Shown here: piece after piece, positions 1 to 64,000 of the stretch | Numbering within the stretch: the stretch's first letter is position 1 | How the letters are laid out: each line of letters opens with the position of its first letter | NCBI RefSeq assembly: GCF_041154675.1 | Contig: NZ_AP031322.1 | Location: forward strand, 558,001 to 622,000 | Reading direction: 5' to 3' | Length of the DNA: 64,000 nt | From: Sulfurisphaera javensis | Lineage (GTDB): Archaea; Thermoproteota; Thermoprotei_A; Sulfolobales; Sulfolobaceae | Position numbers and translations under genes: made by a program | Notes under the pieces: generated by a model | The model's input: the letters and a program-made list of their open reading frames with translations, nothing else | Databases searched by the model: none | What the model was told of the DNA's origin: nothing

Positions 1-1
1 T

Positions 2-1012
2 GGATTCTTAAAATATCTTGCATATATGATCGTAAATAAGTATAAAGAGTCTAGGAAAGTTATGTTTTATATTCTTTTTTATTCTGGTCTTTTATCAAAT
101 TTAGTAACTAATGATGGTGTTTCAGCTAGTTGGACCCCAGTGATTTTAGAGGTCTCTAAATACATGGGAGTTGATGAAATGCCTTATCTTTACTCATTAG
201 CTTTTGGTGTTACGATAGGGAGTGTAATGATGCCTACTGGAAATCCACAGAACTTACTTATTGCTTTAGAAGGAAATTTAAGGGAACCTTTTGTTATCTT
301 TTTAGAATATTTGGCAATACCAACAATTTTGAATTTATTTGCGTCTTATTATGTTATGTTAATACTCTTTAGGAATAGAATAAAAGATATAAAAATCGAT
401 GATGTTAAAGTAGATATAAAACTGAATAAAAGACTAGCATATTCTTCCTTAACTCTTCTTATAGTTACTGTAATATTGTTCTTTATCCTAAGTTTTGCTA
501 GAATTGATATCCTTCTAGGTTCTCTTACTACATCCTCAATTCTCTTACTTGTAAGTAAAGAAAGGAGAGAAATAATGAGTAAAGTGGACTGGTCAACTAT
601 CATTTTCTTTGTTGGATTATTCATATTTACTGAAGGTCTTTATAAGGGTGGTGTTATTCAATTAATTTACCGAGTCTTACCTCCACCTACTAATGTTTTG
701 TTAATCATGATCTCAAGTATTATACTGAGCCAAGTTTTAAGTAATGTGCCACTAGTAGCAATTTATATTCCAGAAATGTATCAAATAGGGGCTACTTCTA
801 TAGTAGATTGGATTGCATTGGCTGCTGGAAGCACAATAGCTGGTAATTTTACATTAATTGGGGCTGCAAGTAATATAATAATTTCAGAAGCTTCAGAAAG
901 CAGAGGGGGAAAAAGTTTTAATTTCTTTGAATTTATGAAATATTCTTTACCGATTTTAGCTGTAAACTTTGTTATTTTGTACGTTTTTATTTCTTTGGTT
1001 GGAAGAGTCTAG
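2..1012 (+). CDS. ArsB/NhaD-type ion transporter, 5' truncated by the window edge
   Basis: Hydrophobic membrane protein of the ion transporter superfamily that includes ArsB and NhaD (arsenite, anion or Na+/H+ transport across the cytoplasmic membrane). The reading frame is open back to base 2, so the gene probably begins outside the window; an internal ATG lies at 26. Family signs are a repeated re-entrant signature: LVTNDGVSASWTP near the start and LSNVPLVAIYIPEM plus GNFTLIGAASNIII in the C-terminal half, which is the internal duplication typical of the family. About eight hydrophobic segments are visible. The substrate cannot be told from sequence. The 3' end overlaps the convergent acyl-CoA dehydrogenase gene by 26 bases. 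Confidence 0.75.
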   Translation, partial: GFLKYLAYMIVNKYKESRKVMFYILFYSGLLSNLVTNDGVSASWTPVILEVSKYMGVDEMPYLYSLAFGVTIGSVMMPTGNPQNLLIALEGNLREPFVIFLEYLAIPTILNLFASYYVMLILFRNRIKDIKIDDVKVDIKLNKRLAYSSLTLLIVTVILFFILSFARIDILLGSLTTSSILLLVSKERREIMSKVDWSTIIFFVGLFIFTEGLYKGGVIQLIYRVLPPPTNVLLIMISSIILSQVLSNVPLVAIYIPEMYQIGATSIVDWIALAAGSTIAGNFTLIGAASNIIISEASESRGGKSFNFFEFMKYSLPILAVNFVILYVFISLVGRV

Positions 1013-2126
1013 AGACTGCAACTAACTGCATCTCATTTGTTCCTTCAGCAATTTCCATTATTTTTGCATCCCTATATAATCTCTCAACTTTTGATCCTCT
1101 ATTAAGTCCATGTCCTCCGAAAATATGCAAGGCTAGCCTTGTTACTTCAGTTGCTGTTACTGCTGCAAAATACTTAGCCATTGAGGCTTCTGTTGTCGCT
1201 TCATAGCCATTATCGAATAGTTGTGCTGCCCTCCAAGTTAGTAGTCTTGCAGCTTCAACTTTTATATAAGCATCTGCTAAATTAAATGATATCCATTCTT
1301 GCTCAATTAAAGCTTTACCAAATTGTTTTCTGCTTTGTGCCCTAGCTATAGCTTCTTCTACAGCTCCTCTTGCAATTCCTACAGCTATTCCAGCATAACC
1401 ATTTCTACTAACCATTAATGCTTTTAATGCACCTCTATAAGCATCTCCTTCTTTTCCTATAATACTGTCTTTTGGAATTCTAACATTGTTAAACTTTACA
1501 TAAGATACTCCAGCACCTCTAATACCCATTAAGTCAAGTTTATGTATTTCAATTCCAGGTAATTTAGAGTCTATTAAAAGTAAAGAAATTCCTTGTCTAT
1601 CTCCAGGATTTCCACTAGTTCTTGCCAATACTACCATTTTAGTAGAGAATGATGCTGCACTTGTGAATATTTTTTCTCCATTAAGTACTAATTCATTACC
1701 ATCTGGTTTAGCAGTAGTTTGTAATGCTCCTAGATCAGAACCAGCTTGGGGTTCAGTTAATGCTACTGCATAAATTTCTTTTGCTTTAATTCCCTTTTCA
1801 ATCCACTCTTGGGCGGAATCTCCTCCAACAGATATTAGCAGTTGTAAAGCATTTTGCTGAGTATGTAAAGAGTGAGAGGCTCCTCCGCTTTCTGCTCCTA
1901 ATTCTTCTGTAGCAATTGCAAAAGCCATTTCACCTAATCCTAATCCTCCATATTTTGTTGGTTGTTTCATTCCTAATAGTCCCATTTCTCCTAAGTCTTT
2001 TACTATCTTGTCTCCTCCATCATTTGTTTCATCCATTTGTTTTGCATATTCTCTTACAGTCTTCTGAGCATATTCTCTAATTTTAGCCCTATATTCTTCC
2101 AACTCCTTACTGAGTGACAACATCAT
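987..2126 (-). CDS. acyl-CoA dehydrogenase
   Basis: Flavoprotein that oxidises an acyl-CoA to the trans-2-enoyl-CoA, in beta-oxidation or branched-chain/aromatic acid catabolism. 379 residues, the usual family length. The FAD/substrate loop ALTEPQAGSD is near residue 125, GGHGLNRGSKVERLYRDAK lies before the C-terminus, and AEGTNEMQ carries the glutamate that is the catalytic base in medium-chain-type enzymes. Two adjacent ATGs (2126 and 2123) could start it; a TTTAATAT box about 25 bases upstream favours a leaderless start here. It stands alone, so the chain-length specificity and the electron acceptor are unknown. Confidence 0.9.
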   Translation of the reverse strand: MMLSLSKELEEYRAKIREYAQKTVREYAKQMDETNDGGDKIVKDLGEMGLLGMKQPTKYGGLGLGEMAFAIATEELGAESGGASHSLHTQQNALQLLISVGGDSAQEWIEKGIKAKEIYAVALTEPQAGSDLGALQTTAKPDGNELVLNGEKIFTSAASFSTKMVVLARTSGNPGDRQGISLLLIDSKLPGIEIHKLDLMGIRGAGVSYVKFNNVRIPKDSIIGKEGDAYRGALKALMVSRNGYAGIAVGIARGAVEEAIARAQSRKQFGKALIEQEWISFNLADAYIKVEAARLLTWRAAQLFDNGYEATTEASMAKYFAAVTATEVTRLALHIFGGHGLNRGSKVERLYRDAKIMEIAEGTNEMQLVAVSRLFQPKK

Positions 2127-2230
2127 GTATAAATTGTATAAACAATATTAAATTTTACGAAAAAAGGGAGAAGGATTTGCAAGACAATCAAGTTAAGTAA
2201 GAAATATAAGGCAAAACAAATATTTTAATC

Positions 2231-2300
2231 ATAAGGGGTATCTAGCCCTCAGACAGCCCCGCAGAGGGTGGAGTGATGAGGGCTTCCTGCCGTTGGGTGT
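2231..2300 (+). ncRNA. candidate H/ACA-like pseudouridylation guide RNA with K-turn
   Basis: A GC-rich island in AT-rich DNA. AGCCCTCA (2244-2251) pairs perfectly with TGAGGGCT (2277-2284), and the top of the stem carries CAGA opposite GTGATGA, which resembles an L7Ae-binding kink-turn. The single strands flanking the stem look like guide arms. GGGGTATCT (2235-2243) is complementary to AGATACCCC, and TCCTG (2285-2289) can pair with CGGGA with one G-U pair. These are the two sides of a UU in the conserved 16S rRNA 790 loop (GGATTAGATACCC). A TATA-like box GAAATATAAG (2201-2210) lies about 25 bases before the 5' end. The rRNA sequence is from memory and pairing was done by hand. No clear 3' ACA box was found, as is known for some Sulfolobus guides. 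Confidence 0.6.
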
Positions 2301-2311
2301 AAGTTTCCTTG

Positions 2312-3022
2312 ATGATAATCTATCTTATTCAAATAATTCTAACTTCAATAATGCTATTACATACCTCTTATTTGGATCTTAAAACTAGAGAAATTGACTT
2401 AAAAATATGGCTAATATATTCACCTCTAGTTATTCTATTTATTTTTGAGTATAAGCATCTTTCTCTTTTTCTATATTTATATTCAGTCATAACAACAAAC
2501 ATGTTAATTCTCGTTTTTTATTGGTTATCTTTAATGGGTGGGGCTGATTTATTCCTTTCACTTATACTTTCCTTTAGTAATGCATCAGTTAAACCCTTTC
2601 TTTTTCCAGCTCTTTCCATGTTAGGTTTAGAACCTTTAACAATTCTACTTTACTCATCTGCTATGATTTTCTTTGCTGGAGTTCTTAACCTATTAAAGAA
2701 CTATAAATATACTTCTGGCTATCCATTTACAACTAGATTAACTCTTTCATTGTCTGGTAAAAGAATAACTGTAAGAGAATTCTTAAATTCTAAATTCCTT
2801 TTTCCGTTAACCCAAATAGATGAACAAAGTGGTACCATTACGCTTAGGACTACATTTTCTGTTGAGGAAGATGATGCTGAATGGAGGAAGAAGTTTAAGG
2901 AATATGTTGAAAAAGGATTGATTAAAGAAGATGACTATATATGGGTAATGTGGGGTGTACCAGTTATTCCTTTCATTGCAATTGGATATTTTCTAAGTTT
3001 AATAGTAGGATTACCAATTTAA
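2312..3022 (+). CDS. pibD: prepilin/preflagellin peptidase (type IV, A24 family)
   Basis: Membrane aspartic protease that removes the short class III signal peptide from archaellins, adhesive pilins and sugar-binding proteins at the cytoplasmic face. The two catalytic aspartates are visible in [10 protein letters not shown] (Asp22) and GGADLFLSL (Asp79); 236 residues matches Sulfolobus PibD. Several hydrophobic segments are followed by a soluble stretch and a final membrane helix. The ATG at 2312 is preceded by an in-frame TTG at 2309, which would give D23/D80. No TATA box lies at the right distance for its own promoter. The gene follows the candidate guide RNA by 11 bases and may be transcribed with it. 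Confidence 0.85.
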
Positions 3023-3303
3023 ATTCTAAGTATATAATAAAGTATTATTAACCCGATTAAACTTAATGACGCTATAACAGCTGAAGGATAAGCATACATT
3101 GGATTATCGTAAGAGGACCACATCATAAATGCTGAGAATAAAACTAGTTCTTCTGCTACTAATATAATTCCTAAGAGAGATAACGCAACAGTTAATTTTG
3201 TTTTATTGATTTTTCTGACTTGAAATAATTCGAATGCAATAAGACCGGCTACTATTATAGAAACTATAACGATCGCTAAGTTAATGGTCCAGATATGCAT
3301 CAT
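3019..3303 (-). CDS. small membrane protein of unknown function
   Basis: 94 residues with three clear hydrophobic segments (about 5-25, 37-57 and 72-92) and short charged loops containing QVRKINKTK. No enzyme motif seen. The start is one of two adjacent ATGs (3303, 3300). The gene is convergent with pibD and overlaps its stop by 4 bases. I do not recognise the family; the tidy overlap and good hydrophobic pattern support a real gene. Confidence 0.6.
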
Positions 3304-3470
3304 ATATTATCATATCTTTTTTCGTATCTTTTAAATTTTTACCAAGATCTATAGATAAAGTGAAACATTTTAAGGTTTGAATAAAAAATCTAATCTCTCT
3401 GATTTGTTTATAAGATCTTCCTATATGTTAGTATAATTGATTACTTATGCTAATTAACAGAGGTTTAAAA
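3304..3470. other. non-coding stretch upstream of a short ORF
   Basis: Together with the short ORF at 3471 this fills the 311-base gap between the membrane-protein gene and the tRNA. It is AT-rich and holds the promoter of the minus-strand gene ending at 3019. No box C/D pair, no stable hairpin and no insertion-sequence end was seen. Confidence 0.4.
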
Positions 3471-3605
3471 ATGACAACTTCTTACTTAATTGAGTATAAA
3501 TTCAAATATAGAACAAAAAGTGATAGATATCTTAGGATAAGTGGAAATCCTTTGGGTTCTAATATTCTGAGAAGCGATAAACCTTTAAGTAAGTATATTT
3601 TATAA
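3471..3605 (+). CDS. possible small protein of 44 residues
   Basis: A short reading frame from ATG 3471 to TAA 3605 just before the tRNA. It is preceded by GAGGT six bases before the ATG, a good match to the crenarchaeal Shine-Dalgarno sequence (GAGGTGA). The product begins MTTSYLIEYKFKYR, is basic and has no recognisable motif. The ribosome binding site is the main argument. It could also be chance or the remnant of a longer gene. Confidence 0.35.
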   Translation: MTTSYLIEYKFKYRTKSDRYLRISGNPLGSNILRSDKPLSKYIL

Positions 3606-3612
3606 GAAATTT

Positions 3613-3709
<97 letters not shown>

Positions 3710-3726
3710 CTTTTTGGGTGTTTAAA

Positions 3727-3999
3727 ATGCCTTGGATTCCAGTTAAATCAGCTGATAAGCTAGTATATGGCCAAGTTACTAAATTAGAGAAAGGTAAAAA
3801 ATTGAGAGTTGAGAGTTTTAAAGGGGATAGATGGTTAGAAATTACTAAAATTGATGAAAATACTTTTGAAATAAACGAACATGGGTTTAATAACAATGTA
3901 TATAAAACTAATTTGAAGGAATTAAAGAAGTTGTTAAAGGAATTAATCGAAGAGGAATTTCCGAGAAGTCATCAGTTAAGGGTATCTATTACTTCATGA
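3727..3999 (+). CDS. small conserved-looking protein of unknown function
   Basis: 90 residues from ATG 3727; the open frame runs further upstream but into the tRNA, so the ATG is preferred. The product is rich in Lys and Glu, starts MPWIPVKSADKLVYGQV, looks like a small beta-strand fold followed by a charged helix (LKELKKLLKELIEEEF), and has no catalytic motif. It ends one base before the convergent TFS gene. GGTG a few bases upstream may be a weak ribosome binding site. Function unknown. Confidence 0.6.
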   Translation: MPWIPVKSADKLVYGQVTKLEKGKKLRVESFKGDRWLEITKIDENTFEINEHGFNNNVYKTNLKELKKLLKELIEEEFPRSHQLRVSITS

Positions 4000-4338
4000 T
4001 TATTCGTATTCTCTCCAAACTTTTCCACATTTTGTACACTTATAAAATCTAGTTGGTGGTTCATCTGCTCTTCTAGTTTGAAGAATCCAGAAGTAAGCTT
4101 CATCATTTCCACAAGCTGGGCATGTTACTCCTTTAGTTATTTGTGCTCCAACTGGTGGTTCATCGCCATCTACTACTAATGTTTTCTCTTTAACAGAATG
4201 CTTCACTACTGTCTTTACTTTCATTGAACCAGATGATGTTGCTATCTCTTCATAACCACACTTTGGACATTTATAAAGTGTTTTTCCATTTTCTTTTCTT
4301 GGAACCATAATGGAACCACATTTTGGACAGAATTTCAT
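4000..4338 (-). CDS. tfs: transcription elongation factor TFS (TFIIS-like)
   Basis: Cleavage-stimulating factor that rescues backtracked archaeal RNA polymerase. 112 residues with an N-terminal zinc ribbon (C4, C7, C24, C27) and a C-terminal ribbon (C73, C76, C101, C104). The acidic hairpin RADEPP (D92, E93), which reaches into the polymerase active site, is intact, so this should be the active TFS rather than an inhibitory paralogue such as TFS4. It lies at the end of a run with rpo11 and csl4, fitting an RNA synthesis and processing operon. Confidence 0.93.
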   Translation of the reverse strand: MKFCPKCGSIMVPRKENGKTLYKCPKCGYEEIATSSGSMKVKTVVKHSVKEKTLVVDGDEPPVGAQITKGVTCPACGNDEAYFWILQTRRADEPPTRFYKCTKCGKVWREYE

Positions 4339-4360
4339 TTAAAACCACCAATAGCTATAT

Positions 4361-4609
4361 CTACTTAACTAATAGTTTATTTAGTTTTCGTTCAATTTTT
4401 TCTAATATAAGTTTGCAATACTCTTCTTTCTCTTTATCATGACTGATGTTCTTTACTTCACCACTAACGCTAGATTTTAAGAATTTTTCTTCTAATAATT
4501 TAATATCGGATTCAAAGAATATTTTCTCTAAAAAATCTCCTCTAAAAATGCAAATTGCGTAAATGTTGTTTCCTTTAGCTACTACTGCTATTCTTTCACC
4601 TTTTTTCAA
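4361..4609 (-). CDS. small charged protein between rpo11 and tfs, unknown function
   Basis: 82 residues, starting [19 protein letters not shown], rich in Lys and Glu, with a beta-rich first half and a helical second half (EYCKLILEKIERKLNKLL). No known domain seen. Its start overlaps the end of the Rpo11 gene by 14 bases and TFS follows after 22 bases, so it is very likely co-transcribed with RNA polymerase factors. Any link to transcription is inferred from position only. Confidence 0.65.
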   Translation of the reverse strand: MKKGERIAVVAKGNNIYAICIFRGDFLEKIFFESDIKLLEEKFLKSSVSGEVKNISHDKEKEEYCKLILEKIERKLNKLLVK

Positions 4610-4877
4610 TATTTTTCACTTCTTCAATGAACTTATTTGTGTCAGCCTCTGCTAATTCTATAGCTTTTATTAAAGCCTCTTTAGGAGAAATACTTCCATC
4701 TGTCATAATTTTTACTATTATACTGTCAATAAGTGGGTGAGGTTTAGCATAAGATGCAAACTTTACTCCTTGAACTCTCATAAGATATCCCTTTATTAAA
4801 TTGCCCAAAGTGTGCTCTTCACCATCAATTTGTAATTCAATATAATTTTCGCCAGCTTTTAGAACTTTAATTTCCAC
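4596..4877 (-). CDS. rpo11: DNA-directed RNA polymerase subunit Rpo11 (L)
   Basis: Subunit L of the archaeal RNA polymerase, which with Rpo3 forms the assembly platform equivalent to the bacterial alpha dimer. 93 residues. The family signature is [13 protein letters not shown] followed by the pattern around [13 protein letters not shown], with the usual C-terminal helix. The start overlaps the csl4 end by 11 bases. Part of the csl4-rpo11-82 aa protein-tfs block. Confidence 0.95.
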
Positions 4878-5436
4878 CTTTCTTCACCTGAAGTAAGGCT
4901 ATTTTTCTGCTTTCAATATTACCACAGTTAGGACACCTTAAATGTTCTTCGTCTTTTTTAACCATTTTTGTACCACAAATTGAACATTTAGCATAAATGA
5001 CTCCTAAGTCCTTTTGCTTTATTGTTAAAGGAAGTGGTAATGAGAAATTCAGTGATTTTGCTCTTATTATATCCCCAACTTTTAAAGCCTCATTAATGTT
5101 ATTTAGATATTTATTAGCAATTTGAGAAATATGTATATAGCCAGTTAAGGGAACATTAAGAGGTTTTTCTTCGATAGAATATACTGAAACCAAAGCTGAA
5201 TCTTCCTTTATATTTGTCACTAAACCAATTACATATTTTGCTTTTTTTAAAGGCAAAAAGCCCGGTTTCTTGAAACTAATTGAATTACTTCTTCTATTTA
5301 TCATATCATAAAATGCTTTTCCAACTACACTAGAGTAAACTTTTCCTTCATATTCGTAGGTACCTTCACCTGGTGTAAATTCTTCTATTATGCTTAATTC
5401 ATCCCCTGGTAGTAGTAGATCTCCTTGCTTTTTCAT
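4867..5436 (-). CDS. csl4: exosome complex RNA-binding protein Csl4
   Basis: Cap subunit of the archaeal exosome; with Rrp4 it binds RNA above the Rrp41-Rrp42 ring and also recruits DnaG. 189 residues: N-terminal beta domain (LLLPGDEL), S1 domain about 66-135, C-terminal zinc ribbon C151, C154, C168, C171. I chose ATG 5436 rather than the upstream in-frame codon because GGTGATC, an excellent Shine-Dalgarno match, sits just before it. That ribosome binding site lies at the very end of the preceding dph2 gene, so the two are translationally coupled. Confidence 0.93.
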
Positions 5437-5440
5437 AAGA

Positions 5441-6439
5441 TCACCACGGGAATATATATTTATCAAAATTGTTAAATATAATCATTTTTGCTTCTCCAGG
5501 AGTTAAAACTGGTTTCTCAAAATCATAAAGATCATCTATTGGAAGTCTAGGACAAGATGTAACTACAAATACTTCCAAGGAAGGACTCAAATTCCTTAAA
5601 ACGTCTTTTGTTAAAACTCTATTGAGAAACACAAAGACATTATACCCTTTTTCCTTTAGTTTTTTCTCGAAATATTTTACCATTAATGGTCTGTTTTGTC
5701 CAACCATTGTACCTTGAATAATACCCCAATTTCTTTTATCCATTGCTTCCATTATTTTTGCATAACGTATTTTAAGAATCTTATAAACTTCATTAGTTAG
5801 ATCTTCAACCTTTCCAGTATAAGGATCAATTTTTACTGTAGGTTTGCCAGTAGCTAATCCTACCCCCAAAGCGTGAAAAATACCTCCAGAGACATTTACA
5901 TATAAATCTGCCTCAACACTTGTAGCTGCTTTATAATCGCAGCCTAAGACTTGTCCATCAACCATAAAGCTAGAAGATGGTTTACCAATCATTACTTTGT
6001 AATACCTTGATAAATGATCAGAAATTTTCTTCAATAATTTTGCATGTTGGATTGTTGCAGTTAGACTAATTGTTCTTGCTTCGTATTTTTTGCTAAGTTC
6101 TATTACCTCATTAATTTGTTCGTCAGTAATATCTAAGTTGCTCTCTACCGGAACAAAGATTGTTGGGAATTTAGGGTAATACCAGGTATAAGGAGTGTGA
6201 CCAAAATGAACTATTAAGTCAGCATTAATGTTTTTAGCTTCGTCCTCTGCTATATCACAAGCTCCCCAGTTTGGATCAGATGATATATAAAATTCTACAT
6301 CTGGTAATAATTCTTTTAATTTTTCTACGATAGAAGTAGAAAAAATCTTTAAACCTTCAGGAAATTGAAGAAGAACTCGTTTAACATTTCTTTTCTTTAT
6401 TTCCTCTGCAACAAACTCCTCCTGAAAATTATAACTCAC
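5441..6439 (-). CDS. dph2: diphthamide biosynthesis enzyme Dph2
   Basis: Non-canonical radical SAM enzyme that transfers the 3-amino-3-carboxypropyl group of SAM to a histidine of elongation factor 2, the first step of diphthamide synthesis. 332 residues with three [4Fe-4S] cysteines, one per domain: C61 (GACD), C167 (LGCDY) and C296 (TSCPRLP), the spacing known for archaeal Dph2. Overlaps the L10e gene end by 4 bases and is followed immediately by csl4, so it sits among translation and RNA genes. Confidence 0.92.
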
Positions 6440-6966
6440 TGTACAACTGCCTCTTTAGCTAAAGGTACAATCTCTATTCTAGTCTTTAAAGGTATTTTTG
6501 AGGCAGCTGCTTCAAATGCTTTCTTAGCAATCTCAAGGTGTTCTTTCTTCACTCTTGCTATCATTATAATATCTCCTAATTTTTCAATTCTTGCTGCTGT
6601 CCCTATTGGCTTTCCAAAAGATAATCTCATGCCATCTTGTAATCTGTCTGCTCCAGCGAAAGCCATCATCTTATTTTCTCTAATAACATGATGAGGATAT
6701 TTTAATACTATAAGTGCAAAGTTTTGGTCCGAGCCAGTTTTATTTGTTAATTGTTTTAATGCTAATACACGCGAGGCTTCTAATGCGTTATGTCTTATTT
6801 GACCTTTTTCTAATGCAATAAGCTTTATTTCATAATCATAATTGCCATTTACATTTCCCATTGTGAATTTTGTTATTTTAGGCATTGGTACTCCTGGAAT
6901 GTATTCTTTCCTTGTATATGCTGGTCCAGAAAAGTGCCTATAACATCTGCCTGGTCTAAGTGGCAT
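6436..6966 (-). CDS. rpl10e: 50S ribosomal protein L10e (uL16)
   Basis: Large-subunit protein near the peptidyl-transferase centre and the A-site tRNA. The chosen start [12 protein letters not shown] is the conserved N-terminus of archaeal L10e, so ATG 6966 is preferred to an in-frame upstream codon at 6975. 176 residues. It heads the dph2-csl4-rpo11-tfs series, so ribosomal, EF2-modifying, RNA-decay and transcription proteins are produced together. Confidence 0.95.
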
Positions 6967-7010
6967 GATATACACTTATTTATGCTACTTTAAATGTTTT
7001 ACTAGTTAAA

Positions 7011-7262
7011 TTAGTGGGATAGTTGGGATATAGTTTTTTCAATAGCAGATATATGTTGTAATATTTCGTCAATTGTGTTTCTAAGTGTTAAGATATTTCT
7101 AGGTTCATTAATTTCCATAGTGATATTCACTATTATTTTATCCTTTTCATAATTAGTCTCTATTATCATTCCTTGAGGTAAATTAATGTTGTCCACTTTT
7201 ATACTTTCAGCTATTTCCTTTGCATACTTTGTGTCATAAGTTACCCTTATTGAGATCTTCAA
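7011..7262 (-). CDS. pcc1: KEOPS complex subunit Pcc1
   Basis: Small dimerising subunit of KEOPS, which makes threonylcarbamoyladenosine (t6A) at position 37 of ANN-decoding tRNAs. 83 residues with the beta-alpha-beta-beta-alpha pattern and the ending LRNTIDEILQHISAIE typical of Pcc1. TTG start at 7262, preceded by GGAGGGTC as ribosome binding site. It overlaps the preceding Cdc45/RecJ-like gene by 29 bases, so the two are coupled. Confidence 0.8.
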   Translation of the reverse strand: MKISIRVTYDTKYAKEIAESIKVDNINLPQGMIIETNYEKDKIIVNITMEINEPRNILTLRNTIDEILQHISAIEKTISQLSH

Positions 7263-8271
7263 CTTTATTAAGACCCTCCTTTATTTTTAACACTTGGGTT
7301 CTACTTGTAAAAAATCCTTCTGGTAATTTTATAATTATTGGCTTATTTCTTTTTATTTTATTCATTTGTAAAAGAATTAGTTGAATAAGTAATGGCGATT
7401 TTAAATTTGTTTCCACGATATAATAATTGTTTGTCTCTTCCACATTTTTAATAAAAAATCCTTTGCTTAGCTCGTCTCTGAATTTATAAATAATAGTTTC
7501 AGCATAATTTGGTGAAATTGTAAATTGAAACAAATCTCCACTTCCTTTAAGATCTAGGAAATAAATTAAGGATAATGCTAACTCTAATGAGTCATATTCG
7601 AGATAATAAGCCCTATCTGTTATTAAATTTTCTCTAGAAAATCTAGGATTTATCTTAAGTGTATTAGATATAATTTTATATACCAAGGAATTTAATTTAG
7701 CTTCGTCTATATCTTCAAGTCTATCAGTTTCTGATATGTTAATTTCTTTAAGCATTTTTATTGAGTTCTCTCTGTTTCCAGTTACTTCTGGTATATAAGG
7801 GTCAAAAGATAACATTAGTGAGAAAAATAACGGGAGAGACTTATAGTTTGGTATTTTTAAGTTTTTCTCTGTTATAACTCCAAGTTTTACTAGATCATTA
7901 TTTATAATATCTAACTCAAGTTCAGTATAGTTCCTTCTTTCTAGTATCATGCTAGTCGTAATTCCAGCTAATATTGGTAACACATCGTCTGTAGATACTG
8001 GAAAGATTGAAGTGAAAGCGTTTCTTCCAATGTAGAACTGTTGGTTATTTATTTTTATAATTTTTCCTGCATCATTTGTAATTAACTCAATTTTGCATTC
8101 ATTTGATGTAAAAGAAATTGAATTTTGTTTTCCATATTTTAGAACAAGAAAAGCAAAGATCAAATCATCTGGTGTGTAAGATATTCTAATACATGTTTCA
8201 CTTTCGCTTAATATCCTTGAGGCTAATTGTCTTAGTTCATCTTTGTTAGGTTCTTTTAAGAAGTTTTCCAT
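7234..8271 (-). CDS. Cdc45/RecJ-like replisome protein (RecJdbh type)
   Basis: 345 residues distantly related to archaeal RecJ/GAN. The motif LPLFFSLMLSFDPYIPEVTGN corresponds to the RecJ-family segment that usually reads DPYxPGLSGN, while the catalytic DHH metal-binding motifs are not visible: the N-terminal TPDDLIFAFLVL stands where a DxD motif is expected. In Sulfolobus a protein of this type purifies with GINS and MCM and is considered the Cdc45 counterpart. Its place directly upstream of transketolase and the shikimate genes agrees with the Sulfolobus gene order I remember. Overlaps pcc1 at its 3' end and the membrane-protein gene at its 5' end. Confidence 0.7.
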   Translation of the reverse strand: MENFLKEPNKDELRQLASRILSESETCIRISYTPDDLIFAFLVLKYGKQNSISFTSNECKIELITNDAGKIIKINNQQFYIGRNAFTSIFPVSTDDVLPILAGITTSMILERRNYTELELDIINNDLVKLGVITEKNLKIPNYKSLPLFFSLMLSFDPYIPEVTGNRENSIKMLKEINISETDRLEDIDEAKLNSLVYKIISNTLKINPRFSRENLITDRAYYLEYDSLELALSLIYFLDLKGSGDLFQFTISPNYAETIIYKFRDELSKGFFIKNVEETNNYYIVETNLKSPLLIQLILLQMNKIKRNKPIIIKLPEGFFTSRTQVLKIKEGLNKVEDLNKGNL

Positions 8272-9164
8272 ATTTCTTTCACTTCTTTCTTTATTACTTC
8301 TAGTTTAATTTCTTTTGTATAAATAAAACCTAAGGAATAAGAAACTAACTCAAGTATTCTCACTTGAATCACATAAATTGGAGGTAAAATAGCTGATAAT
8401 GCTAATTCTGCAATACCAGCTGCTGAAGGTATAGGAACTAAAGTTGCGACTAAGTAGGTTTGGTTAATTAAGTAATCGAAAAGAAGATTTTTATAAAGAA
8501 AATAAAAAGGTAATGACTGAAGGAAATAACCTAAAGCAGTTAGAAAAATAGAGTACAATGTTATCTTTTTATCTTTAAGTTTTGCTCTTAATATATCTTT
8601 TAAATTCATATAACTTTCAACTAGTGGTTTAAAATATTTTATGTTAAAAATTTTCTGCTCTATTCTATTTAATTTACCAGAAGTAAAATACGCATATCCT
8701 AAACCACTACTCCATCCTAAAATGTTACCTAAGGCAATAAGAATAAGTATTGTTTCTAAAGGAGACAATTTTATCCAAAAGAGCAATAAAAATAACGCTG
8801 TACCTACATTAACATCGAAAAATGATTCGTAAAGTGCTAAAGTAAAGGCTTTGTCTAACTTTACGTTTTTATGAACATAAGTTACTGCTCTACTTAAATC
8901 TGGACCTGCTGCTCCAGGAATTGCTAGGCTTACCGCATTTCCTAAAAATCTAGCTTTGAAAGACGTGTAGAAATCTAGGTTAGTTATAAGGGAGTCTCTA
9001 TAAGATACAATCAAAATTTGACCTATATATGCAAGAAAGAAAGACAAAAGAAAATCTAGTTTTATACTGAGAATAGCATGAATTATATTTACGTGAAATA
9101 TTTCAGAATAAGCAATAATTACAATAATGGGAATAGTGAAAGATACTAGTGTCTTCTTATCCAC
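8256..9164 (-). CDS. flippase-like membrane protein (UPF0104/LPG synthase TM family)
   Basis: 302 residues with about seven or eight membrane segments and the family hallmark GNAVSLAIPGAAGPDLSRA. Relatives include archaeal AglD-like and bacterial MprF membrane domains, which move or modify lipid-linked substrates. GTG start at 9164. The 3' end overlaps the Cdc45-like gene by 16 bases, an odd partner for a membrane protein. The substrate is unknown. Confidence 0.75.
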   Translation of the reverse strand: MDKKTLVSFTIPIIVIIAYSEIFHVNIIHAILSIKLDFLLSFFLAYIGQILIVSYRDSLITNLDFYTSFKARFLGNAVSLAIPGAAGPDLSRAVTYVHKNVKLDKAFTLALYESFFDVNVGTALFLLLFWIKLSPLETILILIALGNILGWSSGLGYAYFTSGKLNRIEQKIFNIKYFKPLVESYMNLKDILRAKLKDKKITLYSIFLTALGYFLQSLPFYFLYKNLLFDYLINQTYLVATLVPIPSAAGIAELALSAILPPIYVIQVRILELVSYSLGFIYTKEIKLEVIKKEVKEIWKTS

Positions 9165-9170
9165 AATGAA

Positions 9171-10037
9171 TTATCTAGATACTTTCTTAAAACATTTTCC
9201 ATTACTATAACAGATTATTAATTCGTTATTACGCTTTTCAATACTAAATTCATTTTTTAGAATTTTATTATCAATCCTAATTATTCCACAATTAGGTTTT
9301 TGTTCTTTTCCATGCAAGAATTTAAATTCATGCAAGCTACAAGCCTGACATTTCTCATTTCTTTCAATGTTAATCTTATCAAATCTCATATTCTTGACGT
9401 CGATGTAGTAGAGATAATTATCCTCAATTCCTCTAATATGATTTAACATTAACTGAACTTGAATGCTTGCTGTAATTGTTACAACAGTGTCCAAAGTTCC
9501 TATTGTTTCACAAACGTTTTCTTCGTCTCCTTCATAATTTAAGAAACATGAGAGGCATGCATTCTTCTTCGGTAAAATAAGTTTTACTGATGAGTACTCA
9601 CTCATAACTCCTCCGTATATTAATGGGATTGAGTGTTTAACGCATGCATCATTAAGGAGTAGCCTAAAATATAAGTTATCTAATGCATCGAAAACGTAAT
9701 CACTACCTTCTATTAGACTTTCTACATTATTCTCGTCTATAATGTCGGTAATAGTATCAACTTCTATTTCATTATTAATTTCTTTAGCCCTTTCTTTACA
9801 TACTATAGCTTTTGGTTTTCCTATATCTTTTTCTGTAAAAAGATGAGTTCTATGTAAATTGCTTAGTTCTACTATATCAGCATCAATTACTCTTATATGT
9901 CCTACTCCTAATCTAGCTAATAATTCAGTTAACGTAGAACCTAAAGCTCCACAACCAACAACAGTTACTTTCAAATCTTTTAGTTTTCGTTGTGTTTCAA
10001 TACCTAATACTAATAACTGCCTTGAATATCTTTCCAT
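9171..10037 (-). CDS. E1-like adenylating enzyme (ThiF/MoeB/UbaA family)
   Basis: Activates the C-terminal glycine of a ubiquitin-like sulfur carrier or protein modifier (ThiS/MoaD/Urm1/SAMP type) by adenylation. Start chosen at ATG 10037, MERYSRQLLV, the conserved family opening; the open frame extends upstream without homology. The nucleotide loop is VVGCGALGSTL (26-36) and the zinc cysteines are C161/C164 and C230/C233; DxDxVxxSNLxR appears as DADIVELSNLHR. C176 (VCETIG) could be the thioester cysteine. 288 residues, no rhodanese domain. Which carrier it serves is not shown here. Confidence 0.88.
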   Translation of the reverse strand: MERYSRQLLVLGIETQRKLKDLKVTVVGCGALGSTLTELLARLGVGHIRVIDADIVELSNLHRTHLFTEKDIGKPKAIVCKERAKEINNEIEVDTITDIIDENNVESLIEGSDYVFDALDNLYFRLLLNDACVKHSIPLIYGGVMSEYSSVKLILPKKNACLSCFLNYEGDEENVCETIGTLDTVVTITASIQVQLMLNHIRGIEDNYLYYIDVKNMRFDKINIERNEKCQACSLHEFKFLHGKEQKPNCGIIRIDNKILKNEFSIEKRNNELIICYSNGKCFKKVSR

Positions 10038-10105
10038 ATGATATTCTTCAAAAAAGCTTATAATTAAGAATTGTTTATTATCCGCGGGGGCTTGGTTTTG
10101 CACCA

Positions 10106-10927
10106 ATGGAAGGAGGGAGACGTGATGGAATTCCAATATCAATAGAAGAATTAAATAAATTAAAGAGCATAGCTGAAAAGGCAAGAAGAAACGTTGTAAA
10201 GATGTTATTTTATGATCAAACAATACATGTGGGTTCTTCGCTTAGCAGTATAGAGATATTAACTACTCTATTATTTAGATATGTAAGAGAAGGAAAAGAT
10301 CCGATAAATAGAGACTGGTTAATTCTAAGTAAAGGTCATGCAGCACCAGCGTTATATGCAATTCTAGTAGAAAAAGGATATATAAATGAAGATGAATTAT
10401 GGAAAATTCAAGATATATCTGGATTATTACAAGGTCATCCGGAAATTCATATACCAGGAATTGATATGTCAACTGGAAGCCTTGGACAAGGATTAAGTTT
10501 TGGTGTTGGTGTTGCTCAAGGCATTAAAATGAGAGGTGGCAGTGGTAGAGTTTTCGTTATAATGGGTGATGGAGAGCAAGATGAAGGTGAGATATGGGAA
10601 GCTATGACACATGCTGTGACAAGAAAACTTGATAATTTAATTGCATTTATTGAAATGAACGGTTTTCAGTTAGACGCTGCAACATCAGAGGTAAAGCCTA
10701 AAGACTTCTTACCAGATGTTTGGAGAGCTGTCGGTTGGAAAACATTAAGTTGTGATGGACATGATTTCATAAGTTTGATTAACACAATTGAGGAAGCATT
10801 AAAGGCAAAGGCGCCAGTGGTTATATTTGCAAAAACAAGGAGAGGAATGGGCTTTAAGCCAATTGAAAATACTGAAAAACAGAGGGCGAGTCCAGATGAT
10901 GCAAAGAAGTACCTTACCAATGCGTGA
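10106..10927 (+). CDS. tktA: transketolase, N-terminal (TPP-binding) subunit
   Basis: First half of a split archaeal transketolase, 273 residues. The diphosphate-binding motif is [13 protein letters not shown] with a downstream NGFQ asparagine, and [11 protein letters not shown] and [19 protein letters not shown] are conserved. With the next gene it interconverts pentose and hexose phosphates and can supply erythrose 4-phosphate to the shikimate pathway directly downstream. ATG 10106 lies about 27 bases after TTTATTAT (10073-10080), so a leaderless start is likely. The first few codons are GC-rich and poorly conserved in type, so a later start is possible. Confidence 0.93.
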
Positions 10928-11837
10928 TACATTCGGAAGACTTTTAGCTGATCTTGGAGAGAAGAATAAGGATATTATTGTAATAACTGCTGATGTTGGG
11001 AATTCAACTAGAGCTATGTATTTTAGAGAAAGATTTCCAGATAGATACTTTAATGTTGGTATATCAGAACAAGATATGGTTAATTTCGCTGCTGGTTTGT
11101 CAGTAACTGGATATAAACCAATTGTAGTTGGCTTTGCAATGTTCGTAATGAGAGCATGGGAACAAATTAGAAATTCTATAGCTAGAATGAATCTTGATGT
11201 AAAAATAATGGTTACTCATGCCGGATATAGTGATAGTGGAGATGGCTCTAGTCATCAGTCTTTAGAAGATATAGCATTAATGCGAGTTTTACCGAATATG
11301 AAAGTGATAATTCCAGCTGATTCAGCTGATGTTAAAAGATCCTTACCAGTTGTTGTTAATGAGTTAAGAGGCCCATTATATTACAGAATGGGACGAGATT
11401 ATACACCAGTTATTACTGAAGGATTAGATTATGATTTTAAGCTAGGAAAAGCTTACGTTCTAAAGGATGGTGACGATTTAGCTATAATGGGTGCCGGAGT
11501 AGTATTAGCTGATGCATTAAAAGCTGCTGAAGAGTTAGAAAAAATGGGCATAAGTACTGCTGTCATTAATTTAATGAGTATTAAACCTATTGATGAGGAT
11601 TTAATTGAGTATTATGCAAGGAAGACTGGAAGGATAATAACTATCGAAGAGCATTCGATATATGGCGGTATAGGCTCTGCCGTCGCAGAAGTTTTAGTTA
11701 AAAAGTATCCAGTTCCAATGAGATTTATTGGCGCTACAACATTTGGTAGATCTGCAAGGAGTGAGAGAGATTTACTTGATTACTATGGTATCAACTATAA
11801 ATCAATTATTAATGCAGCAATGGAATTAGTGAAGTGA
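10896..11837 (+). CDS. tktB: transketolase, C-terminal (pyrimidine-binding) subunit
   Basis: Second half of split transketolase, with the catalytic glutamate region [15 protein letters not shown] and the C-terminal regulatory-like domain. The start is uncertain: ATG 10896 (GAGGG upstream) gives a 313-residue protein beginning MMQRSTLP, while ATG 10920 (MRDTFG) is also possible. Either way it overlaps the 3' end of the N-terminal gene, which implies translational coupling and equal amounts of both chains. It ends directly against the chorismate mutase gene. Confidence 0.92.
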
Positions 11838-12863
11838 ATGAGCTCTGAGATTGAGGAGCTCAGAAAAGAGATAGAAAATATAGACAAGCAACTTATAGAG
11901 CTTCTATCTAAAAGGCTTAAGATAGCTGCAAAAATTGGAGAGATCAAGAGCAAGGTTGGTAGGGACATCACTGATGAGAAGAGAGAGCAAAAAGTACGAG
12001 AATATTGGTATACTTATGCCAGGAATACAGGGATTCCAGATTCTTTAGTCGATAATATTTTACCTATTTTGTTTTCTTATTCTAAAATGGTTCAAATTAA
12101 TCCCGGTAAAAAGAAGAACATTACAATTATTGGATATGGCGGGATGGCTAGATCACTTGCTTCCTTGTTTTCTCTAGTAGGGCATAACGTTGTCATAACT
12201 GGAAGGAATAAAGAAAAAGCTGAAAGATTAGCTTCTGAATTTAGATTTGTTTATATGGATTTAGACTCGGCCTTAAATTGGGGAGAATATATAATTTTAG
12301 CTCTTTCTCCTTCCTCTATGGATTACATTATTAAAATTTCACCTAAATTTTCAAATAAAGTTGTTATGGACATTTTTTCTTCAAAAAATGAAGTTTTTAG
12401 TCAATTAGAAAAATTATCTGAAATTTACTCTTTTAATTATATTTCTACTCATCCATTATTTGGTCCTCTTCTATATCCAGTAGGAGAGAGAATAGTTCTC
12501 ATTCCTTCTAAATCAACTAAAAACTTAGAAGAAATAATAACATTTTGGAGAGAATGTGGGCTTAATACAACTGTATCAAGTGTAGAAGAACATGAAAAGG
12601 CTATGGCTATAGTTCAAGTTTTAGCTCATTTTTATATTTTGGGACTAGATAGAAGTGTTGAGATACTAAAGAAGGAGTTTAAGATAGAGAACTTGTCAGA
12701 TTTTTTTACAACTAATTTTAGGGAAATAAATAAGATAATAGAAAAAGTAAACAACATTCTTCCAGTTATATTAGAGATACAAAAATCTAACCCCTATGCT
12801 TATAAAGTTAGAGAGATAGGAGTAAACGAGTTACAAAAAATAAGGAAAGAATTGGGTGAATAA
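11838..12863 (+). CDS. tyrA: chorismate mutase-prephenate dehydrogenase fusion
   Basis: Bifunctional enzyme that converts chorismate to prephenate and then oxidises prephenate toward tyrosine. An AroQ-type chorismate mutase domain (about 1-85, EIEELRKEIENIDKQLIELL and RLKIAAKIGEIK) is followed by a Rossmann-fold dehydrogenase from about residue 95 (IIGYGGMARSLASLF) with the HPLFGP motif and the QVLAHF motif. 341 residues. The start codon follows the transketolase stop with no gap. Unlike bacterial pathways, this end-of-pathway enzyme leads the operon. Confidence 0.93.
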   Translation: MSSEIEELRKEIENIDKQLIELLSKRLKIAAKIGEIKSKVGRDITDEKREQKVREYWYTYARNTGIPDSLVDNILPILFSYSKMVQINPGKKKNITIIGYGGMARSLASLFSLVGHNVVITGRNKEKAERLASEFRFVYMDLDSALNWGEYIILALSPSSMDYIIKISPKFSNKVVMDIFSSKNEVFSQLEKLSEIYSFNYISTHPLFGPLLYPVGERIVLIPSKSTKNLEEIITFWRECGLNTTVSSVEEHEKAMAIVQVLAHFYILGLDRSVEILKKEFKIENLSDFFTTNFREINKIIEKVNNILPVILEIQKSNPYAYKVREIGVNELQKIRKELGE

Positions 12864-12864
12864 A

Positions 12865-13857
12865 ATGTTATTCATTTTGAAAGAAAAAGCAGACTACTCT
12901 ACTTTAAAAGAAAAACTTCAAAATTCTTCTGCTTCGTATAAGTTTTTAGACTTATATGGAAAGAAAGTAGTAGTAGCGTGGCCAGACGAATATGTTTTGA
13001 ATATTACAGATCCAAGTATAGAGATATCTGTAAAACCTAAGAAACCTTATCAGTTGGTAAGTAATGAGTGGAAAAAAGACCCTACTAAAGTTAAAGTAAA
13101 GGATGTTGAAATTGGAGATAATAAAGTAATAGTGGCTGCCGGTCCATGTGCAGTTGAAGATGAAGAACAAGTAATAACTGTTGCAAAAGCTGTAAAAAGA
13201 GCTGGTGCATCTATTTTAAGAGGAGGAGCTTATAAACCTAGAACTAGTCCTTATTCTTTCCAAGGACTAGGAGAAAAAGGTCTTCAGATTTTGAAAAGAG
13301 CTTCAGAAGAAACAGGTTTGCCTGTTGTCTCAGAAATAATGGACACTAGAGATACTGAAATATTTAAGAAGTACGTAGATATGATGCAAATTGGAGCTAG
13401 GAATGCCCAAAATTTTGATCTATTGAAAGAAGTAGGAAAAGCTGGACTACCAGTATTATTAAAGAGAGGAATGGCTAATACTGTTGAAGAATGGCTACTT
13501 ACCGCAGAATACATTTTATTGGAAGGAAATGGAAACGTAGTTTTGTGTGAAAGGGGAATAAGGACTTTTGAGAAGGCAACTAGATTCACAATAGATATAG
13601 GTGGAATGGTTGCGGCTAAACTACAAACTCATTTGCCAATATGTGCTGATCCTAGTCACCCTGCAGGGAAAAGAGAGTTAGTTCACTCCTTAGCTTTAGC
13701 TGCTGTAGCTGCTGGTGCTGATATGCTATTAATTGAAGTCCATCCTCATCCAGAAAAAGCTTTAAGTGATTCAGAACAGCAATTAACTCCCGAATCTTTT
13801 GAAGTATTAATGAATAGAATTAAAGCTTTGGCTAATGCAATAGGTAGAACAGCATGA
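12865..13857 (+). CDS. aroF: 3-deoxy-D-arabino-heptulosonate 7-phosphate (DAHP) synthase
   Basis: Condenses phosphoenolpyruvate with erythrose 4-phosphate, the first committed step of aromatic synthesis. The barrel motifs [12 protein letters not shown] and [13 protein letters not shown] are present. The first about 90 residues form a separate ferredoxin-like domain, as in Thermotoga-type enzymes where it carries feedback inhibition. The ATG at 12865 is preceded by GGGTGA as ribosome binding site, so the in-frame GTG at 12856 is unlikely to be the start. It directly follows transketolase and TyrA in one operon. Confidence 0.95.
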
Positions 13858-14912
13858 GGATAATAAATGAGAGTCTTTGTGATTCAAACATTTCAGTAAT
13901 AATTGGAAAGGATGCTTTAGCAGAATTAGAGGAACTAAAGGACAAAAAGGTGGCCCTTTTTTATTCACAGAAGATTGATCCCTCTAAAGTGAAGAGTCAT
14001 CTCAAAAACTTTATCGAAGTCCCTATTATTGATGGAGAGGAAGCAAAAGATATTCATTATGCATTAAAGCTTGCAAAGATTCTTTTTGAGAACGGATTTG
14101 ATAGAGGAGATTATGTCATTGCATTAGGAGGAGGAACAGTAACTGATGTTGTTGGTTTTGTCGCATCTATCTATATGAGAGGGATAAATCTGATTAACAT
14201 TCCTACTACTTTGTTAGGTATGGTCGATGCTTCTATTGGAGGTAAAACTGGAGTGAATTTTGAAAACGTAAAAAACGTCTTAGGTACTTTTTATCAACCA
14301 TCAATGATAATTTCAGATCTTTTATTTCTAGATACTTTACCTTTTGAAGAAATAAAGAAAGGATTGGCAGAAGTAATAAAATATGGTTTAGTTCTAGATA
14401 AAGAGTTATATGATTTTTTAGCTATGAATAAAGAAAAAATCTTCTCTAAAGATGAAGAAGCATTAGAAGAAATAATATATAAATCAACTTTAGATAAACT
14501 TTCAGTTGTAAAGGCTGACGAGAGAGAGACTAAAGGTATTAGGATAGTCTTAAACTTTGGTCATACAATAGGCCATGCTATAGAGGCTGGGAGTAACTTT
14601 TCAGTTCCTCATGGTTACGCAATATCTGTCGGAATGGTCTGTGAAGCTAAAATGGCTGAAGAAGTTGGCTATGCTGAGGAAGGAGTAGTCGAAGATGTAA
14701 CCTGGATTCTTTCACAATATGAATTACCATTAACAGTTGATGCATTAAATGCTAAAATCGATTTAGAAAAAGCTATGTCCGCAATTACTAAGGATAAAAA
14801 AGTTAGAGGAGGTATAGTTATGATGCCTTTTCCAACAAGAATAGGAGATTGGAAAAAAGTTGATGTCCCTATTGAAACTTTAAAGGGGTTTGCTGAACAA
14901 TGCTTGAGATAA
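13854..14912 (+). CDS. aroB: 3-dehydroquinate synthase
   Basis: Cyclises DAHP to 3-dehydroquinate with NAD and a divalent metal. NAD-binding motif [19 protein letters not shown], then [20 protein letters not shown], and metal-binding histidines in [13 protein letters not shown]. 352 residues, full length. Start overlaps the aroF stop by 4 bases (ATGA), a typical coupling arrangement in this operon. Confidence 0.96.
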
Positions 14913-15682
14913 ATTATAATACTAAACTTTTAGGTGTCGTTGGAGAAAACATACCTTACACTCTTTCCCCTGCAATACATAATTTCTCTTTTCAAAGCTT
15001 AGGTATAAATGCTGTATATTTGGCTTTTGATATAAAAAAGAAAGACTTTGATCAAATATTTCGTGGCTTAGTAAAGATTACTTATGGGTTAAATGTAACA
15101 ATTCCTTATAAAGAGGACGCTATGAAATATGTAGAACAAACTGACATCATAAAAAGAATTGGAGCTTTAAATACAATTTTTGAGGGGAAGGGTTATAACA
15201 CTGACTATTTAGCAATTAAGAGTTTAGTTAGTGAAAGGGTAGATAGCTTTAATACTTGTACAATTTTTGGAGCTGGCGGAGCTTCAAGGGCTGCTATATT
15301 TGCATTAGCTGATTTAGGTTGTTCAATCAGTATAATAAATAGAACTAAGGAGAAGGCTGAGAAATTAGCAAATGAGCTAGAGGAAAAAGGGATTAAAATA
15401 AAAATTAACTCTTATTGTAATGCTGACATTATCGTAAATTCTACTCCTAACTCTGATTTTGTACCAGATGAGTGTATTAATGGTAAGTTAGTTATAGATT
15501 TTGTTTATAAACCAGTTGTTACGTCATTAATAAAGAAAGCTCAAAGTAAAGGAATAAAGACTATAAACGGGCTAGAAATTTTAGTAAGACAGGCTATGGA
15601 GGCCGAAAAAATTTGGTTTGGGAAATCATTAGAAGATGAAGAAGTGGTGAAATACTTATATGCCAGGAAACTCGTTTGGTGA
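14900..15682 (+). CDS. aroE: shikimate dehydrogenase
   Basis: NADPH-dependent reduction of 3-dehydroshikimate to shikimate. Substrate-binding [14 protein letters not shown] and [14 protein letters not shown] at the N-terminus (catalytic Lys in the latter), NADP loop [14 protein letters not shown], and [11 protein letters not shown] for the 2'-phosphate. 260 residues. Start overlaps aroB by 13 bases and the end overlaps aroC by 23 bases. Confidence 0.95.
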
Positions 15683-16832
15683 GCTATTTCGAATAACAAC
15701 CTTTGGAGAAAGTCATGGCCCTATGGTAGGTGTAGTTATAGATGGAGTACCTGCTGGGTTACCTTTAAAGAAAGAAGATATTGAATTTGAATTATCTTTT
15801 AGAAGACCAGGAAGACAATTTGTTACAGGAAGAAGAGAGAAGGATGAGCCAGAAATAGTAAGTGGGATATATAACGGAAGAACTACTGGTGCACCAATTA
15901 CAATTTTAGTTAAAAATACAGATATTATTTCCTCCTTATATGAGGAAGTACATTATAAACCTAGACCTGGCCATGCCGATTTACCATATATAATGAAGTA
16001 CGGATTCGAAAACTGGGATTATAGAGGAGGTGGTAGAGCTAGTGCTAGAGAAACAGTTGGTAGGGTTGCAGCATCAGCAATTGCAAAGAAATTGTTAATG
16101 ATTACAGACACATGGATAGCTGGCCATTTAAAAAGTCTAGGTTATGTAGAGTTAAACGAACCAGTCACTTTTGAGGAAGTATTATGTTCAAAATATAGTC
16201 CAGTTAGGGCTAGCAAAAAATGGCTTGAACAAAAGTATGAGGAGTTAATTAAACAAGCAACTGTGGACGGAGATAGTTGGGGAGGCATTGCAGAAATAAT
16301 TGTTAAAAATACACCAGTGGGTTTAGGTGAGCCTGTTTTTGATAAATTAAAAGCCGATTTAGCTAAGGCTATTTTATCAATACCAGCTGTAACTGGGTTT
16401 GAATATGGTTTAGGTTTTTCTGCTGCTAAGATGAGGGGAAGTGAAGCAAATGATGAGATAATAAAGAAAGGAGATAGATATGGTTGGAGGTTTAATTATT
16501 CTGGTGGAATATTAGGTGGTTTATCTAATGGAGAAGATATCATAGTTAGGTGTGCTTTTAAACCTACAAGTTCAATAAGAAAGCCTCAAAAAACTGTTGA
16601 TTTAAGAACTGGTGAGGAAACTACAATATCTGTTATAGGTAGACATGATCCTGCTGTTGCTATAAGAGGGGTTTCAGTTGCTGAAGCTATGGTATCTTTA
16701 GTTATTGTAGATCATGCTATGAGAGCTGGTTATATTCCTACGGTTAGATTAAATGAGGATCAAATAAAAATAATAGAGGATAGATGGAATAAGTATATTA
16801 GCTCATGCAAACCTACGCAGGAGTCTCAGTAG
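15660..16832 (+). CDS. aroC: chorismate synthase
   Basis: Uses reduced FMN to remove phosphate from 5-enolpyruvylshikimate 3-phosphate, giving chorismate. Family signatures [18 protein letters not shown] at the start, the RPGHADL region, [16 protein letters not shown] in the middle and [18 protein letters not shown] near the end. 390 residues. It overlaps aroE and the shikimate kinase gene, so translation of the cluster is tightly linked. Confidence 0.96.
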
Positions 16833-17590
16833 TAAACGCTTTACCTAGTTGGTATGGTTCATCAATGGCTGTAGACTTGAAAGTAAATGTTAGTATAAAA
16901 GAAACAAACAATTGTGAAAAGAAATATAATATTTTAATCGATACAATACTAGATTTTTTCAGAGAAAAGTTTAATATTCCTTGTCTTGATGTTCAGATTT
17001 CATCTGAAATACCAGAGAAAAGCGGGTTAAAAAGTAGTAGTGCAGTCTCTACGGCTCTAATAGGTGAAATAGCAAAAAAATACGGGTTAGAAATAGACGT
17101 TCCTAAATATTCAGCAATATTATCTTTAAAGGCTGGTGTCTCTTATACTGGAGCTTTAGATGATGCGTCTTCTGCCTATTTTGGCGGTGTAGCTTTTACG
17201 TACAATAAAGAGTTTAAGATTTTAGATATAATGCAACCGCCAGAGATCTCTATACTTATACTTCCTAGAGGGAATAGAAATATTAACATAAATCTACAGT
17301 ATCTTCAGAAATATAGATTAGTATTTGAAGAGATATTTAGAATAGCTAGAAAAGATATAATACAAGGTATGAAGTTAAATGGGTTATTAATTGCATCAAT
17401 TTTAGGTTACGAAACAAACGAAATAGAAATAGCGTTAAAGAAAGGTGCTTTAGCTTCTGGCATATCTGGTAATGGTCCCTCAGTTTTTGCCGTAACTAAA
17501 ATTGGTGAAGAAGGCCCAATTATAGATTCTTTTTCTCGTTTTGGAAATATAATCTTAACGAGGCCTATTGATTATGTTAGCAGAAATTAA
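16805..17590 (+). CDS. aroK: shikimate kinase, archaeal GHMP type
   Basis: Phosphorylates shikimate with ATP. It is not related to bacterial AroK but belongs to the GHMP kinase superfamily: the ATP loop is [15 protein letters not shown] (about 70-84), and the C-terminal GNGPSVFAV is the third GHMP motif. 261 residues. The start [16 protein letters not shown] lies within the last 28 bases of aroC, on a different frame. The position between aroC and aroA is exactly where the pathway step is otherwise missing. Confidence 0.92.
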
Positions 17591-18803
17591 ACCATCGAAA
17601 ATACAAGGAAAAATAAAAGCTCCTCAATCTAAGAGTTTCGGAATTAGACTTGTTCTATATTCTCTAATCAAGGAAAGTAAATTAGAAAACTTAATTCCTT
17701 CGGATGATGTAAATGTTGCAATAAATGTTGTTAAACAATTTGGTGTTTCTGTAAATGGCAATCACTTTAAACTTGAAGGTAAATTAAAAGTTCCTAGTTA
17801 TTTGTACTTTGGTGGATCTGCAACTACATTAAGAATGACTATACCAATAATATCTGTACTAGGTGGTGAGACAGTAATAGATGGGGACGATAGTCTTAGG
17901 AAAAGACCATTAACAGCTATAATTAAAGCCCTTCAAGGAAGTGTGAATTTCTCTTCTCAAAATCTTCCGACTAGAATCTCTGGTAAACTCAAGGAAAACT
18001 ATGTAAGAATAGACGGAAGTGAAAGCAGTCAATATATTTCTGGTTTTATTTACGCTTTTTCTATGATCGGAGGAGGAGAAATAGAAATAATTCCACCAAT
18101 TTCCTCGAAAAGCTACATTTATCTAACAAGTGAATTGATAAATAGTTTAGGTGGAAATGTAAAGATAAAAGGAAATAGAATATATATAGAGAAAGGTGAT
18201 TTCAAACCTTATATAGGTAAAGTTCCAGGGGATTACGCTTTAGCCTCATTCTATGCCTCTTCGGCTATAGTTTCAGGTGGAGAAATTGCAATAGAAGATG
18301 TATATGAAATCCCACATTTTGAAGGTGATCATTCTATTGTTGATTTTTATGTCCAGATGGGTGCAGAATCTTATGTAAAGGATAAGGTATGGTATGTTAA
18401 GGGTGGTAAGGAACTCAGAGGTATTAAAGTTAACGTTGATGATTTTCCAGATTTAGCTCCTTCTATTGCATCATTAGCACCATTTACTAATTCTCCAACT
18501 ATTATAGAGGGAGTAAGAAGATTGAAAACAAAAGAAAGCAATAGAATATTAACAATTTCTGATGCTTTATCGAGGTTTGGTGTTTCTGTATATTCTGACG
18601 ATGAAAAAATAATTATTGAACCTGTTAAAGAAATAAGGAATGCGTCAATTGTATGTCCAAATGATCATAGAATTGCTATGATGGCAACAGTTTTAGCTTT
18701 TAAAGTTGGTGGAAAAATTGATAAAGCCGAATGTGTAAATAAAAGCAATCCTAACTTCTGGAAAGATTTAATTTCTCTAGGCGGTAAAATTATATTAACA
18801 TGA
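17574..18803 (+). CDS. aroA: 3-phosphoshikimate 1-carboxyvinyltransferase (EPSP synthase)
   Basis: Adds the enolpyruvyl group of phosphoenolpyruvate to shikimate 3-phosphate. Motifs [10 protein letters not shown] at the N-terminus, [23 protein letters not shown] and KTKESNRI, then [14 protein letters not shown]. The second motif differs from the bacterial GNAGTAMR, as in other archaea. ATG 17574 is preferred over the in-frame TTG six bases upstream. 409 residues, overlapping the kinase gene by 17 bases. Confidence 0.95.
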
Positions 18804-19450
18804 CTTTAATTGTTGCGTCTTTGCCTATAAGAAGTGAAGAAGATCTTAAAAAAATTCCTAGTTTTTATGATGCTGACTTAATTGAATTGCGTCTTGATTA
18901 TTCTTCTTCTCTTCCTTCAATAGATAAAATAGAGAAGTTTAAGGAAAAAGTATTAGTTACGATTAGAGATACAAGAGAAGGAGGAATTAATTTTATAGAT
19001 CCAAAAATTAAGGCTGACTATCTCCAAGAGTTGTATAAAAGAGGAATACTGTATGATGTTGAAGCTAGATTTGCGAAAGAATATAATATACCAACAGATG
19101 GTAAAATTGTATCAATTCATTACTTTGACAGAGTTCCATCATATGATGAGGTCATAGAAATTCTGAGAGATTTCGTTAATAAGTCATGGATATTAAAAGT
19201 AGCTGTAGTGGGTAAAGATGGTTATAAAGAACTTTTAGCTAAATTACTAAGTCTAGGAAATGTTGCAGTATTGCCAATGGGTACCAATCCATTAGAAAGG
19301 GTTGCTTTTTCAATTTTAGGTTCTAAGCTTATTTATGGGCATACTGGTGAAGAAACAGCTAAAGGTCAATTACATTATAAGGAGTTTAAGAAAATCTTAG
19401 ATTATTTAACTTCAATTTCTATCTCGTCTCCTTCTATTTTAATGGGGTAA
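18800..19450 (+). CDS. aroD: 3-dehydroquinate dehydratase, type I
   Basis: Dehydrates 3-dehydroquinate to 3-dehydroshikimate through a Schiff base. The catalytic histidine is in VSIHYFD and the lysine in [16 protein letters not shown] near the N-terminus is the conserved strand. 216 residues, a typical archaeal length. Last gene of the cluster; it overlaps aroA by 4 bases and overlaps the convergent Rieske gene by 49 bases. With it, the window encodes all seven shikimate steps from DAHP synthase to chorismate. Confidence 0.95.
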
Positions 19451-19704
19451 AGAATTAGCGGATTTTTTGTAGCCCCCTTTAGTGCTTTTCCATCTTTTAA
19501 AGAAAAGTGTGTAAAGTGACACTGACATATTAATTCCTCTCTTATAACTACACCAACTTTTGACAAATCACAGCCTAGATGAGGACATCTATTATTCACT
19601 GCATAGAATTTATCTCCGCCTAGATATATTATTAGAATCTCTTTGCCATTGATAATAATTTTCTTTTTCTCTCCGACTTTGAAATCAGATTTTTTAAGTC
19701 TCAC
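19402..19704 (-). CDS. Rieske [2Fe-2S] ferredoxin
   Basis: Soluble electron carrier of 100 residues. Ligands appear in CPHLGC (Cys, His) and CQCHFTHF (Cys, His), the Rieske pattern CxHxnCxxH. No signal peptide, membrane helix or oxygenase domain, so it is a stand-alone ferredoxin. It has 49 bases of antisense overlap with aroD, which could matter for termination of either transcript. The electron partner is unknown. Confidence 0.93.
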
Positions 19705-19775
19705 AAGTTATGAATATAGTTTAAATCCTTTAACCCTAATTCTCTAAATTGTAGTAATATCCCTTGTTAGTTACT

Positions 19776-19823
19776 AAGTATTTATAATATTTCTTCAACT
19801 TTCATATGCAAAGTATTTATAAT
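19776..19823 (+). promoter_or_regulatory. tandem TATA-like direct repeats upstream of the XPD operon
   Basis: The 13-base sequence AAGTATTTATAAT occurs exactly at 19776-19788 and again at 19811-19823, 35 bases apart. Both copies contain a good archaeal TATA element. The second would place transcription start about 15-20 bases before the GAGGTGA ribosome binding site of the next gene, so this promoter makes a leadered mRNA. Confidence 0.5.
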
Positions 19824-19865
19824 GTCAAAATCATATAGTATAATTAGTAAATGAGGTGAAAATAG

Positions 19866-20153
19866 TTGAGTATAAATGAAGAGAGACTGCTAAATAAGAT
19901 TGACTACAGAATAATTGAAGTAAAGAATATATCACCATCGGCTGAGGTAAGAGCTATAGTAATAACTGAGAAACAGCCATCATCAGAAATTGTAAACGAT
20001 ATGTCAAGCTTAGTAAAAGTAGAACTAGTTATGCCATTCCTTTCAACTGTTAAAGTAAAAGCAAAAGCAAAGGATCTTATAACACTTGCTGAAAAGGATT
20101 ATGTAAAATACATAATGTTAGAAGAAGTTTTAGCTAAGCTTGAAGAATTCTAA
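19866..20153 (+). CDS. small protein in the XPD operon, unknown function
   Basis: 95 residues starting at TTG 19866. The start is set by GAGGTGA, a near-perfect ribosome binding site six bases upstream; the first in-frame ATG is far downstream. The protein is alpha/beta in pattern, about 30-95 resembling the small ferredoxin-like fold of protease-propeptide type (AEVRAIVITEKQP, LVKVELVMPFLSTVKVKAKA, LAEKDYVKYIMLEE), but this is a weak impression. Three bases separate it from xpd, so a helper role for the helicase is conceivable on position alone. Confidence 0.7.
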   Translation: MSINEERLLNKIDYRIIEVKNISPSAEVRAIVITEKQPSSEIVNDMSSLVKVELVMPFLSTVKVKAKAKDLITLAEKDYVKYIMLEEVLAKLEEF

Positions 20154-20156
20154 GAA

Positions 20157-21806
20157 GTGGAATTAAGAGAATGGCAGAAACAGTTAAAGGATAAGGTTAT
20201 TGAGGCAGTTAAACAAGGTTTTTTAGTTGCGTTAAACTCCCCGACGGGGAGTGGTAAAACTCTTTTTTCTCTTCTTGTAGGTTTAGAGGTTAAGGGAAAA
20301 ATTCTATATGTTGTAAGAACTCACAATGAATATTATCCAGTTTATAGAGATTTAAAGAAGATAAATTCTTCTCTAAAGTTCTCATTTATAGTAGGAAAAC
20401 CTACAGCTTGCCCTTTTGCTATAAAAGATGTTGATTCGGAAGATATAAATTGTAAATATTGTGAAATAAAAAATGCTATAGAAGTAATTATAGATAAGTC
20501 ACCTTTTGAAAAGTTAAATGAGCTAAAAAGAAAGGCTATTGAAGAAGGCTTTTGTCCATATTATTCATTATTTGAAACTTCTAAGGATGCAGATGTAATA
20601 ACAATAACTTATCCATATTTTTTTATTGAAAAATATAGAAATACATTAGAAATAGAATTAAATGATTATTTTATAATAATAGATGAGGCACATAACATAG
20701 ATAAAGTTAGTGAAATAGAAGAGCGAATGTTAAGTGATTTTACATTGAATATGGCTATAAGGCAAGTGAAAAGTGAAGAAGTTAGGAAAATACTCTCAAG
20801 AGTGAGAGAAGAGCTTAAGAACTTAACTTACCCTGACGAGAAATATATTAAGCTTAATAAAGTTCCTTCATTATCAGAGGAAGAATTATCGATTCTTGTT
20901 GATGAGTATGAAGAATTAAGAAAAGAAGCAATAAAAAATAAAGTAATCTCAAGAATATATTTAGGTTCTGTTATACGATTTTATGCAACTTACTCAACTG
21001 GTTCATTTATTCCTTTTTCTTTCTCTAATCGAATAGTTTTAAAGACATTAGATTTAACTCAATATTATAATCTGTTAAATGACGAGAGTTTATCAATTCT
21101 ATTAATGTCTGGGACTCTACCTCCTAAAGATTATCTAGAAAAAGTTCTTGGTATAACAAGAAAAATATATTATATAGAAGTTGAAAAGATAATTCGAAAG
21201 AAAGTTACTGGTAATTATACTTGTGCAATTGCACTTGATGTGACTTCAAAATATGATTTTAGAAGTGAAATAATGTGGAAAAAATATGCATCTTATTTGC
21301 TTAAGATATATTATCAGGCAAGAAAGCATATTTTAGCAGTATTTCCTTCTTATCAAATAATGCAAAATGTAATGAATAATATTAATGTTAATAAAATCTT
21401 AGAAACCGAAGAAACTAAAATAGATGAGATAATTAATATAATAGGACAAAATCGTGATAAGAAATATATAATAGGAGGTGTAGGGAGAGGTAAGATTACA
21501 GAAGGAATAGAATTAACTGAAGATGGAAGAAGTTTAATCTCTGATGTTGTGTTAGTTGGAATTCCTTATCCACCGGAAGATGATTACATGAAAATGCTTT
21601 CTATGAGAATAGCGGAAAAGTTAGGTGGGAAAGATAAGGAATATTTGATAATGATCCCAGCTTTAATAACTGTGAAACAGGCTATTGGGAGAGCTATAAG
21701 GAATGTGAATGATAATGCCAAAATTTGGTTACTAGATAAGAGATATGATTCTTTATGGTGGAAGAAAAACCTAAATTGTTTTAACTCAATTAAAGTAAGG
21801 CTATGA
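20157..21806 (+). CDS. xpd: XPD/Rad3-family DNA helicase
   Basis: 5'-3' superfamily 2 helicase linked to nucleotide excision repair. Walker A SPTGSGKT (28-35), DEAH box IIDEAHNID, and four iron-sulfur cysteines C85, C99, C102 and C133 that hold the [4Fe-4S] cluster needed for unwinding. Late motif QAIGRAIRN is present. 549 residues, close to the known Sulfolobus enzyme. GTG start at 20157. It overlaps the following thioredoxin-fold gene by 4 bases. Confidence 0.95.
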   Translation: MELREWQKQLKDKVIEAVKQGFLVALNSPTGSGKTLFSLLVGLEVKGKILYVVRTHNEYYPVYRDLKKINSSLKFSFIVGKPTACPFAIKDVDSEDINCKYCEIKNAIEVIIDKSPFEKLNELKRKAIEEGFCPYYSLFETSKDADVITITYPYFFIEKYRNTLEIELNDYFIIIDEAHNIDKVSEIEERMLSDFTLNMAIRQVKSEEVRKILSRVREELKNLTYPDEKYIKLNKVPSLSEEELSILVDEYEELRKEAIKNKVISRIYLGSVIRFYATYSTGSFIPFSFSNRIVLKTLDLTQYYNLLNDESLSILLMSGTLPPKDYLEKVLGITRKIYYIEVEKIIRKKVTGNYTCAIALDVTSKYDFRSEIMWKKYASYLLKIYYQARKHILAVFPSYQIMQNVMNNINVNKILETEETKIDEIINIIGQNRDKKYIIGGVGRGKITEGIELTEDGRSLISDVVLVGIPYPPEDDYMKMLSMRIAEKLGGKDKEYLIMIPALITVKQAIGRAIRNVNDNAKIWLLDKRYDSLWWKKNLNCFNSIKVRL

Positions 21807-22597
21807 AGGTAGAAATATTTACTCACAGAAATTGTATAGAATGCAATTTTCTAATCGAGTACTTGGAAAAAAATGGTTTATTAAGTAAAGTTACTATAAT
21901 AGATACAGAACTTTATCCGTTTCTAGCATTTGAAAGAGGTGTAATTTCTACCCCTTCAATTTTTGTTAATGGAAAACTAGTATTCGCTGGTCTTGTTGAC
22001 TACGATGAGTTAACAAAAATATTAAGTGGGGAAAGTGTTAGTGTTAATGTTAACAAGGATGAGCTACTTGATAAGTTAATGTTAGGAATCATTAACTCGT
22101 TTGCTGCAACAGCTTGGTTATATGTAAATAAAGATTTTGATGCTTTAATGGCACAGAAAGATTTTGTAACAGCAGTTACTGGATTGGCTTTAGTTAATGA
22201 AAAAGAATCTGAAGAATTATACAATTATCTTCGTAACGTCATAATAAAAGAAGGAGAAACATATTTTGAGAAATGGAAAGATAAAATGAAAAGGGTTATC
22301 TCATCAAACTTCATAAGGGAATTATATTGGCTCTATGAGAAGAAATTAGAGAAGAGCGAAGTTCTATCTAAGTATCCTTTAGAAGTTTTTGCCCATTGGT
22401 TAATGGTTAGAGGCGGTGCTGTAGGAAGAGTAGGTTTAAGGATTCATCCATTAAGTGAGAAAGAGGTTATTATGAGGATAAGTGAAGTTTATATGTATTT
22501 ATTCGATAATTATGATAATTTATGGGATAAAGTTATTAAAGAACAAGAAGAAATTAAAAAAATAAATAAAGAGCAAGTTAGATTCTTAAGTTTTTAA
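21803..22597 (+). CDS. thioredoxin-fold protein with a helical C-terminal domain
   Basis: Residues 1-80 look like a glutaredoxin/thioredoxin fold: CIEC (C11, C14) after the first strand and the cis-proline segment STPSIFVNG. Residues about 85-264 are helical, rich in Leu, Lys and Glu, and match nothing I know. It overlaps xpd by 4 bases (ATGA), so the redox domain is made together with an iron-sulfur helicase. A role in protecting or loading the cluster is only a guess. Confidence 0.7.
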
Positions 22598-22620
22598 ATC
22601 CTCAATACAATGTATATGAT

Positions 22621-22848
22621 ATGTCCCAGCAATATAAACTCGACCTTAGAGGTAAGTCTTGTGAAGAATATATCTTAGAGATATCAAAGATCTTAGTTTC
22701 AATGAAACCCGGAGATGTATTAACAGTGATAGCTGATCAAGATAGAATAATATGTACGCATCAACTTCTAAGGAATTCTCCAAGATATTTATTTAAAGGT
22801 GATATAGTAGGAGATCATGCAGAAATTCTTATAAGAAGATTAAGGTAG
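22621..22848 (+). CDS. TusA/SirA-like protein lacking the CPxP motif
   Basis: 75 residues with the TusA fold pattern: LDLRGKSC at the first strand and helix, then [10 protein letters not shown] and a final strand. The cysteine C14 that carries persulfide in TusA is present, but the usual CPxP is replaced by CEEY. Sulfolobales use TusA and DsrE carriers in sulfur oxidation and thiolation; this one stands after the xpd operon, not with hdr genes, so its role is open. Confidence 0.75.
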
Positions 22849-22850
22849 AA

Positions 22851-24677
22851 TTATTCTTTTGAGTTTATTTTTAAAAGAATCTTATTTCCTTCAACTTTAG
22901 CGTTAAAACCTTTCTTATTTAATAAAGCTATAATAAAATTAACATACTTATCATTTATTCCAACTTCATCTAAGTTAACTTCACCTGTTTCTAGTATTTG
23001 AGGTAATAAAGTTTCTACTAGTTCACTCAATTGTGTCAAAGTATCTTTATTGTTTGCTAATTCTATTGCCTCTTTTATTTCTGAAATAGAGTTATAAAGC
23101 CTTGATATTTTTTCACAATAAGGCATGTCTGGTGTTTGAAGTGTTTGAATCTCAATATTTATTAAATTTGTAAGATTATCTATTTCTGGCAAGTTATAAA
23201 TAGAGGAAAGCGCTTTCAAACTATTGTTTAGTGCACTTAAATCTACTAAAAATATATTGTTAATTTTTTCTAGTATTTTTGTGGCATTATTTAATTTGCT
23301 TACAGTGAATTGTTGTAATGATAAATCAGCTAATGATTTCTTTAATTCGTAATCTTCTTCATTACCAAATACACTGACTACTTCTAAAGCTTTACTTGTA
23401 CATGAATTTAATTTTTTATCGATTAAGGAAACATCTATACCATTTAGTTTAGAACTTATAAAGTTCATATTTATTATAGTTATCTTATCTTGCATGATAC
23501 CTAGATCTTTGCTTAAATTCTCTATCATATTATTTATAATATTAGTAGCTAAAATTAAATTAGATTCTATTGTTTGTTTTAATTGCCTATAAAAATTCAC
23601 AATTTCTTCTATTTTTATTTCCTCTTTAGGATATTCTAATTCAGTTAAGTTAACTCCTATTTTCTTTAGTTCTAAAGTAAAGTCATTATATTCTCTTATT
23701 AAATCAAATAATACGTTATTTATTTCTATAGTTAATATTCTTTTTGAGTTATTAAGCTCATCGTTTATTTCATTTAAACACTTTAGGTTATTACATTCAT
23801 TTAACTTGTTTTGAAGTGAAGATAAGGAAGTTTGTGTAGTATCTAATAGTTTTATTATATCACTTCTCTCCTTTCCTATATCACTTTTTATAGAATATAA
23901 AGCAGTAGTGATATTTTTTATTTCTTCAGTTATTTTATTTTTCAATGCAAAAAAAGCTTCCTTATTTTCTTTTATATTTTTTGTAGTATTTATAACTTTA
24001 TCAATTACGTTAATAACAGCACTTAGAATGATGCCATAATATATAGTAGATATTCCGAAGGTTGTTGAAAGATAATAGGCAGAAATTGCTAATGGGAAGA
24101 CTCCTATAATACTATAAAAATGCTTATTATATGAATAGATTATTGATGCTATAAGCAAAAATATTAATGGTACTATCAAATTATGAATATTATAATTAAA
24201 TAATAGATATATAAAAGGAAGGAATGATAATATACCATCAATATAGTTTTCATTAAATGAAATTCCAGAAAAGTAGAATATGAAAGAATACGTTGGATTA
24301 AAATACTGTAAAATTAAGCTGCTAGCTGATATTAATCCTCTTGAATTTTTCCTTACAGCTAAATGAATTATCGGAACTATTAATAAGAAAACTATTATTA
24401 TCAAAATTTTTTCTATTAAAGTTGTTGAAATAGAAACATTCCCCGATAGTAGTGATTGAAACACACTAAGGTTTTCAATTATAATTGAGCCACCTATTAA
24501 TAGTGGCATTAAAATCTCTCCAACAAGAAAAGAAATAGCCAATACCAAACCGAACATTATATAGGAGAAATTCAAATTAGTGAGATGTAGACTTAAATAG
24601 AAAGTGAGCAATCCATTAATAATCATAATTATAACTTTTTTAACAAGTTCGTTAACATTGTTGATAAGGAAGCTCAT
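22851..24677 (-). CDS. large membrane protein with a long coiled-coil domain, unknown function
   Basis: 608 residues. The first about 230 residues hold about nine hydrophobic segments. Residues about 235-560 are almost entirely helical and rich in Asn, Ile, Leu, Lys and Ser, in heptad-like runs such as NKITEEIKNITTALYSIKSDI, suggesting an extended cytoplasmic coiled coil. The C-terminal 45 residues (INDKYVNFIIALLNKKGFNA) form a small alpha/beta end. No enzymatic motif. It is convergent with the TusA-like gene and divergent from sod. The arrangement of a membrane anchor plus coiled coil recalls sensory or scaffold proteins. Confidence 0.75.
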   Translation of the reverse strand: MSFLINNVNELVKKVIIMIINGLLTFYLSLHLTNLNFSYIMFGLVLAISFLVGEILMPLLIGGSIIIENLSVFQSLLSGNVSISTTLIEKILIIIVFLLIVPIIHLAVRKNSRGLISASSLILQYFNPTYSFIFYFSGISFNENYIDGILSFLPFIYLLFNYNIHNLIVPLIFLLIASIIYSYNKHFYSIIGVFPLAISAYYLSTTFGISTIYYGIILSAVINVIDKVINTTKNIKENKEAFFALKNKITEEIKNITTALYSIKSDIGKERSDIIKLLDTTQTSLSSLQNKLNECNNLKCLNEINDELNNSKRILTIEINNVLFDLIREYNDFTLELKKIGVNLTELEYPKEEIKIEEIVNFYRQLKQTIESNLILATNIINNMIENLSKDLGIMQDKITIINMNFISSKLNGIDVSLIDKKLNSCTSKALEVVSVFGNEEDYELKKSLADLSLQQFTVSKLNNATKILEKINNIFLVDLSALNNSLKALSSIYNLPEIDNLTNLINIEIQTLQTPDMPYCEKISRLYNSISEIKEAIELANNKDTLTQLSELVETLLPQILETGEVNLDEVGINDKYVNFIIALLNKKGFNAKVEGNKILLKINSKE

Positions 24678-24819
24678 CTTAAGTTAATTAATAGAGTAGA
24701 AGATAAATAAGTTTTATTTGATGTTAATAGAGTAATATAATCTTTTTCACAATTGTAAAATTTATCGTTTAGTAGTTATTCTAAATAAGATATTTAACCT
24801 ACTACCACAAATCTCTATT

Positions 24820-25455
24820 ATGGCAATTCAAATACAGTTTAAAAAGTACGAACTACCTCCACTTCCCTATAAAGTAGATGCGTTAGAACCATACATAAGC
24901 AAAGATATAATTGATGTACATTATAACGGACATCATAAAGGGTATGTAAATGGAGCCAATTCTTTTTTGGATAGATTAGAGAAAATTATTAAAGGAGAAG
25001 TAAGTACAGGGCAGTATGATATTCAAGGTATATTAAGAGGATTAGTGTTTAATATTAATGGCCACAAGCTTCATGCTTTATATTGGCAAAATATGGCGCC
25101 TAATGGGAAAGGTGGAGGAAAACCTGGTGGAGTATTGGCTGATTTAATTAACAAGCAATATGGTAGCTTTGATAGATTTAAACAGTTATTCACAGAAGCT
25201 GCAAACAGTTTACCAGGTACTGGATGGACTGTGTTATATTATGATACAGAGTCTGGCAACTTAGAAATAATGACTTTTGAAAATCATTTCCAGAACCATA
25301 TAGCAGAACTACCAATAATACTAATATTAGATGAGTTCGAGCATGCCTATTATTTGCAGTATAAAAATAAGAGAGCAGATTATGTAAACGCTTGGTGGAA
25401 TGTCGTAAATTGGGATGAGGCAGATAAAAAGTTACAGAAATATCTGAACAAGTAA
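24820..25455 (+). CDS. sod: superoxide dismutase (Fe/Mn family)
   Basis: Converts superoxide to peroxide and oxygen. 211 residues with metal-ligand segments [11 protein letters not shown] (first His), [11 protein letters not shown] (second His) and [13 protein letters not shown] (Asp and His of the D-x-x-x-H pair, here DEFEH). Iron is the usual metal in Sulfolobus. A TATA-like GATATTTAAC at about 24788-24798 lies 26 bases before the ATG, so the mRNA is probably leaderless. Confidence 0.96.
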
Positions 25456-25484
25456 TTTTTTTATCCTCTCTTCAAATATTTTTT

Positions 25485-26558
25485 ATGGTTTCCGCAATAG
25501 TGTTAGCTGGTGGATATGCCACTAGGTTAAGGCCATTAAGTTTAACGAAGCCTAAAGCTCTTTTACCCATACTCGGTAAACCATTGTTAGATTACATTTT
25601 AGATTCGTTAGAAATGTCCGGAGTTGATCAAACTTATCTTTCTTTACGTGTTATGGCAGACAAAATACTTTCTCATATAGAAGGAGAAAACAGAAAAGTA
25701 ATCCCGATAATAGAGAAAGAGAGACTTGGAGATGCGGGTCCATTAAAATATATCTCACACAAATATGAGTTATCAGATGACGTTCTTGTAATATACGGTG
25801 ATATATACCATGAAATAGATATCAAATCTTTACTAACTTTTCATGAAAAACAAGGTTGTGATGCTACTATTGTAGGTAAGCCTGTAGAAGATCCTAGAAG
25901 GTATGGTGTCCTAATTACTGAAGGAGAGAGATTAGTACAAATCATAGAGAAACCAAAAAATCCCGTTTCCAATTTGATTAATGCAGGCGTATATATTTTT
26001 AAGAGGAAATTATTTGAAAACATAAATGGTCAAAGTATAGCTAAAGATTTCTTACCTAGATTATTAAGTGATAAAACATGCGTTGCTGTTTATAAATATG
26101 ATGGTCTATGGATGGATATAGGAGTTCCTTCTGATTACATGAAAATTAATCTTGAATTGTTGTCACTAAAGTATCCAAAGGGGTTTATAGCAGAAAATGC
26201 CAAGATAAGTGAGAAAGCGGACTTAATACCTCCATTTTATATAGGAAATAATGTGAATATAAGTGGTGATTCTTATATTTTTAACAGTATTATAGGGAAA
26301 AATTCTATTATAAAAAACGGGGTTTATATAGAACAAAGCATATTAATGGATGATGTCAAGATAGATAATTATAGTTATATCAAGGATAGTATTTTATCTG
26401 ATAAAAATAACTTAGGAAAATGGGTAAGGATAGACTCAGCTATTCTAGGAGATGAAGTAATAGTATATGATGGTATCTTCATAAATAAAGATACTATAAT
26501 ACTTCCTTACAAAGAGGTTAACGAATCAGTTTACGATAAAGGGAAAATAATACTCTGA
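25485..26558 (+). CDS. sugar-phosphate nucleotidyltransferase with left-handed beta-helix tail
   Basis: Makes NDP-sugars, probably for protein N-glycosylation or S-layer glycans. The N-terminal signature is LAGGYATRLRPLSLTKPKALLPI, with GDIYHEID as a metal-site strand; family members use glucose-1-phosphate or mannose-1-phosphate. The C-terminal about 130 residues show imperfect hexapeptide repeats (IGNNVNISGDSYIFNSIIG). 357 residues. It follows sod by 29 bases and may have its own promoter. Confidence 0.88.
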   Translation: MVSAIVLAGGYATRLRPLSLTKPKALLPILGKPLLDYILDSLEMSGVDQTYLSLRVMADKILSHIEGENRKVIPIIEKERLGDAGPLKYISHKYELSDDVLVIYGDIYHEIDIKSLLTFHEKQGCDATIVGKPVEDPRRYGVLITEGERLVQIIEKPKNPVSNLINAGVYIFKRKLFENINGQSIAKDFLPRLLSDKTCVAVYKYDGLWMDIGVPSDYMKINLELLSLKYPKGFIAENAKISEKADLIPPFYIGNNVNISGDSYIFNSIIGKNSIIKNGVYIEQSILMDDVKIDNYSYIKDSILSDKNNLGKWVRIDSAILGDEVIVYDGIFINKDTIILPYKEVNESVYDKGKIIL

Positions 26559-26594
26559 TTCTACTCTCCTCTTTATATACTCTACACTATTCGG

Positions 26595-27215
26595 ATGAGA
26601 ATTCACTTATTTTTATTCCTAATAGTGATATTTTCTTTAGTAACTAACTCATACACATTAAAGTTAATTATTAATGGGCCAGTAACTGTAATATTTAGTA
26701 ACAGTACAACTACTTTTCTAATTACAAATAGTACTATAGTAAATTTTAATAATAGCGTTAAGATTACAGTGTTTTCTTCAAATCCTAGCTATTATATTGT
26801 TGTTAATGGAAGTAAATATTATAATGAATTTACAGAAAATATAAATAAATCAGAAATCTTAGAAATCAAAGCCTTACCAGAGTTCATAAAAATTCAAATT
26901 AATCTAAACGGTACAGGGAATTTAAGAATATCATTAAATAATGGTTCTTTTCTAGTCATAAATAAATCCACATCATTTTTTGTTTTAAATAACTCGATCG
27001 TTTACATAAATTCAGTAAAAACTATAGATATTAATGGAATTAAGACGAATTTTTATGTTTTTGTAGTAAGCTCAAATGAAACATTAAATATTTCATTTGT
27101 GAAGGAAAATAACTCTGCTATGAGCCCAAAAATTTCTTCACAAGGATTTCTAGGTATAGGTCTAGGATTAATAGGTTTATCTTTGTATATCTTTTTTAGA
27201 AGAAGACAACAATAA
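26595..27215 (+). CDS. secreted, membrane-anchored Asn/Ser/Thr-rich surface protein
   Basis: 206 residues with an N-terminal signal peptide (IHLFLFLIVIFSLV), a beta-rich exported region with many N-x-S/T sequons for N-glycosylation, and a C-terminal helix GIGLGLIGLSLYIF followed by RRRQQ, which keeps it in the membrane with the tail inside. No recognised domain. Next to a sugar nucleotidyltransferase, which fits a glycosylated surface protein. Confidence 0.75.
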   Translation: MRIHLFLFLIVIFSLVTNSYTLKLIINGPVTVIFSNSTTTFLITNSTIVNFNNSVKITVFSSNPSYYIVVNGSKYYNEFTENINKSEILEIKALPEFIKIQINLNGTGNLRISLNNGSFLVINKSTSFFVLNNSIVYINSVKTIDINGIKTNFYVFVVSSNETLNISFVKENNSAMSPKISSQGFLGIGLGLIGLSLYIFFRRRQQ

Positions 27216-27249
27216 TGCAAATAAATTTATTCTTATATTCAATTAAAGT

Positions 27250-29139
27250 ATGTTAATGAATAGACTAAAAAACAGTAAAAGTGCTTTTCTTCTTCAATCT
27301 GCTGATAGCCCTATTGATTGGTTTCCTTGGTGTGAAGAAGCTTTTGAAAAAGCTAGAAAAGAAGATAAGCCAGTTTTAGTTGATGTTGGAGCTTCTTGGT
27401 GTCATTGGTGTCATGTTATGGATGAAGAAACTTATAATGACCAGGAAGTAGTAAAAATAATTAATGAGAATTTCATAGCTATAAAAGTAGATAGAGATGA
27501 GCTTCCAGATTTAGATAGAGAGTTGCAAAATACTGTTAGCGCAATTACTGGAGAATCTGGATGGCCTTTAACAGTCTTTATGACTCCCGATAAGAAAGTT
27601 TTCTTTGGTGGAACGTATTTTCCACCAGAAGATAGATATGGTAGAATAGGGTTTAAGAGACTGTTATTAGAAATTTTAAGATTATGGAGGGAAGACAGAA
27701 AGAAAATTTTAGATGTAGCTAATGCTTCTTCATCCTTAAAGATCACATTTAATACTTTATCTCCAGAATGGGAATTAATAGAAAATTCCATTTCAAGCAT
27801 AGTTTCCGTATATGATTTTGATAATGGTGGTCTTCAAGGCCAAATGAAGTTTCCACATCCCACTGTAGATGAGTTCCTTCTTGCTTATTCTTATTTTACA
27901 AAAAGTGATACAGAGAGAAAATTAGCTCTCTTTACTTTAAAGAAGATGTATTATGGAGGAATTTTTGATCAAGTTGGGGGTGGATTTCATAGATATACAG
28001 TAGATGACGAATGGTACGTTCCACATTTTGAAAAATTGCTTATTGATAATGCTGAACTTTTACTGGATTATATTCAAGCGTACCAATTTACTCAAGATCT
28101 TGAGCTATTTGATGCAATTAATCAAATTTATAATTTCCTATTGAGGGACATGAAAATTGAAGGAGGTTTTGCAAATAGTTTGGATGCTGATTCTGAGGGA
28201 ATAGAAGGATACTATTACACGTGGAAAGATGATGAGTTTGCTGAAGCATTAAAGGGAGAGGATATTGAATATTGGTCGAAGTTCTTTAACTTAAGAATTG
28301 CAAAAGAGGTTGAAGGGAGGAAGGTTTTAAAAAGGACTATAGACTCTAGAGATTTATTAAAAGTTTACTCTTTCGACAAATTAAACGAGATTAGAACTAA
28401 GCTTCTAGAGTATAGAGAGAAGATGAGAAAGAAACCTTTCAGAGATGAGAATTTGTATACTTATCCTAACACAAGAATTGCTGAGGCCTTACTAAATCTT
28501 TATCCAATAATAGGTAAAGGGTTAAATGAGGCATTAGAAATTGTAGATAAACTAAGCAAAGTTGTTACAAGAAGACTAGATGGGGGAAAAGAAGGATTAT
28601 TAGAAGATTATTCATCTGCAACTTTAGCTTTAATCTCTGCTTATGAAGTTACTGGAAACGATAAATACAAAGATTTAGCAGTTTCAATTTCACAAAACTT
28701 GAAAAACATAGAAGGATATCCAATAGATTCACCTAATGAATCCCCAGAATCTTTAAGATTAAAAAGTCTCCTTAAAATCTCTCTATTAACTGAGGAGAAA
28801 ATTAATGTTAATATTTATGAGGGCTCTCCCGCATTTACTTCTGGTATACTCTATAACGTTATGTCTTTCATGAAAGGATTAGCTCATATTGTTGTTGTTA
28901 ATGAAAATGATGGAAAAGCTAAAGATTTACACAATACGGCCTTAACAACCTTCTATCCGTTGAAGATAGTAGAAATAATGGATGAATCTAAAAAAGATTA
29001 TGTTCCTTCATATATGCGTTCAATGATAAATTATAACAAAGGAACTAGTAGAGCTTTTGTGTGCGTTGGTAATAAATGTAGTATGCCTTTAACTTCCCCA
29101 GAGAAATTAAGATTATACTTAAGTGGTGGGGTAATGTGA
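27250..29139 (+). CDS. YyaL/SSP411-type thioredoxin-domain protein (DUF255)
   Basis: 629 residues. The N-terminal thioredoxin-like domain holds [16 protein letters not shown] and the CHWC motif ([13 protein letters not shown]), followed by an alpha/alpha-barrel like that of N-acyl-glucosamine epimerases. The conserved stretch [27 protein letters not shown] is present (shortened here). Relatives occur from bacteria to man; the biochemical function is not firmly known. A box near 27222-27232 supports a leaderless ATG at 27250. The stop overlaps the SDR start. Confidence 0.9.
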
Positions 29140-29840
29140 GGTTAAAGGGTAAACGTATTCTTATAGTAGGTGTAAGTAAAGGATTAGGATATGCTTTAGC
29201 ATATTTTCTACTAAAGGAGGGTGCTAGTGTTATTATAAACTCTAGAAATGAAGATAAATTAAAGGAAATAAAGAAGAGTCTAGAGAGTATAGGAGAGATA
29301 AACTATGTTGTTGGAGATGTCTCGACTCTAGATGGGGCTAAAGAAGTTGTTAATAAGTCTGGTGATTTTACTGACTTAGTTGTTACAGTTGGTGGTTATG
29401 TTGAAGATACAGTTACCGAGTTGTCTGGTTTAGAAGAGATGATAAGGAATCATATAAAAATTCCCTTATATGTTGTGAATGCTTCATTAAACAAATTAAA
29501 AGAAGGTTCTACAATAGTTTTAGTTTCTTCTATGGCTGGAATATACAAAGCTGATCCTTCTCAGTTGTCTTATGGGATAGCTAAAGCCGGGTTAGCTAAA
29601 GAAGTTGAGATCTTAGCTTCAGAGTTGTTAAGTAAAGGAATAAGAGTTGTAGGAATAGCTCCAAGCACAATAAGTGGTGAATTTGTTCCTAATAGAGATT
29701 GGAGGAAATTAAGGAAATTAGGTCAATCTGATGCTCCACCAGAGGATTTTGCAAGGGTTATAGTTTGGCTCTTGACTGATGAGGCAGAATGGGTTAATGG
29801 AATTGTTATTCCAGTTGATGGAGGGGCTAGGTTAAAATAA
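29136..29840 (+). CDS. short-chain dehydrogenase/reductase
   Basis: 234 residues. Rossmann loop [11 protein letters not shown] (TGxxxGxG type with Val in place of Thr), catalytic Ser in VSSMAG, and YGIAKAG as the YxxxK motif; [17 protein letters not shown] gives the usual spacing. GTG start at 29136, one base inside the stop of the YyaL gene. Ends [15 protein letters not shown] like 3-ketoacyl reductases. The substrate cannot be predicted. Confidence 0.9.
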
Positions 29841-30261
29841 TAATCGTAGATTTTCCTATATAACCAACTTGGTTATCTACTTTTTTAATTTCTATTTCGA
29901 ACCTTCCATGTATAAACGGTATATATATTTTTTCTCCTTCGTATACTGGTTGTTGATAGAGAATTTTCTTTATATAATCATCTAGACCATCTATTTTAAG
30001 AGGCGTCTCAACTATTATCTCTCTAGACTCTTCTATCTTCTGTGGCTCTACTTCAGCTTCCTCTTCGTTATTTATGAAGAGTCTACTTATTCCAATCTCA
30101 TCATCTTTTATTTTATTACTAACCACTACTTTAAGAATAAGTTCCTTATTTTTAGTTACTACCCTTACATAATTACCTAAGTAGTCAGCGTTTTTCTTAG
30201 ATAATACAGCATATCTTTTTCCTTTATATGGTGAGGGAGGCGATACTATCTTTAATTTCAT
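29827..30261 (-). CDS. stand-alone Cdc48 N-domain-like protein
   Basis: 144 residues from ATG 30261 (MKLKIVSPPSPYKGKRYAVL); longer in-frame starts upstream lack similarity. The pattern resembles the N-terminal substrate- and cofactor-binding part of Cdc48/VAT: a double-psi barrel half, then YIKKILYQQPVYEGEKIYIPF, which matches the second (Cdc48_2) subdomain consensus around VKxxLxxRPVxxGD. No AAA ATPase domain follows: the protein ends after one more beta hairpin. It might act as an adaptor, or a decoy of the full ATPase. Assignment by pattern only. Confidence 0.55.
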   Translation of the reverse strand: MKLKIVSPPSPYKGKRYAVLSKKNADYLGNYVRVVTKNKELILKVVVSNKIKDDEIGISRLFINNEEEAEVEPQKIEESREIIVETPLKIDGLDDYIKKILYQQPVYEGEKIYIPFIHGRFEIEIKKVDNQVGYIGKSTIIILT

Positions 30262-30329
30262 TAATAAAATATTAGAATTCAAAGTTTTAAATCCAAATAA
30301 TATTAACGTTGAACAAGACATAATAGCTG

Positions 30330-30962
30330 ATGAGTGAAGTTAGTTTTCACTTTAAATGTAATCAAGATTCTATACTCTTCAATTGCAATTATAAACTCTA
30401 TAGTATGGAGTATTCTGTGATGCAAAATAATGTTATCATTAGACTTAATTCTCCAAAGTCTAGAGTAAGTTTTGAGAGAGGGAAATTTTTCGATATGCAT
30501 AATTTGTTAGTCAAGAAAGGAATAGAAGGGGAAGAATTAGTTAAACCTATAATAAAGGAGTTTTCTGATATTATGAAAGAGGGAATAGTTCAGTTTTCTT
30601 ATCAGAATAATGTTCCTATAGGACTTTTACTTAGATTTTTACAAGATTTGGATAAAATCTATTTAGATCCTAGAAAATTCCTAGATTTTGAAGTAAATAG
30701 CATATTAATTGATGTAAATAAAGAGTTTCAGAAAGATAAGCCAGGTTTTACTACTAATAGGAAAATAACTATTGAATTAGGTTCCAAAAAAGGTTGTGCC
30801 AAAGTTATACTACCAGAAGAAGGAAACGTGTCTCATTTATTCTCTCTAGATTGTTCAGAGTGGAGTGAAGACTTTTCACGGTATAGGGATATACTCTATT
30901 CAATTCACCCAACAATAACTGAAATCTCTGAACTCGTTGAGTTCATGAAAAAGGTTATTTAA
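30330..30962 (+). CDS. conserved-looking protein upstream of nucS, unknown function
   Basis: 210 residues, soluble, mixed alpha/beta, starting MSEVSFHFKCNQDSILFNC. Several spaced features such as FERGKFFDMHNLL, GLLLRFLQDLDKIYLDP and a helical end (EISELVEFMKKVI) are seen but I recognise no family. It precedes nucS by 21 bases on the same strand, so the two are probably one transcript. The C-terminal region has no nuclease motif. Confidence 0.65.
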   Translation: MSEVSFHFKCNQDSILFNCNYKLYSMEYSVMQNNVIIRLNSPKSRVSFERGKFFDMHNLLVKKGIEGEELVKPIIKEFSDIMKEGIVQFSYQNNVPIGLLLRFLQDLDKIYLDPRKFLDFEVNSILIDVNKEFQKDKPGFTTNRKITIELGSKKGCAKVILPEEGNVSHLFSLDCSEWSEDFSRYRDILYSIHPTITEISELVEFMKKVI

Positions 30963-30983
30963 GTATTTTTACTTGATAATACT

Positions 30984-31742
30984 ATGGCTTTAGTATTAAC
31001 TAATCCTAATTTCGATGAAACATATAATTTTCTAGCTAATAATGTTTATAAAAAGTTAGTAACAGTGTTTGCTGATTGTGAAATTCAGTATTCTGGCAGA
31101 GCTACTTCTTATGCCTCTTTGGCTTCTAGGCTGATCATTATAAAAGTTGATGGTAGTGTTATTGTTCATGAACACACTAAGAGAGAGCCAATAAATTGGC
31201 AACCTCCAGGGAGTATAATTAGTATTAGAAAAGAGTCTGGAGTAGTAGGAATAGAGTCTATACGCAAGAGACCAAAAGAGAGACTTTACATTATTCTGAG
31301 AAGAGTTTACTATCTAACTTCTGCGGAAGTAAATAGCGGTGAATTTAATCTAAAAGGAACTGAAAAAGATCTAGTAGAAATAGTACTAGAGAAACCTAAC
31401 TTAGTAGAAGATGGTTTCAAACCATTACAGAGAGAGTATAGAACTCCATATGGTATTGTTGATCTATTAGGATATGATAAAATCGGTAGACCCTTTGTTT
31501 TAGAGTTTAAGAGAAGTAAGGCAACTCTCCAAGCGGTTTCTCAGCTTTATCGTTATTACATGTTCTTTATAGAACAATACGGGAATGCTAGAGGTGCATT
31601 AGTTTCCCCAGGAATATCTGAGAAAGCTTTAAATCTCCTTAATAAACTGGGATTAGAGTACATTGATGCTAATAGAATTCTTAATTCTATTACCAATTCT
31701 AGCAAACCTATTATTAATTTATCAAACATTAAAGGAAATTGA
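30984..31742 (+). CDS. nucS: mismatch-specific endonuclease NucS/EndoMS
   Basis: Cuts both strands at mismatches or branched DNA, the non-MutS mismatch repair nuclease of many archaea and actinobacteria. 252 residues: N-terminal dimerisation/DNA-binding half containing DGSVIVHEHTKREPINWQPPG, and a C-terminal RecB-like domain with D160, E174 and K176 in GIVDLLGYD and VLEFKRSKA. The usual PCNA-binding tail is not obvious: the C-terminus ends SSKPIINLSNIKGN. The 3' end is overlapped by the glycosyltransferase start. Confidence 0.92.
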   Translation: MALVLTNPNFDETYNFLANNVYKKLVTVFADCEIQYSGRATSYASLASRLIIIKVDGSVIVHEHTKREPINWQPPGSIISIRKESGVVGIESIRKRPKERLYIILRRVYYLTSAEVNSGEFNLKGTEKDLVEIVLEKPNLVEDGFKPLQREYRTPYGIVDLLGYDKIGRPFVLEFKRSKATLQAVSQLYRYYMFFIEQYGNARGALVSPGISEKALNLLNKLGLEYIDANRILNSITNSSKPIINLSNIKGN

Positions 31743-32682
31743 GCTTCGCAAGATAAGTGGAAACTTTATGGGTTTTGCCTCAGTTATTATACCTATAAAG
31801 GGGCTTGACGTAAATTTAGAGGATAACGTATTATCTTTGCTTAATCAAGATTATCCAGCGTATGAGGTAATCTATGTCGTTGATAGTTATGAAGATATAT
31901 GTGTACCAATATTACGTAAATATAATGTAAAAATAATAAAAACAGAAGATGTTTGTTCATTATGTAGTGGTAAGATAAGGGCTCAATTAACTGGATTAAA
32001 ATATGCTAAAGGTGAAATAATAGTATTTGGTGATTCTGACACTTGGTATCCTAAGTATTGGCTTAGAGAGTTAGTAAAACCTCTATCAAATTTTGTTGCT
32101 ACTACAGTTTTTTCTTGGCCAAAACCGTATAAGCTTACTCTGAAAAATTTTATAAGGGCTGGATTTTGGACTTTTGGTTTTGAATCTCAAGCAGTAGGTG
32201 GTACTTTTCTTTGGGGAGGAAGCATGGCTTTTAGAAGGGATTTCTTTGACGATTATGTGATTAGTGAACTTAGTAAGAACTGGTGCGATGATTGTACTTT
32301 AACTAGAATTGCAAAAGAGAGAGGTAAGATTGGATTTGTTATTAACGCTATGCCATTAAATATTTTTGACGAAAATGATTTGATTAATTGGTCTAAAAGG
32401 CAAATGATAACCGTTTATTTATACTCTAGGCGAGGATTTTACGCTTTCATTTTGATTGCTATTTTCATGTTATTTTTTCTAATTCTCTCGTTCTTTTCTT
32501 TAGTTTTTATAACACCTCTTATAACATGGATTATAAAGAATATAATAAGGGGTTTTAAAACTGGTTATGCGATAATTCCAAGCTTAGCTTCAGTTGTTGC
32601 AATATTTTATACCCTTTTACTTACTCCCTTTACTTTAAAACAAAAATATATAATTTGGCGAGGAAATAAATATAAAGTGTGA
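31666..32682 (+). CDS. membrane-bound family 2 glycosyltransferase
   Basis: 338 residues. An N-terminal membrane helix (LILLPILANLLLIYQ) is followed by a GT-A fold resembling ceramide glucosyltransferases: ASVIIPIKGLD, GDSDTWY (the D-x-D metal site), CDDCTLT and SKRQMITVYLY in place of (Q/R)xxRW. Two membrane helices follow. ATG 31666 places the start inside nucS, overlapping by 77 bases; an alternative start at 31768 would lose the first helix. Probably makes a glycolipid or extends an N-glycan. Confidence 0.85.
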   Translation: MLIEFLILLPILANLLLIYQTLKEIELRKISGNFMGFASVIIPIKGLDVNLEDNVLSLLNQDYPAYEVIYVVDSYEDICVPILRKYNVKIIKTEDVCSLCSGKIRAQLTGLKYAKGEIIVFGDSDTWYPKYWLRELVKPLSNFVATTVFSWPKPYKLTLKNFIRAGFWTFGFESQAVGGTFLWGGSMAFRRDFFDDYVISELSKNWCDDCTLTRIAKERGKIGFVINAMPLNIFDENDLINWSKRQMITVYLYSRRGFYAFILIAIFMLFFLILSFFSLVFITPLITWIIKNIIRGFKTGYAIIPSLASVVAIFYTLLLTPFTLKQKYIIWRGNKYKV

Positions 32683-33062
32683 TTTGGAAAAAATTACTTG
32701 TTATTGGTATCCTACTATTCCTATTTGCTGTAGGTTTAGGAGATTATCTCCTTAGTGTTAATTATAAAGTAATAACTTTAAAACCTTATCAAACAACAAC
32801 GATTTCTCAAGCTGAAGTTTTAGCAAAACAACCTATTTCAGCTCAGTCAGTTATTGGTACTTTAGTTCAAGGTTCGACTACTTATACACTTTATTATAAT
32901 TCTCAGACGCTAGTTAATAACAATACTAAAACAACTACATTAATTATATTGCAAAACAATTTCTTACTTTATATTGATTATTCTCTTATTATTCTTAGTT
33001 TCGGTATAATACTATTTTCTGTTTTGGGTCTCTTCTACGAATATCTTGTAAAGAAAAGCTAA
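32679..33062 (+). CDS. small two-helix membrane protein
   Basis: 127 residues with a helix at each end (LLVIGILLFLFAVGLG and LIILSFGIILFSVLGLFY) and a Thr/Gln/Asn-rich central region that would be exposed outside the cell, with N-x-T sequons. GTG start overlapping the glycosyltransferase stop by 4 bases, so it is probably co-translated with it. Function unknown; an accessory of the glycosyltransferase is possible. Confidence 0.65.
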   Translation: MIWKKLLVIGILLFLFAVGLGDYLLSVNYKVITLKPYQTTTISQAEVLAKQPISAQSVIGTLVQGSTTYTLYYNSQTLVNNNTKTTTLIILQNNFLLYIDYSLIILSFGIILFSVLGLFYEYLVKKS

Positions 33063-33110
33063 CCCTTATGAAAAAATTTGCCATAAAAAGTCAGTGTGCG
33101 TAATACTAAC

Positions 33111-33467
33111 TCATATCTTTCCAGATTCCTTTGCTACTTTTTCTGCTATCTGGAACAAATCTGGATACATCTCTTTTAATCCTCTTTCTAGGGCTTCTTT
33201 CGCTGTCTTACTCATCTTAAACCCTGGTATTGTATTATATAAGTACTGAAGAAGTAAATAAGCTGGGTAACTCCATATTCCAATTTTAGGATCTTTTTCG
33301 ATAAACTTTCTCATAATTTCCTCCACATTAGACTGTGCTTTGATTCCTTCTGGTTTACTCTCCTCTTTCTTTTCTTCTACTTTCTGCTCTATTTCTGGTT
33401 TTTTATCTTCTTCTTTTATACTCTCCTCTTTCTTTTTTCTATTAAATATTAAATCTAGTTCACTCAA
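33111..33467 (-). CDS. segB: chromosome segregation DNA-binding protein SegB
   Basis: Partner of SegA in Sulfolobus; it binds palindromic sites and forms the partition complex, without similarity to bacterial ParB. 118 residues: a charged flexible N-terminal half (runs of KKEE and KPE) and a C-terminal domain from about 50, EEIMRKFIEKDPKIGIWSYPAYLLLQYL, that corresponds to the ribbon-helix-helix domain known in SegB. TTG start at 33467 overlaps the segA stop (TTGA). Identification rests on size, composition and the segA context. Confidence 0.85.
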   Translation of the reverse strand: MSELDLIFNRKKKEESIKEEDKKPEIEQKVEEKKEESKPEGIKAQSNVEEIMRKFIEKDPKIGIWSYPAYLLLQYLYNTIPGFKMSKTAKEALERGLKEMYPDLFQIAEKVAKESGKI

Positions 33468-34126
33468 CTTTCTAGCACCAGTTTTGAAAGTTCCTCAAAT
33501 ATTGGAGAAAACTTGGGTTTCTTCACTCTGAACTCTTCATATCTTACTGCTGGAACTCCAAGTCTAGATGCTTCATAGAATAGCTTAGATGGAGGAACTG
33601 TTAACTCTACACTCTTTACTGAAGAGAATTCAATCTTCATTGCTTTCTTCGACATGTTAGTAAAAGCAATTGCTTGTTTCTTTAGACTTGCTAGTCTAGA
33701 GTCTAAATTCTTTGCTGCTTCAATAGCTAAAGGTTGTGGTGTTATTGGTGAGATTATTTTATCAGCTGATATCATTGCTGAAACGGACAAAGTACCTAAA
33801 TTGGGTGGAGTGTCAATAACTAGAACATCAAAACTTTCAGAGACTTTCTTCAGTCCTTGAACTATTGATTCTACGTCTCCATTTAGTTCTAATCTGAGGA
33901 GTCCTATATGGGCTGGAAAGACTTCAACGTTAAAAATATTTACGCTCTTTTCTCCCAATTTCAGTTCTCTCTTTTCTCTTTTCATTCCAAAAGAAACAGT
34001 CGCACCTCCTTCTGGATCCAAATCTATTAAGGCTACATTTTTAAATTTACTAAGACTATAAGCTAAATTAACTGAAGTGGTAGTTTTTCCTACACCACCT
34101 TTCTGATTAATTACTGTAACTATCAT
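33464..34126 (-). CDS. segA: chromosome segregation ATPase SegA (ParA family)
   Basis: Walker-type ATPase that polymerises on DNA and drives chromosome partition with SegB. Deviant Walker A NQKGGVGKTTTSVNLAYS (7-24), Walker A' DLDPEGGAT, Walker B VLVIDTPPNLG. 220 residues, as in S. solfataricus SegA. The ATG is directly preceded by GACTCTAGAC on its own strand, a TCTAGA-centred palindrome that probably binds SegB and autoregulates the operon. A TATA-like CTAAAATTA lies about 30 bases upstream. Confidence 0.93.
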   Translation of the reverse strand: MIVTVINQKGGVGKTTTSVNLAYSLSKFKNVALIDLDPEGGATVSFGMKREKRELKLGEKSVNIFNVEVFPAHIGLLRLELNGDVESIVQGLKKVSESFDVLVIDTPPNLGTLSVSAMISADKIISPITPQPLAIEAAKNLDSRLASLKKQAIAFTNMSKKAMKIEFSSVKSVELTVPPSKLFYEASRLGVPAVRYEEFRVKKPKFSPIFEELSKLVLES

Positions 34127-34138
34127 GTCTAGAGTCTT
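34125..34138 (-). promoter_or_regulatory. candidate SegB site/operator at the segA start
   Basis: Imperfect palindrome centred on TCTAGA (34128-34133), reading TTAAGACTCTAGACAT on the minus strand and running straight into the segA ATG. SegB of S. solfataricus is known to bind an imperfect palindrome upstream of segA; I recall a TCTAGA-type core but cannot verify the exact sequence. Occupancy here would cover the transcription start of a leaderless segA. Confidence 0.6.
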
Positions 34139-34236
34139 AACTCGATACTCCTAATTTTAGATTCTTCATATAATACTCTGGGATATATGGTTGGTATCTC
34201 TAGTAAGTAAAAAGGTTGTAATAAAAGTAATAAAGT

Positions 34237-35214
34237 TTATAAGAGATCTGCAATATGTAAAGGCTTTAATCCCATTTTAAGAAATGCTAAAGAGCAACTA
34301 GGATTAGTAGATACTACTGTATTCAGTCCACTTTTTAGAGTCTTCTCCTTTTTCACTTCCATAACTTTACTAGCAATCTCCTCATGGAAAATGAAATAAT
34401 CTCCTCCAGCTCCACATTCAAAAGAGGGTTCTTCAGACTCTCTTATTTCAATGCCCATTCTAGAGAGAGCCTCTCTAGTATACTTAGTTAATCCAAGTAA
34501 GTTTGCATGACAAGGATCATGAACTGTAAGTTTTGTATTTACTTTTGGTAAAGGTAAGTTGAATTTGACTAAAAATTCCGCAAAGTCATAAACCTCAAGA
34601 TTGTTTTCTTTCATATGTGCAGTACAATTTGAAGATAGAGAAACTACAGTTTTTCCTTTAAACTCTTTTCTCAATTTTTCTATTAACTCCTTACTTCTAT
34701 TAATTTCTCCTACATTTTTGTGGGCTAAGCCACAACAACCATTATAAATCTTCACTCTGTACCCTAGATTCTTCAGATACTGCAATGCTTTTTCCACAGT
34801 GCTTCTAAAGAATACTGACATTATGCATCCTGGGAATAAAACTATTTCCTCATTAACATCTTTGTGCTCTAAGGGCTTTTCTGGTTTTATTGGAATCTTT
34901 TTAGCAAATTCTCCTTTGACGAAATAAGGTAACAGACTAGGCCTTTCAAGAATATTTAACATGACCTTTTGAACCGTATTAGGTCTCCTAACTCTCGTTA
35001 TTATCTCTGAGTAGACTACACCACTAGGACAAGCTAATTCACATCTTCTACAATACATGCATGTTTCTATTCCCTCACTGTTAATTCCCAGTTTAACAGC
35101 TGTTATTCTACCTCTTGGTGAGTGAATCTCAGACCTTGTCACTACATAAGTTGGACAAGCCTCTAAACAAAATCCGCAATGAACACATTTTTGCAATTCT
35201 TCTTCTAATCCCAT
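34237..35214 (-). CDS. glycolate oxidase-type iron-sulfur subunit (GlcF-like)
   Basis: 326 residues. Two N-terminal [4Fe-4S] motifs (CVHCGFCLEACP and CMYCRRCELACP) followed by two CCG domains: FPGCIM with YNGCCGLA, and VHDPCHAN with ECGAGGD. It passes electrons from the flavin subunit. ATG 35214 chosen; the GTG two codons upstream is possible. It overlaps the flavin-subunit stop by 10 bases. Confidence 0.88.
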   Translation of the reverse strand: MGLEEELQKCVHCGFCLEACPTYVVTRSEIHSPRGRITAVKLGINSEGIETCMYCRRCELACPSGVVYSEIITRVRRPNTVQKVMLNILERPSLLPYFVKGEFAKKIPIKPEKPLEHKDVNEEIVLFPGCIMSVFFRSTVEKALQYLKNLGYRVKIYNGCCGLAHKNVGEINRSKELIEKLRKEFKGKTVVSLSSNCTAHMKENNLEVYDFAEFLVKFNLPLPKVNTKLTVHDPCHANLLGLTKYTREALSRMGIEIRESEEPSFECGAGGDYFIFHEEIASKVMEVKKEKTLKSGLNTVVSTNPSCSLAFLKMGLKPLHIADLL

Positions 35215-36581
35215 TCCCACAGCACCTTTAGTTCTCTAGACTCTTCTTTACATCCACCAAACATTTTACAAGGATTAAATAAATTATCAGGGTCGAATGT
35301 TCTCTTAATTCTTTTAAGTACATTTAGTTCAGTCTCGTTATAATATACGCTTAAATATTTTATTTTTTCAATTCCTATTCCGTGTTCCCCAGAAGGAACT
35401 CCGCCTTTTTCAATAACATATTTCTCGATTTCGTCACTAGCTTTAACTGCTCTGAGAAAGCTTTCAAAGTCATCCGGATAATAAGAGATTAAAGGATGTA
35501 AGTTTCCGTCTCCAGCATGGAAAACGTTAGCTATATAAACTTTATACTTTTCTGCTATCTGAGATATTTTTTCTAATACATCTGGCAAATCACTTCTCAA
35601 TACATTGCAATCTAAGGTTATGTAAGCTGGAGAAATTGAGCCCATGGCTGGAAAAGCTCCTTTTCTTGCATTCCAGAATCTAGAGTCATCAGTAGTTGTA
35701 ATTTCTTCCCCATCATTATTAGCTATTGCAGTCTTCACTCTATTCTCTTCCTCTTTGACTTGTTCTTCATGACCATCAAGTTCTATTAATAGGATTGCCT
35801 CTACATCTGGTAATCCAGCTTTATATCTGCTTTTCTCAATAGCTCTTATAGCATTTCTATCCATTAATTCAAGTGCGGAAGGAATAACACCTTGTCTAAA
35901 AATGTCAACTATTGTATTAGCAGAATCCTTAATACTATTAAAAATCCCAACTACGGTTTTCTTAACTTTAGGTTTAGGGAAAAGTCTTAATCTAGCCCTT
36001 AATACTCCACCTAATGTTCCTTCTGCTCCAATGAATATACTCGATAAGTTGAAATAAGGGGAGGGAGAAAACTCCTCAACTTCACCATTAGGTAAGATAA
36101 CCTTAATGGATATAACACTGTTAAAAGTAGGACCATATTTTACTACATGGATTCCTCCAGAGTCATGAGAGATATTTCCGCCTATACTAGAGACTTGAAA
36201 ACTTGCTGGATCGGGTGCATAAAAAAGATGAGGAGGGGCATTTTTTGTAACCATAGCGTTTACAATTCCAGGGCCTACTTCTATTTCTAATCCTTTTTGA
36301 GAATAGATTTTATTTAATCTAGTAAGCGAAACTATGTACTCATCTCCTTCAATTGGAACAGTTGCCCCACTTAAACTTGTTCCAGACCCTCTTATAATGA
36401 TTTTCTCCTTGTTTCGAATTAATTCTCTAATAACTTTAATTGCTTCTTCCTCGTTACCAGGTAAAATAACAGCTTTTGGCTCTTTCTTAATAGCAGTTAA
36501 ACCATCAAAGCCATAAAGCCTTTTTTCATCACTTGTAATAACCCAATTATCGCCAACGATCTCTTTTAACTTTTTTAACAT
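35205..36581 (-). CDS. FAD-linked 2-hydroxyacid oxidase/dehydrogenase (GlcD-like)
   Basis: 458 residues of the vanillyl-alcohol oxidase superfamily. FAD-binding motif IIRGSGTSLSGATVP, SSIGGNISHDSGGIH, EGTLGG; C-terminal GEHGIGIEKIKYL and the DPDNLFNPCKMF ending. It oxidises glycolate, D-lactate or a related acid and passes electrons to the iron-sulfur subunit directly downstream. It is divergent from a GlcE-like gene with only 28 bases between them. The true substrate is not evident. Confidence 0.9.
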   Translation of the reverse strand: MLKKLKEIVGDNWVITSDEKRLYGFDGLTAIKKEPKAVILPGNEEEAIKVIRELIRNKEKIIIRGSGTSLSGATVPIEGDEYIVSLTRLNKIYSQKGLEIEVGPGIVNAMVTKNAPPHLFYAPDPASFQVSSIGGNISHDSGGIHVVKYGPTFNSVISIKVILPNGEVEEFSPSPYFNLSSIFIGAEGTLGGVLRARLRLFPKPKVKKTVVGIFNSIKDSANTIVDIFRQGVIPSALELMDRNAIRAIEKSRYKAGLPDVEAILLIELDGHEEQVKEEENRVKTAIANNDGEEITTTDDSRFWNARKGAFPAMGSISPAYITLDCNVLRSDLPDVLEKISQIAEKYKVYIANVFHAGDGNLHPLISYYPDDFESFLRAVKASDEIEKYVIEKGGVPSGEHGIGIEKIKYLSVYYNETELNVLKRIKRTFDPDNLFNPCKMFGGCKEESRELKVLWEWD

Positions 36582-36609
36582 CAGTAATGATTGATTTATG
36601 TAGTTTAAA

Positions 36610-37593
36610 TTGCTTATACATAATGTTTACTGTAAAGAAGTCTATGAGCCTTACTCTTATGAGGAAATAGTAGAATTAGTAAAAAAAGCTAATGAGGAAA
36701 AAATTAAGGTTCATCCTATAGGTTTAGGAAATAATCATATAGGCAAAAAGATAGTAGCTGATATTTGCATTTCTACCTCTAAGCTAAATAAAATAATAGA
36801 GATATCTAAATCAGATTTATATGTTACAGCACAGGCTGGAGTAAGTGTTGATTTACTTCAAAAAACTGTAGCAGAGTACGATTTATTTCTACCATTTATT
36901 TACTCTGGTACTTTAGGTGGTTTAGCTTCTACTAATAAACCCTCTATTTTTTCTTTACTTTATCCTTATCCTAAAGATTTTATTTTAGGAGCAAAAATCA
37001 TAACTGGAAAAGGAGAAATAATAAGAAGTGGAAGTAGAACTACTAAATTCTCCAGCGGATATAAGATATGGAAAGTTTTGTCTGGTAGTTTAGGTAGTTT
37101 AGGAGTGTACACCGAATTAACCTTTCGTCTTCTGCCTAAGCCAGAAGAAATAAAATATACAGAAGTTGAAGACCCACTTAAATATATCTCATTAAGACCA
37201 TGGGGGATTACTTCAATTGTCAGAGACGGTAAAATTACAAATTATCTTATATTTGGAAGTTTTAGTACTTTCTTTGATAGAATATCTAGAGAATTCTCAT
37301 TTACTTTTTATGATGGAATACCAGAAAGTAAATTAGATTGCGAGAAAATTTTTGGGATTGTAACGTCTAGGGGAGAAGAAATTGAAGTCCTTAAAAGATT
37401 TAGTAATGGTATAGCGTATGTAGGGGCAGGTTATGTTAGAGTTTGTGAGAAAAAAGCTTTAGAATTGAGAAATGAAGGATATAATGTTATAATCGAGAAA
37501 GGATGTGAAGCTAGTGAGGATTGCTTTGGATTTAAATATTTAACATTTGATATGCTAAAAATGGCATTAGATCCAAATAATGTATTTGCATGA
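36610..37593 (+). CDS. FAD-binding oxidoreductase (GlcE-like)
   Basis: 327 residues with a PCMH-type FAD domain: VHPIGLGNNHIG, GVSVDLLQKTVAE, GTLGGLASTNKPS, SGSLGSLGVYTELTFRLLP. Shorter than GlcD and lacking the C-terminal cap residues, like the GlcE subunit of glycolate oxidase. TTG start at 36610, set by the frame opening and the very short divergent gap; no nearby ATG exists in frame. It ends KMALDPNNVFA, as GlcE does. It may form one complex with the two minus-strand subunits. Confidence 0.83.
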   Translation: MLIHNVYCKEVYEPYSYEEIVELVKKANEEKIKVHPIGLGNNHIGKKIVADICISTSKLNKIIEISKSDLYVTAQAGVSVDLLQKTVAEYDLFLPFIYSGTLGGLASTNKPSIFSLLYPYPKDFILGAKIITGKGEIIRSGSRTTKFSSGYKIWKVLSGSLGSLGVYTELTFRLLPKPEEIKYTEVEDPLKYISLRPWGITSIVRDGKITNYLIFGSFSTFFDRISREFSFTFYDGIPESKLDCEKIFGIVTSRGEEIEVLKRFSNGIAYVGAGYVRVCEKKALELRNEGYNVIIEKGCEASEDCFGFKYLTFDMLKMALDPNNVFA

Positions 37594-37603
37594 GGTTATG
37601 ATA

Positions 37604-38062
37604 ATGAGTGAATATTTTCTAAATTATAAAGGCGATAAGATATTTGTTATACTCTTAGGTTACTCTTCAAACAAATACTATCTTTATTATCCAAAAGGAG
37701 ATACTTTAGTTATTTTAGATGATAAAGGTAATATAGAAATGAAAGAAATTTTAGAGGTAATTGGTGAGGCTCCATCCGGATTTAAAGTAGCCGACCTAAT
37801 TGAACCATGGGAAAAAGTTAAAAACAGAGTAGTTACATGGAAAATCCTGGATAAGGAGATTGAGAGCGATAACGTCTACGTTGTGATTAATGATCCTAAG
37901 AATTATAAAATAATTGAGAATTCTTCAGCACCAGATAGACTTAAATACTATATATTTAAGGATCAAGATCCTTGGGAATTTAAGGATTGGTGTTGTGTTT
38001 TAATAGTGTCTACAAAAGACATAGATAACCTGCCTATGTCATTTAAGAAAATTTACTTTTAA
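37604..38062 (+). CDS. unknown protein downstream of the GlcE-like gene
   Basis: 152 residues starting MSEYFLNYKGDKIFVILLGYS. ATG 37604 follows GAGG by about nine bases; the ATG at 37598 is an alternative. Beta-rich N-terminus, charged C-terminus with a WCC pair (DWCCVLIVS), no recognised motif. Directly after the glycolate-oxidase-like gene, so probably one transcript. Confidence 0.6.
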   Translation: MSEYFLNYKGDKIFVILLGYSSNKYYLYYPKGDTLVILDDKGNIEMKEILEVIGEAPSGFKVADLIEPWEKVKNRVVTWKILDKEIESDNVYVVINDPKNYKIIENSSAPDRLKYYIFKDQDPWEFKDWCCVLIVSTKDIDNLPMSFKKIYF

Positions 38063-38079
38063 GCAAAAATAGGAAAAAG

Positions 38080-40864
<2,785 letters not shown>

Positions 40865-40994
40865 AATTGTCAATAATCTTATTCTTTTTGAGGTATATAA
40901 GTAAATTTGAAAAATAACTAATATTTCCCTACATTTTTTTAAAATGTAAATACAATAGAATTTTAGGTATAACTCAGATTTTATTTCTATAGTT

Positions 40995-41801
40995 CTACAT
41001 ATTTGGTAATTTGTAGATTAGACCTTGCAATATTGTTCTCTCATCAATCATCTTTTTCTTGTAATCATAATATAACTCGGCTTTGCTTTCTGCAGTCAAA
41101 GTGTTTCCATTTATAACGTCTTCTTTTGAGGCTTTCCCTTCTAATATACTAAATTCGAATTTGTCCTCTTTATATGTTATTTCGATTTTATTTTTATATG
41201 GATATACATTATTACTGATCATAGTAAAAATAAAGATTGAATCTAATGAAGTAAATAAATTAAGACTTACTTTATTTTTTGATTGAATAATTTGAGTAAC
41301 GCTTCTAAAATCAGTAAATATATTTCTTTTTCTATCATAATTTTTAACAATTCCATTTTCGAATTCTACAACTATATCATCATCATTTTGAGTCTTTATT
41401 GCTTTCTCTAATTCTTCTATGTCAGAATATGGCATAAAAGTAAATCTAACTTTTCCATTTAATATTACAGCTTTTGGAGGTATCCAATTATTTTTTATTA
41501 TCATTATTTCAGTTTTTTCACTAATTGGTGTAGCATAATAAATAAAATGTACGAAATTTTCTTTTTGTTCAGAATCTAATACTTTGATAGCTTCTTTTAT
41601 GAATAAATCTCTATTATAGCTAAATTTTCTAAAAATTTCATTTAATTTAGGATCCAATTTTTTAATCAAGTTCTTTAATAAATCTTTTTCTAAATAAAAT
41701 GATATTAAAGGCACTAAATTATTTTTATTTGCATAATCTAGAGCATGTTCAGCTAGCGATTTAGTAATATTTGTTTCCATGAATTGTTCTAACGAATGCA
41801 C
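40995..41801 (-). CDS. unknown soluble protein
   Basis: 268 residues, rich in Lys, Asn, Ile and Glu, without membrane segments or recognisable motifs. The helical N-terminal half (KNLIKKLDPKLNEIFRKFS) is followed by a beta-rich part. GTG start at 41801 is favoured because TTTTTAATTG lies about 25 bases upstream; ATG 41780 is the alternative. No operon partner. Low complexity in A/T-rich codons is no stronger than in its neighbours. Confidence 0.6.
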   Translation of the reverse strand: MHSLEQFMETNITKSLAEHALDYANKNNLVPLISFYLEKDLLKNLIKKLDPKLNEIFRKFSYNRDLFIKEAIKVLDSEQKENFVHFIYYATPISEKTEIMIIKNNWIPPKAVILNGKVRFTFMPYSDIEELEKAIKTQNDDDIVVEFENGIVKNYDRKRNIFTDFRSVTQIIQSKNKVSLNLFTSLDSIFIFTMISNNVYPYKNKIEITYKEDKFEFSILEGKASKEDVINGNTLTAESKAELYYDYKKKMIDERTILQGLIYKLPNM

Positions 41802-41962
41802 AAAGAGATATTACTGAAACAATTAAAAACCTATTTGCCCATAAAAAGACCAAAAGATTTATAAATATATAGAAAATAAATAGTTTAAATATAGCATTTC
41901 AGTTATGAAACGAAGTGAAACTATGTTAACTATTTAATAGCGAAACGTTCAGAGTAAATTTG

Positions 41963-42439
41963 ATGAAGGCTCTAGTACTCGGTTTAATAGCAATGGTAGC
42001 TATAGCTACTGGAATATTCATAGCCGGTGTAGAAGGATATGGTCCAATAGCATATATTTCATACCATGTGCAAGTATCAAATTCTACTGCAGAAATAATA
42101 CCAGCATACATAAACTTAGGTAATTTATCGTCTGGTATGAAAGGTAATGTAACAGTAAATGCAACTATAGTTATATCTAATAATGGTACGTATGTTATTC
42201 AACTTCTCCATTCAGAAAAATTAAGTAAAGTATTTAGTGAGTTTAATGTCACTATTGAAATTGCAAACAAGACATTATTACTTAATTTAGAACAAACCAA
42301 AGTCAATGTTAATTTAACAGCAGGAAAATATATAGTGTACATAAAGATATTCTATGAAGTTTCAAACCATCCTAGAGGAGACTTAAATGTAAATAAGGAA
42401 CCATTATTAATAATACATCCTAAAGGAGATAAAGATTAA
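41963..42439 (+). CDS. secreted Asn-rich protein with a possible class III or ordinary signal
   Basis: 158 residues. The hydrophobic N-terminus KALVLGLIAMVAIATGIFIAGVEG is followed by an exported domain with many N-x-S/T sequons (NSTAE, NGTYV, NVTIE, NKTLL, NLTAG). It may be a pilin-like or surface protein; no C-terminal anchor, but the first segment can stay as one. ATG 41963, one codon after an in-frame TTG. Its stop is 13 bases before a C/D box guide RNA. Confidence 0.65.
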   Translation: MKALVLGLIAMVAIATGIFIAGVEGYGPIAYISYHVQVSNSTAEIIPAYINLGNLSSGMKGNVTVNATIVISNNGTYVIQLLHSEKLSKVFSEFNVTIEIANKTLLLNLEQTKVNVNLTAGKYIVYIKIFYEVSNHPRGDLNVNKEPLLIIHPKGDKD

Positions 42440-42452
42440 ATCTTTTTTCTTT

Positions 42453-42506
42453 CAGTGATGAACGCGTCCTTATCTGATTTGTGAAGACATCCACCGGGAC
42501 TGATTA
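42453..42506 (+). ncRNA. C/D box methylation guide RNA
   Basis: All boxes are present in order: box C GTGATGA (42455-42461), box D' CTGA (42474-42477), three-base spacer, box C' GTGAAGA (42481-42487), box D CTGA (42500-42503). Both guides are 12 bases, the usual archaeal length. The D guide CATCCACCGGGA is complementary to TCCCGGTGGATG, like the CGGTGGATG stretch near the 5' end of 23S rRNA. The D' guide ACGCGTCCTTAT is complementary to ATAAGGACGCGT. By the fifth-base rule each would direct methylation of a G. Abuts the nitrilase gene stop tail to tail. Confidence 0.88.
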
Positions 42507-43220
42507 ATCCAGTTCATTAACGTCGAATTGCCTATATTCTTTTAACCTCTCAATTCTAAAATTCATATAAGAAAGAGGATTAATATCTACAACGATATAT
42601 CCTTCCTTATCTCCTAACTCACCTACGGGTTTTGGTTCAATAAATCTGCCTCTTAAAGCTGGGATATAAGCAATACTCATTCCCAGATATTCTGGGGGAG
42701 AAAAAGTGTTTGAGTTAACAATAGCAATCCTATTTTCTAATACTCTAACTTTTAAATACTCTCTCCATAAATCTATTCCATCTACGGGTATTTTAGAAGG
42801 AACTAACAAAATTTCAACACCTCTAAGAAACATTTCTCTTATGATTTCTGGGAAATCTATGTCATAACAAATAGATATTCCTATCTTAACTCCTCTATAT
42901 TTAAAAATAGTTGCAGAACTTCCAGAAATTAATCTGTTTTTCTCATCTCCAAATAGATGAATTTTCTTTGCTATAGATTTAATGTTACCGTTTGGGTCTA
43001 TTATTGGAGAAATTATTGACACGCCATCTTCAACAGCTCCAGGTATAATATATGCAGTGTACTTCTTAGCTAATTGTTGGAAACTCTGTAAAGGTAATTC
43101 ATCAAGGGTTTTTACCCATTTTTCCGGTAACAGTACTATTTCAGCGCCATTCTTTAGAGACTCTTCAGTGAGAAATAATGAATTAGCTATATTTGATGGT
43201 TGTACAATACCAATCTTCAA
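42504..43220 (-). CDS. nitrilase-superfamily carbon-nitrogen hydrolase
   Basis: Hydrolyses an amide or nitrile. Catalytic triad is complete: E33 (LPEKW), K86 (KKIHLFG) and C118 (ISICYDIDFPE). 238 residues, a short member like the omega-amidase or NAD-synthetase-like branch. Overlaps the CBS/HPF-like gene end by 4 bases, so they are co-transcribed. The substrate is unknown. Confidence 0.9.
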   Translation of the reverse strand: MKIGIVQPSNIANSLFLTEESLKNGAEIVLLPEKWVKTLDELPLQSFQQLAKKYTAYIIPGAVEDGVSIISPIIDPNGNIKSIAKKIHLFGDEKNRLISGSSATIFKYRGVKIGISICYDIDFPEIIREMFLRGVEILLVPSKIPVDGIDLWREYLKVRVLENRIAIVNSNTFSPPEYLGMSIAYIPALRGRFIEPKPVGELGDKEGYIVVDINPLSYMNFRIERLKEYRQFDVNELD

Positions 43221-44344
43221 CCTTCCTCTGCCTTTGGCTTTCTTCCTTTTGTTTCAATTTTTCTTAATTCTCTATTTACTCTTTCTTCTAACTTTTCTAC
43301 TGCTTTTCTAACAGCAGTTACTGGATCCCAGTCAGACTCTTTACTTATAAAATCACCTATTTTAGTTACAGCCCTTGCAGTTACTTGGTACATTTTCTTA
43401 TCTTGACTCTTTGCTACTTCTTTGAAGGTTACTTTAAAGTTTATGACCTCTGTAAGTTTTTCAAGTCTTGATAAATATCTCTCCAATATTCCATCAATTA
43501 ATGCTTTAGTATCTCCTTGTCTTAAATCACTACTGAGTTTTGCTTCTATAGGCATTTCTAACTCAAATTTCTTAGCTATTAAATTAACTACATCTATACC
43601 ACTAAACATTCCAACAACTATTTCTCCTTCAACGACTGGCATTCCAGAGATTTTCCTTTTTAACAAAGTTTCAACTGCTTGCTTTACTGATTGATTTCCA
43701 TCAGTTGTAATAACTGGATAATTCATTATTTCTTTGACTGGTAAAGCCATCAATCTTTCTTCTTCTGTTAATATTGATGATTTCTTCTTACCCCCTTCTG
43801 AATATAACCTATTTACGATATCTCTAGTAGAAACTATTCCAACTAATTTCTTTTCCTCTAATACTGGTAACTTAGAAATGTGATTATTACTCATTAACCA
43901 TCTAGCCCTAGCAACTGAATCGTTTGAGTTAACTGTAATTACTGGAGTAGTCATAATTTCTCTAACTTTTGCATCTGGAATTTCTCCCCTATTAAGATAA
44001 TATGAGAGAAGGCTTTCTCTAGTTATTATTCCAACTAATCTTTTTTTATCATCGACTACTATTAAAGCTCTAGATTTAGTTGTAAAGAACTTAGCTACGA
44101 TCTTTGCTTCATCATCTGTTTCTACTATGTTATTAGAAGGAGTCATTAGATTAATAACCTTAGATTCTGGACTCACCTTTCTTCTCAATAACTCATTGTA
44201 GCTTATTATTCCGATTACAACCTTTTCTCTTATTACTGGAACAACCCATTGATTATTTTCTTGCATCTTAGAAATGAGGTCCCTTATTCTATCATTATAT
44301 GATGCAATAACCTTTGGTTCCTCTAAGAGCTCTTTTGGTATCAT
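43217..44344 (-). CDS. four-CBS-domain protein with C-terminal HPF/RaiA-like domain
   Basis: 375 residues from ATG 44344, which is 27 bases from the centre of a TATA box. Four CBS motifs at about 10-60, 66-120, 127-182 and 204-260 form two Bateman modules that bind adenine nucleotides. Residues about 275-363 ([17 protein letters not shown], then [11 protein letters not shown] and [18 protein letters not shown]) resemble the S30AE fold of ribosome hibernation factors. Archaeal CBS proteins such as Dri of Pyrobaculum bind and idle ribosomes, so I infer an energy-sensing hibernation factor. Followed by the nitrilase gene. Confidence 0.7.
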
Positions 44345-44365
44345 TAAGGAAAAATCCAGATGTAC

Positions 44366-44376
44366 ACTTATATAGT
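44366..44376. promoter_or_regulatory. shared symmetric TATA box for two divergent leaderless genes
   Basis: ACTTATATAGT, nearly its own reverse complement. Its centre (44371) is exactly 27 bases from the GTG of the rightward deacetylase-like gene (44398) and 27 bases from the ATG of the leftward CBS/HPF-like gene (44344). Both distances fit transcription starting at the first base of the start codon. AAAAA-rich sequence flanks the right side and could be the BRE for the leftward gene. Confidence 0.6.
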
Positions 44377-44397
44377 TTTTCAACGAATATATTGTGT

Positions 44398-45453
44398 GTG
44401 CACAAAACAGCATTTATATGGGATGATAAGTATCTTGACTATTCTTTTCCGGGGGATCATCCGTTTAAATCTCTAAGAGAAGCTATGACTAAAAAATTTC
44501 TTGAAGAGAGAGGAGCATTCCATGAAATAGATATTGTTAAACCTAAAATAATTAGCGAAGAATTATTATCTCTTATACATTCAAAAGAGTATATAGAATT
44601 TGTAAAAAAGAAAAGTGAGACTGGAGAGGGTTTATTAGATGATGGAGATACTCCAGCATTCAAGGGTATTTTTGAGGCTTCTCTAATAAGAGTAAGTGGT
44701 ACAGTTACAGCAGTTGAATTAATAGGTAATTCATCTTATGATCATGCTGTAAATGTAGGTGGTGGTTTTCATCACGCTAAACGTTCTGAAGCTTCTGGCT
44801 TTTGTGTATTTAATGACGTAGCTCTAGGCATTAAATTAGCTGAAAGAAAGCTTAAGAAAATAGCATTAATAGATATTGACGGACATCACGGGGATGGTAC
44901 GCAATATCTACTCTATGATGATCCTAACGTTTTAAAGGTTTCTTTACATATGTATCATCAGAGGTTTTTCCCTGGGACTGGAAGTGAAGAGGAGATCGGA
45001 GAAGGGAATGGAAAAGGTCTTACTATAAACATACCTTTACCTCCTGGTACTGCTGATGATATGTATTTATATGCATTTAATGAAATAGTTGTTCCCAAAG
45101 TTAAGGAGTTTAAACCGGATCTAATTTTCTTACTTAACGGTGGGGATGCTTATTATGAGGATCCTTTAGTTGAGTTAAAGCTTTCTACAAAAGGGTATTT
45201 AGAAGTTGTTAGGACTATACATTCCCTTTCTCATCAGTTATCAAATGGAAGGCTAATAATGACTGGAGGAGGAGGATATAACTATGAAGCCACAGCTAGA
45301 ATTTGGACTCTATCTATAGCAGAAATAGCTGGGTTAGATTTTACTGAATTTGAAAATTTAGAGGATTGCTGCTTTATAGCTTCTAGTGAATTTGTGAAAA
45401 AAAGAGTAATGGAAATTGTAGAAAAATTGAAGAAAATACATGGAATTAAGTAA
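44398..45453 (+). CDS. histone deacetylase/AcuC-family amidohydrolase
   Basis: Zinc-dependent deacetylase fold. Catalytic region [38 protein letters not shown] and [12 protein letters not shown], where the metal-binding Asp and His are present. The GTG at 44398 is supported by the TATA box and gives an AcuC-like start [12 protein letters not shown]; upstream in-frame codons lie in the divergent gene. 351 residues. Sulfolobus has no histones, so targets may be acetylated proteins such as Alba, acetyl-CoA synthetase, or polyamines. Confidence 0.88.
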
Positions 45454-46648
45454 CTAAGATCAGTGAAGAAGCTTTTCTTACCTTCTCTTTTGCTTCCTCA
45501 ACAGTATTCCCAGTTGCTAAGACTAATCCCATTCTCCTTTTATAGTATGTTGAAGGTTTTCCAAATAGTCTCACTTGTACACCAGGTATTTGCAAAGCTT
45601 TTTCAACATTTATAAATTTAGGAGCCCAACCTTCGTTATTTGCTAGAATAACGTGAGCTGCAGCGGGAGAGACAATTTTTGTTTCTGGAGTAGGTAAACC
45701 CAAAGCACTTCTAATGTGAATTTGGAATTCATTAATATCTAAACTTGCCATAGTAACCATCCCAGTATCATGAGGTCTAGGTGAAACTTCACTAAACAAA
45801 ACCCTATTTCCAGATACAAGTATTTCAACTCCAAATATTCCAAATCCTCCTAACTCATTAACTACTCTTATAGCATATTCTTGAGCTCTTTCTATAATAT
45901 CTTTATCTGCAGTAGAAGGTTGCCATGATTCAACATAATAATAAACGTCAGATGGTCTTTGATGCTCTATTGGCGGTATAGTTTTAGTTACAACTCCATT
46001 ATCACTTAAATATCTATAAGTAAGTACAGTAAGTTCTCTGTCAATTTTTACATACTCTTCTACTATGACTTTTTGACTTTTGCCTCTAGCATGTAATAAT
46101 GCTTCTTTAAATTTCTCTTCAACTTCATTTTCATTATAAATAACTTCATGCCCATGCCCACTTGAACTCATTTCTGGTTTTATCATACATGGATAACCAA
46201 TGTCTTTACAAATTTTCTTAACTTCATCTGGTGTCTCTGCAAAACCATATGAAGTAGTAGGCACTTTGACTTTTTCAGCAGCTAATCTTCTTAATTCTAA
46301 TCTGTTCATACAAATCTTTACTGCTCTAGCGTTAGGAACTACTTTGAATCCTTCACTTTCTAGTTCTAGTAAGGCATCCGTATTTATTGCCTCAATCTCA
46401 GTTATTATAGCATCTGGACTTTCTCTCTTTATAATGTTTTTTATTGCTCCTCCATCAAGCATATTGACTACATATTTTCTATGAGCTACATGCATCGCTG
46501 GTGCCATGTCATATCTATCAACAACTATTGTTTCTATTCCCATTCTTTGAGCCTCTATTACCATTTCTTTTCCTAGTTCACCACCACCAAGAAGAAGTAA
46601 CTTTTTTGCACCTTCGAATAAAGGAGTTCCTATTTCCATGATTTGCAT
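45446..46648 (-). CDS. purT: formate-dependent phosphoribosylglycinamide formyltransferase
   Basis: ATP-grasp enzyme using formate for the third step of purine synthesis instead of formyl-folate. The motifs [28 protein letters not shown] and NMLDG are those of Pur[11 protein letters not shown] and [15 protein letters not shown] complete the ATP-grasp. 400 residues from ATG 46648 (46639 also possible). Three-prime end overlaps the deacetylase-like gene by 8 bases. Confidence 0.95.
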
Positions 46649-46692
46649 TTACTTGATCAATGTAATAAATCTTTCTATTTTAACTCGATAAT

Positions 46693-47295
46693 TTACTTGT
46701 TTAAGTAAATGCCTATCCAATCTATTAAAGGTTTCGAGTCTTTAATGACGTAATAAAAACATCTCCATTTTCTTGTTTTGCAATTCCCAGACCATGGAAA
46801 AACTATAGCTCCAATTTTAAACCTCTTTTCATAGTCAATAATTTGACTAACAGAATAATCTCCTACTTTTGCTTCAATTGCAATCTTATTTTCAACTATG
46901 AAATCAGGCTTATTGTGAGATTTAAATCCAAATTTAGAGAGGGAGATAAAAATCTCTTTATTTCTTTCCACTCTATAATATCTTGAAAGTAAAGAGTACA
47001 CATATTCTTCAAAAAGGTATCCAATTATCTGATTTACTCTTAGTTTTCTAGATGAAATATCAGGATAAGCAAGTGCATAATTTACATTTACTTTAATATT
47101 GACTACTTTTTCTAATTCATGTAATTTCTCTAAAAGTACATATTCATCTCCTAAAAAAGAAAAGTTATAATTAGTTATTTCATTTCCTTTATTATCAAAA
47201 ACTTTTACGTTATCTTTATCAACTATTACTATTATATCTCCATCTTTAGAAGGAACCAACTTATCCTTATCGAGTTTGTATAAAAACACTTGCAC
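46693..47295 (-). CDS. putative PD-(D/E)XK-fold nuclease
   Basis: 200 residues. The second half shows the restriction-endonuclease-like core: GYLFEEYVYSLLSRYY (E96/E97), KPDFIVENK (D131) and IAIEAKVG (E141-A-K143), then a helix beginning SVSQIIDYEKRF. The first 80 residues are separate and beta-rich (DGDIIVIVDKDNVKVFD). GTG start at 47295. Such cores occur in Holliday-junction resolvases and Card1/Can2-type effectors; neither a CARF domain nor a Hjc signature is clear here. Confidence 0.7.
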   Translation of the reverse strand: MQVFLYKLDKDKLVPSKDGDIIVIVDKDNVKVFDNKGNEITNYNFSFLGDEYVLLEKLHELEKVVNIKVNVNYALAYPDISSRKLRVNQIIGYLFEEYVYSLLSRYYRVERNKEIFISLSKFGFKSHNKPDFIVENKIAIEAKVGDYSVSQIIDYEKRFKIGAIVFPWSGNCKTRKWRCFYYVIKDSKPLIDWIGIYLNK

Positions 47296-47342
47296 ATTAT
47301 CGAATGAGTGAACTTATAAATAAATAAATTATCTCTTCTTGT

Positions 47343-47990
47343 ATGGTTTTGCTTACAGTAAGGGATGTAATATGGGGGATTATTCTTACTGTCTGGGTCG
47401 CAGTTGTCACTCTTTATATTTCTAAAATTGTGAGTAAGCATACTAGTATTTACGTTGCAAGGAAAGTAATTCATATGTTAGGTGGTGGTTTAGTTGCAGT
47501 ATTAGCGCCTTTTGTGTTTACATCCCCATTAGTTCCAATAATTGCCTCATATACTTTAATGAGTTATTTAATTTTTAAGAGATTCAAAGACGGAATAATG
47601 GGTTGGTTTCAAGAGAAAGATAATTATGGTGAGATATTTTATACCTTTTCTTATGGTACATTACTTCTTCTAATGTGGGTATTAGATGGTAATTATTGGA
47701 ATACAAAAGATGTTTTTATAGCTTTACTTCCTATATACTATATGTCATTTGGTGATGGTGTAACTGGAATAATAAGGAATTATGTTTACAAGAGGAGAGT
47801 TAAAGGATTTTGGGGTAGCGTAGGAATGGCTATAGTTAGCGTTCCTTTAGGTTATTATTTCTTTGGAGTACCAGGGGCGATATCTGGGTTGATTGCTACA
47901 ATAGTTGAGGTATTACCATTGATAGACGATAATATAAGTATTCCATTTGCCTCTTTCTTATTCCTTTATGCCATCATAAAACTGTTTTAA
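47343..47990 (+). CDS. CTP-dependent lipid kinase-like membrane protein (dolichol kinase/VTE5 family)
   Basis: 215 residues with about seven hydrophobic segments. Family hallmarks are [11 protein letters not shown] near the N-terminus and [14 protein letters not shown] with [11 protein letters not shown], then [19 protein letters not shown]. Relatives phosphorylate dolichol, diacylglycerol or phytol with CTP; in archaea a polyprenol or geranylgeraniol type substrate is likely. The end overlaps the convergent nuclease-like gene by 33 bases. Confidence 0.8.
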
Positions 47991-48593
47991 CATATAGAAA
48001 CTTTTACTATCTATTATATTGATTTTCATTGCTTTTGCATTAACAGTTATAATTCCATCTATTCTAGAACTTTTAACATCACCTAAAGTGATATCGGGAG
48101 TTTTAGAGTATTTTCTTATTAATCTCATTATGTTTTTAACTTCTTCTTCAGTTCTTTCATTAGGATCTTTTAATAATGCTCTAGGAATTGGTGGTAAATA
48201 AAACGAGGGAACAGCAATATAAAATTGTTTTGCTGTACTACTATATCTAGCCGTTTTGAGTGCTAATCTACCCATTAAGAATTCTTCAGCATTTATAGCA
48301 TTACTTGGAGGCACATAACCAGTTTCTACTTCTATTCCAATATCATAGCCTTTTATAGCATAAATATCCATAACTCCACCACTTACCTCAACTTCTACGT
48401 AAACCTTATATCCATTATTTGCAAGATAACCAGAAAGAATAAGTTGTAATACAGAATGGTTTATATTGAGTATGCCAACTTTACTTAAACCTAATAATTT
48501 TTTGTAAATGTCCTCTAGATTTGCACTTTTACCATAATACATTATGACCTTCTCGTAGATATGTTGTAAATCTTTAACTCTATCCCCTTTCAT
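47958..48593 (-). CDS. putative nuclease-fold protein (restriction endonuclease-like)
   Basis: 211 residues from ATG 48593. Upstream in-frame codons up to 48629 fall inside a C/D box RNA gene, which argues for the later start. A helical N-terminal part ([15 protein letters not shown]) is followed by a core with GGVMDIYAI (D76) and [10 protein letters not shown] (E88, E90), the shape of a PD-(D/E)XE site, then [11 protein letters not shown] cannot name a family. It may bind DNA or RNA without cutting, since Lys is replaced by Glu. Confidence 0.6.
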
Positions 48594-48601
48594 TTTTATC
48601 A

Positions 48602-48654
48602 CTTCAGGCTGGGAAGCGTTCTTCACCAATCAGTAAACCGTCGTATCATCATTA
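48602..48654 (-). ncRNA. C/D box methylation guide RNA
   Basis: Read on the minus strand: box C ATGATGA (48646-48652), box D' CTGA (48630-48633), three-base spacer, box C' GTGAAGA (48620-48626), box D CTGA (48604-48607). Guides are 12 bases each. The D' guide TACGACGGTTTA is complementary to TAAACCGTCGTA, close to the conserved 23S segment containing CCGTCGTGAGACAGG. The D guide ACGCTTCCCAGC is complementary to GCTGGGAAGCGT. A TAAATTA box lies about 20 bases upstream. The downstream gene starts 11 bases after box D. Confidence 0.88.
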
Positions 48655-48674
48655 ATTGGAAAATAATTTAACAT

Positions 48675-49136
48675 ATGAGCTTAAAAATAATATATATGAT
48701 AAGCTGGCTTATAGGTTCTTCTCCTCCGCCTTGGCATTACTTAAATGATTTGTTTAAAGATTATAGAAACGTAGCAGTTTATTTAAATGTATATGGTAAT
48801 ATCGAGCTAGTAAAGGTTAGTGATATTGATGAATTTTATGCCCCAACTTCAGTGTTAATCAGTGGTTATCATTTACTTACACTGAAACCATATTATATAA
48901 AATTAAAGAAATTTATTGCTTTTCCATCTAAGCGATTAAAAGTTATAAGAAGTTTAATAAGTCGACAAAAATGGAGAGCGATGGAATTTTATTACAAAGA
49001 AGAATTCTTAGTCGGATGGATAATATACGACTGTGAAGATTGTATTGAAAAACAAAGATTACACTTAGAAGTAGATGAAGATCACTTAACTGATGAGGAA
49101 ATAATAGAAAGACATCTAAAGATCTACAATTCGTGA
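48675..49136 (+). CDS. unknown soluble protein
   Basis: 153 residues beginning MSLKIIYMISWLIGSSPPPWHYL, with an acidic C-terminus (DEDHLTDEEIIERHLK) and a CEDC pair (YDCEDCIEKQ). No recognised domain. Its promoter region is shared with the divergent C/D box RNA. The 3' end overlaps the FAD oxidoreductase gene by 13 bases. Confidence 0.6.
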   Translation: MSLKIIYMISWLIGSSPPPWHYLNDLFKDYRNVAVYLNVYGNIELVKVSDIDEFYAPTSVLISGYHLLTLKPYYIKLKKFIAFPSKRLKVIRSLISRQKWRAMEFYYKEEFLVGWIIYDCEDCIEKQRLHLEVDEDHLTDEEIIERHLKIYNS

Positions 49137-50101
49137 GGTTCTCTTCCAAGTTCAAAATCTGACATTGGGGGGAATCTGTCTATTAAGTATTCTTTTTCTT
49201 CTTCTCCTTTTGTTATAAGATTAAACAATAGTCTAGCTAATCCAGGCCCTACCTCAGCTCCATATCCATTAAGACCACCTATTATATATAAATTATCGGA
49301 TATCCTACCATATATTGGTCTCATATCTGGCGTTCCTTCACAGTATCCTTCTCCTCTATATACTGGTTTTAAGTCTCCTAGTCTTTTCTTAGCTCTTTCT
49401 ACTGGGGATAAATTTCCAAACTGCTTTGTGAAAGGGTCAGTTACTATTGTGTCACCATCCCCTATAATATTTATCTTCATTCCTAATCCAAAAAGTGGTC
49501 TAGAGTAATATCCTATTTCATAATCATAAACAAACACTTTATCCAAGAGGGGGTTAGAATTTACTGTTACCCAAGCCCAGCAATAGTAAGACTTTACAGG
49601 GAGCTTAAAGTCAATGTTATATCTATTCCATGCCCCGGAAGAAAGTACTATAATGTCAGAATCTATTTCCTTTTCGTCTACAAAGACTCTTCCATTTCTA
49701 ATTTCAGCTTTTCCTTCAATATAAGGTACTGCATCAATTAATTTCCTAACTCCTACAAGTGCATCAGTTTTTTCACCTATTATTGTATAAGAGCTAAGCC
49801 AGTCTACAAACTTTTCCGAAATGTTAAAACCATATGAAATCCATTCATCAATAATTTTACTGTCTATATGACCTATAGTGTAGGAAGGATAATAGACAAG
49901 AGGTATTTTATGTTTCTCATAGAAGTTCTTGCTCTCTATAGCTAATTCGATATCTTTCCCCTTTAATAATACTGAATGAATTAAGGTAGGATAAAATTTT
50001 CTAAATCCAGATTCAATAACCCTGACGTTATAACCGGCTTCCTTAAACATGAAGTATAAAGAGCTTCCAGCTATCCCTCTGCCAATGATTGTTACTTTCA
50101 C
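49124..50101 (-). CDS. FAD-dependent oxidoreductase (DAO/sarcosine oxidase-like)
   Basis: 325 residues. N-terminal dinucleotide loop VTIIGRGIAGSSLYFMF and the C-terminal FAD segment YIIGGLNGYGAEVGPGLA, as in D-amino acid oxidase relatives. GTG start at 50101. The central substrate domain (PVKSYYCWAWVTV) is family-like. The substrate is unknown; no partner subunit is nearby. Confidence 0.85.
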   Translation of the reverse strand: MKVTIIGRGIAGSSLYFMFKEAGYNVRVIESGFRKFYPTLIHSVLLKGKDIELAIESKNFYEKHKIPLVYYPSYTIGHIDSKIIDEWISYGFNISEKFVDWLSSYTIIGEKTDALVGVRKLIDAVPYIEGKAEIRNGRVFVDEKEIDSDIIVLSSGAWNRYNIDFKLPVKSYYCWAWVTVNSNPLLDKVFVYDYEIGYYSRPLFGLGMKINIIGDGDTIVTDPFTKQFGNLSPVERAKKRLGDLKPVYRGEGYCEGTPDMRPIYGRISDNLYIIGGLNGYGAEVGPGLARLLFNLITKGEEEKEYLIDRFPPMSDFELGREPHEL

Positions 50102-50135
50102 AATTTTTAAAAGCTAGATAAAAAATTAAAAACTA

Positions 50136-50924
50136 ATGATTGAAGGGTATATGCTGAAATATAAAGACATAATATGGGCAGTTAAAGGATGTTTCCATCC
50201 AGATAATTATGCTGTTGCTGTTCCAAGATACTATAATGGGATAAAAATAAAGAAAATGAATGATGCCATTAAGCTTGTAAAGGATAAGTTTCCTTTCTTA
50301 ATGAAGTATGTTCCAGAAATAGGGTTTGAAGTTCCTTTAGTTCCTTTAGATGAGGCTCAAGTTCTTGATCCATTCAATGCTAAAATTTGTGATGAAAAAG
50401 TTAAGAGATTTCTTTCATTTTTTCAAGGAAAAGTAGGAATTACCGGAAGTTTGCTTTATTCTTTAAGTTATAATGATATGGACTTTTTAAGCCTTAACGA
50501 TTCTCACTACTTTACCCTAAGAAAGATGAGGGAAAAAGGGATAACAAAACCTTTAGACTTTGTGAATTCTGACGAGGTCGAAATAATTGATAAAGAGAAT
50601 TTTAAAGCATTAAAAAGAGAAAGGGCATTAGAAGGCATATTTGAAGGAACTCCCTATACTTTTAAAATTGTAAAATGTGTGGATTTTGGCATAGTAATAG
50701 ATAAGGTAGAGTTTAAAGGTATTGTAAGGATTGTGAAAGCTGAAAAACCTTTTTCATTACCAGTAATGTATTTAACAGACAAAGGCTATTATATAACTTC
50801 CTTTAGGACTAGATTTACTGAAATAAAAGAAGGTATAGTAATATACATTAATGGAGTCTTATTAAAAAGGGATAAATTCTTTGATTTAGACTTAGATATA
50901 GCTAAGGAGGTTAAGATTGTATGA
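50136..50924 (+). CDS. nucleotidyltransferase-like archaeal protein, unknown function
   Basis: 262 residues. [18 protein letters not shown] (about 98-115) resembles the GS(x)nDxD core of nucleotidyltransferases, although only one Asp is clearly placed. A second half rich in beta strands, [16 protein letters not shown], resembles a ligand-binding end. It overlaps moaB by 4 bases. A TATA-like box sits about 26 bases upstream of ATG 50136. A role in cofactor metabolism is suggested only by the neighbour. Confidence 0.6.
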
Positions 50925-51457
50925 GCCATGCTCATAAAAAACATAGAGAGAATGCTCCAAAAACTTTAAATTTCTATGTCATTACGATAAGCACTTCTAG
51001 GTATGAAAAGTTTCTAAAGAAAGAACCGGTTGTTGATGAGTCTGGGGATATAATTAAACAGCTAATAATTGAAAGTGGACATAAGTTAGTAGGATATTCC
51101 CTAGTTCCAGATGATAAAATAAAGATTCTGAAGGCTTTCGCTGATGCGTTAGATAATAATGAGGTTGATGTGATTGTTTCAACTGGAGGTACTGGTTACT
51201 CGCCGACTGATATGACAGTTGAAACTATAAGAGGATTATTTGATAGAGAGATTGAAGGATTTTCAGATGTCTTTAGGCTAGTTAGTTATAATGATCCAGA
51301 AGTTAAAGCAGCTGCTTATTTAACAAAAGCCTCAGCTGGAATTATAGGTAAAAAAGTGATTTACTTATTGCCAGGCTCGCCAGATGCTGTAAAATTAGCT
51401 CTTAAAGAGCTAATCTTACCGGAAGTTGGGCATTTAGTTTACTTAATAAGAAGTTGA
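50921..51457 (+). CDS. moaB: molybdenum cofactor biosynthesis protein MoaB/Mog-like
   Basis: 178 residues. Adenylylates molybdopterin before metal insertion (tungsten or molybdenum cofactors). The molybdopterin-binding motif [18 protein letters not shown] is followed by [12 protein letters not shown]. His-rich start MSHAHKKH. Coupled to the preceding nucleotidyltransferase-like gene. The 3' end overlaps the convergent flavoprotein-like gene by 19 bases. Confidence 0.93.
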
Positions 51458-53316
51458 GGAATTTTTTGTTCTAAATTCTTTTTATCTTGTTGGTTCAAGT
51501 CCACATTATCTAAATATAAATAAAGTAAAAGTAATTCCTCTTTTGGCACTTCCTGTAAAGCATAAGTGTATAAATTATCTGATATTTGAGAATATAAATC
51601 ATCAGCAATCCCAGAATACCATATAGCATCATCTAACAATTGTGACGAATCTTTTAGTTTCTCTTTTATTTTATTTACAGTTTGATTTATAATACCTAAG
51701 TTAATTGTAGGAATAAGTAAATCTAATGGTGTCTTTATATTTAGCTTTCTAGCTGTTAAAGGACAAAGAGTTATTTCATCCTTTATATTATTAGGTACAG
51801 ATGTATTGTTTAGGATATCTAAGAAGGCGAAACTACACTTACTAGGTTTGATTTTTTTCTCCAGATCTTTAAGATAACAAGGAATATGTAATTTCTTGTA
51901 ATCAATTTCAATCTCTGGTAAAACATAGTCTTCAATATAAGAAATGTCAAGGACTAAATATTGTTTCAAAGGTTGTAAATAATAATATTCTTCTGGTGTC
52001 AATGTGATAATTTGAGTAATCCCAGTAAATTTAGTTGAAATACTTTTCCAATCTATCTTGTTCTTAATTAAATCATTTATATTTATATCTAGATATTTTA
52101 TTCCGACTATAGAACCTTTTGAATATAAATAAAGTAATGCTTTAACTAATCTTTCTTTAAGATCTAAACTAATTGGAGTAATAACAATAACTCTATTTGA
52201 ATTTAATTCTTTTATATTTAAAGAATCAGAAGTAGTTTTTACTTCATATGTTGCAGTTTTTGAAATATCAGAAAGTATATCTAAATTAGCTGGACATACT
52301 TCCACGCATTTACCACACATATGGCAATTAATTTGAATTGATGAACCTAGAGCTTGTAAAACGTAAAACCCTAAAGGAGAATAAACTGGCGAGCCTTTGT
52401 ATTCTGAATACGGACATACTTCCACGCATTTACCACACATTATGCAACCATTTAATAAATTAGTTTCATTAATATCAGAAAAATTATTTAATTCTATACC
52501 GGGAAAATTAAGAAAGGTATTAGAATATATAGAGAAATATATATTTTTAAATCCTATTCTTAGAAAGGCTCTTGTAGATTTGAGTATTTGATCTTTTATC
52601 TTATAAAGATCATCAAAACTAACCACTCCAAAATATCTATACTTATGAGGAAAATTTAGATCTTCGTATAGAATTTGTCCTTCAGGAAAATCTGAAATAA
52701 AATTCTTAAGCAGTTCCTCTCTTACCTTTGTGTATGTGACGTTTAAAACAAATTTGCCATTATTCCACGCTACTGTTATATCTCTGAATGCTGGATAACT
52801 AGTAGCAAACCAAGATTTTATCTTATAATAAATAACATCAAAATCATTACTTTCGAATGATTTAGTTACTAACTCTTTACTTTCTTGCCTTATTAATACA
52901 GCATAAATAATTCCACCCTTATATTTGCCTACATATTTATTGCCATTTAAATATGCCTCTACTTCAGCTCTATCTTTTATAAATCTAAATTCATTAAATC
53001 CAAATCCAGCATCACTATATTCAATTGAACCAGCTACTGAAAAATCAAGATTTCCAAAAATTTCGGGATTATAACTAATAACTTCTCTCCAATGTGTTCC
53101 AGCTAATACTCTTAACTTATCGTCTTTCCTTTCAATTCCTTTTAGGTTAGTTAAATCAACAATTATTTTACCTTCAATTCCTCTGGTATATTCGTATCTT
53201 CCTACTCCTTCACTTATATTCTTTAAATCTTCTTCTGATTTCACAGTAACTACTCTATCAGGAAGAATAGAAGATTTTCTAGTTAATGAAAGTTGTGAAT
53301 ATAATAAGTTCAACAT
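51439..53316 (-). CDS. large protein with degenerate FAD-oxidase half and two [4Fe-4S] motifs
   Basis: 625 residues. The first about 270 residues resemble a GlcD-type FAD domain, but the usual glycine-rich FAD loops are mostly lost ([11 protein letters not shown] and AGTHWREVI remain). Two ferredoxin motifs follow at about 290 and 330, each reading [10 protein letters not shown], then a helical C-terminal half of about 280 residues with scattered cysteines ([14 protein letters not shown]) where CCG domains would be expected. It looks like a drifted GlcD-GlcF fusion. The DNA of the two motifs is an exact 29-base repeat. Confidence 0.7.
52292..52440 (-). repeat. exact 29-base direct repeat encoding two iron-sulfur motifs
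   Basis: The same 29 bases occur at 52292-52320 and 52412-52440, exactly 120 bases (40 codons) apart and in frame. Each encodes [10 protein letters not shown]. Synonymous sites are identical too, which suggests recent duplication or gene conversion rather than selection on the protein alone. Only two copies, so not a CRISPR array. Confidence 0.9.
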
Positions 53317-53367
53317 TAGTTACACTATTTTATTGAAGGATTAATAACTTTTATTTCATAATATTGT

Positions 53368-55581
53368 TTATGCTATTGGGTTTCCATATATTTCTTCATC
53401 AGTATTATCAGTATTTGAATAATTTTCCTTTAGGTAACTTATAAGTCTAAAAGACTTCTTCCTTGAAAGAACCTTATTGTTATTACCACAGTAGGGACTA
53501 TAAATGCATTTGGGACATCCATCTTCACAATCGCATTTACCAGTTATATCTAAGGCAATATCATAGCTATCTTCTAATCTTTCATAAAGGAGTTTGCTTA
53601 CTCCACTACCGCCAACCACAGCATCATAAATAATCACATGACCACTAGGATAACTTATTCCAGCTAAATCTGTCATAGACGCACCAGCAGTTATTTTAGC
53701 TGAACTAATCAAAACATGTTCGGTAGCATGAAAAGCTTCAGCAGCATCAAATTCATTAAACTCTGAAAGAATTGGATGTTTAATTAATACTCCCTTAGTT
53801 ATATAAGAAAACGTGATTGGATTTTTATAATATCTTTCCTCTCTCGGTTTATTTTTCTTTCCCATAATATCATATACTACATAACCGTCAACAGAAACTA
53901 GTATCTCCGCCTCTCCGTACTTTACTGGCATATTGAACACTTTTCTGCTCTCAATTTCCTTAAATGAGATCAAATGAGTACTATAAAGGGGTTTTGTATA
54001 GAACGGTAATTCTTCCTCTACTCTCTTCACCTTAGCTATTAGCGTGGAAATATCTATGCTTTCTACTCTGTAAGTCCTCTTAGAAATTAAATAAATAGCT
54101 TCTGGGTAAAGATCATATAACGCTACTGGTAATTCCCTCTCTCCAACTTTTTTATCTCCTTCATAGATTTTTATAATAGGCCCTGTTGATCGTAATGAAG
54201 TGGATCTTACAAGTTTAATTAATTCTGGAGTTGAATAAACGTAATCTCCATTAACTTTCACTGGAAGATCTTTCAGTACCTCAATCCAGGATTTAGGTAA
54301 CTTGGATATTTTAACTCTTCCTTTTTCTACTATATAGGCTGAAACGTGAATTTTTATTACTTCTTTATTAGATATGTCAAAGGGTAAAGGAGTTAATTTT
54401 CTGTTAAAAAATTCTTGAGGTCTTCTGTTATAATAAGAATCTATAGGATCGTCTCCTAGTAATGTAAATATATAACCAACTTTATATCTTCTTCCAGCTC
54501 TTCCTGCTCTTTGAAGATACTTTGTGTAACTTGGGGGATTTTCAGCCATGATAACTGCATCTAAATCACCAATATCAATACCTAGTTCTAATGTTGGAGT
54601 AGCAACTACACCCATTATTTTTCCTTCCTTAAGATCCTCTTCTACTTTTATTCTCTCCTCTGGATTTAATCCTGCTCTATGAACTGGTATATCAAATCCG
54701 AATCTCTTTATAATTTTAGCTAAAACCTCTGCCATTTGTTGAGAATCAACAAAGACTAAAACTTTCAATCCTTTCTTCATTAAGAATGAAGCTAGGTAAG
54801 CACCAATAGTCCATCTACTTGCTGATCCAATATTTAATAATACGTGAAACGCGATCCCTTTTCTTCTATTCGTGCCTTGAATTATTTCTCCTTCAACTCC
54901 AAATAATTCTTCAAATAGAAATGGTGAAGCTCCTATAGTAGCACTAGATGCTATAACGTGATAATCTAAAAATTCTCTAATTCTATCACTTATCATCCTT
55001 AGATGAGAGCCTAATACTCCTTCATAAACATGAACTTCATCAAAGACAAAATGTTCTGCTCCTCTAAGCAAAGTCCTAAACCTATGGCTTAAAGCTAAAC
55101 CTATATGGATCATATCTGGGTTTGTTATAAGAACTGATGGTGGATTATTGTAAAGTCTCTCTCTTTCACTATTTGGTGTATCACCATCAAAAACGCCTAC
55201 ATTAATCCCTAAAGCGTGTGCAAAGCTTATTATTCTATCTAACTGATCTCGAGCTAATGCTTTTGTAGGGTAAACTAATACGCTTCTTTCGCCTTTTAAT
55301 GCAAATTCTAAAATTGGAATCATGAATGCTTCAGTTTTTCCAGTTCCAGTGCCAGATATTATCATAACGTTTTTTCCAGCAAGAATTTTTCTCAATGCTT
55401 CTTCTTGAAATTTATAAAGTCTATTTATTCCCCTAGCCTTAAGAGAGTCCTTTATCCTTCGATCAATAGGTAAATTTTCGACAATCTCACCAGGTTCGGG
55501 ATCAAGGGATGTTTCTGTATAAACGTGAGTAATTTTAACATTAAATAAATCTAAAGCTTGTTTAACCTCTTCTAAGTCCAC
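53368..55581 (-). CDS. Hrq1/MrfA-like superfamily 2 DNA helicase
   Basis: 737 residues. Walker [18 protein letters not shown] box [16 protein letters not shown] and [10 protein letters not shown] are all present. The C-terminal region with [18 protein letters not shown] provides the four zinc cysteines of the DUF1998/MrfA type. Relatives unwind 3'-5' in repair of cross-links and mitomycin damage. GTG start at 55581, divergent from the GAT-QueC gene with a shared promoter stretch. Confidence 0.9.
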
Positions 55582-55637
55582 AACTACAAAATATAAGCTT
55601 AGATAGATTTATTTCTTTGCATGGAAGATTAAAGGCT

Positions 55638-57020
55638 GTGTGTAGTGTTTCTGGTGTATTAATACTTAAACCGGAAAACTATAAGAAAATAGAGAAAAAG
55701 TTTATTCAGATTCTTAAAAAAGCAGAAGATAGAGGAAGAGATAGTTTTGGTGTAATTATTATAAATCAAGATGGAACTACTAAAAGTGTTAAATCTTTAG
55801 GAAAGCCTTCATTACAGGAGGAAAAACTTTATGGAATATTTGATGAAAAATCTAGGGTTGTAATAGCAAACAATAGAGCAGAGCCTACAACTGAATATGT
55901 TAAACAAAAAACGATAGATGACATACAACCGTTTGAAGGTGATAGATATGTAGTGACTCATAATGGAATAATAGCTAATGATATTGAATTAGAGAAAAAA
56001 TTTCAAGTCATTAGGAAGACCAAGATAGATAGTGCTGTTATACCTCCGATCTTAGATAAATATTGGAGTGGAAATCTCGAAGAGTTAAAAAACTTATTAA
56101 ATAATATAAAAGGGAGCTTTGCTTTTATAATTGGTGATAAAAAAAGGCCAGATAGAATATATATTGCTCAAAACTTTAAACCAGTTTATATGATGTATGA
56201 CAGTGAATTAGGGGCAATATTTTTCACTTCTTTAGACGACTACTTTGAAGCTTCTCCTTTTAACTCAGTTATAAAATTAGATCCTTATTCTATCGTAGAA
56301 GTTACAAATAAACTACAAATAAATAAGGTTGAATTACTTGACAAGAGGAACAAAAAAGTTCTTGTTATTGCTAGTGGAGGTTTAGATTCTACAGTTGCTG
56401 CTACTTACCTTTTAAGGCAAGGTTATGAAGTCACACTATTACATTTCAATTATCATCACAAAGCTGAAGAAAAGGAAAGAGAAGCAGTTAAAAAGATTTC
56501 TGAATATTTACAAGTTCCTTTAGTTGAGATTAACACAGATCTCTTTAAGATTATTGGTCATACAACTCTTCTTAAAGGAGGTGGAGAAATAGTAAAGGAT
56601 AGACAAGGTGAAGAAGGAGCAGAGTTTGCTCATGAGTGGGTTCCAGCAAGAAACTTAATATTCTTTTCAGTTGCTTTAGCATTAGCTGAGGCTTATGGTT
56701 ATGATGCTATAGCATCTGGGATAAACCTTGAAGAGGCAGGAGCTTATCCAGATAATGAAATGGAATTTGTAAGACTTTTTGCAAAATTATCTCCTTATGC
56801 TACTGGCCCTAATAAGAAAATTGATGTTCTTATGCCAGTAGGTAATTTAGTAAAGCACGAAATAGTTAAACTTGGTGTTGAAATAGGAGCTCCATTGCAT
56901 TTAACTTGGAGTTGTTATGAGGGTGGATCCAAGCATTGTGGTAAATGTGGACCATGTTATATGAGAAAGATGGCCTTTAGAATTAATGGTTTAATAGATC
57001 CAGTAGAGTATGAAAGTTAG
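55638..57020 (+). CDS. GAT-QueC fusion, predicted archaeosine-forming enzyme of Crenarchaeota
   Basis: 460 residues: class II glutamine amidotransferase domain (1-about 230) followed by a QueC-like ATP-dependent domain with [13 protein letters not shown] and a zinc site near the end, [16 protein letters not shown]. The start was set at GTG 55638 because class II amidotransferases need cysteine as residue 2: this start gives M-C-S-V-S-G, and an earlier in-frame TTG would bury it. A TATA-like ATTTATT lies about 26 bases upstream. GAT-QueC is thought to convert preQ0-tRNA to archaeosine, replacing ArcS. Confidence 0.88.
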
Positions 57021-57208
57021 CCTTGATAATAGAAATATCTTCCTTTTCTAATTACTTTATTCTCTCTCATTAACTGAACCAGTGCTGAATTAACATCTGA
57101 TGCTGGAAAATTAACGTATTTTATTAAGTCACTGAAAGTTATCCATTCTCTTTCTTTTAATATTTTTTCAACTATGTTTTTTATTTCATTAACTTTGTCT
57201 GAGTCCAT
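57017..57208 (-). CDS. small winged-helix DNA-binding protein
   Basis: 63 residues, with a helix-turn-helix pattern: [24 protein letters not shown] then a wing [15 protein letters not shown]. Too small for a ligand domain, so likely a simple regulator or a subunit. Overlaps the GAT-QueC stop by 4 bases in convergent orientation. Confidence 0.65.
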
Positions 57209-57250
57209 AAAGATTAACTATAATCTGTTCCAAATAAATTTTGTGCCAAG

Positions 57251-57661
57251 TTGAAGAAGCAACAAGAATATAAACTGATTATTAAAAATATTCATATGAA
57301 ACTATTTATTCCATTAATAGGTAGTGCCATAAGTCTAGGAATTGGTGGTATTTTGTTATTTAGTATTGTTCCTTTTATTCTCTCAATAGGAACAATAATA
57401 GCCGTATCTTTATTCCTTATTTCTGCTTATTTAATTTATAAAGATGTTAAAATAGGGTATTATTTAGGTTTTGTTCTTTCTCTTTTAGCTATTATCTCTT
57501 CTGCAACTTCAACTACACATGATAAAGCTTTATTAAGCTTTGGCTCTTCTTTTTTTATTTCTATTTTAAATATTCTTATGATTTTAGGATTCTATATTTT
57601 TCCTCTGACCTATATTATACTTTTTGCGAAAAAGTTAAAAAGGAGTTTGACTAATAAGTAA
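57251..57661 (+). CDS. four-helix membrane protein, unknown function
   Basis: 136 residues with four hydrophobic segments (about 17-40, 43-63, 70-88 and 102-125) and a basic end. TTG start at 57251 with an ATG alternative at 57296, which would remove a 15-residue basic leader. It is followed after 4 bases by an AAA-associated-domain protein, with which it is probably co-expressed. No family recognised. Confidence 0.6.
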   Translation: MKKQQEYKLIIKNIHMKLFIPLIGSAISLGIGGILLFSIVPFILSIGTIIAVSLFLISAYLIYKDVKIGYYLGFVLSLLAIISSATSTTHDKALLSFGSSFFISILNILMILGFYIFPLTYIILFAKKLKRSLTNK

Positions 57662-57665
57662 AGTA

Positions 57666-58151
57666 ATGCAAACTCAAGTACCTATACTTTCGCCCTCGGC
57701 TAGAGTTGCTGATCTATTAGGTTTACTAACAGTATTATATAATAGTTTTGAGGGAAAGACAGATATCTATCTATTGGAAAAAGAATTGGAAGTAGATATA
57801 GATGATTTCATGCCTATAGTATATGCCGCGAATACGTTGGGCTTTGTTACCATTGGGGATGGTGATATTATAATAACTGATAAAGGAATAGAGTTTCTTA
57901 AAGGTAATATAAAGAAAAGAAAGGAATTACTTAAAGAGTCTTTACATAAAATAGAACCTTTTGCCACAGCTAAGGAGTTAAAAAGATTTAGTATTGATGA
58001 TTTGATGAAAAATTTAGAGGAAAAAGGGATAACAGCTTACTCTGGTCCAACTGGATATCATGATTTGCAAATTATATTAGCTGAATGGGGAATTTATTCT
58101 GGTTTTCTTAAATTAAATGATGATGATATTTATGAAGTAACAATTAGTTAA
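57666..58151 (+). CDS. AAA-associated C-terminal domain protein (PF09821 type)
   Basis: 161 residues. The pattern SARVADLLGLLTVLYNSFEGKTDIYLLEKEL, then GDIIITDKGIEFLKGNIKKRKELL, corresponds to the domain that normally ends NitT/TauT-type ABC transporter ATPases. Here it stands alone, without an ATPase, next to a small membrane protein. A regulatory or transporter-linked role is inferred. Confidence 0.7.
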   Translation: MQTQVPILSPSARVADLLGLLTVLYNSFEGKTDIYLLEKELEVDIDDFMPIVYAANTLGFVTIGDGDIIITDKGIEFLKGNIKKRKELLKESLHKIEPFATAKELKRFSIDDLMKNLEEKGITAYSGPTGYHDLQIILAEWGIYSGFLKLNDDDIYEVTIS

Positions 58152-58210
58152 TTTACGATAAGGCGTAATCCAAGAATGTTTTATAAAGTTTACATTCCAA
58201 TTTGTTAATC

Positions 58211-58954
58211 ATGGAAAATAAAAACCTTGAAGAGCCAGTAATCCATTATACTCATGAAGCTGATACTTTCAGAACAAGGGTTTTCGGAATACAAGATGGG
58301 TTAATTGGAGTAGGTGCAATAGCTCTTGGAGCAGCTGGTTATTCTCAAGATCCACTGCTAGTATTAGTAACTGGATTAATAGCAACTATTGCTCAAGCAT
58401 TTTCTATGGGAATTGGAGAATATATATCTACTAGAGTAAGAAATCAAATTATTCAGAATGAAATTAGAAAAGAGCGTTATGAAATAGAGAAATACCCAGA
58501 GAAAGAAAAAGAAGAATTAAAACAATTTTATTTAAGTAAAGGGTTGTCAGAAAATGAGGCTGAAGAGATTGCTGTAAGGTTAATGAAAAATAAAGATATA
58601 GTTCTTCATGAGATGATGATTCATGAATTAAAACTTTTCCCGGAGGAATTTGAAAGCCCAGGAAAGCTTGGGTTAATAATGGCTATGTACCTCATTATAG
58701 GAGGATTAATTCCTTTATTACCATTTATTGTATCAGTATTTGTAAAAATACCTTTCATGATATCTGTGGTTATTTCAGTAATTTTAGTATTACTCACATT
58801 AGGTGTATTTGGATTAATGACAACTAAATATACTGGCTTAAGCAAATGGAGAGGTGCTTTAGAACAAATTGGGACTGGTTTAATAGCTTTAGTAGGGAGT
58901 TATATTGGGGGATTAATAATTGGATACTTTATACCAATTCATGTTGCAATTTAA
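58211..58954 (+). CDS. VIT1/CCC1-family iron or manganese transporter
   Basis: 247 residues. N-terminal TFRTRVFGIQDGLIGVGAIALG matches the VIT/CCC1 signature DGLxxxxGL, followed by ATIAQAFSMGIGEYISTR. A charged cytoplasmic helix pair (EIEKYPEKEKEELKQFY) and three further membrane helices complete the fold. TTTTATAAAG (about 58179-58188) puts the start 27 bases downstream at ATG 58211, a leaderless start. Confidence 0.88.
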   Translation: MENKNLEEPVIHYTHEADTFRTRVFGIQDGLIGVGAIALGAAGYSQDPLLVLVTGLIATIAQAFSMGIGEYISTRVRNQIIQNEIRKERYEIEKYPEKEKEELKQFYLSKGLSENEAEEIAVRLMKNKDIVLHEMMIHELKLFPEEFESPGKLGLIMAMYLIIGGLIPLLPFIVSVFVKIPFMISVVISVILVLLTLGVFGLMTTKYTGLSKWRGALEQIGTGLIALVGSYIGGLIIGYFIPIHVAI

Positions 58955-59881
58955 TTAATTATCTCCAGCATTTAGTAATTTAGCTAAACCTCTAGGTATT
59001 TTGGCTGGTTTATTTTCTTTTTTAAATAACTCTCTTCTATTTGCTTCTAACAAATTTGGTTCTAATCCTAAGTACTCCGCTGCTGAAATTACTTTACATC
59101 CTACATCTTTTGCTACTTCTTTAACTGGTTTTAAGATTGTACTATGGTTAAGATCCCTTAGGACATGATGATCAATTATAGCATACTGAAGCCCGTTTTT
59201 TACAATAAACTCCATATTTCTGATAGACTTATCTAAATCTTCTTTAGAAAGAGCTCTGCCAAGTAAATAACTTAGAGGACCGTCAATAATAATAATATTT
59301 GGCTGTATTTTCTTAGTAAATTCGACATGTTGATCTTTTGGGGCTCCTTCAATATCAGATGTAAATAAAACTGTCCCATCCTTGTCCGTAATTCCCACTT
59401 GAACAACATAACCAAGTCTCTCATCAGCACCATGTGGAACAGCATTTGAAAAAATAATTTTTGTAGAACCAAAGGTAAACTCTTTACCATCTGCTATTTC
59501 GATCTTTTTAGGTTTGTCCTTAATTGCTTTTAGAAACTTAGGAGCTCTTCTAAATTTTTGGCTATTATTTATATTATTTGTAGGATCTTTAATAAATACA
59601 ATTTTATCTTTATAAATATCTATTGGAACCACATACCCTGGATCATGATGATCATAGTGATAATGAGTTATAACTATTACGTCAACATCCTTAGATACTT
59701 CATAAATTTTCTTTGCTAGTTCTGTTAGTTTCTCAACTTCTAATTGATGAGGAGGAAGTCCGTATCTTCTTGGAGCTAAAGACACTGCGGGATCTATAAG
59801 AATTCTAACATCTTTTGTTTCTACTAACGTTGCTTGTGATCTAACTCCAAGGCTTTCAAATGCTAATGGAGTTATTTTCAT
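58955..59881 (-). CDS. metallo-beta-lactamase-fold hydrolase (UPF0282-like)
   Basis: 308 residues. Metal motif [12 protein letters not shown] plus SDIEGAP and a late DHH ([10 protein letters not shown]) show a full binuclear site. The N-terminal [32 protein letters not shown] matches the archaeal UPF0282 family. The substrate is unknown. Convergent with the VIT1-like gene. Confidence 0.85.
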
Positions 59882-59895
59882 TTTATCAAATTACA

Positions 59896-60144
59896 TTATA
59901 ACCTCATAGTATTAATATCTAATAATGTTTCTCTCAGTCTTCTTTTGAATTCCTCTAGTTCTTGATAAGCTATTCTTAACCCATAATTTGTTCCTCTTTT
60001 CTCCATATATTTGCCGATTCCATAAATAGCTAAGCCAGATATTGTGGTAATGTGGAATGGATCATCAAGACCAAAGGCTATGAATTTCCCAATAGTTTGT
60101 GTAGTTTTTCCTTTTGGCTCATAGTCACCTAAAATTTCTTTCAT
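59896..60144 (-). CDS. small protein upstream of the metallo-beta-lactamase gene
   Basis: 82 residues starting MKEILGDYEPKGKTTQTIG. One moderately hydrophobic stretch (TTISGLAIYGIGKYM) and a basic helical end (YQELEEFKRRLRETLLDINTM). No motif recognised. Separated from the next gene by 14 bases, so probably in one operon with it. Confidence 0.6.
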   Translation of the reverse strand: MKEILGDYEPKGKTTQTIGKFIAFGLDDPFHITTISGLAIYGIGKYMEKRGTNYGLRIAYQELEEFKRRLRETLLDINTMRL

Positions 60145-60225
60145 ATAAAATAAATTTTACATTTAACGATTTAAGAAGTAAGGTAAGGTAATATGGTATT
60201 TGCTTTTGTTATTTTATCTAAGGTA

Positions 60226-61287
60226 CTATATTACAAAGATTTCATCTTTTTGTAAATTATTCATTACTATACCCTTGTTGTTAACGTATATCATATCTTC
60301 TATTCTAATTCCAAACTTGCCTGGTAAATAAATCCCTGGTTCGACTGTAAAGACCATATTTTTTTCGATTTTTCTCTTATAGTTTGGGGCTATATAAGGG
60401 TCTTCATGCACATCAATTCCAATACCATGACCAGTTCTATGAATGAAATACTCGCCATACCCATATGATGAAATCACTTGTCTTGCTATCTTGTCTATTT
60501 CACATGCTTGAATCCCTCCCTTTACTGCATCTTCTGCTTTAGCTTGAGCTTCCCTCACAATTTCGAAGATTTTCTTAACTTCCTCTGAAGGCTGGCCAAT
60601 ACTCACAACTCTTGTTGTATCTGTTGAATATCCGTTATATTTTACTCCAAAGTCAAAAATTATAATGTCGCCAGTTCTAATTTCTCTACTTGTAGACCTT
60701 AAGTGTGGCATGGATGTATTTGGACCAGAGGTCACTATAGGTTCAAAAGATACTCCTTCTGCACCATTAGTGATAAACTCATCAACTAGAATCTTAGCGA
60801 CTTTTCTCTCACTCATTCCAGGCTTTATTTGATTAATCGTGTTAAGGAACGCTTTTTCAGCTATTTGTAAGCCTTTTTTCATAATTTCGATTTCCTCGTC
60901 TTGCTTAATTATGCGTAATTCTCTCATAATCTCACTTGCTTTAAGCAGTTGTGAAGGGGTAAAATAATTTATAATATCAACAGTAAAGGAGGACCATAAT
61001 GTATCATCTATAGCAATACTTTTTCCTTTTTCTAATTTTATTTTTTTATATGGATTCTCGTCATCATTATAAGAAATTATGGGAAAGTTAAATTTTGATA
61101 ATTGTTCCTCATAAAGCTTAGGGGCTAAGAAATATGCATCCCAATAATCTACAATGAAAAACAAAGGCCTTTCCATTTGTTCTTCAGTAAATCCAGTCAA
61201 GTAAAACATGTTACTCCCTGGACCAAGAACAATGTAATCAATTTTTTTCTCTTTCATAAATTCTCTAAGCTTGCCTATCTTTCCCAT
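60226..61287 (-). CDS. M24-family metallopeptidase (Xaa-Pro dipeptidase/aminopeptidase type)
   Basis: 353 residues. Creatinase N-domain, then pita-bread domain with all five metal ligands: FDFGVKYNGYSTDTTR (two Asp), HRTGHGIGID (His), TVEPGIYL (Glu) and RIEDMI (Glu). Removes proline-linked residues from peptides in the cytoplasm. A TATA-like AGTTATATAT lies about 24 bases upstream on its strand, beside the divergent second deacetylase-like gene. Confidence 0.9.
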   Translation of the reverse strand: MGKIGKLREFMKEKKIDYIVLGPGSNMFYLTGFTEEQMERPLFFIVDYWDAYFLAPKLYEEQLSKFNFPIISYNDDENPYKKIKLEKGKSIAIDDTLWSSFTVDIINYFTPSQLLKASEIMRELRIIKQDEEIEIMKKGLQIAEKAFLNTINQIKPGMSERKVAKILVDEFITNGAEGVSFEPIVTSGPNTSMPHLRSTSREIRTGDIIIFDFGVKYNGYSTDTTRVVSIGQPSEEVKKIFEIVREAQAKAEDAVKGGIQACEIDKIARQVISSYGYGEYFIHRTGHGIGIDVHEDPYIAPNYKRKIEKNMVFTVEPGIYLPGKFGIRIEDMIYVNNKGIVMNNLQKDEIFVI

Positions 61288-61322
61288 ATAGCCTTTTTAA
61301 GCCAAAGAGATATATAACTTCT

Positions 61323-62312
61323 ATGGCTTTAATACCTTTAATTTATTCAGATGTATATTTATTACATCAAAGTAAATATCATCATGTGGAAAATCCAGAG
61401 AGAGTTAGATCTATTCTTAATGAGTTAAAAGATCATCAATTTATCTCTCCATACAAAGTTAGTGAAGAAGATGTAAAAATGATTCATGACATAGATTATA
61501 TTAATTTAGTTAAAAAAACTAGTGAAAAAGAAGGATGGTTAGATGCAGATACTTATACTAACAAAAATACTTGGGAATCTGCATTATATGCGTTAGGTGG
61601 TGCATTAAAAGCATTTGAAGTAAATGGTTTTGCCTTAGTTAGACCTCCTGGTCATCACTCTGGAAAATCAGGAAGAGCGTTTGGCGCCCCTACGTTAGGA
61701 TTCTGCATATTTAATAATGTAGCTTTTCCGATAAGAAAATATAATCTTAAAAGAGTTGTAATAATTGATTTTGATGTTCATTATGGAAATGGAACGCAGG
61801 AAATATTTTGGGATGACCCAGAAGTAGTTCATATAGATATTCACCAAGACCCTAAAACTCTTTATCCTGGCACCGGTTTTCCAGATATGATCGGAGGAAA
61901 AGAAGCTGAAGGAACAAAAATTAATCTTTTAATCCCGCCATTAGGAGGAGATGACTTATATGAGGAACTTCTACCTATAATTCAATCTATTATAGACGAT
62001 TTTAAACCTAAAATAATTGCATATTCTGCTGGTTTTGATGCCTATGAAGGTGATGGTCTAGCCAGTATTAGAGCTACTGAATGGACTTATTATAATATGG
62101 GAATTTTATCTAATAGATTTGAAAGAAAGTATGCAGTATTAGAAGGTGGTTATACTGTTGGTTTAAAAAATGGAGTTAAAGCTTTTATACAAGGCCTAGA
62201 GGGAGAGAAGAAAGAATATAACAAAAATACTTCATCTGAATCAGTAAAAAGTAGATTCAGAGATTATTTATCAGAAGAGAAAAGGATATTGAGAGAATAC
62301 TGGAAGATTTAA
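61323..62312 (+). CDS. histone deacetylase-family amidohydrolase (second copy)
   Basis: 329 residues. FALVRPPGHHSGKSGRAFG, VVIIDFDVHYGNGTQEIFW and YSAGFDAYEGDGLA carry the catalytic His pair and the zinc ligands Asp, His and Asp. More like classic deacetylases and acetylpolyamine hydrolases than the first copy at 44398. It begins 35 bases from the divergent peptidase gene. It overlaps the convergent TnpB-like gene by 4 bases at the stop codons. Confidence 0.9.
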   Translation: MALIPLIYSDVYLLHQSKYHHVENPERVRSILNELKDHQFISPYKVSEEDVKMIHDIDYINLVKKTSEKEGWLDADTYTNKNTWESALYALGGALKAFEVNGFALVRPPGHHSGKSGRAFGAPTLGFCIFNNVAFPIRKYNLKRVVIIDFDVHYGNGTQEIFWDDPEVVHIDIHQDPKTLYPGTGFPDMIGGKEAEGTKINLLIPPLGGDDLYEELLPIIQSIIDDFKPKIIAYSAGFDAYEGDGLASIRATEWTYYNMGILSNRFERKYAVLEGGYTVGLKNGVKAFIQGLEGEKKEYNKNTSSESVKSRFRDYLSEEKRILREYWKI

Positions 62313-63142
62313 CACGTATAATAGCATTTTAAAGCTAAATTATAGGCTGCATTGAAATCTCTATCTGCTTTATACCCACACGCTGGACAAACAAATAATG
62401 GTCCTAACACTTCTCCTCTTTTAAACCCGCAATTTGAGCAAATCTTGCTTGTATTATAGGGATCGATAAGCTTATATCTTATACCTCTAGCATATAACTG
62501 CTCCTCTAATTCAACCTCAATATTCCTTAGTGTATTTCCTACTTTATTCTCGAAAATTCTCAAATCCTCTAGGGCAACAATTTTTGGGTTCAAATCTTCA
62601 ATAAACTTTACTATATCTGAAATTACTTTTTTTACTTTACTTCTTATGTTTTTAATTTCAGTTATTCCTTGTGGATCTCCTAGAATTTTAATCATTTCAT
62701 CAGTTATTAATTCTTTTCCCCAGAATCTAGTTTTCCATAATTTTCCGTTTCTCAGTGCTACTACTGTAATTAGATGTCTTACACCAATATCTACGCCAAC
62801 TATTGATTTTGGTTTTTCGTAAGCAAGGTAAACCTTTATATCGTTAGTAAAATCAATTATTGCATAAAGCGGAAGTCCTTCTCTTTCACTTTTTACTAAT
62901 GCGTCTATGCCTTTTAATTTATAGGGATTTTTTCCTATAATTTCAATTGGCCCATATTTTACTTCGTTTGAAGTTAAGGCTAAATAGTATAGTTCTCGAG
63001 GAATGCCTAGTGGAGGAGGACCCACATCAGCACCTTTCATTTTTAAAACTCTTGAATATTGTCTTATGTATTGAACTTCCTTAAATAGGTCCTTTAACTT
63101 TCCAAACTCTATAATTTTAGCTTCAACTAACTCCTCATTCAT
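62309..63142 (-). CDS. compact TnpB-like RuvC protein without transposase partner
   Basis: 277 residues. The RuvC core is complete: D118 (IVGVDIGVRH), E192 (VALEDLRIF) and D262 (ADRDFNAAYNLAL), with a zinc finger C235, C238, C252, C255 (KICSNCG and VCPACG). Only about 115 residues precede the first RuvC Asp, against roughly 190 in ISDra2 TnpB, so the N-terminal RNA/DNA-binding part is short. No tnpA gene, inverted ends or space for a 3' omega-RNA outside the neighbour: the stop overlaps that of the deacetylase-like gene by 4 bases. Either a decayed or a domesticated copy. Confidence 0.8.
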   Translation of the reverse strand: MNEELVEAKIIEFGKLKDLFKEVQYIRQYSRVLKMKGADVGPPPLGIPRELYYLALTSNEVKYGPIEIIGKNPYKLKGIDALVKSEREGLPLYAIIDFTNDIKVYLAYEKPKSIVGVDIGVRHLITVVALRNGKLWKTRFWGKELITDEMIKILGDPQGITEIKNIRSKVKKVISDIVKFIEDLNPKIVALEDLRIFENKVGNTLRNIEVELEEQLYARGIRYKLIDPYNTSKICSNCGFKRGEVLGPLFVCPACGYKADRDFNAAYNLALKCYYTC

Positions 63143-63173
63143 AAATATAAATTCGATTATCTATTTAAATGTT

Positions 63174-63893
63174 TTAGCCAACTACTTCATTAATTGATGC
63201 AAAACTTAATTCTTCAACATGTTTACCTAAATAGTAAGCTACAGTAGAAGAGAATATATAGTTTTCATATCTATAAAGTTTATAGTACTCTTCCATTTCT
63301 TTCATTCTACTTTTATTATAATAATATCCTACAAAAATTTTAGGACCTTCTTGGCTGTTAAAAGTTAACAAAGCAGAGTTTAAACTTGAAGCATATGGAG
63401 ATAATGCTGAAAGTGCCTCTAAGTAAGCTATTTTGAAATCTCCTTTAACATTATAATTCTTAATGATTTCAAGAAAGAAGAGATAGCTATCAGTTGATGG
63501 ATAATTAGGTTCAGAGAACGCCTTTCTATTTATCGAGCCATTATGTACGAAATATGCGTCGTGTGTAGATAATCTATAATAATAAGGGTGATTATGTCTA
63601 ACGCCTAGGAGAAAGCTTTTGCCAGCCTTTCTAGCATGAAATATAGCGTAGATCTCATCTCCTTTTAGTAAGTTTATATAATCAAGAAAAGATTGATCTT
63701 CATATATTGGTTCACTGGTCTTATAGTATAATACTCGCCATTTTCCGTTTCTAAGTATATAAGCTACAAAACCCCATCCATCAGAGTGTGAACCATATTT
63801 AAAATAAACGTCATTTTTACTTGCATTAAGAAACGCTTTGAGAACCTCTAAGTTAGGCTCACCTTTAGCCTTAAAAGCTAATATTCTACACAT
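63174..63893 (-). CDS. class II glutamine amidotransferase
   Basis: 239 residues. Cys2 is the nucleophile (M-C-R-I-L), with GWGFVAY, HARKAG and HNHPYYY, VHNGSINR as the glutamine-binding residues. No synthase domain is attached, so it resembles the YafJ/Gat type, a stand-alone amidotransferase. Its start overlaps the stop of the next gene leftward on the strand. The acceptor is unknown. Confidence 0.85.
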   Translation of the reverse strand: MCRILAFKAKGEPNLEVLKAFLNASKNDVYFKYGSHSDGWGFVAYILRNGKWRVLYYKTSEPIYEDQSFLDYINLLKGDEIYAIFHARKAGKSFLLGVRHNHPYYYRLSTHDAYFVHNGSINRKAFSEPNYPSTDSYLFFLEIIKNYNVKGDFKIAYLEALSALSPYASSLNSALLTFNSQEGPKIFVGYYYNKSRMKEMEEYYKLYRYENYIFSSTVAYYLGKHVEELSFASINEVVG

Positions 63894-64000
63894 CTAATAT
63901 CATACCATCATATGCTAAAATATATCCTTTTGCTATCTCTTTCACTTGATTTTCTATTTGTGATGGGATATGCGTTATTATGACTTTCTTCGGTTCAAAT
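63886..64000 (-). CDS. 3' end of a gene, possibly a metallo-beta-lactamase-fold hydrolase
   Basis: On the minus strand an open frame enters from the right edge and stops at about 63886. The last 37 residues read KKVIITHIPSQIENQVKE, then GYILAYDGMILDV. The phrase ITHI and the ending LAYDGMILDV resemble the C-termini of metallo-beta-lactamase enzymes. The rest of the gene is outside the window, so the name is tentative. Its stop overlaps the amidotransferase start. Confidence 0.5.
   Translation of the reverse strand, partial: FEPKKVIITHIPSQIENQVKEIAKGYILAYDGMILDV

Follow-up and report, generated by a model that had tools for sequence, protein, structure and literature searches.

The 64-base gap (42440-42503) between two tail-to-tail genes of Sulfurisphaera javensis raises the question of whether so short an interval holds a gene of its own and, if it does, on which RNA the product would act. 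A preliminary description of the window, by which we mean the whole stretch of 64,000 nucleotides analysed here, had placed a C/D box RNA in this gap and proposed it as a likely double guide for the 5' part of 23S rRNA.

Box and guide architecture of the RNA

Reading the plus strand of the gap, we found boxes C, D', C' and D together with two 12-base guides at window positions 42455-42503 (Table 1), so that a C/D box RNA between the tail-to-tail genes, and the length of 12 bases given for its guides, are both borne out. The elements follow one another as C, guide, D', three bases, C', guide and D, which is the order of a C/D sRNA with RUGAUGA and CUGA boxes apart from one base in C', and each of the two guides, which stand beside D' and D, has a length within the usual range of about 10-12 bases. 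The boxes had been called perfect, and this holds for C, D' and D but not for C', where one base departs from the consensus; all but one (G001) of the 11 other syntenic orthologs described below share the RTGAAGA form of C'. Similarly, the RNA does stop at the nitrilase stop codon, which box D directly adjoins, but with a C-to-D length of 49 bases it takes up most and not the whole of the gap, 15 bases separating the end of the 159-aa ORF from box C.

Table 1. The guide RNA and its neighbours in window coordinates
Feature	Position	Strand	Remarks
Box C	42455-42461	+	GTGATGA, matches consensus RTGATGA exactly
D' guide	42462-42473	+	ACGCGTCCTTAT; predicted target 23S G54 (Rfam-model numbering)
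Box D'	42474-42477	+	CTGA, exact
Box C'	42481-42487	+	GTGAAGA, one base off consensus RTGATGA
D guide	42488-42499	+	CATCCACCGGGA; predicted target 23S G24 (Rfam-model numbering)
Box D	42500-42503	+	CTGA, exact; invariant in the alignment of 15 sequences
159-aa ORF	41960-42439	+	Without Pfam match; about 80-82% identical in three congeners
Carbon-nitrogen hydrolase (nitrilase-type)	42504-43220	-	PF00795, E 4e-16; stop codon 42504-42506
268-aa ORF	40995-41801	-	Without Pfam match; syntenic marker with homologs in all 12 syntenic genomes

A search of the window with a strict four-box pattern yielded two places, 42455-42503 (+) and 48604-48652 (-), and the same pattern was absent from 20 Mb simulated with a first-order Markov model of the window. 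By plain folding the RNA is not unusually stable (z 1.19; -0.28 and 1.39 for two orthologs), and these scores speak neither for nor against a protein-bound kink-turn.

The other strict match, at 48604-48652 (-), is a second C/D sRNA candidate. Each of its guides forms 9 Watson-Crick pairs and one G.U pair with the organism's own 23S, at sites 22 bases apart with predicted nucleotides 2724 (D') and 2702 (D), so that it is perhaps a double guide also; its 3' part overlaps the start of an ORF (47958-48629, minus strand) called from a TTG.

Pairing of the two guides with the organism's own 23S rRNA

The host genome, a single contig of 2,569,661 bases, contains one match to 23S. We scanned both guides over 5.9 kb (L100), comprising the 23S gene and the 2.8 kb before it, presumably with the 16S gene, counting only places at which the fifth base upstream of the D box is paired. 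The best place for the D guide was GCCCGGTGGATG in the organism's own 23S, with 11 contiguous Watson-Crick pairs (-2 to -12) against 8 at the second-best place, in agreement with the complementarity near the 5' end of 23S that had been claimed for it. For the D' guide the best place was AGAAGGGCGCGG, also in the organism's own 23S, where 8 Watson-Crick pairs and one G.U pair are contiguous (-3 to -11), against 7 Watson-Crick and 3 G.U pairs at the second-best place. The alignment of both guides to the organism's 23S, suggested as a check in the preliminary description, thus puts their best sites in the 5' part of the molecule, that of D' 30 bases downstream of that of D. A D' site just downstream had been expected, but the target reads AGAAGGGCGCGG and not GAAGGACGTG as quoted there, and the assignment of this guide is less certain. 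By the rule of the fifth base, G24 (D guide) and G54 (D' guide) are the predicted sites of 2'-O-methylation, counted from the start of the match to the Rfam 23S model; we take them to correspond to about G23 and G54 of Escherichia coli.

Taken alone, the D' match is unremarkable and no better than that of shuffled guides, 160 of 300 of which reach at least 8 Watson-Crick pairs, while the 11 pairs of the D guide are reached by 3 of 300. A joint match, defined as at least 11 Watson-Crick pairs for D and at least 8 with at most one G.U pair for D', within 100 bases of each other, occurred for 1 of 20,000 pairs of shuffled guides and at 5 of 20,000 places drawn at random from the window; with the D threshold loosened to 9, the counts were 7 of 2,000 and 14 of 3,000, respectively. 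The sections of PMC4644070 considered here require at least nine consecutive Watson-Crick pairs that cover the +5 base, and relax this for some double guides with targets within 100 bases. The D guide satisfies the nine-pair rule, while the D' guide, with its 8 Watson-Crick pairs and one G.U pair, passes only under the relaxed rule for double guides; given the D' assignment, the distance of 30 bases puts both targets well inside 100 bases of one rRNA.

Orthologs in the family and their conservation

A DNA search found matches in 9 of the 31 genomes of the family, the organism's own included, and a pattern of box C plus the D' guide raised this number to 15. In a profile built from these 15 sequences, which like their alignment still includes three hits from g3 and g5 later set apart as another RNA, all 15 score at least 43.3 bits and everything else in 197 genomes of the order at most 29.5 bits; the 197 include the family's 31, and the search filters lose some weak matches. 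Run on the family alone, the same profile placed the next best match after the 15 at 27.9 bits. By DNA, pattern and profile searches together, no homolog was found in 16 of the 31 family genomes.

According to the flanking genes, 12 of the 15 hits occupy the same locus: four in the organism's own genus (g1, own genome included), seven in g7 and one in g2. Compared pair by pair from C to D, the g1 sequences are on average 94.2% identical, against 70.3% upstream and 72.7% downstream, and those of g7 87.0%, against 49.7% and 49.2%. The earlier reading as a likely double guide accordingly gains support from the paired sites in the organism's own 23S and from orthologs in two other genera.

Relatives of the RNA beyond the family are possible. 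The hits at or below 29.5 bits in other genomes of the order have mainly the boxes in common; C-to-D extraction at 16 loci (L118-L132 and L145) yielded six, and in two of these (L127, L131) the D' guide starts with GGGCGTCCTA and is partly like that of the host RNA. Among the low-scoring loci, guides were compared with 23S at L128, together with RNAs of the organism's own genome.

A matched guide-target difference between genera

Of the 31 genomes, 9 showed the target stretch of 23S, which is partly masked in several others. For the pairing comparison we used the genome's own 23S for three of the 12 syntenic genomes (G000, the host, and G016 and G001) and that of a congener for eight, leaving out G028, whose C-to-D sequence equals that of G030. 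The 23S of the host (g1) and of g2 reads CCCGG, and the D guides of both genera have G at -2; in g7 the 23S reads GCCGG and the D guide has C at -2 in all seven genomes, while the predicted methylated G is unchanged. Judged from these sequences, with one readable 23S (G016) standing for g7, position -2 of the D guide appears to differ in concert with the 23S between genera so that pairing is kept. Overall, the D guide forms 10 Watson-Crick pairs in two g1 congeners and 10 plus one G.U pair in g2; with the g7 23S it forms 8 in six of seven genomes, which is below the nine-pair rule, and 9 in G017.

The D' guide of g7 forms 9 Watson-Crick pairs in four of seven genomes and 8 with one or two G.U pairs in G012, G018 and G016, and wobble changes at two different positions of the guide keep the pairing. 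Other 23S places also accommodate D' guides: GTAAGGGTGTGT fits the one of g2 (G001) better, with 9 Watson-Crick and 2 G.U pairs, AAAAGAGCCTGA ties on Watson-Crick pairs in G016, there without wobbles, and GTGAGGGCGCTA in G014 offers 9 Watson-Crick pairs and one G.U pair against 9 Watson-Crick pairs.

Gene arrangement at the locus

Each of the 12 syntenic genomes has a homolog of the 268-aa ORF in the flanks retrieved (E 3e-37 or better), and 11 of the 12 have one of the nitrilase there, the organism's own genome counted in both cases. Neither the 159-aa nor the 268-aa neighbour in the window has a Pfam match, and the same is true of three neighbours in relatives. All four g1 genomes have box D directly against the nitrilase stop codon. 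In g2 the end of the nitrilase lies about 7 bases beyond box D, and in g7 the final 32-35 bases of the RNA are antisense to the 3' end of a different ORF of 163-169 aa, nitrilase homologs being found elsewhere in the flank in six of seven genomes. Because the arrangements in g2 and g7 differ in this way from that in g1, abutment on the nitrilase is not a conserved trait.

In the seven g7 genomes (L027, L028, L029, L081, L084, L087 and L101) the protein encoded by the antisense ORF ends in AGG.LH without exception, and this protein end is tied to the sequence of the guide RNA.

Since g7 and g2 have no plus-strand ORF of at least 90 codons ending within 150 bases upstream, the RNA may be transcribed from a promoter of its own in these genera, while in g1 co-transcription with the preceding 159-aa ORF is possible. 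No clear conserved promoter was seen by eye in the flank alignments.

Look-alike guide RNAs at other loci

The three remaining hits, from g3 (G002, G003) and g5 (G005), were first taken as orthologs, and were dropped, leaving 12, because their flanks show a different downstream gene. The start of this gene is similar to the start of one that follows another C/D RNA in the organism's own genome (G000:C1:473481-473539), a match of just 26 residues with 35-46% identity (E 6.6e-6 to 1.3e-5), so that the three hits are likely, if not proven, to be another guide RNA at another locus. The own-genome candidate and its apparent g3 and g5 counterparts (L071, L072, L030) share with the host RNA the boxes and a similar D' guide, the one in G005 having the same first 12 bases as those of G013 and G017 in g7, but the own-genome candidate lies upstream of another gene and its D guide differs. 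Its D' guide fits GTAAGGGTGAGT in 23S with 10 Watson-Crick pairs, about 1,900 bases away, and that of g3, for which G003 was used as G005 has no readable 23S, fits the corresponding GTAAGGGTGTGA with 9 Watson-Crick pairs and one G.U pair. Because both look-alike D' guides fit this stretch, the likeness among the D' guides appears to reflect two similar stretches of 23S.

At this second own-genome locus (L147, G000:C1:473400-473650) box D stands a few bases before the apparent TTG start codon of the gene, and g3 and g5 have a similar RNA upstream of a gene that appears to be homologous. Elsewhere in the genome, outside the window, two C/D-box-like RNAs lie head to tail on the minus strand (L146, G000:C1:509700-510050), box C of the second following box D of the first without any spacer.

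As for a second RNA with the same D target, three places outside the known family (in G000, G023 and G010) were considered and set aside, none being a clear four-box RNA for this site; the one in G000 (942001-942014) is C/D-like, and the best rRNA matches of its D guide are 8 Watson-Crick pairs at other 23S sites. The pattern TCCACCGGVNCTGA with one mismatch allowed matched in 30 of the 31 genomes and had many control matches too.

Comparison with known RNAs

At gathering score, Rfam 15 named only a tRNA in the window and none of ten loci of the RNA. Of 21 sub-threshold matches to the stretch, 14 are to sR or snoPyro C/D families, which we take to be archaeal. The full-length C/D architecture of sR12 (RF01147), the best of these matches, and of sR9 (RF01312) aligns with the host RNA, but the scores lie below gathering (31.1 against 38 bits and 26.5 against 36, respectively) and the letters of the guides differ, so that the RNA falls outside sR12 as defined there.

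In the sections of PMC4644070 and PMC7994747 considered here, archaeal C/D sRNAs resemble the host RNA in their boxes, in guides of 10-12 bases and in the N-plus-five rule, double guides likewise having two targets within 100 bases of one rRNA, and these sections revealed no difference in kind. PMC4644070 counts 262 of 489 archaeal C/D sRNAs, about half, as double guides, proposes that the pairing of double guides also aids local folding, and reports that targets are less dense in a large part of domain I. As far as these parts of that paper go, the host RNA fits their picture of double guides, the D' guide by the relaxed rule only. The portions of the literature covered, PMC3325985 and PMC12817955 among them, contained nothing on this RNA or its two sites.

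Discussion

We consider it very probable that the gap holds the gene of an ordinary double-guide archaeal C/D box sRNA. Boxes, guide complementarity, conservation and one matched guide-target difference are observed in the genomes, and so are the genes for the protein partners L7Ae, Nop5 and fibrillarin, the host encoding fibrillarin (E 1.6e-104), a Nop protein (E 1.8e-80) and L7Ae (E 3.6e-34).

The strongest competitor, although still unlikely, is that the D guide acts on G24 while the D' guide is weak or drifting and serves another RNA or none. It would account for a D' match that is not exceptional by itself, for the better fit of another 23S site in G001 and the about equal alternative places in G014 and G016, and for the g3 look-alike, whose similar D' guide fits that other site. 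Yet the best D' site in the organism's own genome falls 30 bases from the D site, four of the seven g7 genomes keep 9 Watson-Crick pairs there, and the wobble changes at two different positions preserve pairing, all of which speaks against it. That the RNA would serve also, or instead, as a cis-antisense or 3'-end element on the adjoining nitrilase mRNA is far less probable: the contact between box D and the nitrilase stop codon throughout g1, which suggests it, is lost in g2, and in g7 the RNA overlaps a different ORF with the nitrilase homologs mostly elsewhere in the flank.

Least credible of all is a chance arrangement of short motifs. The boxes are indeed short, and 66 of 20,000 shuffles and 106 of 20,000 window places give a single guide with at least 11 Watson-Crick pairs to rRNA, but conservation across genera already contradicts this explanation, and architecture, paired targets, synteny, raised conservation and the -2 difference, taken together, argue against it.

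For the double-guide sRNA, the known mechanism, in which L7Ae, Nop5 and fibrillarin assemble on the RNA and the +5 paired base is methylated (PMC4644070 and PMC7994747, in the parts considered), offers a model. By analogy with the family, the locus would be transcribed and the transcript would form a kink-turn at C/D and a kink-loop at C'/D'; L7Ae would hold both turns, Nop5 and fibrillarin would then join to complete the RNP, and both guides would pair with the 5' part of 23S rRNA. Fibrillarin would 2'-O-methylate the target nucleotide that pairs with the fifth base upstream of each D box, namely G24 and G54, and the two simultaneous pairings may, again by analogy, also assist local folding of 23S. 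A bolder version, which we regard as improbable, sees the RNA mainly as a two-handed folding clamp on 23S positions 20-31 and 50-61, with methylation secondary, and extends to the overlap in g7. If it were true, the 5' segment of 23S would be kept open or spaced while the remainder of domain I is being made, and in g7 the guide RNA would dictate the end of a neighbouring protein.

As an ordinary double guide, the RNA is a new example of a well-known kind, and the general picture of archaeal C/D sRNAs is unchanged by it. It adds a well-supported guide RNA family that has no Rfam 15 name at gathering score, and its two exact predicted rRNA sites, together with the matched guide-target difference between genera, provide a testable prediction.

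Follow-up and report, generated by a model that had tools for sequence, protein, structure and literature searches.

A HibA-type CBS-HPF protein of Sulfurisphaera javensis and the nitrilase-family gene that overlaps it throughout Sulfolobaceae

In the window analysed here (64,000 nt of Sulfurisphaera javensis, NZ_AP031322.1, positions 558,001 to 622,000), the gene at 43217-44344 on the minus strand raises the question of which protein combines CBS domains with a ribosome-hibernation-like tail, whether such a protein links adenylate charge to ribosome idling, and why a nitrilase-family gene overlaps it, a partner left unexplained in the initial annotation. The open reading frame encodes 375 amino acids followed by a stop codon. 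Pfam recovered the four CBS motifs that had been noted (138.9 bits; E 6e-41 over the protein) and placed an S30AE/HPF domain (PF02482) at residues 287-363 (30.4 bits, curated cut-off 23.7). This gene gave the sole PF02482 match in the genome (2,569,661 bases, one contig; 34 bits at 43256-43486), and a single S30AE gene over the cut-off was likewise found in each of four relatives. An in-frame ATG is present upstream at 44413; the start at 44344 is supported because its ATG is conserved among relatives and adjoins the short putative promoter region that separates the two divergent genes.

Based on a phmmer search against the PDB, nearly the whole protein (residues 20-357) was matched by chain 9sr9_H (E 2.3e-24). 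This chain bears the PDB name 'Dehydrogenase', and the entry title does not confirm its nature; it was identified as Pyrococcus abyssi HibA because its length (392 residues) and domain order are those given by Madru et al. 2026 (Nat Commun, PMC13324472). 9sr9 was absent from the Foldseek list for the full model, the library of which probably ends in April 2026, and was recovered by the sequence search. According to the main text of that paper, which describes HibA in P. abyssi, HibA proteins are archaeal proteins that plug idle ribosomes under stress, the P. abyssi tail filling the mRNA/tRNA channel of the 30S subunit and the CBS module lying on the tRNA sites of the 50S subunit (PMC13324472). 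They bind 70S ribosomes, inhibit translation, preserve 70S in stationary phase and occur in 47% of archaeal genomes; the work on HibA in Thermococcus barophilus reported a lag extended from 2 to 4 h and about 60% lower stationary-phase 70S (PMC13324472). The S. javensis gene is a member of the HibA family, and since the CBS-HPF fusion has been published for this family, the fusion itself is not new. By analogy, Sulfolobaceae HibA would act as a ribosome-hibernation factor, the domains, fold, order, conservation and gene overlap being what is established here. We are highly confident in the combined reading that this gene is the Sulfolobaceae HibA, that adenylates probably bind at CBS3/CBS4 and that the nitrilase is probably made from the same message as an amidase of dormancy. 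A literature search on Sulfolobus and Sulfolobales returned nothing relevant for a HibA homologue, its nitrilase or hibernation.

HibA was found in all 31 Sulfolobaceae-like genomes of the same family, covering 11 genera. Among genomes sampled across the order it was present in 28 of 98, most other families being without a match at the threshold used, and 79 of 398 genomes of the phylum matched at E 1e-40. In the HibA tree, the sequences of the family were grouped with full support, with the exception of one very long branch. A contig scan with the single HibA protein matched Sulfolobales archaeon HS-7 as the sole named relative. The HibA architecture, so far shown at work in Thermococcales only, is now placed in all sampled Sulfolobaceae, and because this thermoacidophilic family includes the genetically tractable Sulfolobus acidocaldarius, the mechanism becomes testable in a second archaeal phylum.

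Besides HibA, the same genome encodes at least five stand-alone four-CBS proteins (genome coordinates G000:C1:1614826-1615554, 1643900-1644688, 424875-425615, 330095-330799 and 1125842-1126555). For one of them the closest match was a CBS chain from 9znf, the ribosome entry with SriA/SriB (E 1.6e-29), and another was SSO3205-like. HibA has been reported to co-occur rarely with such modules.

The overlapping gene is located at 42504-43220 (minus strand) and encodes a nitrilase-superfamily protein of 238 amino acids (CN_hydrolase, PF00795; 59.6 bits, cut-off 23.2). The 4-base overlap described earlier was read as TTGA, combining the TTG start of the nitrilase with the TGA stop of HibA. Such an overlap was found at 29 of 30 HibA-nitrilase junctions (28 TTGA and one GTGA), with the two genes abutting at the other. 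The motifs LPEKW, KKIHLF and ICYD, containing a putative Glu-Lys-Cys triad, were present in 29 of the 30 nitrilase sequences. None of the NCBIfam equivalogs for nitrilase, deaminated-glutathione amidase or N-carbamoylputrescine amidase fitted (best 47.6 bits, cut-off 500), and a specific name was rejected because NCBIfam and PDB yielded generic amidases only. The nitrilase would probably be made from the HibA message, with its translation coupled through the TTGA overlap.

On its other side, HibA faces a 53-bp divergent intergenic region (44345-44397) with one near-palindromic TATA-like box, CTTATATAG (approximately 44366-44375), which lies midway between the two gene starts, 25-30 bases from each, and is kept in the nearest genera. 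We infer that this region is the promoter for both genes; because of the box-to-start spacing either way, both messages are probably leaderless. The divergent gene, encoding a histone-deacetylase-like (HDAC-like) hydrolase, lies at 44398-45453 (plus strand; PF00850, 290.5 bits) with a likely GTG start at 44398; in 19 of 20 regions this gene and HibA are arranged divergently. Additionally, in 17 of the 20 regions the PurT-like gene is accompanied by an open reading frame of 200 amino acids (46693-47295, minus strand), the C-terminal half of which contains a stretch, PDFIVENKIAIEAKVG, that by eye resembles a PD-(D/E)XK nuclease motif.

The partnership with the nitrilase proved real, as the best nitrilase match lay directly behind a HibA gene in 31 of 31 family genomes from 11 genera, a linkage that is therefore not chance. 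In a survey of 20 regions of about 20 kb, whose centring on HibA favours central pairs, HibA-nitrilase was the best-kept junction of the neighbourhood (20 regions), followed by HibA-HDAC (19), HDAC-PurT (18) and the next pair (17); pairs on the nitrilase side were kept in 3 to 11 regions, and all pairs other than HibA-nitrilase in 0 to 19. In Sulfolobales archaeon HS-7, the nitrilase was the only one of the tested close neighbours of HibA to be retained. In one genome of the family (G098), the syntenic HibA was extremely diverged (branch 2.8) and the nitrilase behind it no longer carried the catalytic Glu and Cys, its motifs reading LPKDW and IGHD, while a second, normal HibA without a linked nitrilase was present elsewhere. 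This looks like joint decay of HibA and nitrilase within this one genome assembly. The two copies lie at L086 9181-11003 and L087 9142-10296, and the normal copy lies near a stand-alone four-CBS protein. Among 26 HibA regions outside Sulfolobaceae, one nitrilase-family neighbour was found, directly upstream of a distant HibA in a genome outside Sulfolobales (L135 3103-3954, genome G326); it is divergently oriented and may well be there by chance. The HibA paper's main text makes no mention of a nitrilase (PMC13324472), and the coupling in Sulfolobaceae thus seems undescribed; the attachment of a nitrilase to hibA throughout this family is a new lead beyond that text.

Our best guess is that the nitrilase is a co-expressed metabolite-repair amidase. 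It would be a small amidase expressed alongside HibA in dormant cells, and its task would more likely be the removal of a metabolite than an action on the ribosome. The presence of four other CN-hydrolases in the genome was counted against this reading. The use of synteny as proof of its function was tempered, since conservation of the HDAC-like and PurT-like neighbours comes close to that of the nitrilase. Indeed, the HDAC-like, PurT-like and further neighbours were kept in 14 to 19 of the 20 regions, as expected if the nitrilase were a passenger in an old gene order inherited in Sulfolobaceae and tied to hibernation by shared transcription alone. However, HS-7 kept the nitrilase after losing all those neighbours, the overlap was conserved across 11 genera, and the joint decay in G098 also speaks against a mere passenger. 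Weighing these points, we give the passenger explanation slightly less than an even chance.

A stronger proposal is that hibernation in Sulfolobaceae consists of HibA plus a dedicated, coupled nitrilase-type amidase, the two forming one functional module that would act on entry or exit, with HibA itself, a ribosome-derived substrate or a CBS ligand as the target of the nitrilase. The linkage in 31 of 31 genomes, the conserved 4-base overlap, the retention of the nitrilase in HS-7 and the G098 locus, where a diverged HibA is followed by a nitrilase without its catalytic Glu and Cys while a second, normal HibA is located elsewhere in the same genome, are all consistent with it. Nevertheless, the linkage is confined to Sulfolobaceae, with 1 divergent case in 26 regions outside; HibA of Thermococcales appears to work without a nitrilase, judging from the silence of the paper's main text (PMC13324472); the second HibA of G098 has no linked nitrilase; and other neighbours are well kept too. 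A dedicated module is unlikely in our estimate, and the co-expressed metabolite-repair amidase is retained as the preferred reading.

The initial annotation had further proposed that, through the fusion, ribosome idling would be tied directly to adenylate charge. The CBS module (residues 1-257; 43574-44344, minus strand) is predicted to form an AMPK-gamma-like disc of four CBS domains. Residues 1-257/261 of the AlphaFold model matched MJ1225 (3lfz; Z 29.3, rmsd 2.1 over 252 residues) and SSO3205 (3ddj; Z 28.8, rmsd 2.1 over 252). The loop between CBS3 and CBS4 (residues 182-202 approximately; 43739-43801, minus strand) coincides in position with the PTC loop of P. abyssi HibA (190-207), and E195, E196, A200 and P202 were invariant or nearly so in alignment A1; a corresponding function is suggested by homology. 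The confidence of the model was low in this loop and at the last residues of the protein. The nucleotide motif G-x-x-S/T-x-x-D of CBS3 extends from G169 to D175 (43820-43840, minus strand). G169 and D175, as well as the equivalent G245 and D251 of CBS4, were conserved in 29 of 29 sequences, unlike the motif aspartate position of CBS1 and CBS2, which varied in the same comparison. Invariant aspartates at CBS3 and CBS4 only fit the single adenylate site reported at CBS3/4 of P. abyssi HibA, where the main text gives Kd values of 12 µM for AMP, 65 for ADP and 113 for ATP and no signal for GMP or GTP (PMC13324472). Adenylates therefore probably bind Sulfolobaceae HibA at the CBS3/CBS4 interface, as far as conserved residues can indicate.

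Adenylate binding might make HibA a gated switch, in which AMP or ATP at CBS3/4 decides ribosome engagement and energy charge sets idling. The invariant nucleotide-site aspartates, a fold shared with AMPK-gamma-like proteins that bind AMP, among them AMP-bound SSO3205, and the binding of AMP by the P. abyssi module, which gave no signal with GMP or GTP, all point in this direction. By contrast, AMP left the ribosome-bound classes of P. abyssi HibA unchanged and ATP added a weakly populated state alone; according to the authors, neither nucleotide clearly altered how HibA bound the ribosome, and native complexes showed no nucleotide (PMC13324472). Half of the earlier proposal is thus supported, by the invariant motif: adenylate sensing by HibA is plausible, direct control of ribosome binding is unproven, and we consider a true adenylate-gated switch doubtful.

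The tail (43247-43549, minus strand) was assigned by model secondary structure, homologous tails and structural matching. In the full AlphaFold model it reads E266-269, H277-297, E300-313, E316-327, E331-338 and H341-366. PF02482 was matched individually by 28 of 28 homologous tails, and a profile of these tails against PDB sequences returned 9sr9_H first (E 2e-4) and then chains of the HPF, RaiA, protein Y or PSRP1 type only. The tail alone matched the P. abyssi HibA chain weakly (E 2e-4), which was counted against the HibA reading. Modelled alone (pLDDT 74), it superimposed on YfiA of the Thermus ribosome (4y4o; Z 11.0, rmsd 2.3, 94 residues) and on E. coli HPF (Z 11.0, rmsd 2.1, 91 residues); the nine Foldseek matches with E<0.001 were all of HPF type, as were the best 29 entries of the structure ranking. 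Pfam, the PDB profile search and the predicted fold all give HPF, so that a lack of structural similarity to S30AE was not what was observed, and the HPF/RaiA-like tail read from the letters is an HPF domain by each of these comparisons. A chance match by a double-stranded RNA-binding-like alpha-beta domain is very improbable and is contradicted by the profile searches, because dsRNA-binding domains, although present further down the structural list at Z about 8, are outranked by HPF entries spanning more residues, the curated PF02482 cut-off is passed and none of the 28 tails matches a dsRBD model.

Compared with known systems, bacterial HPF/RaiA/YfiA, long HPF and plastid PSRP1 share the fold of the C-terminal domain and lack a CBS module, whereas the AMPK-gamma-like archaeal CBS proteins MJ1225 and SSO3205 resemble the N-terminal module in fold (Z about 29) and lack an HPF domain. 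The Sri proteins of Methanosarcina acetivorans (9znf, 9zng and 9zni) are ribosome-bound CBS modules of the same fold; the listed chains, of 270 to 339 residues, match the CBS part alone and have no HPF/RaiA domain. Archaeal Dri (Pyrobaculum calidifontis, 9e6q and 9e7f), which had been suggested for structural comparison, also consists of ribosome-bound CBS modules with the same fold as that of HibA. However, Dri carries eight CBS domains in two modules and lacks an HPF/RaiA domain, in contrast to the single CBS module plus S30AE found here, and was therefore ruled out as the proper comparison in favour of HibA. The HibA family is present across archaeal lineages, and in the proteins of P. abyssi (Pab0961, Q9UYR4) and T. 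barophilus four CBS domains precede HPF/RaiA in one chain, as in S. javensis. The long CBS3-CBS4 loop and the CBS3/CBS4 nucleotide motif are common to P. abyssi HibA and the Sulfolobaceae protein, which are similar in length (392 versus 375 amino acids). They have low sequence identity and are set apart by the coupling to a nitrilase gene in Sulfolobaceae, which the main text of the HibA paper leaves unmentioned.
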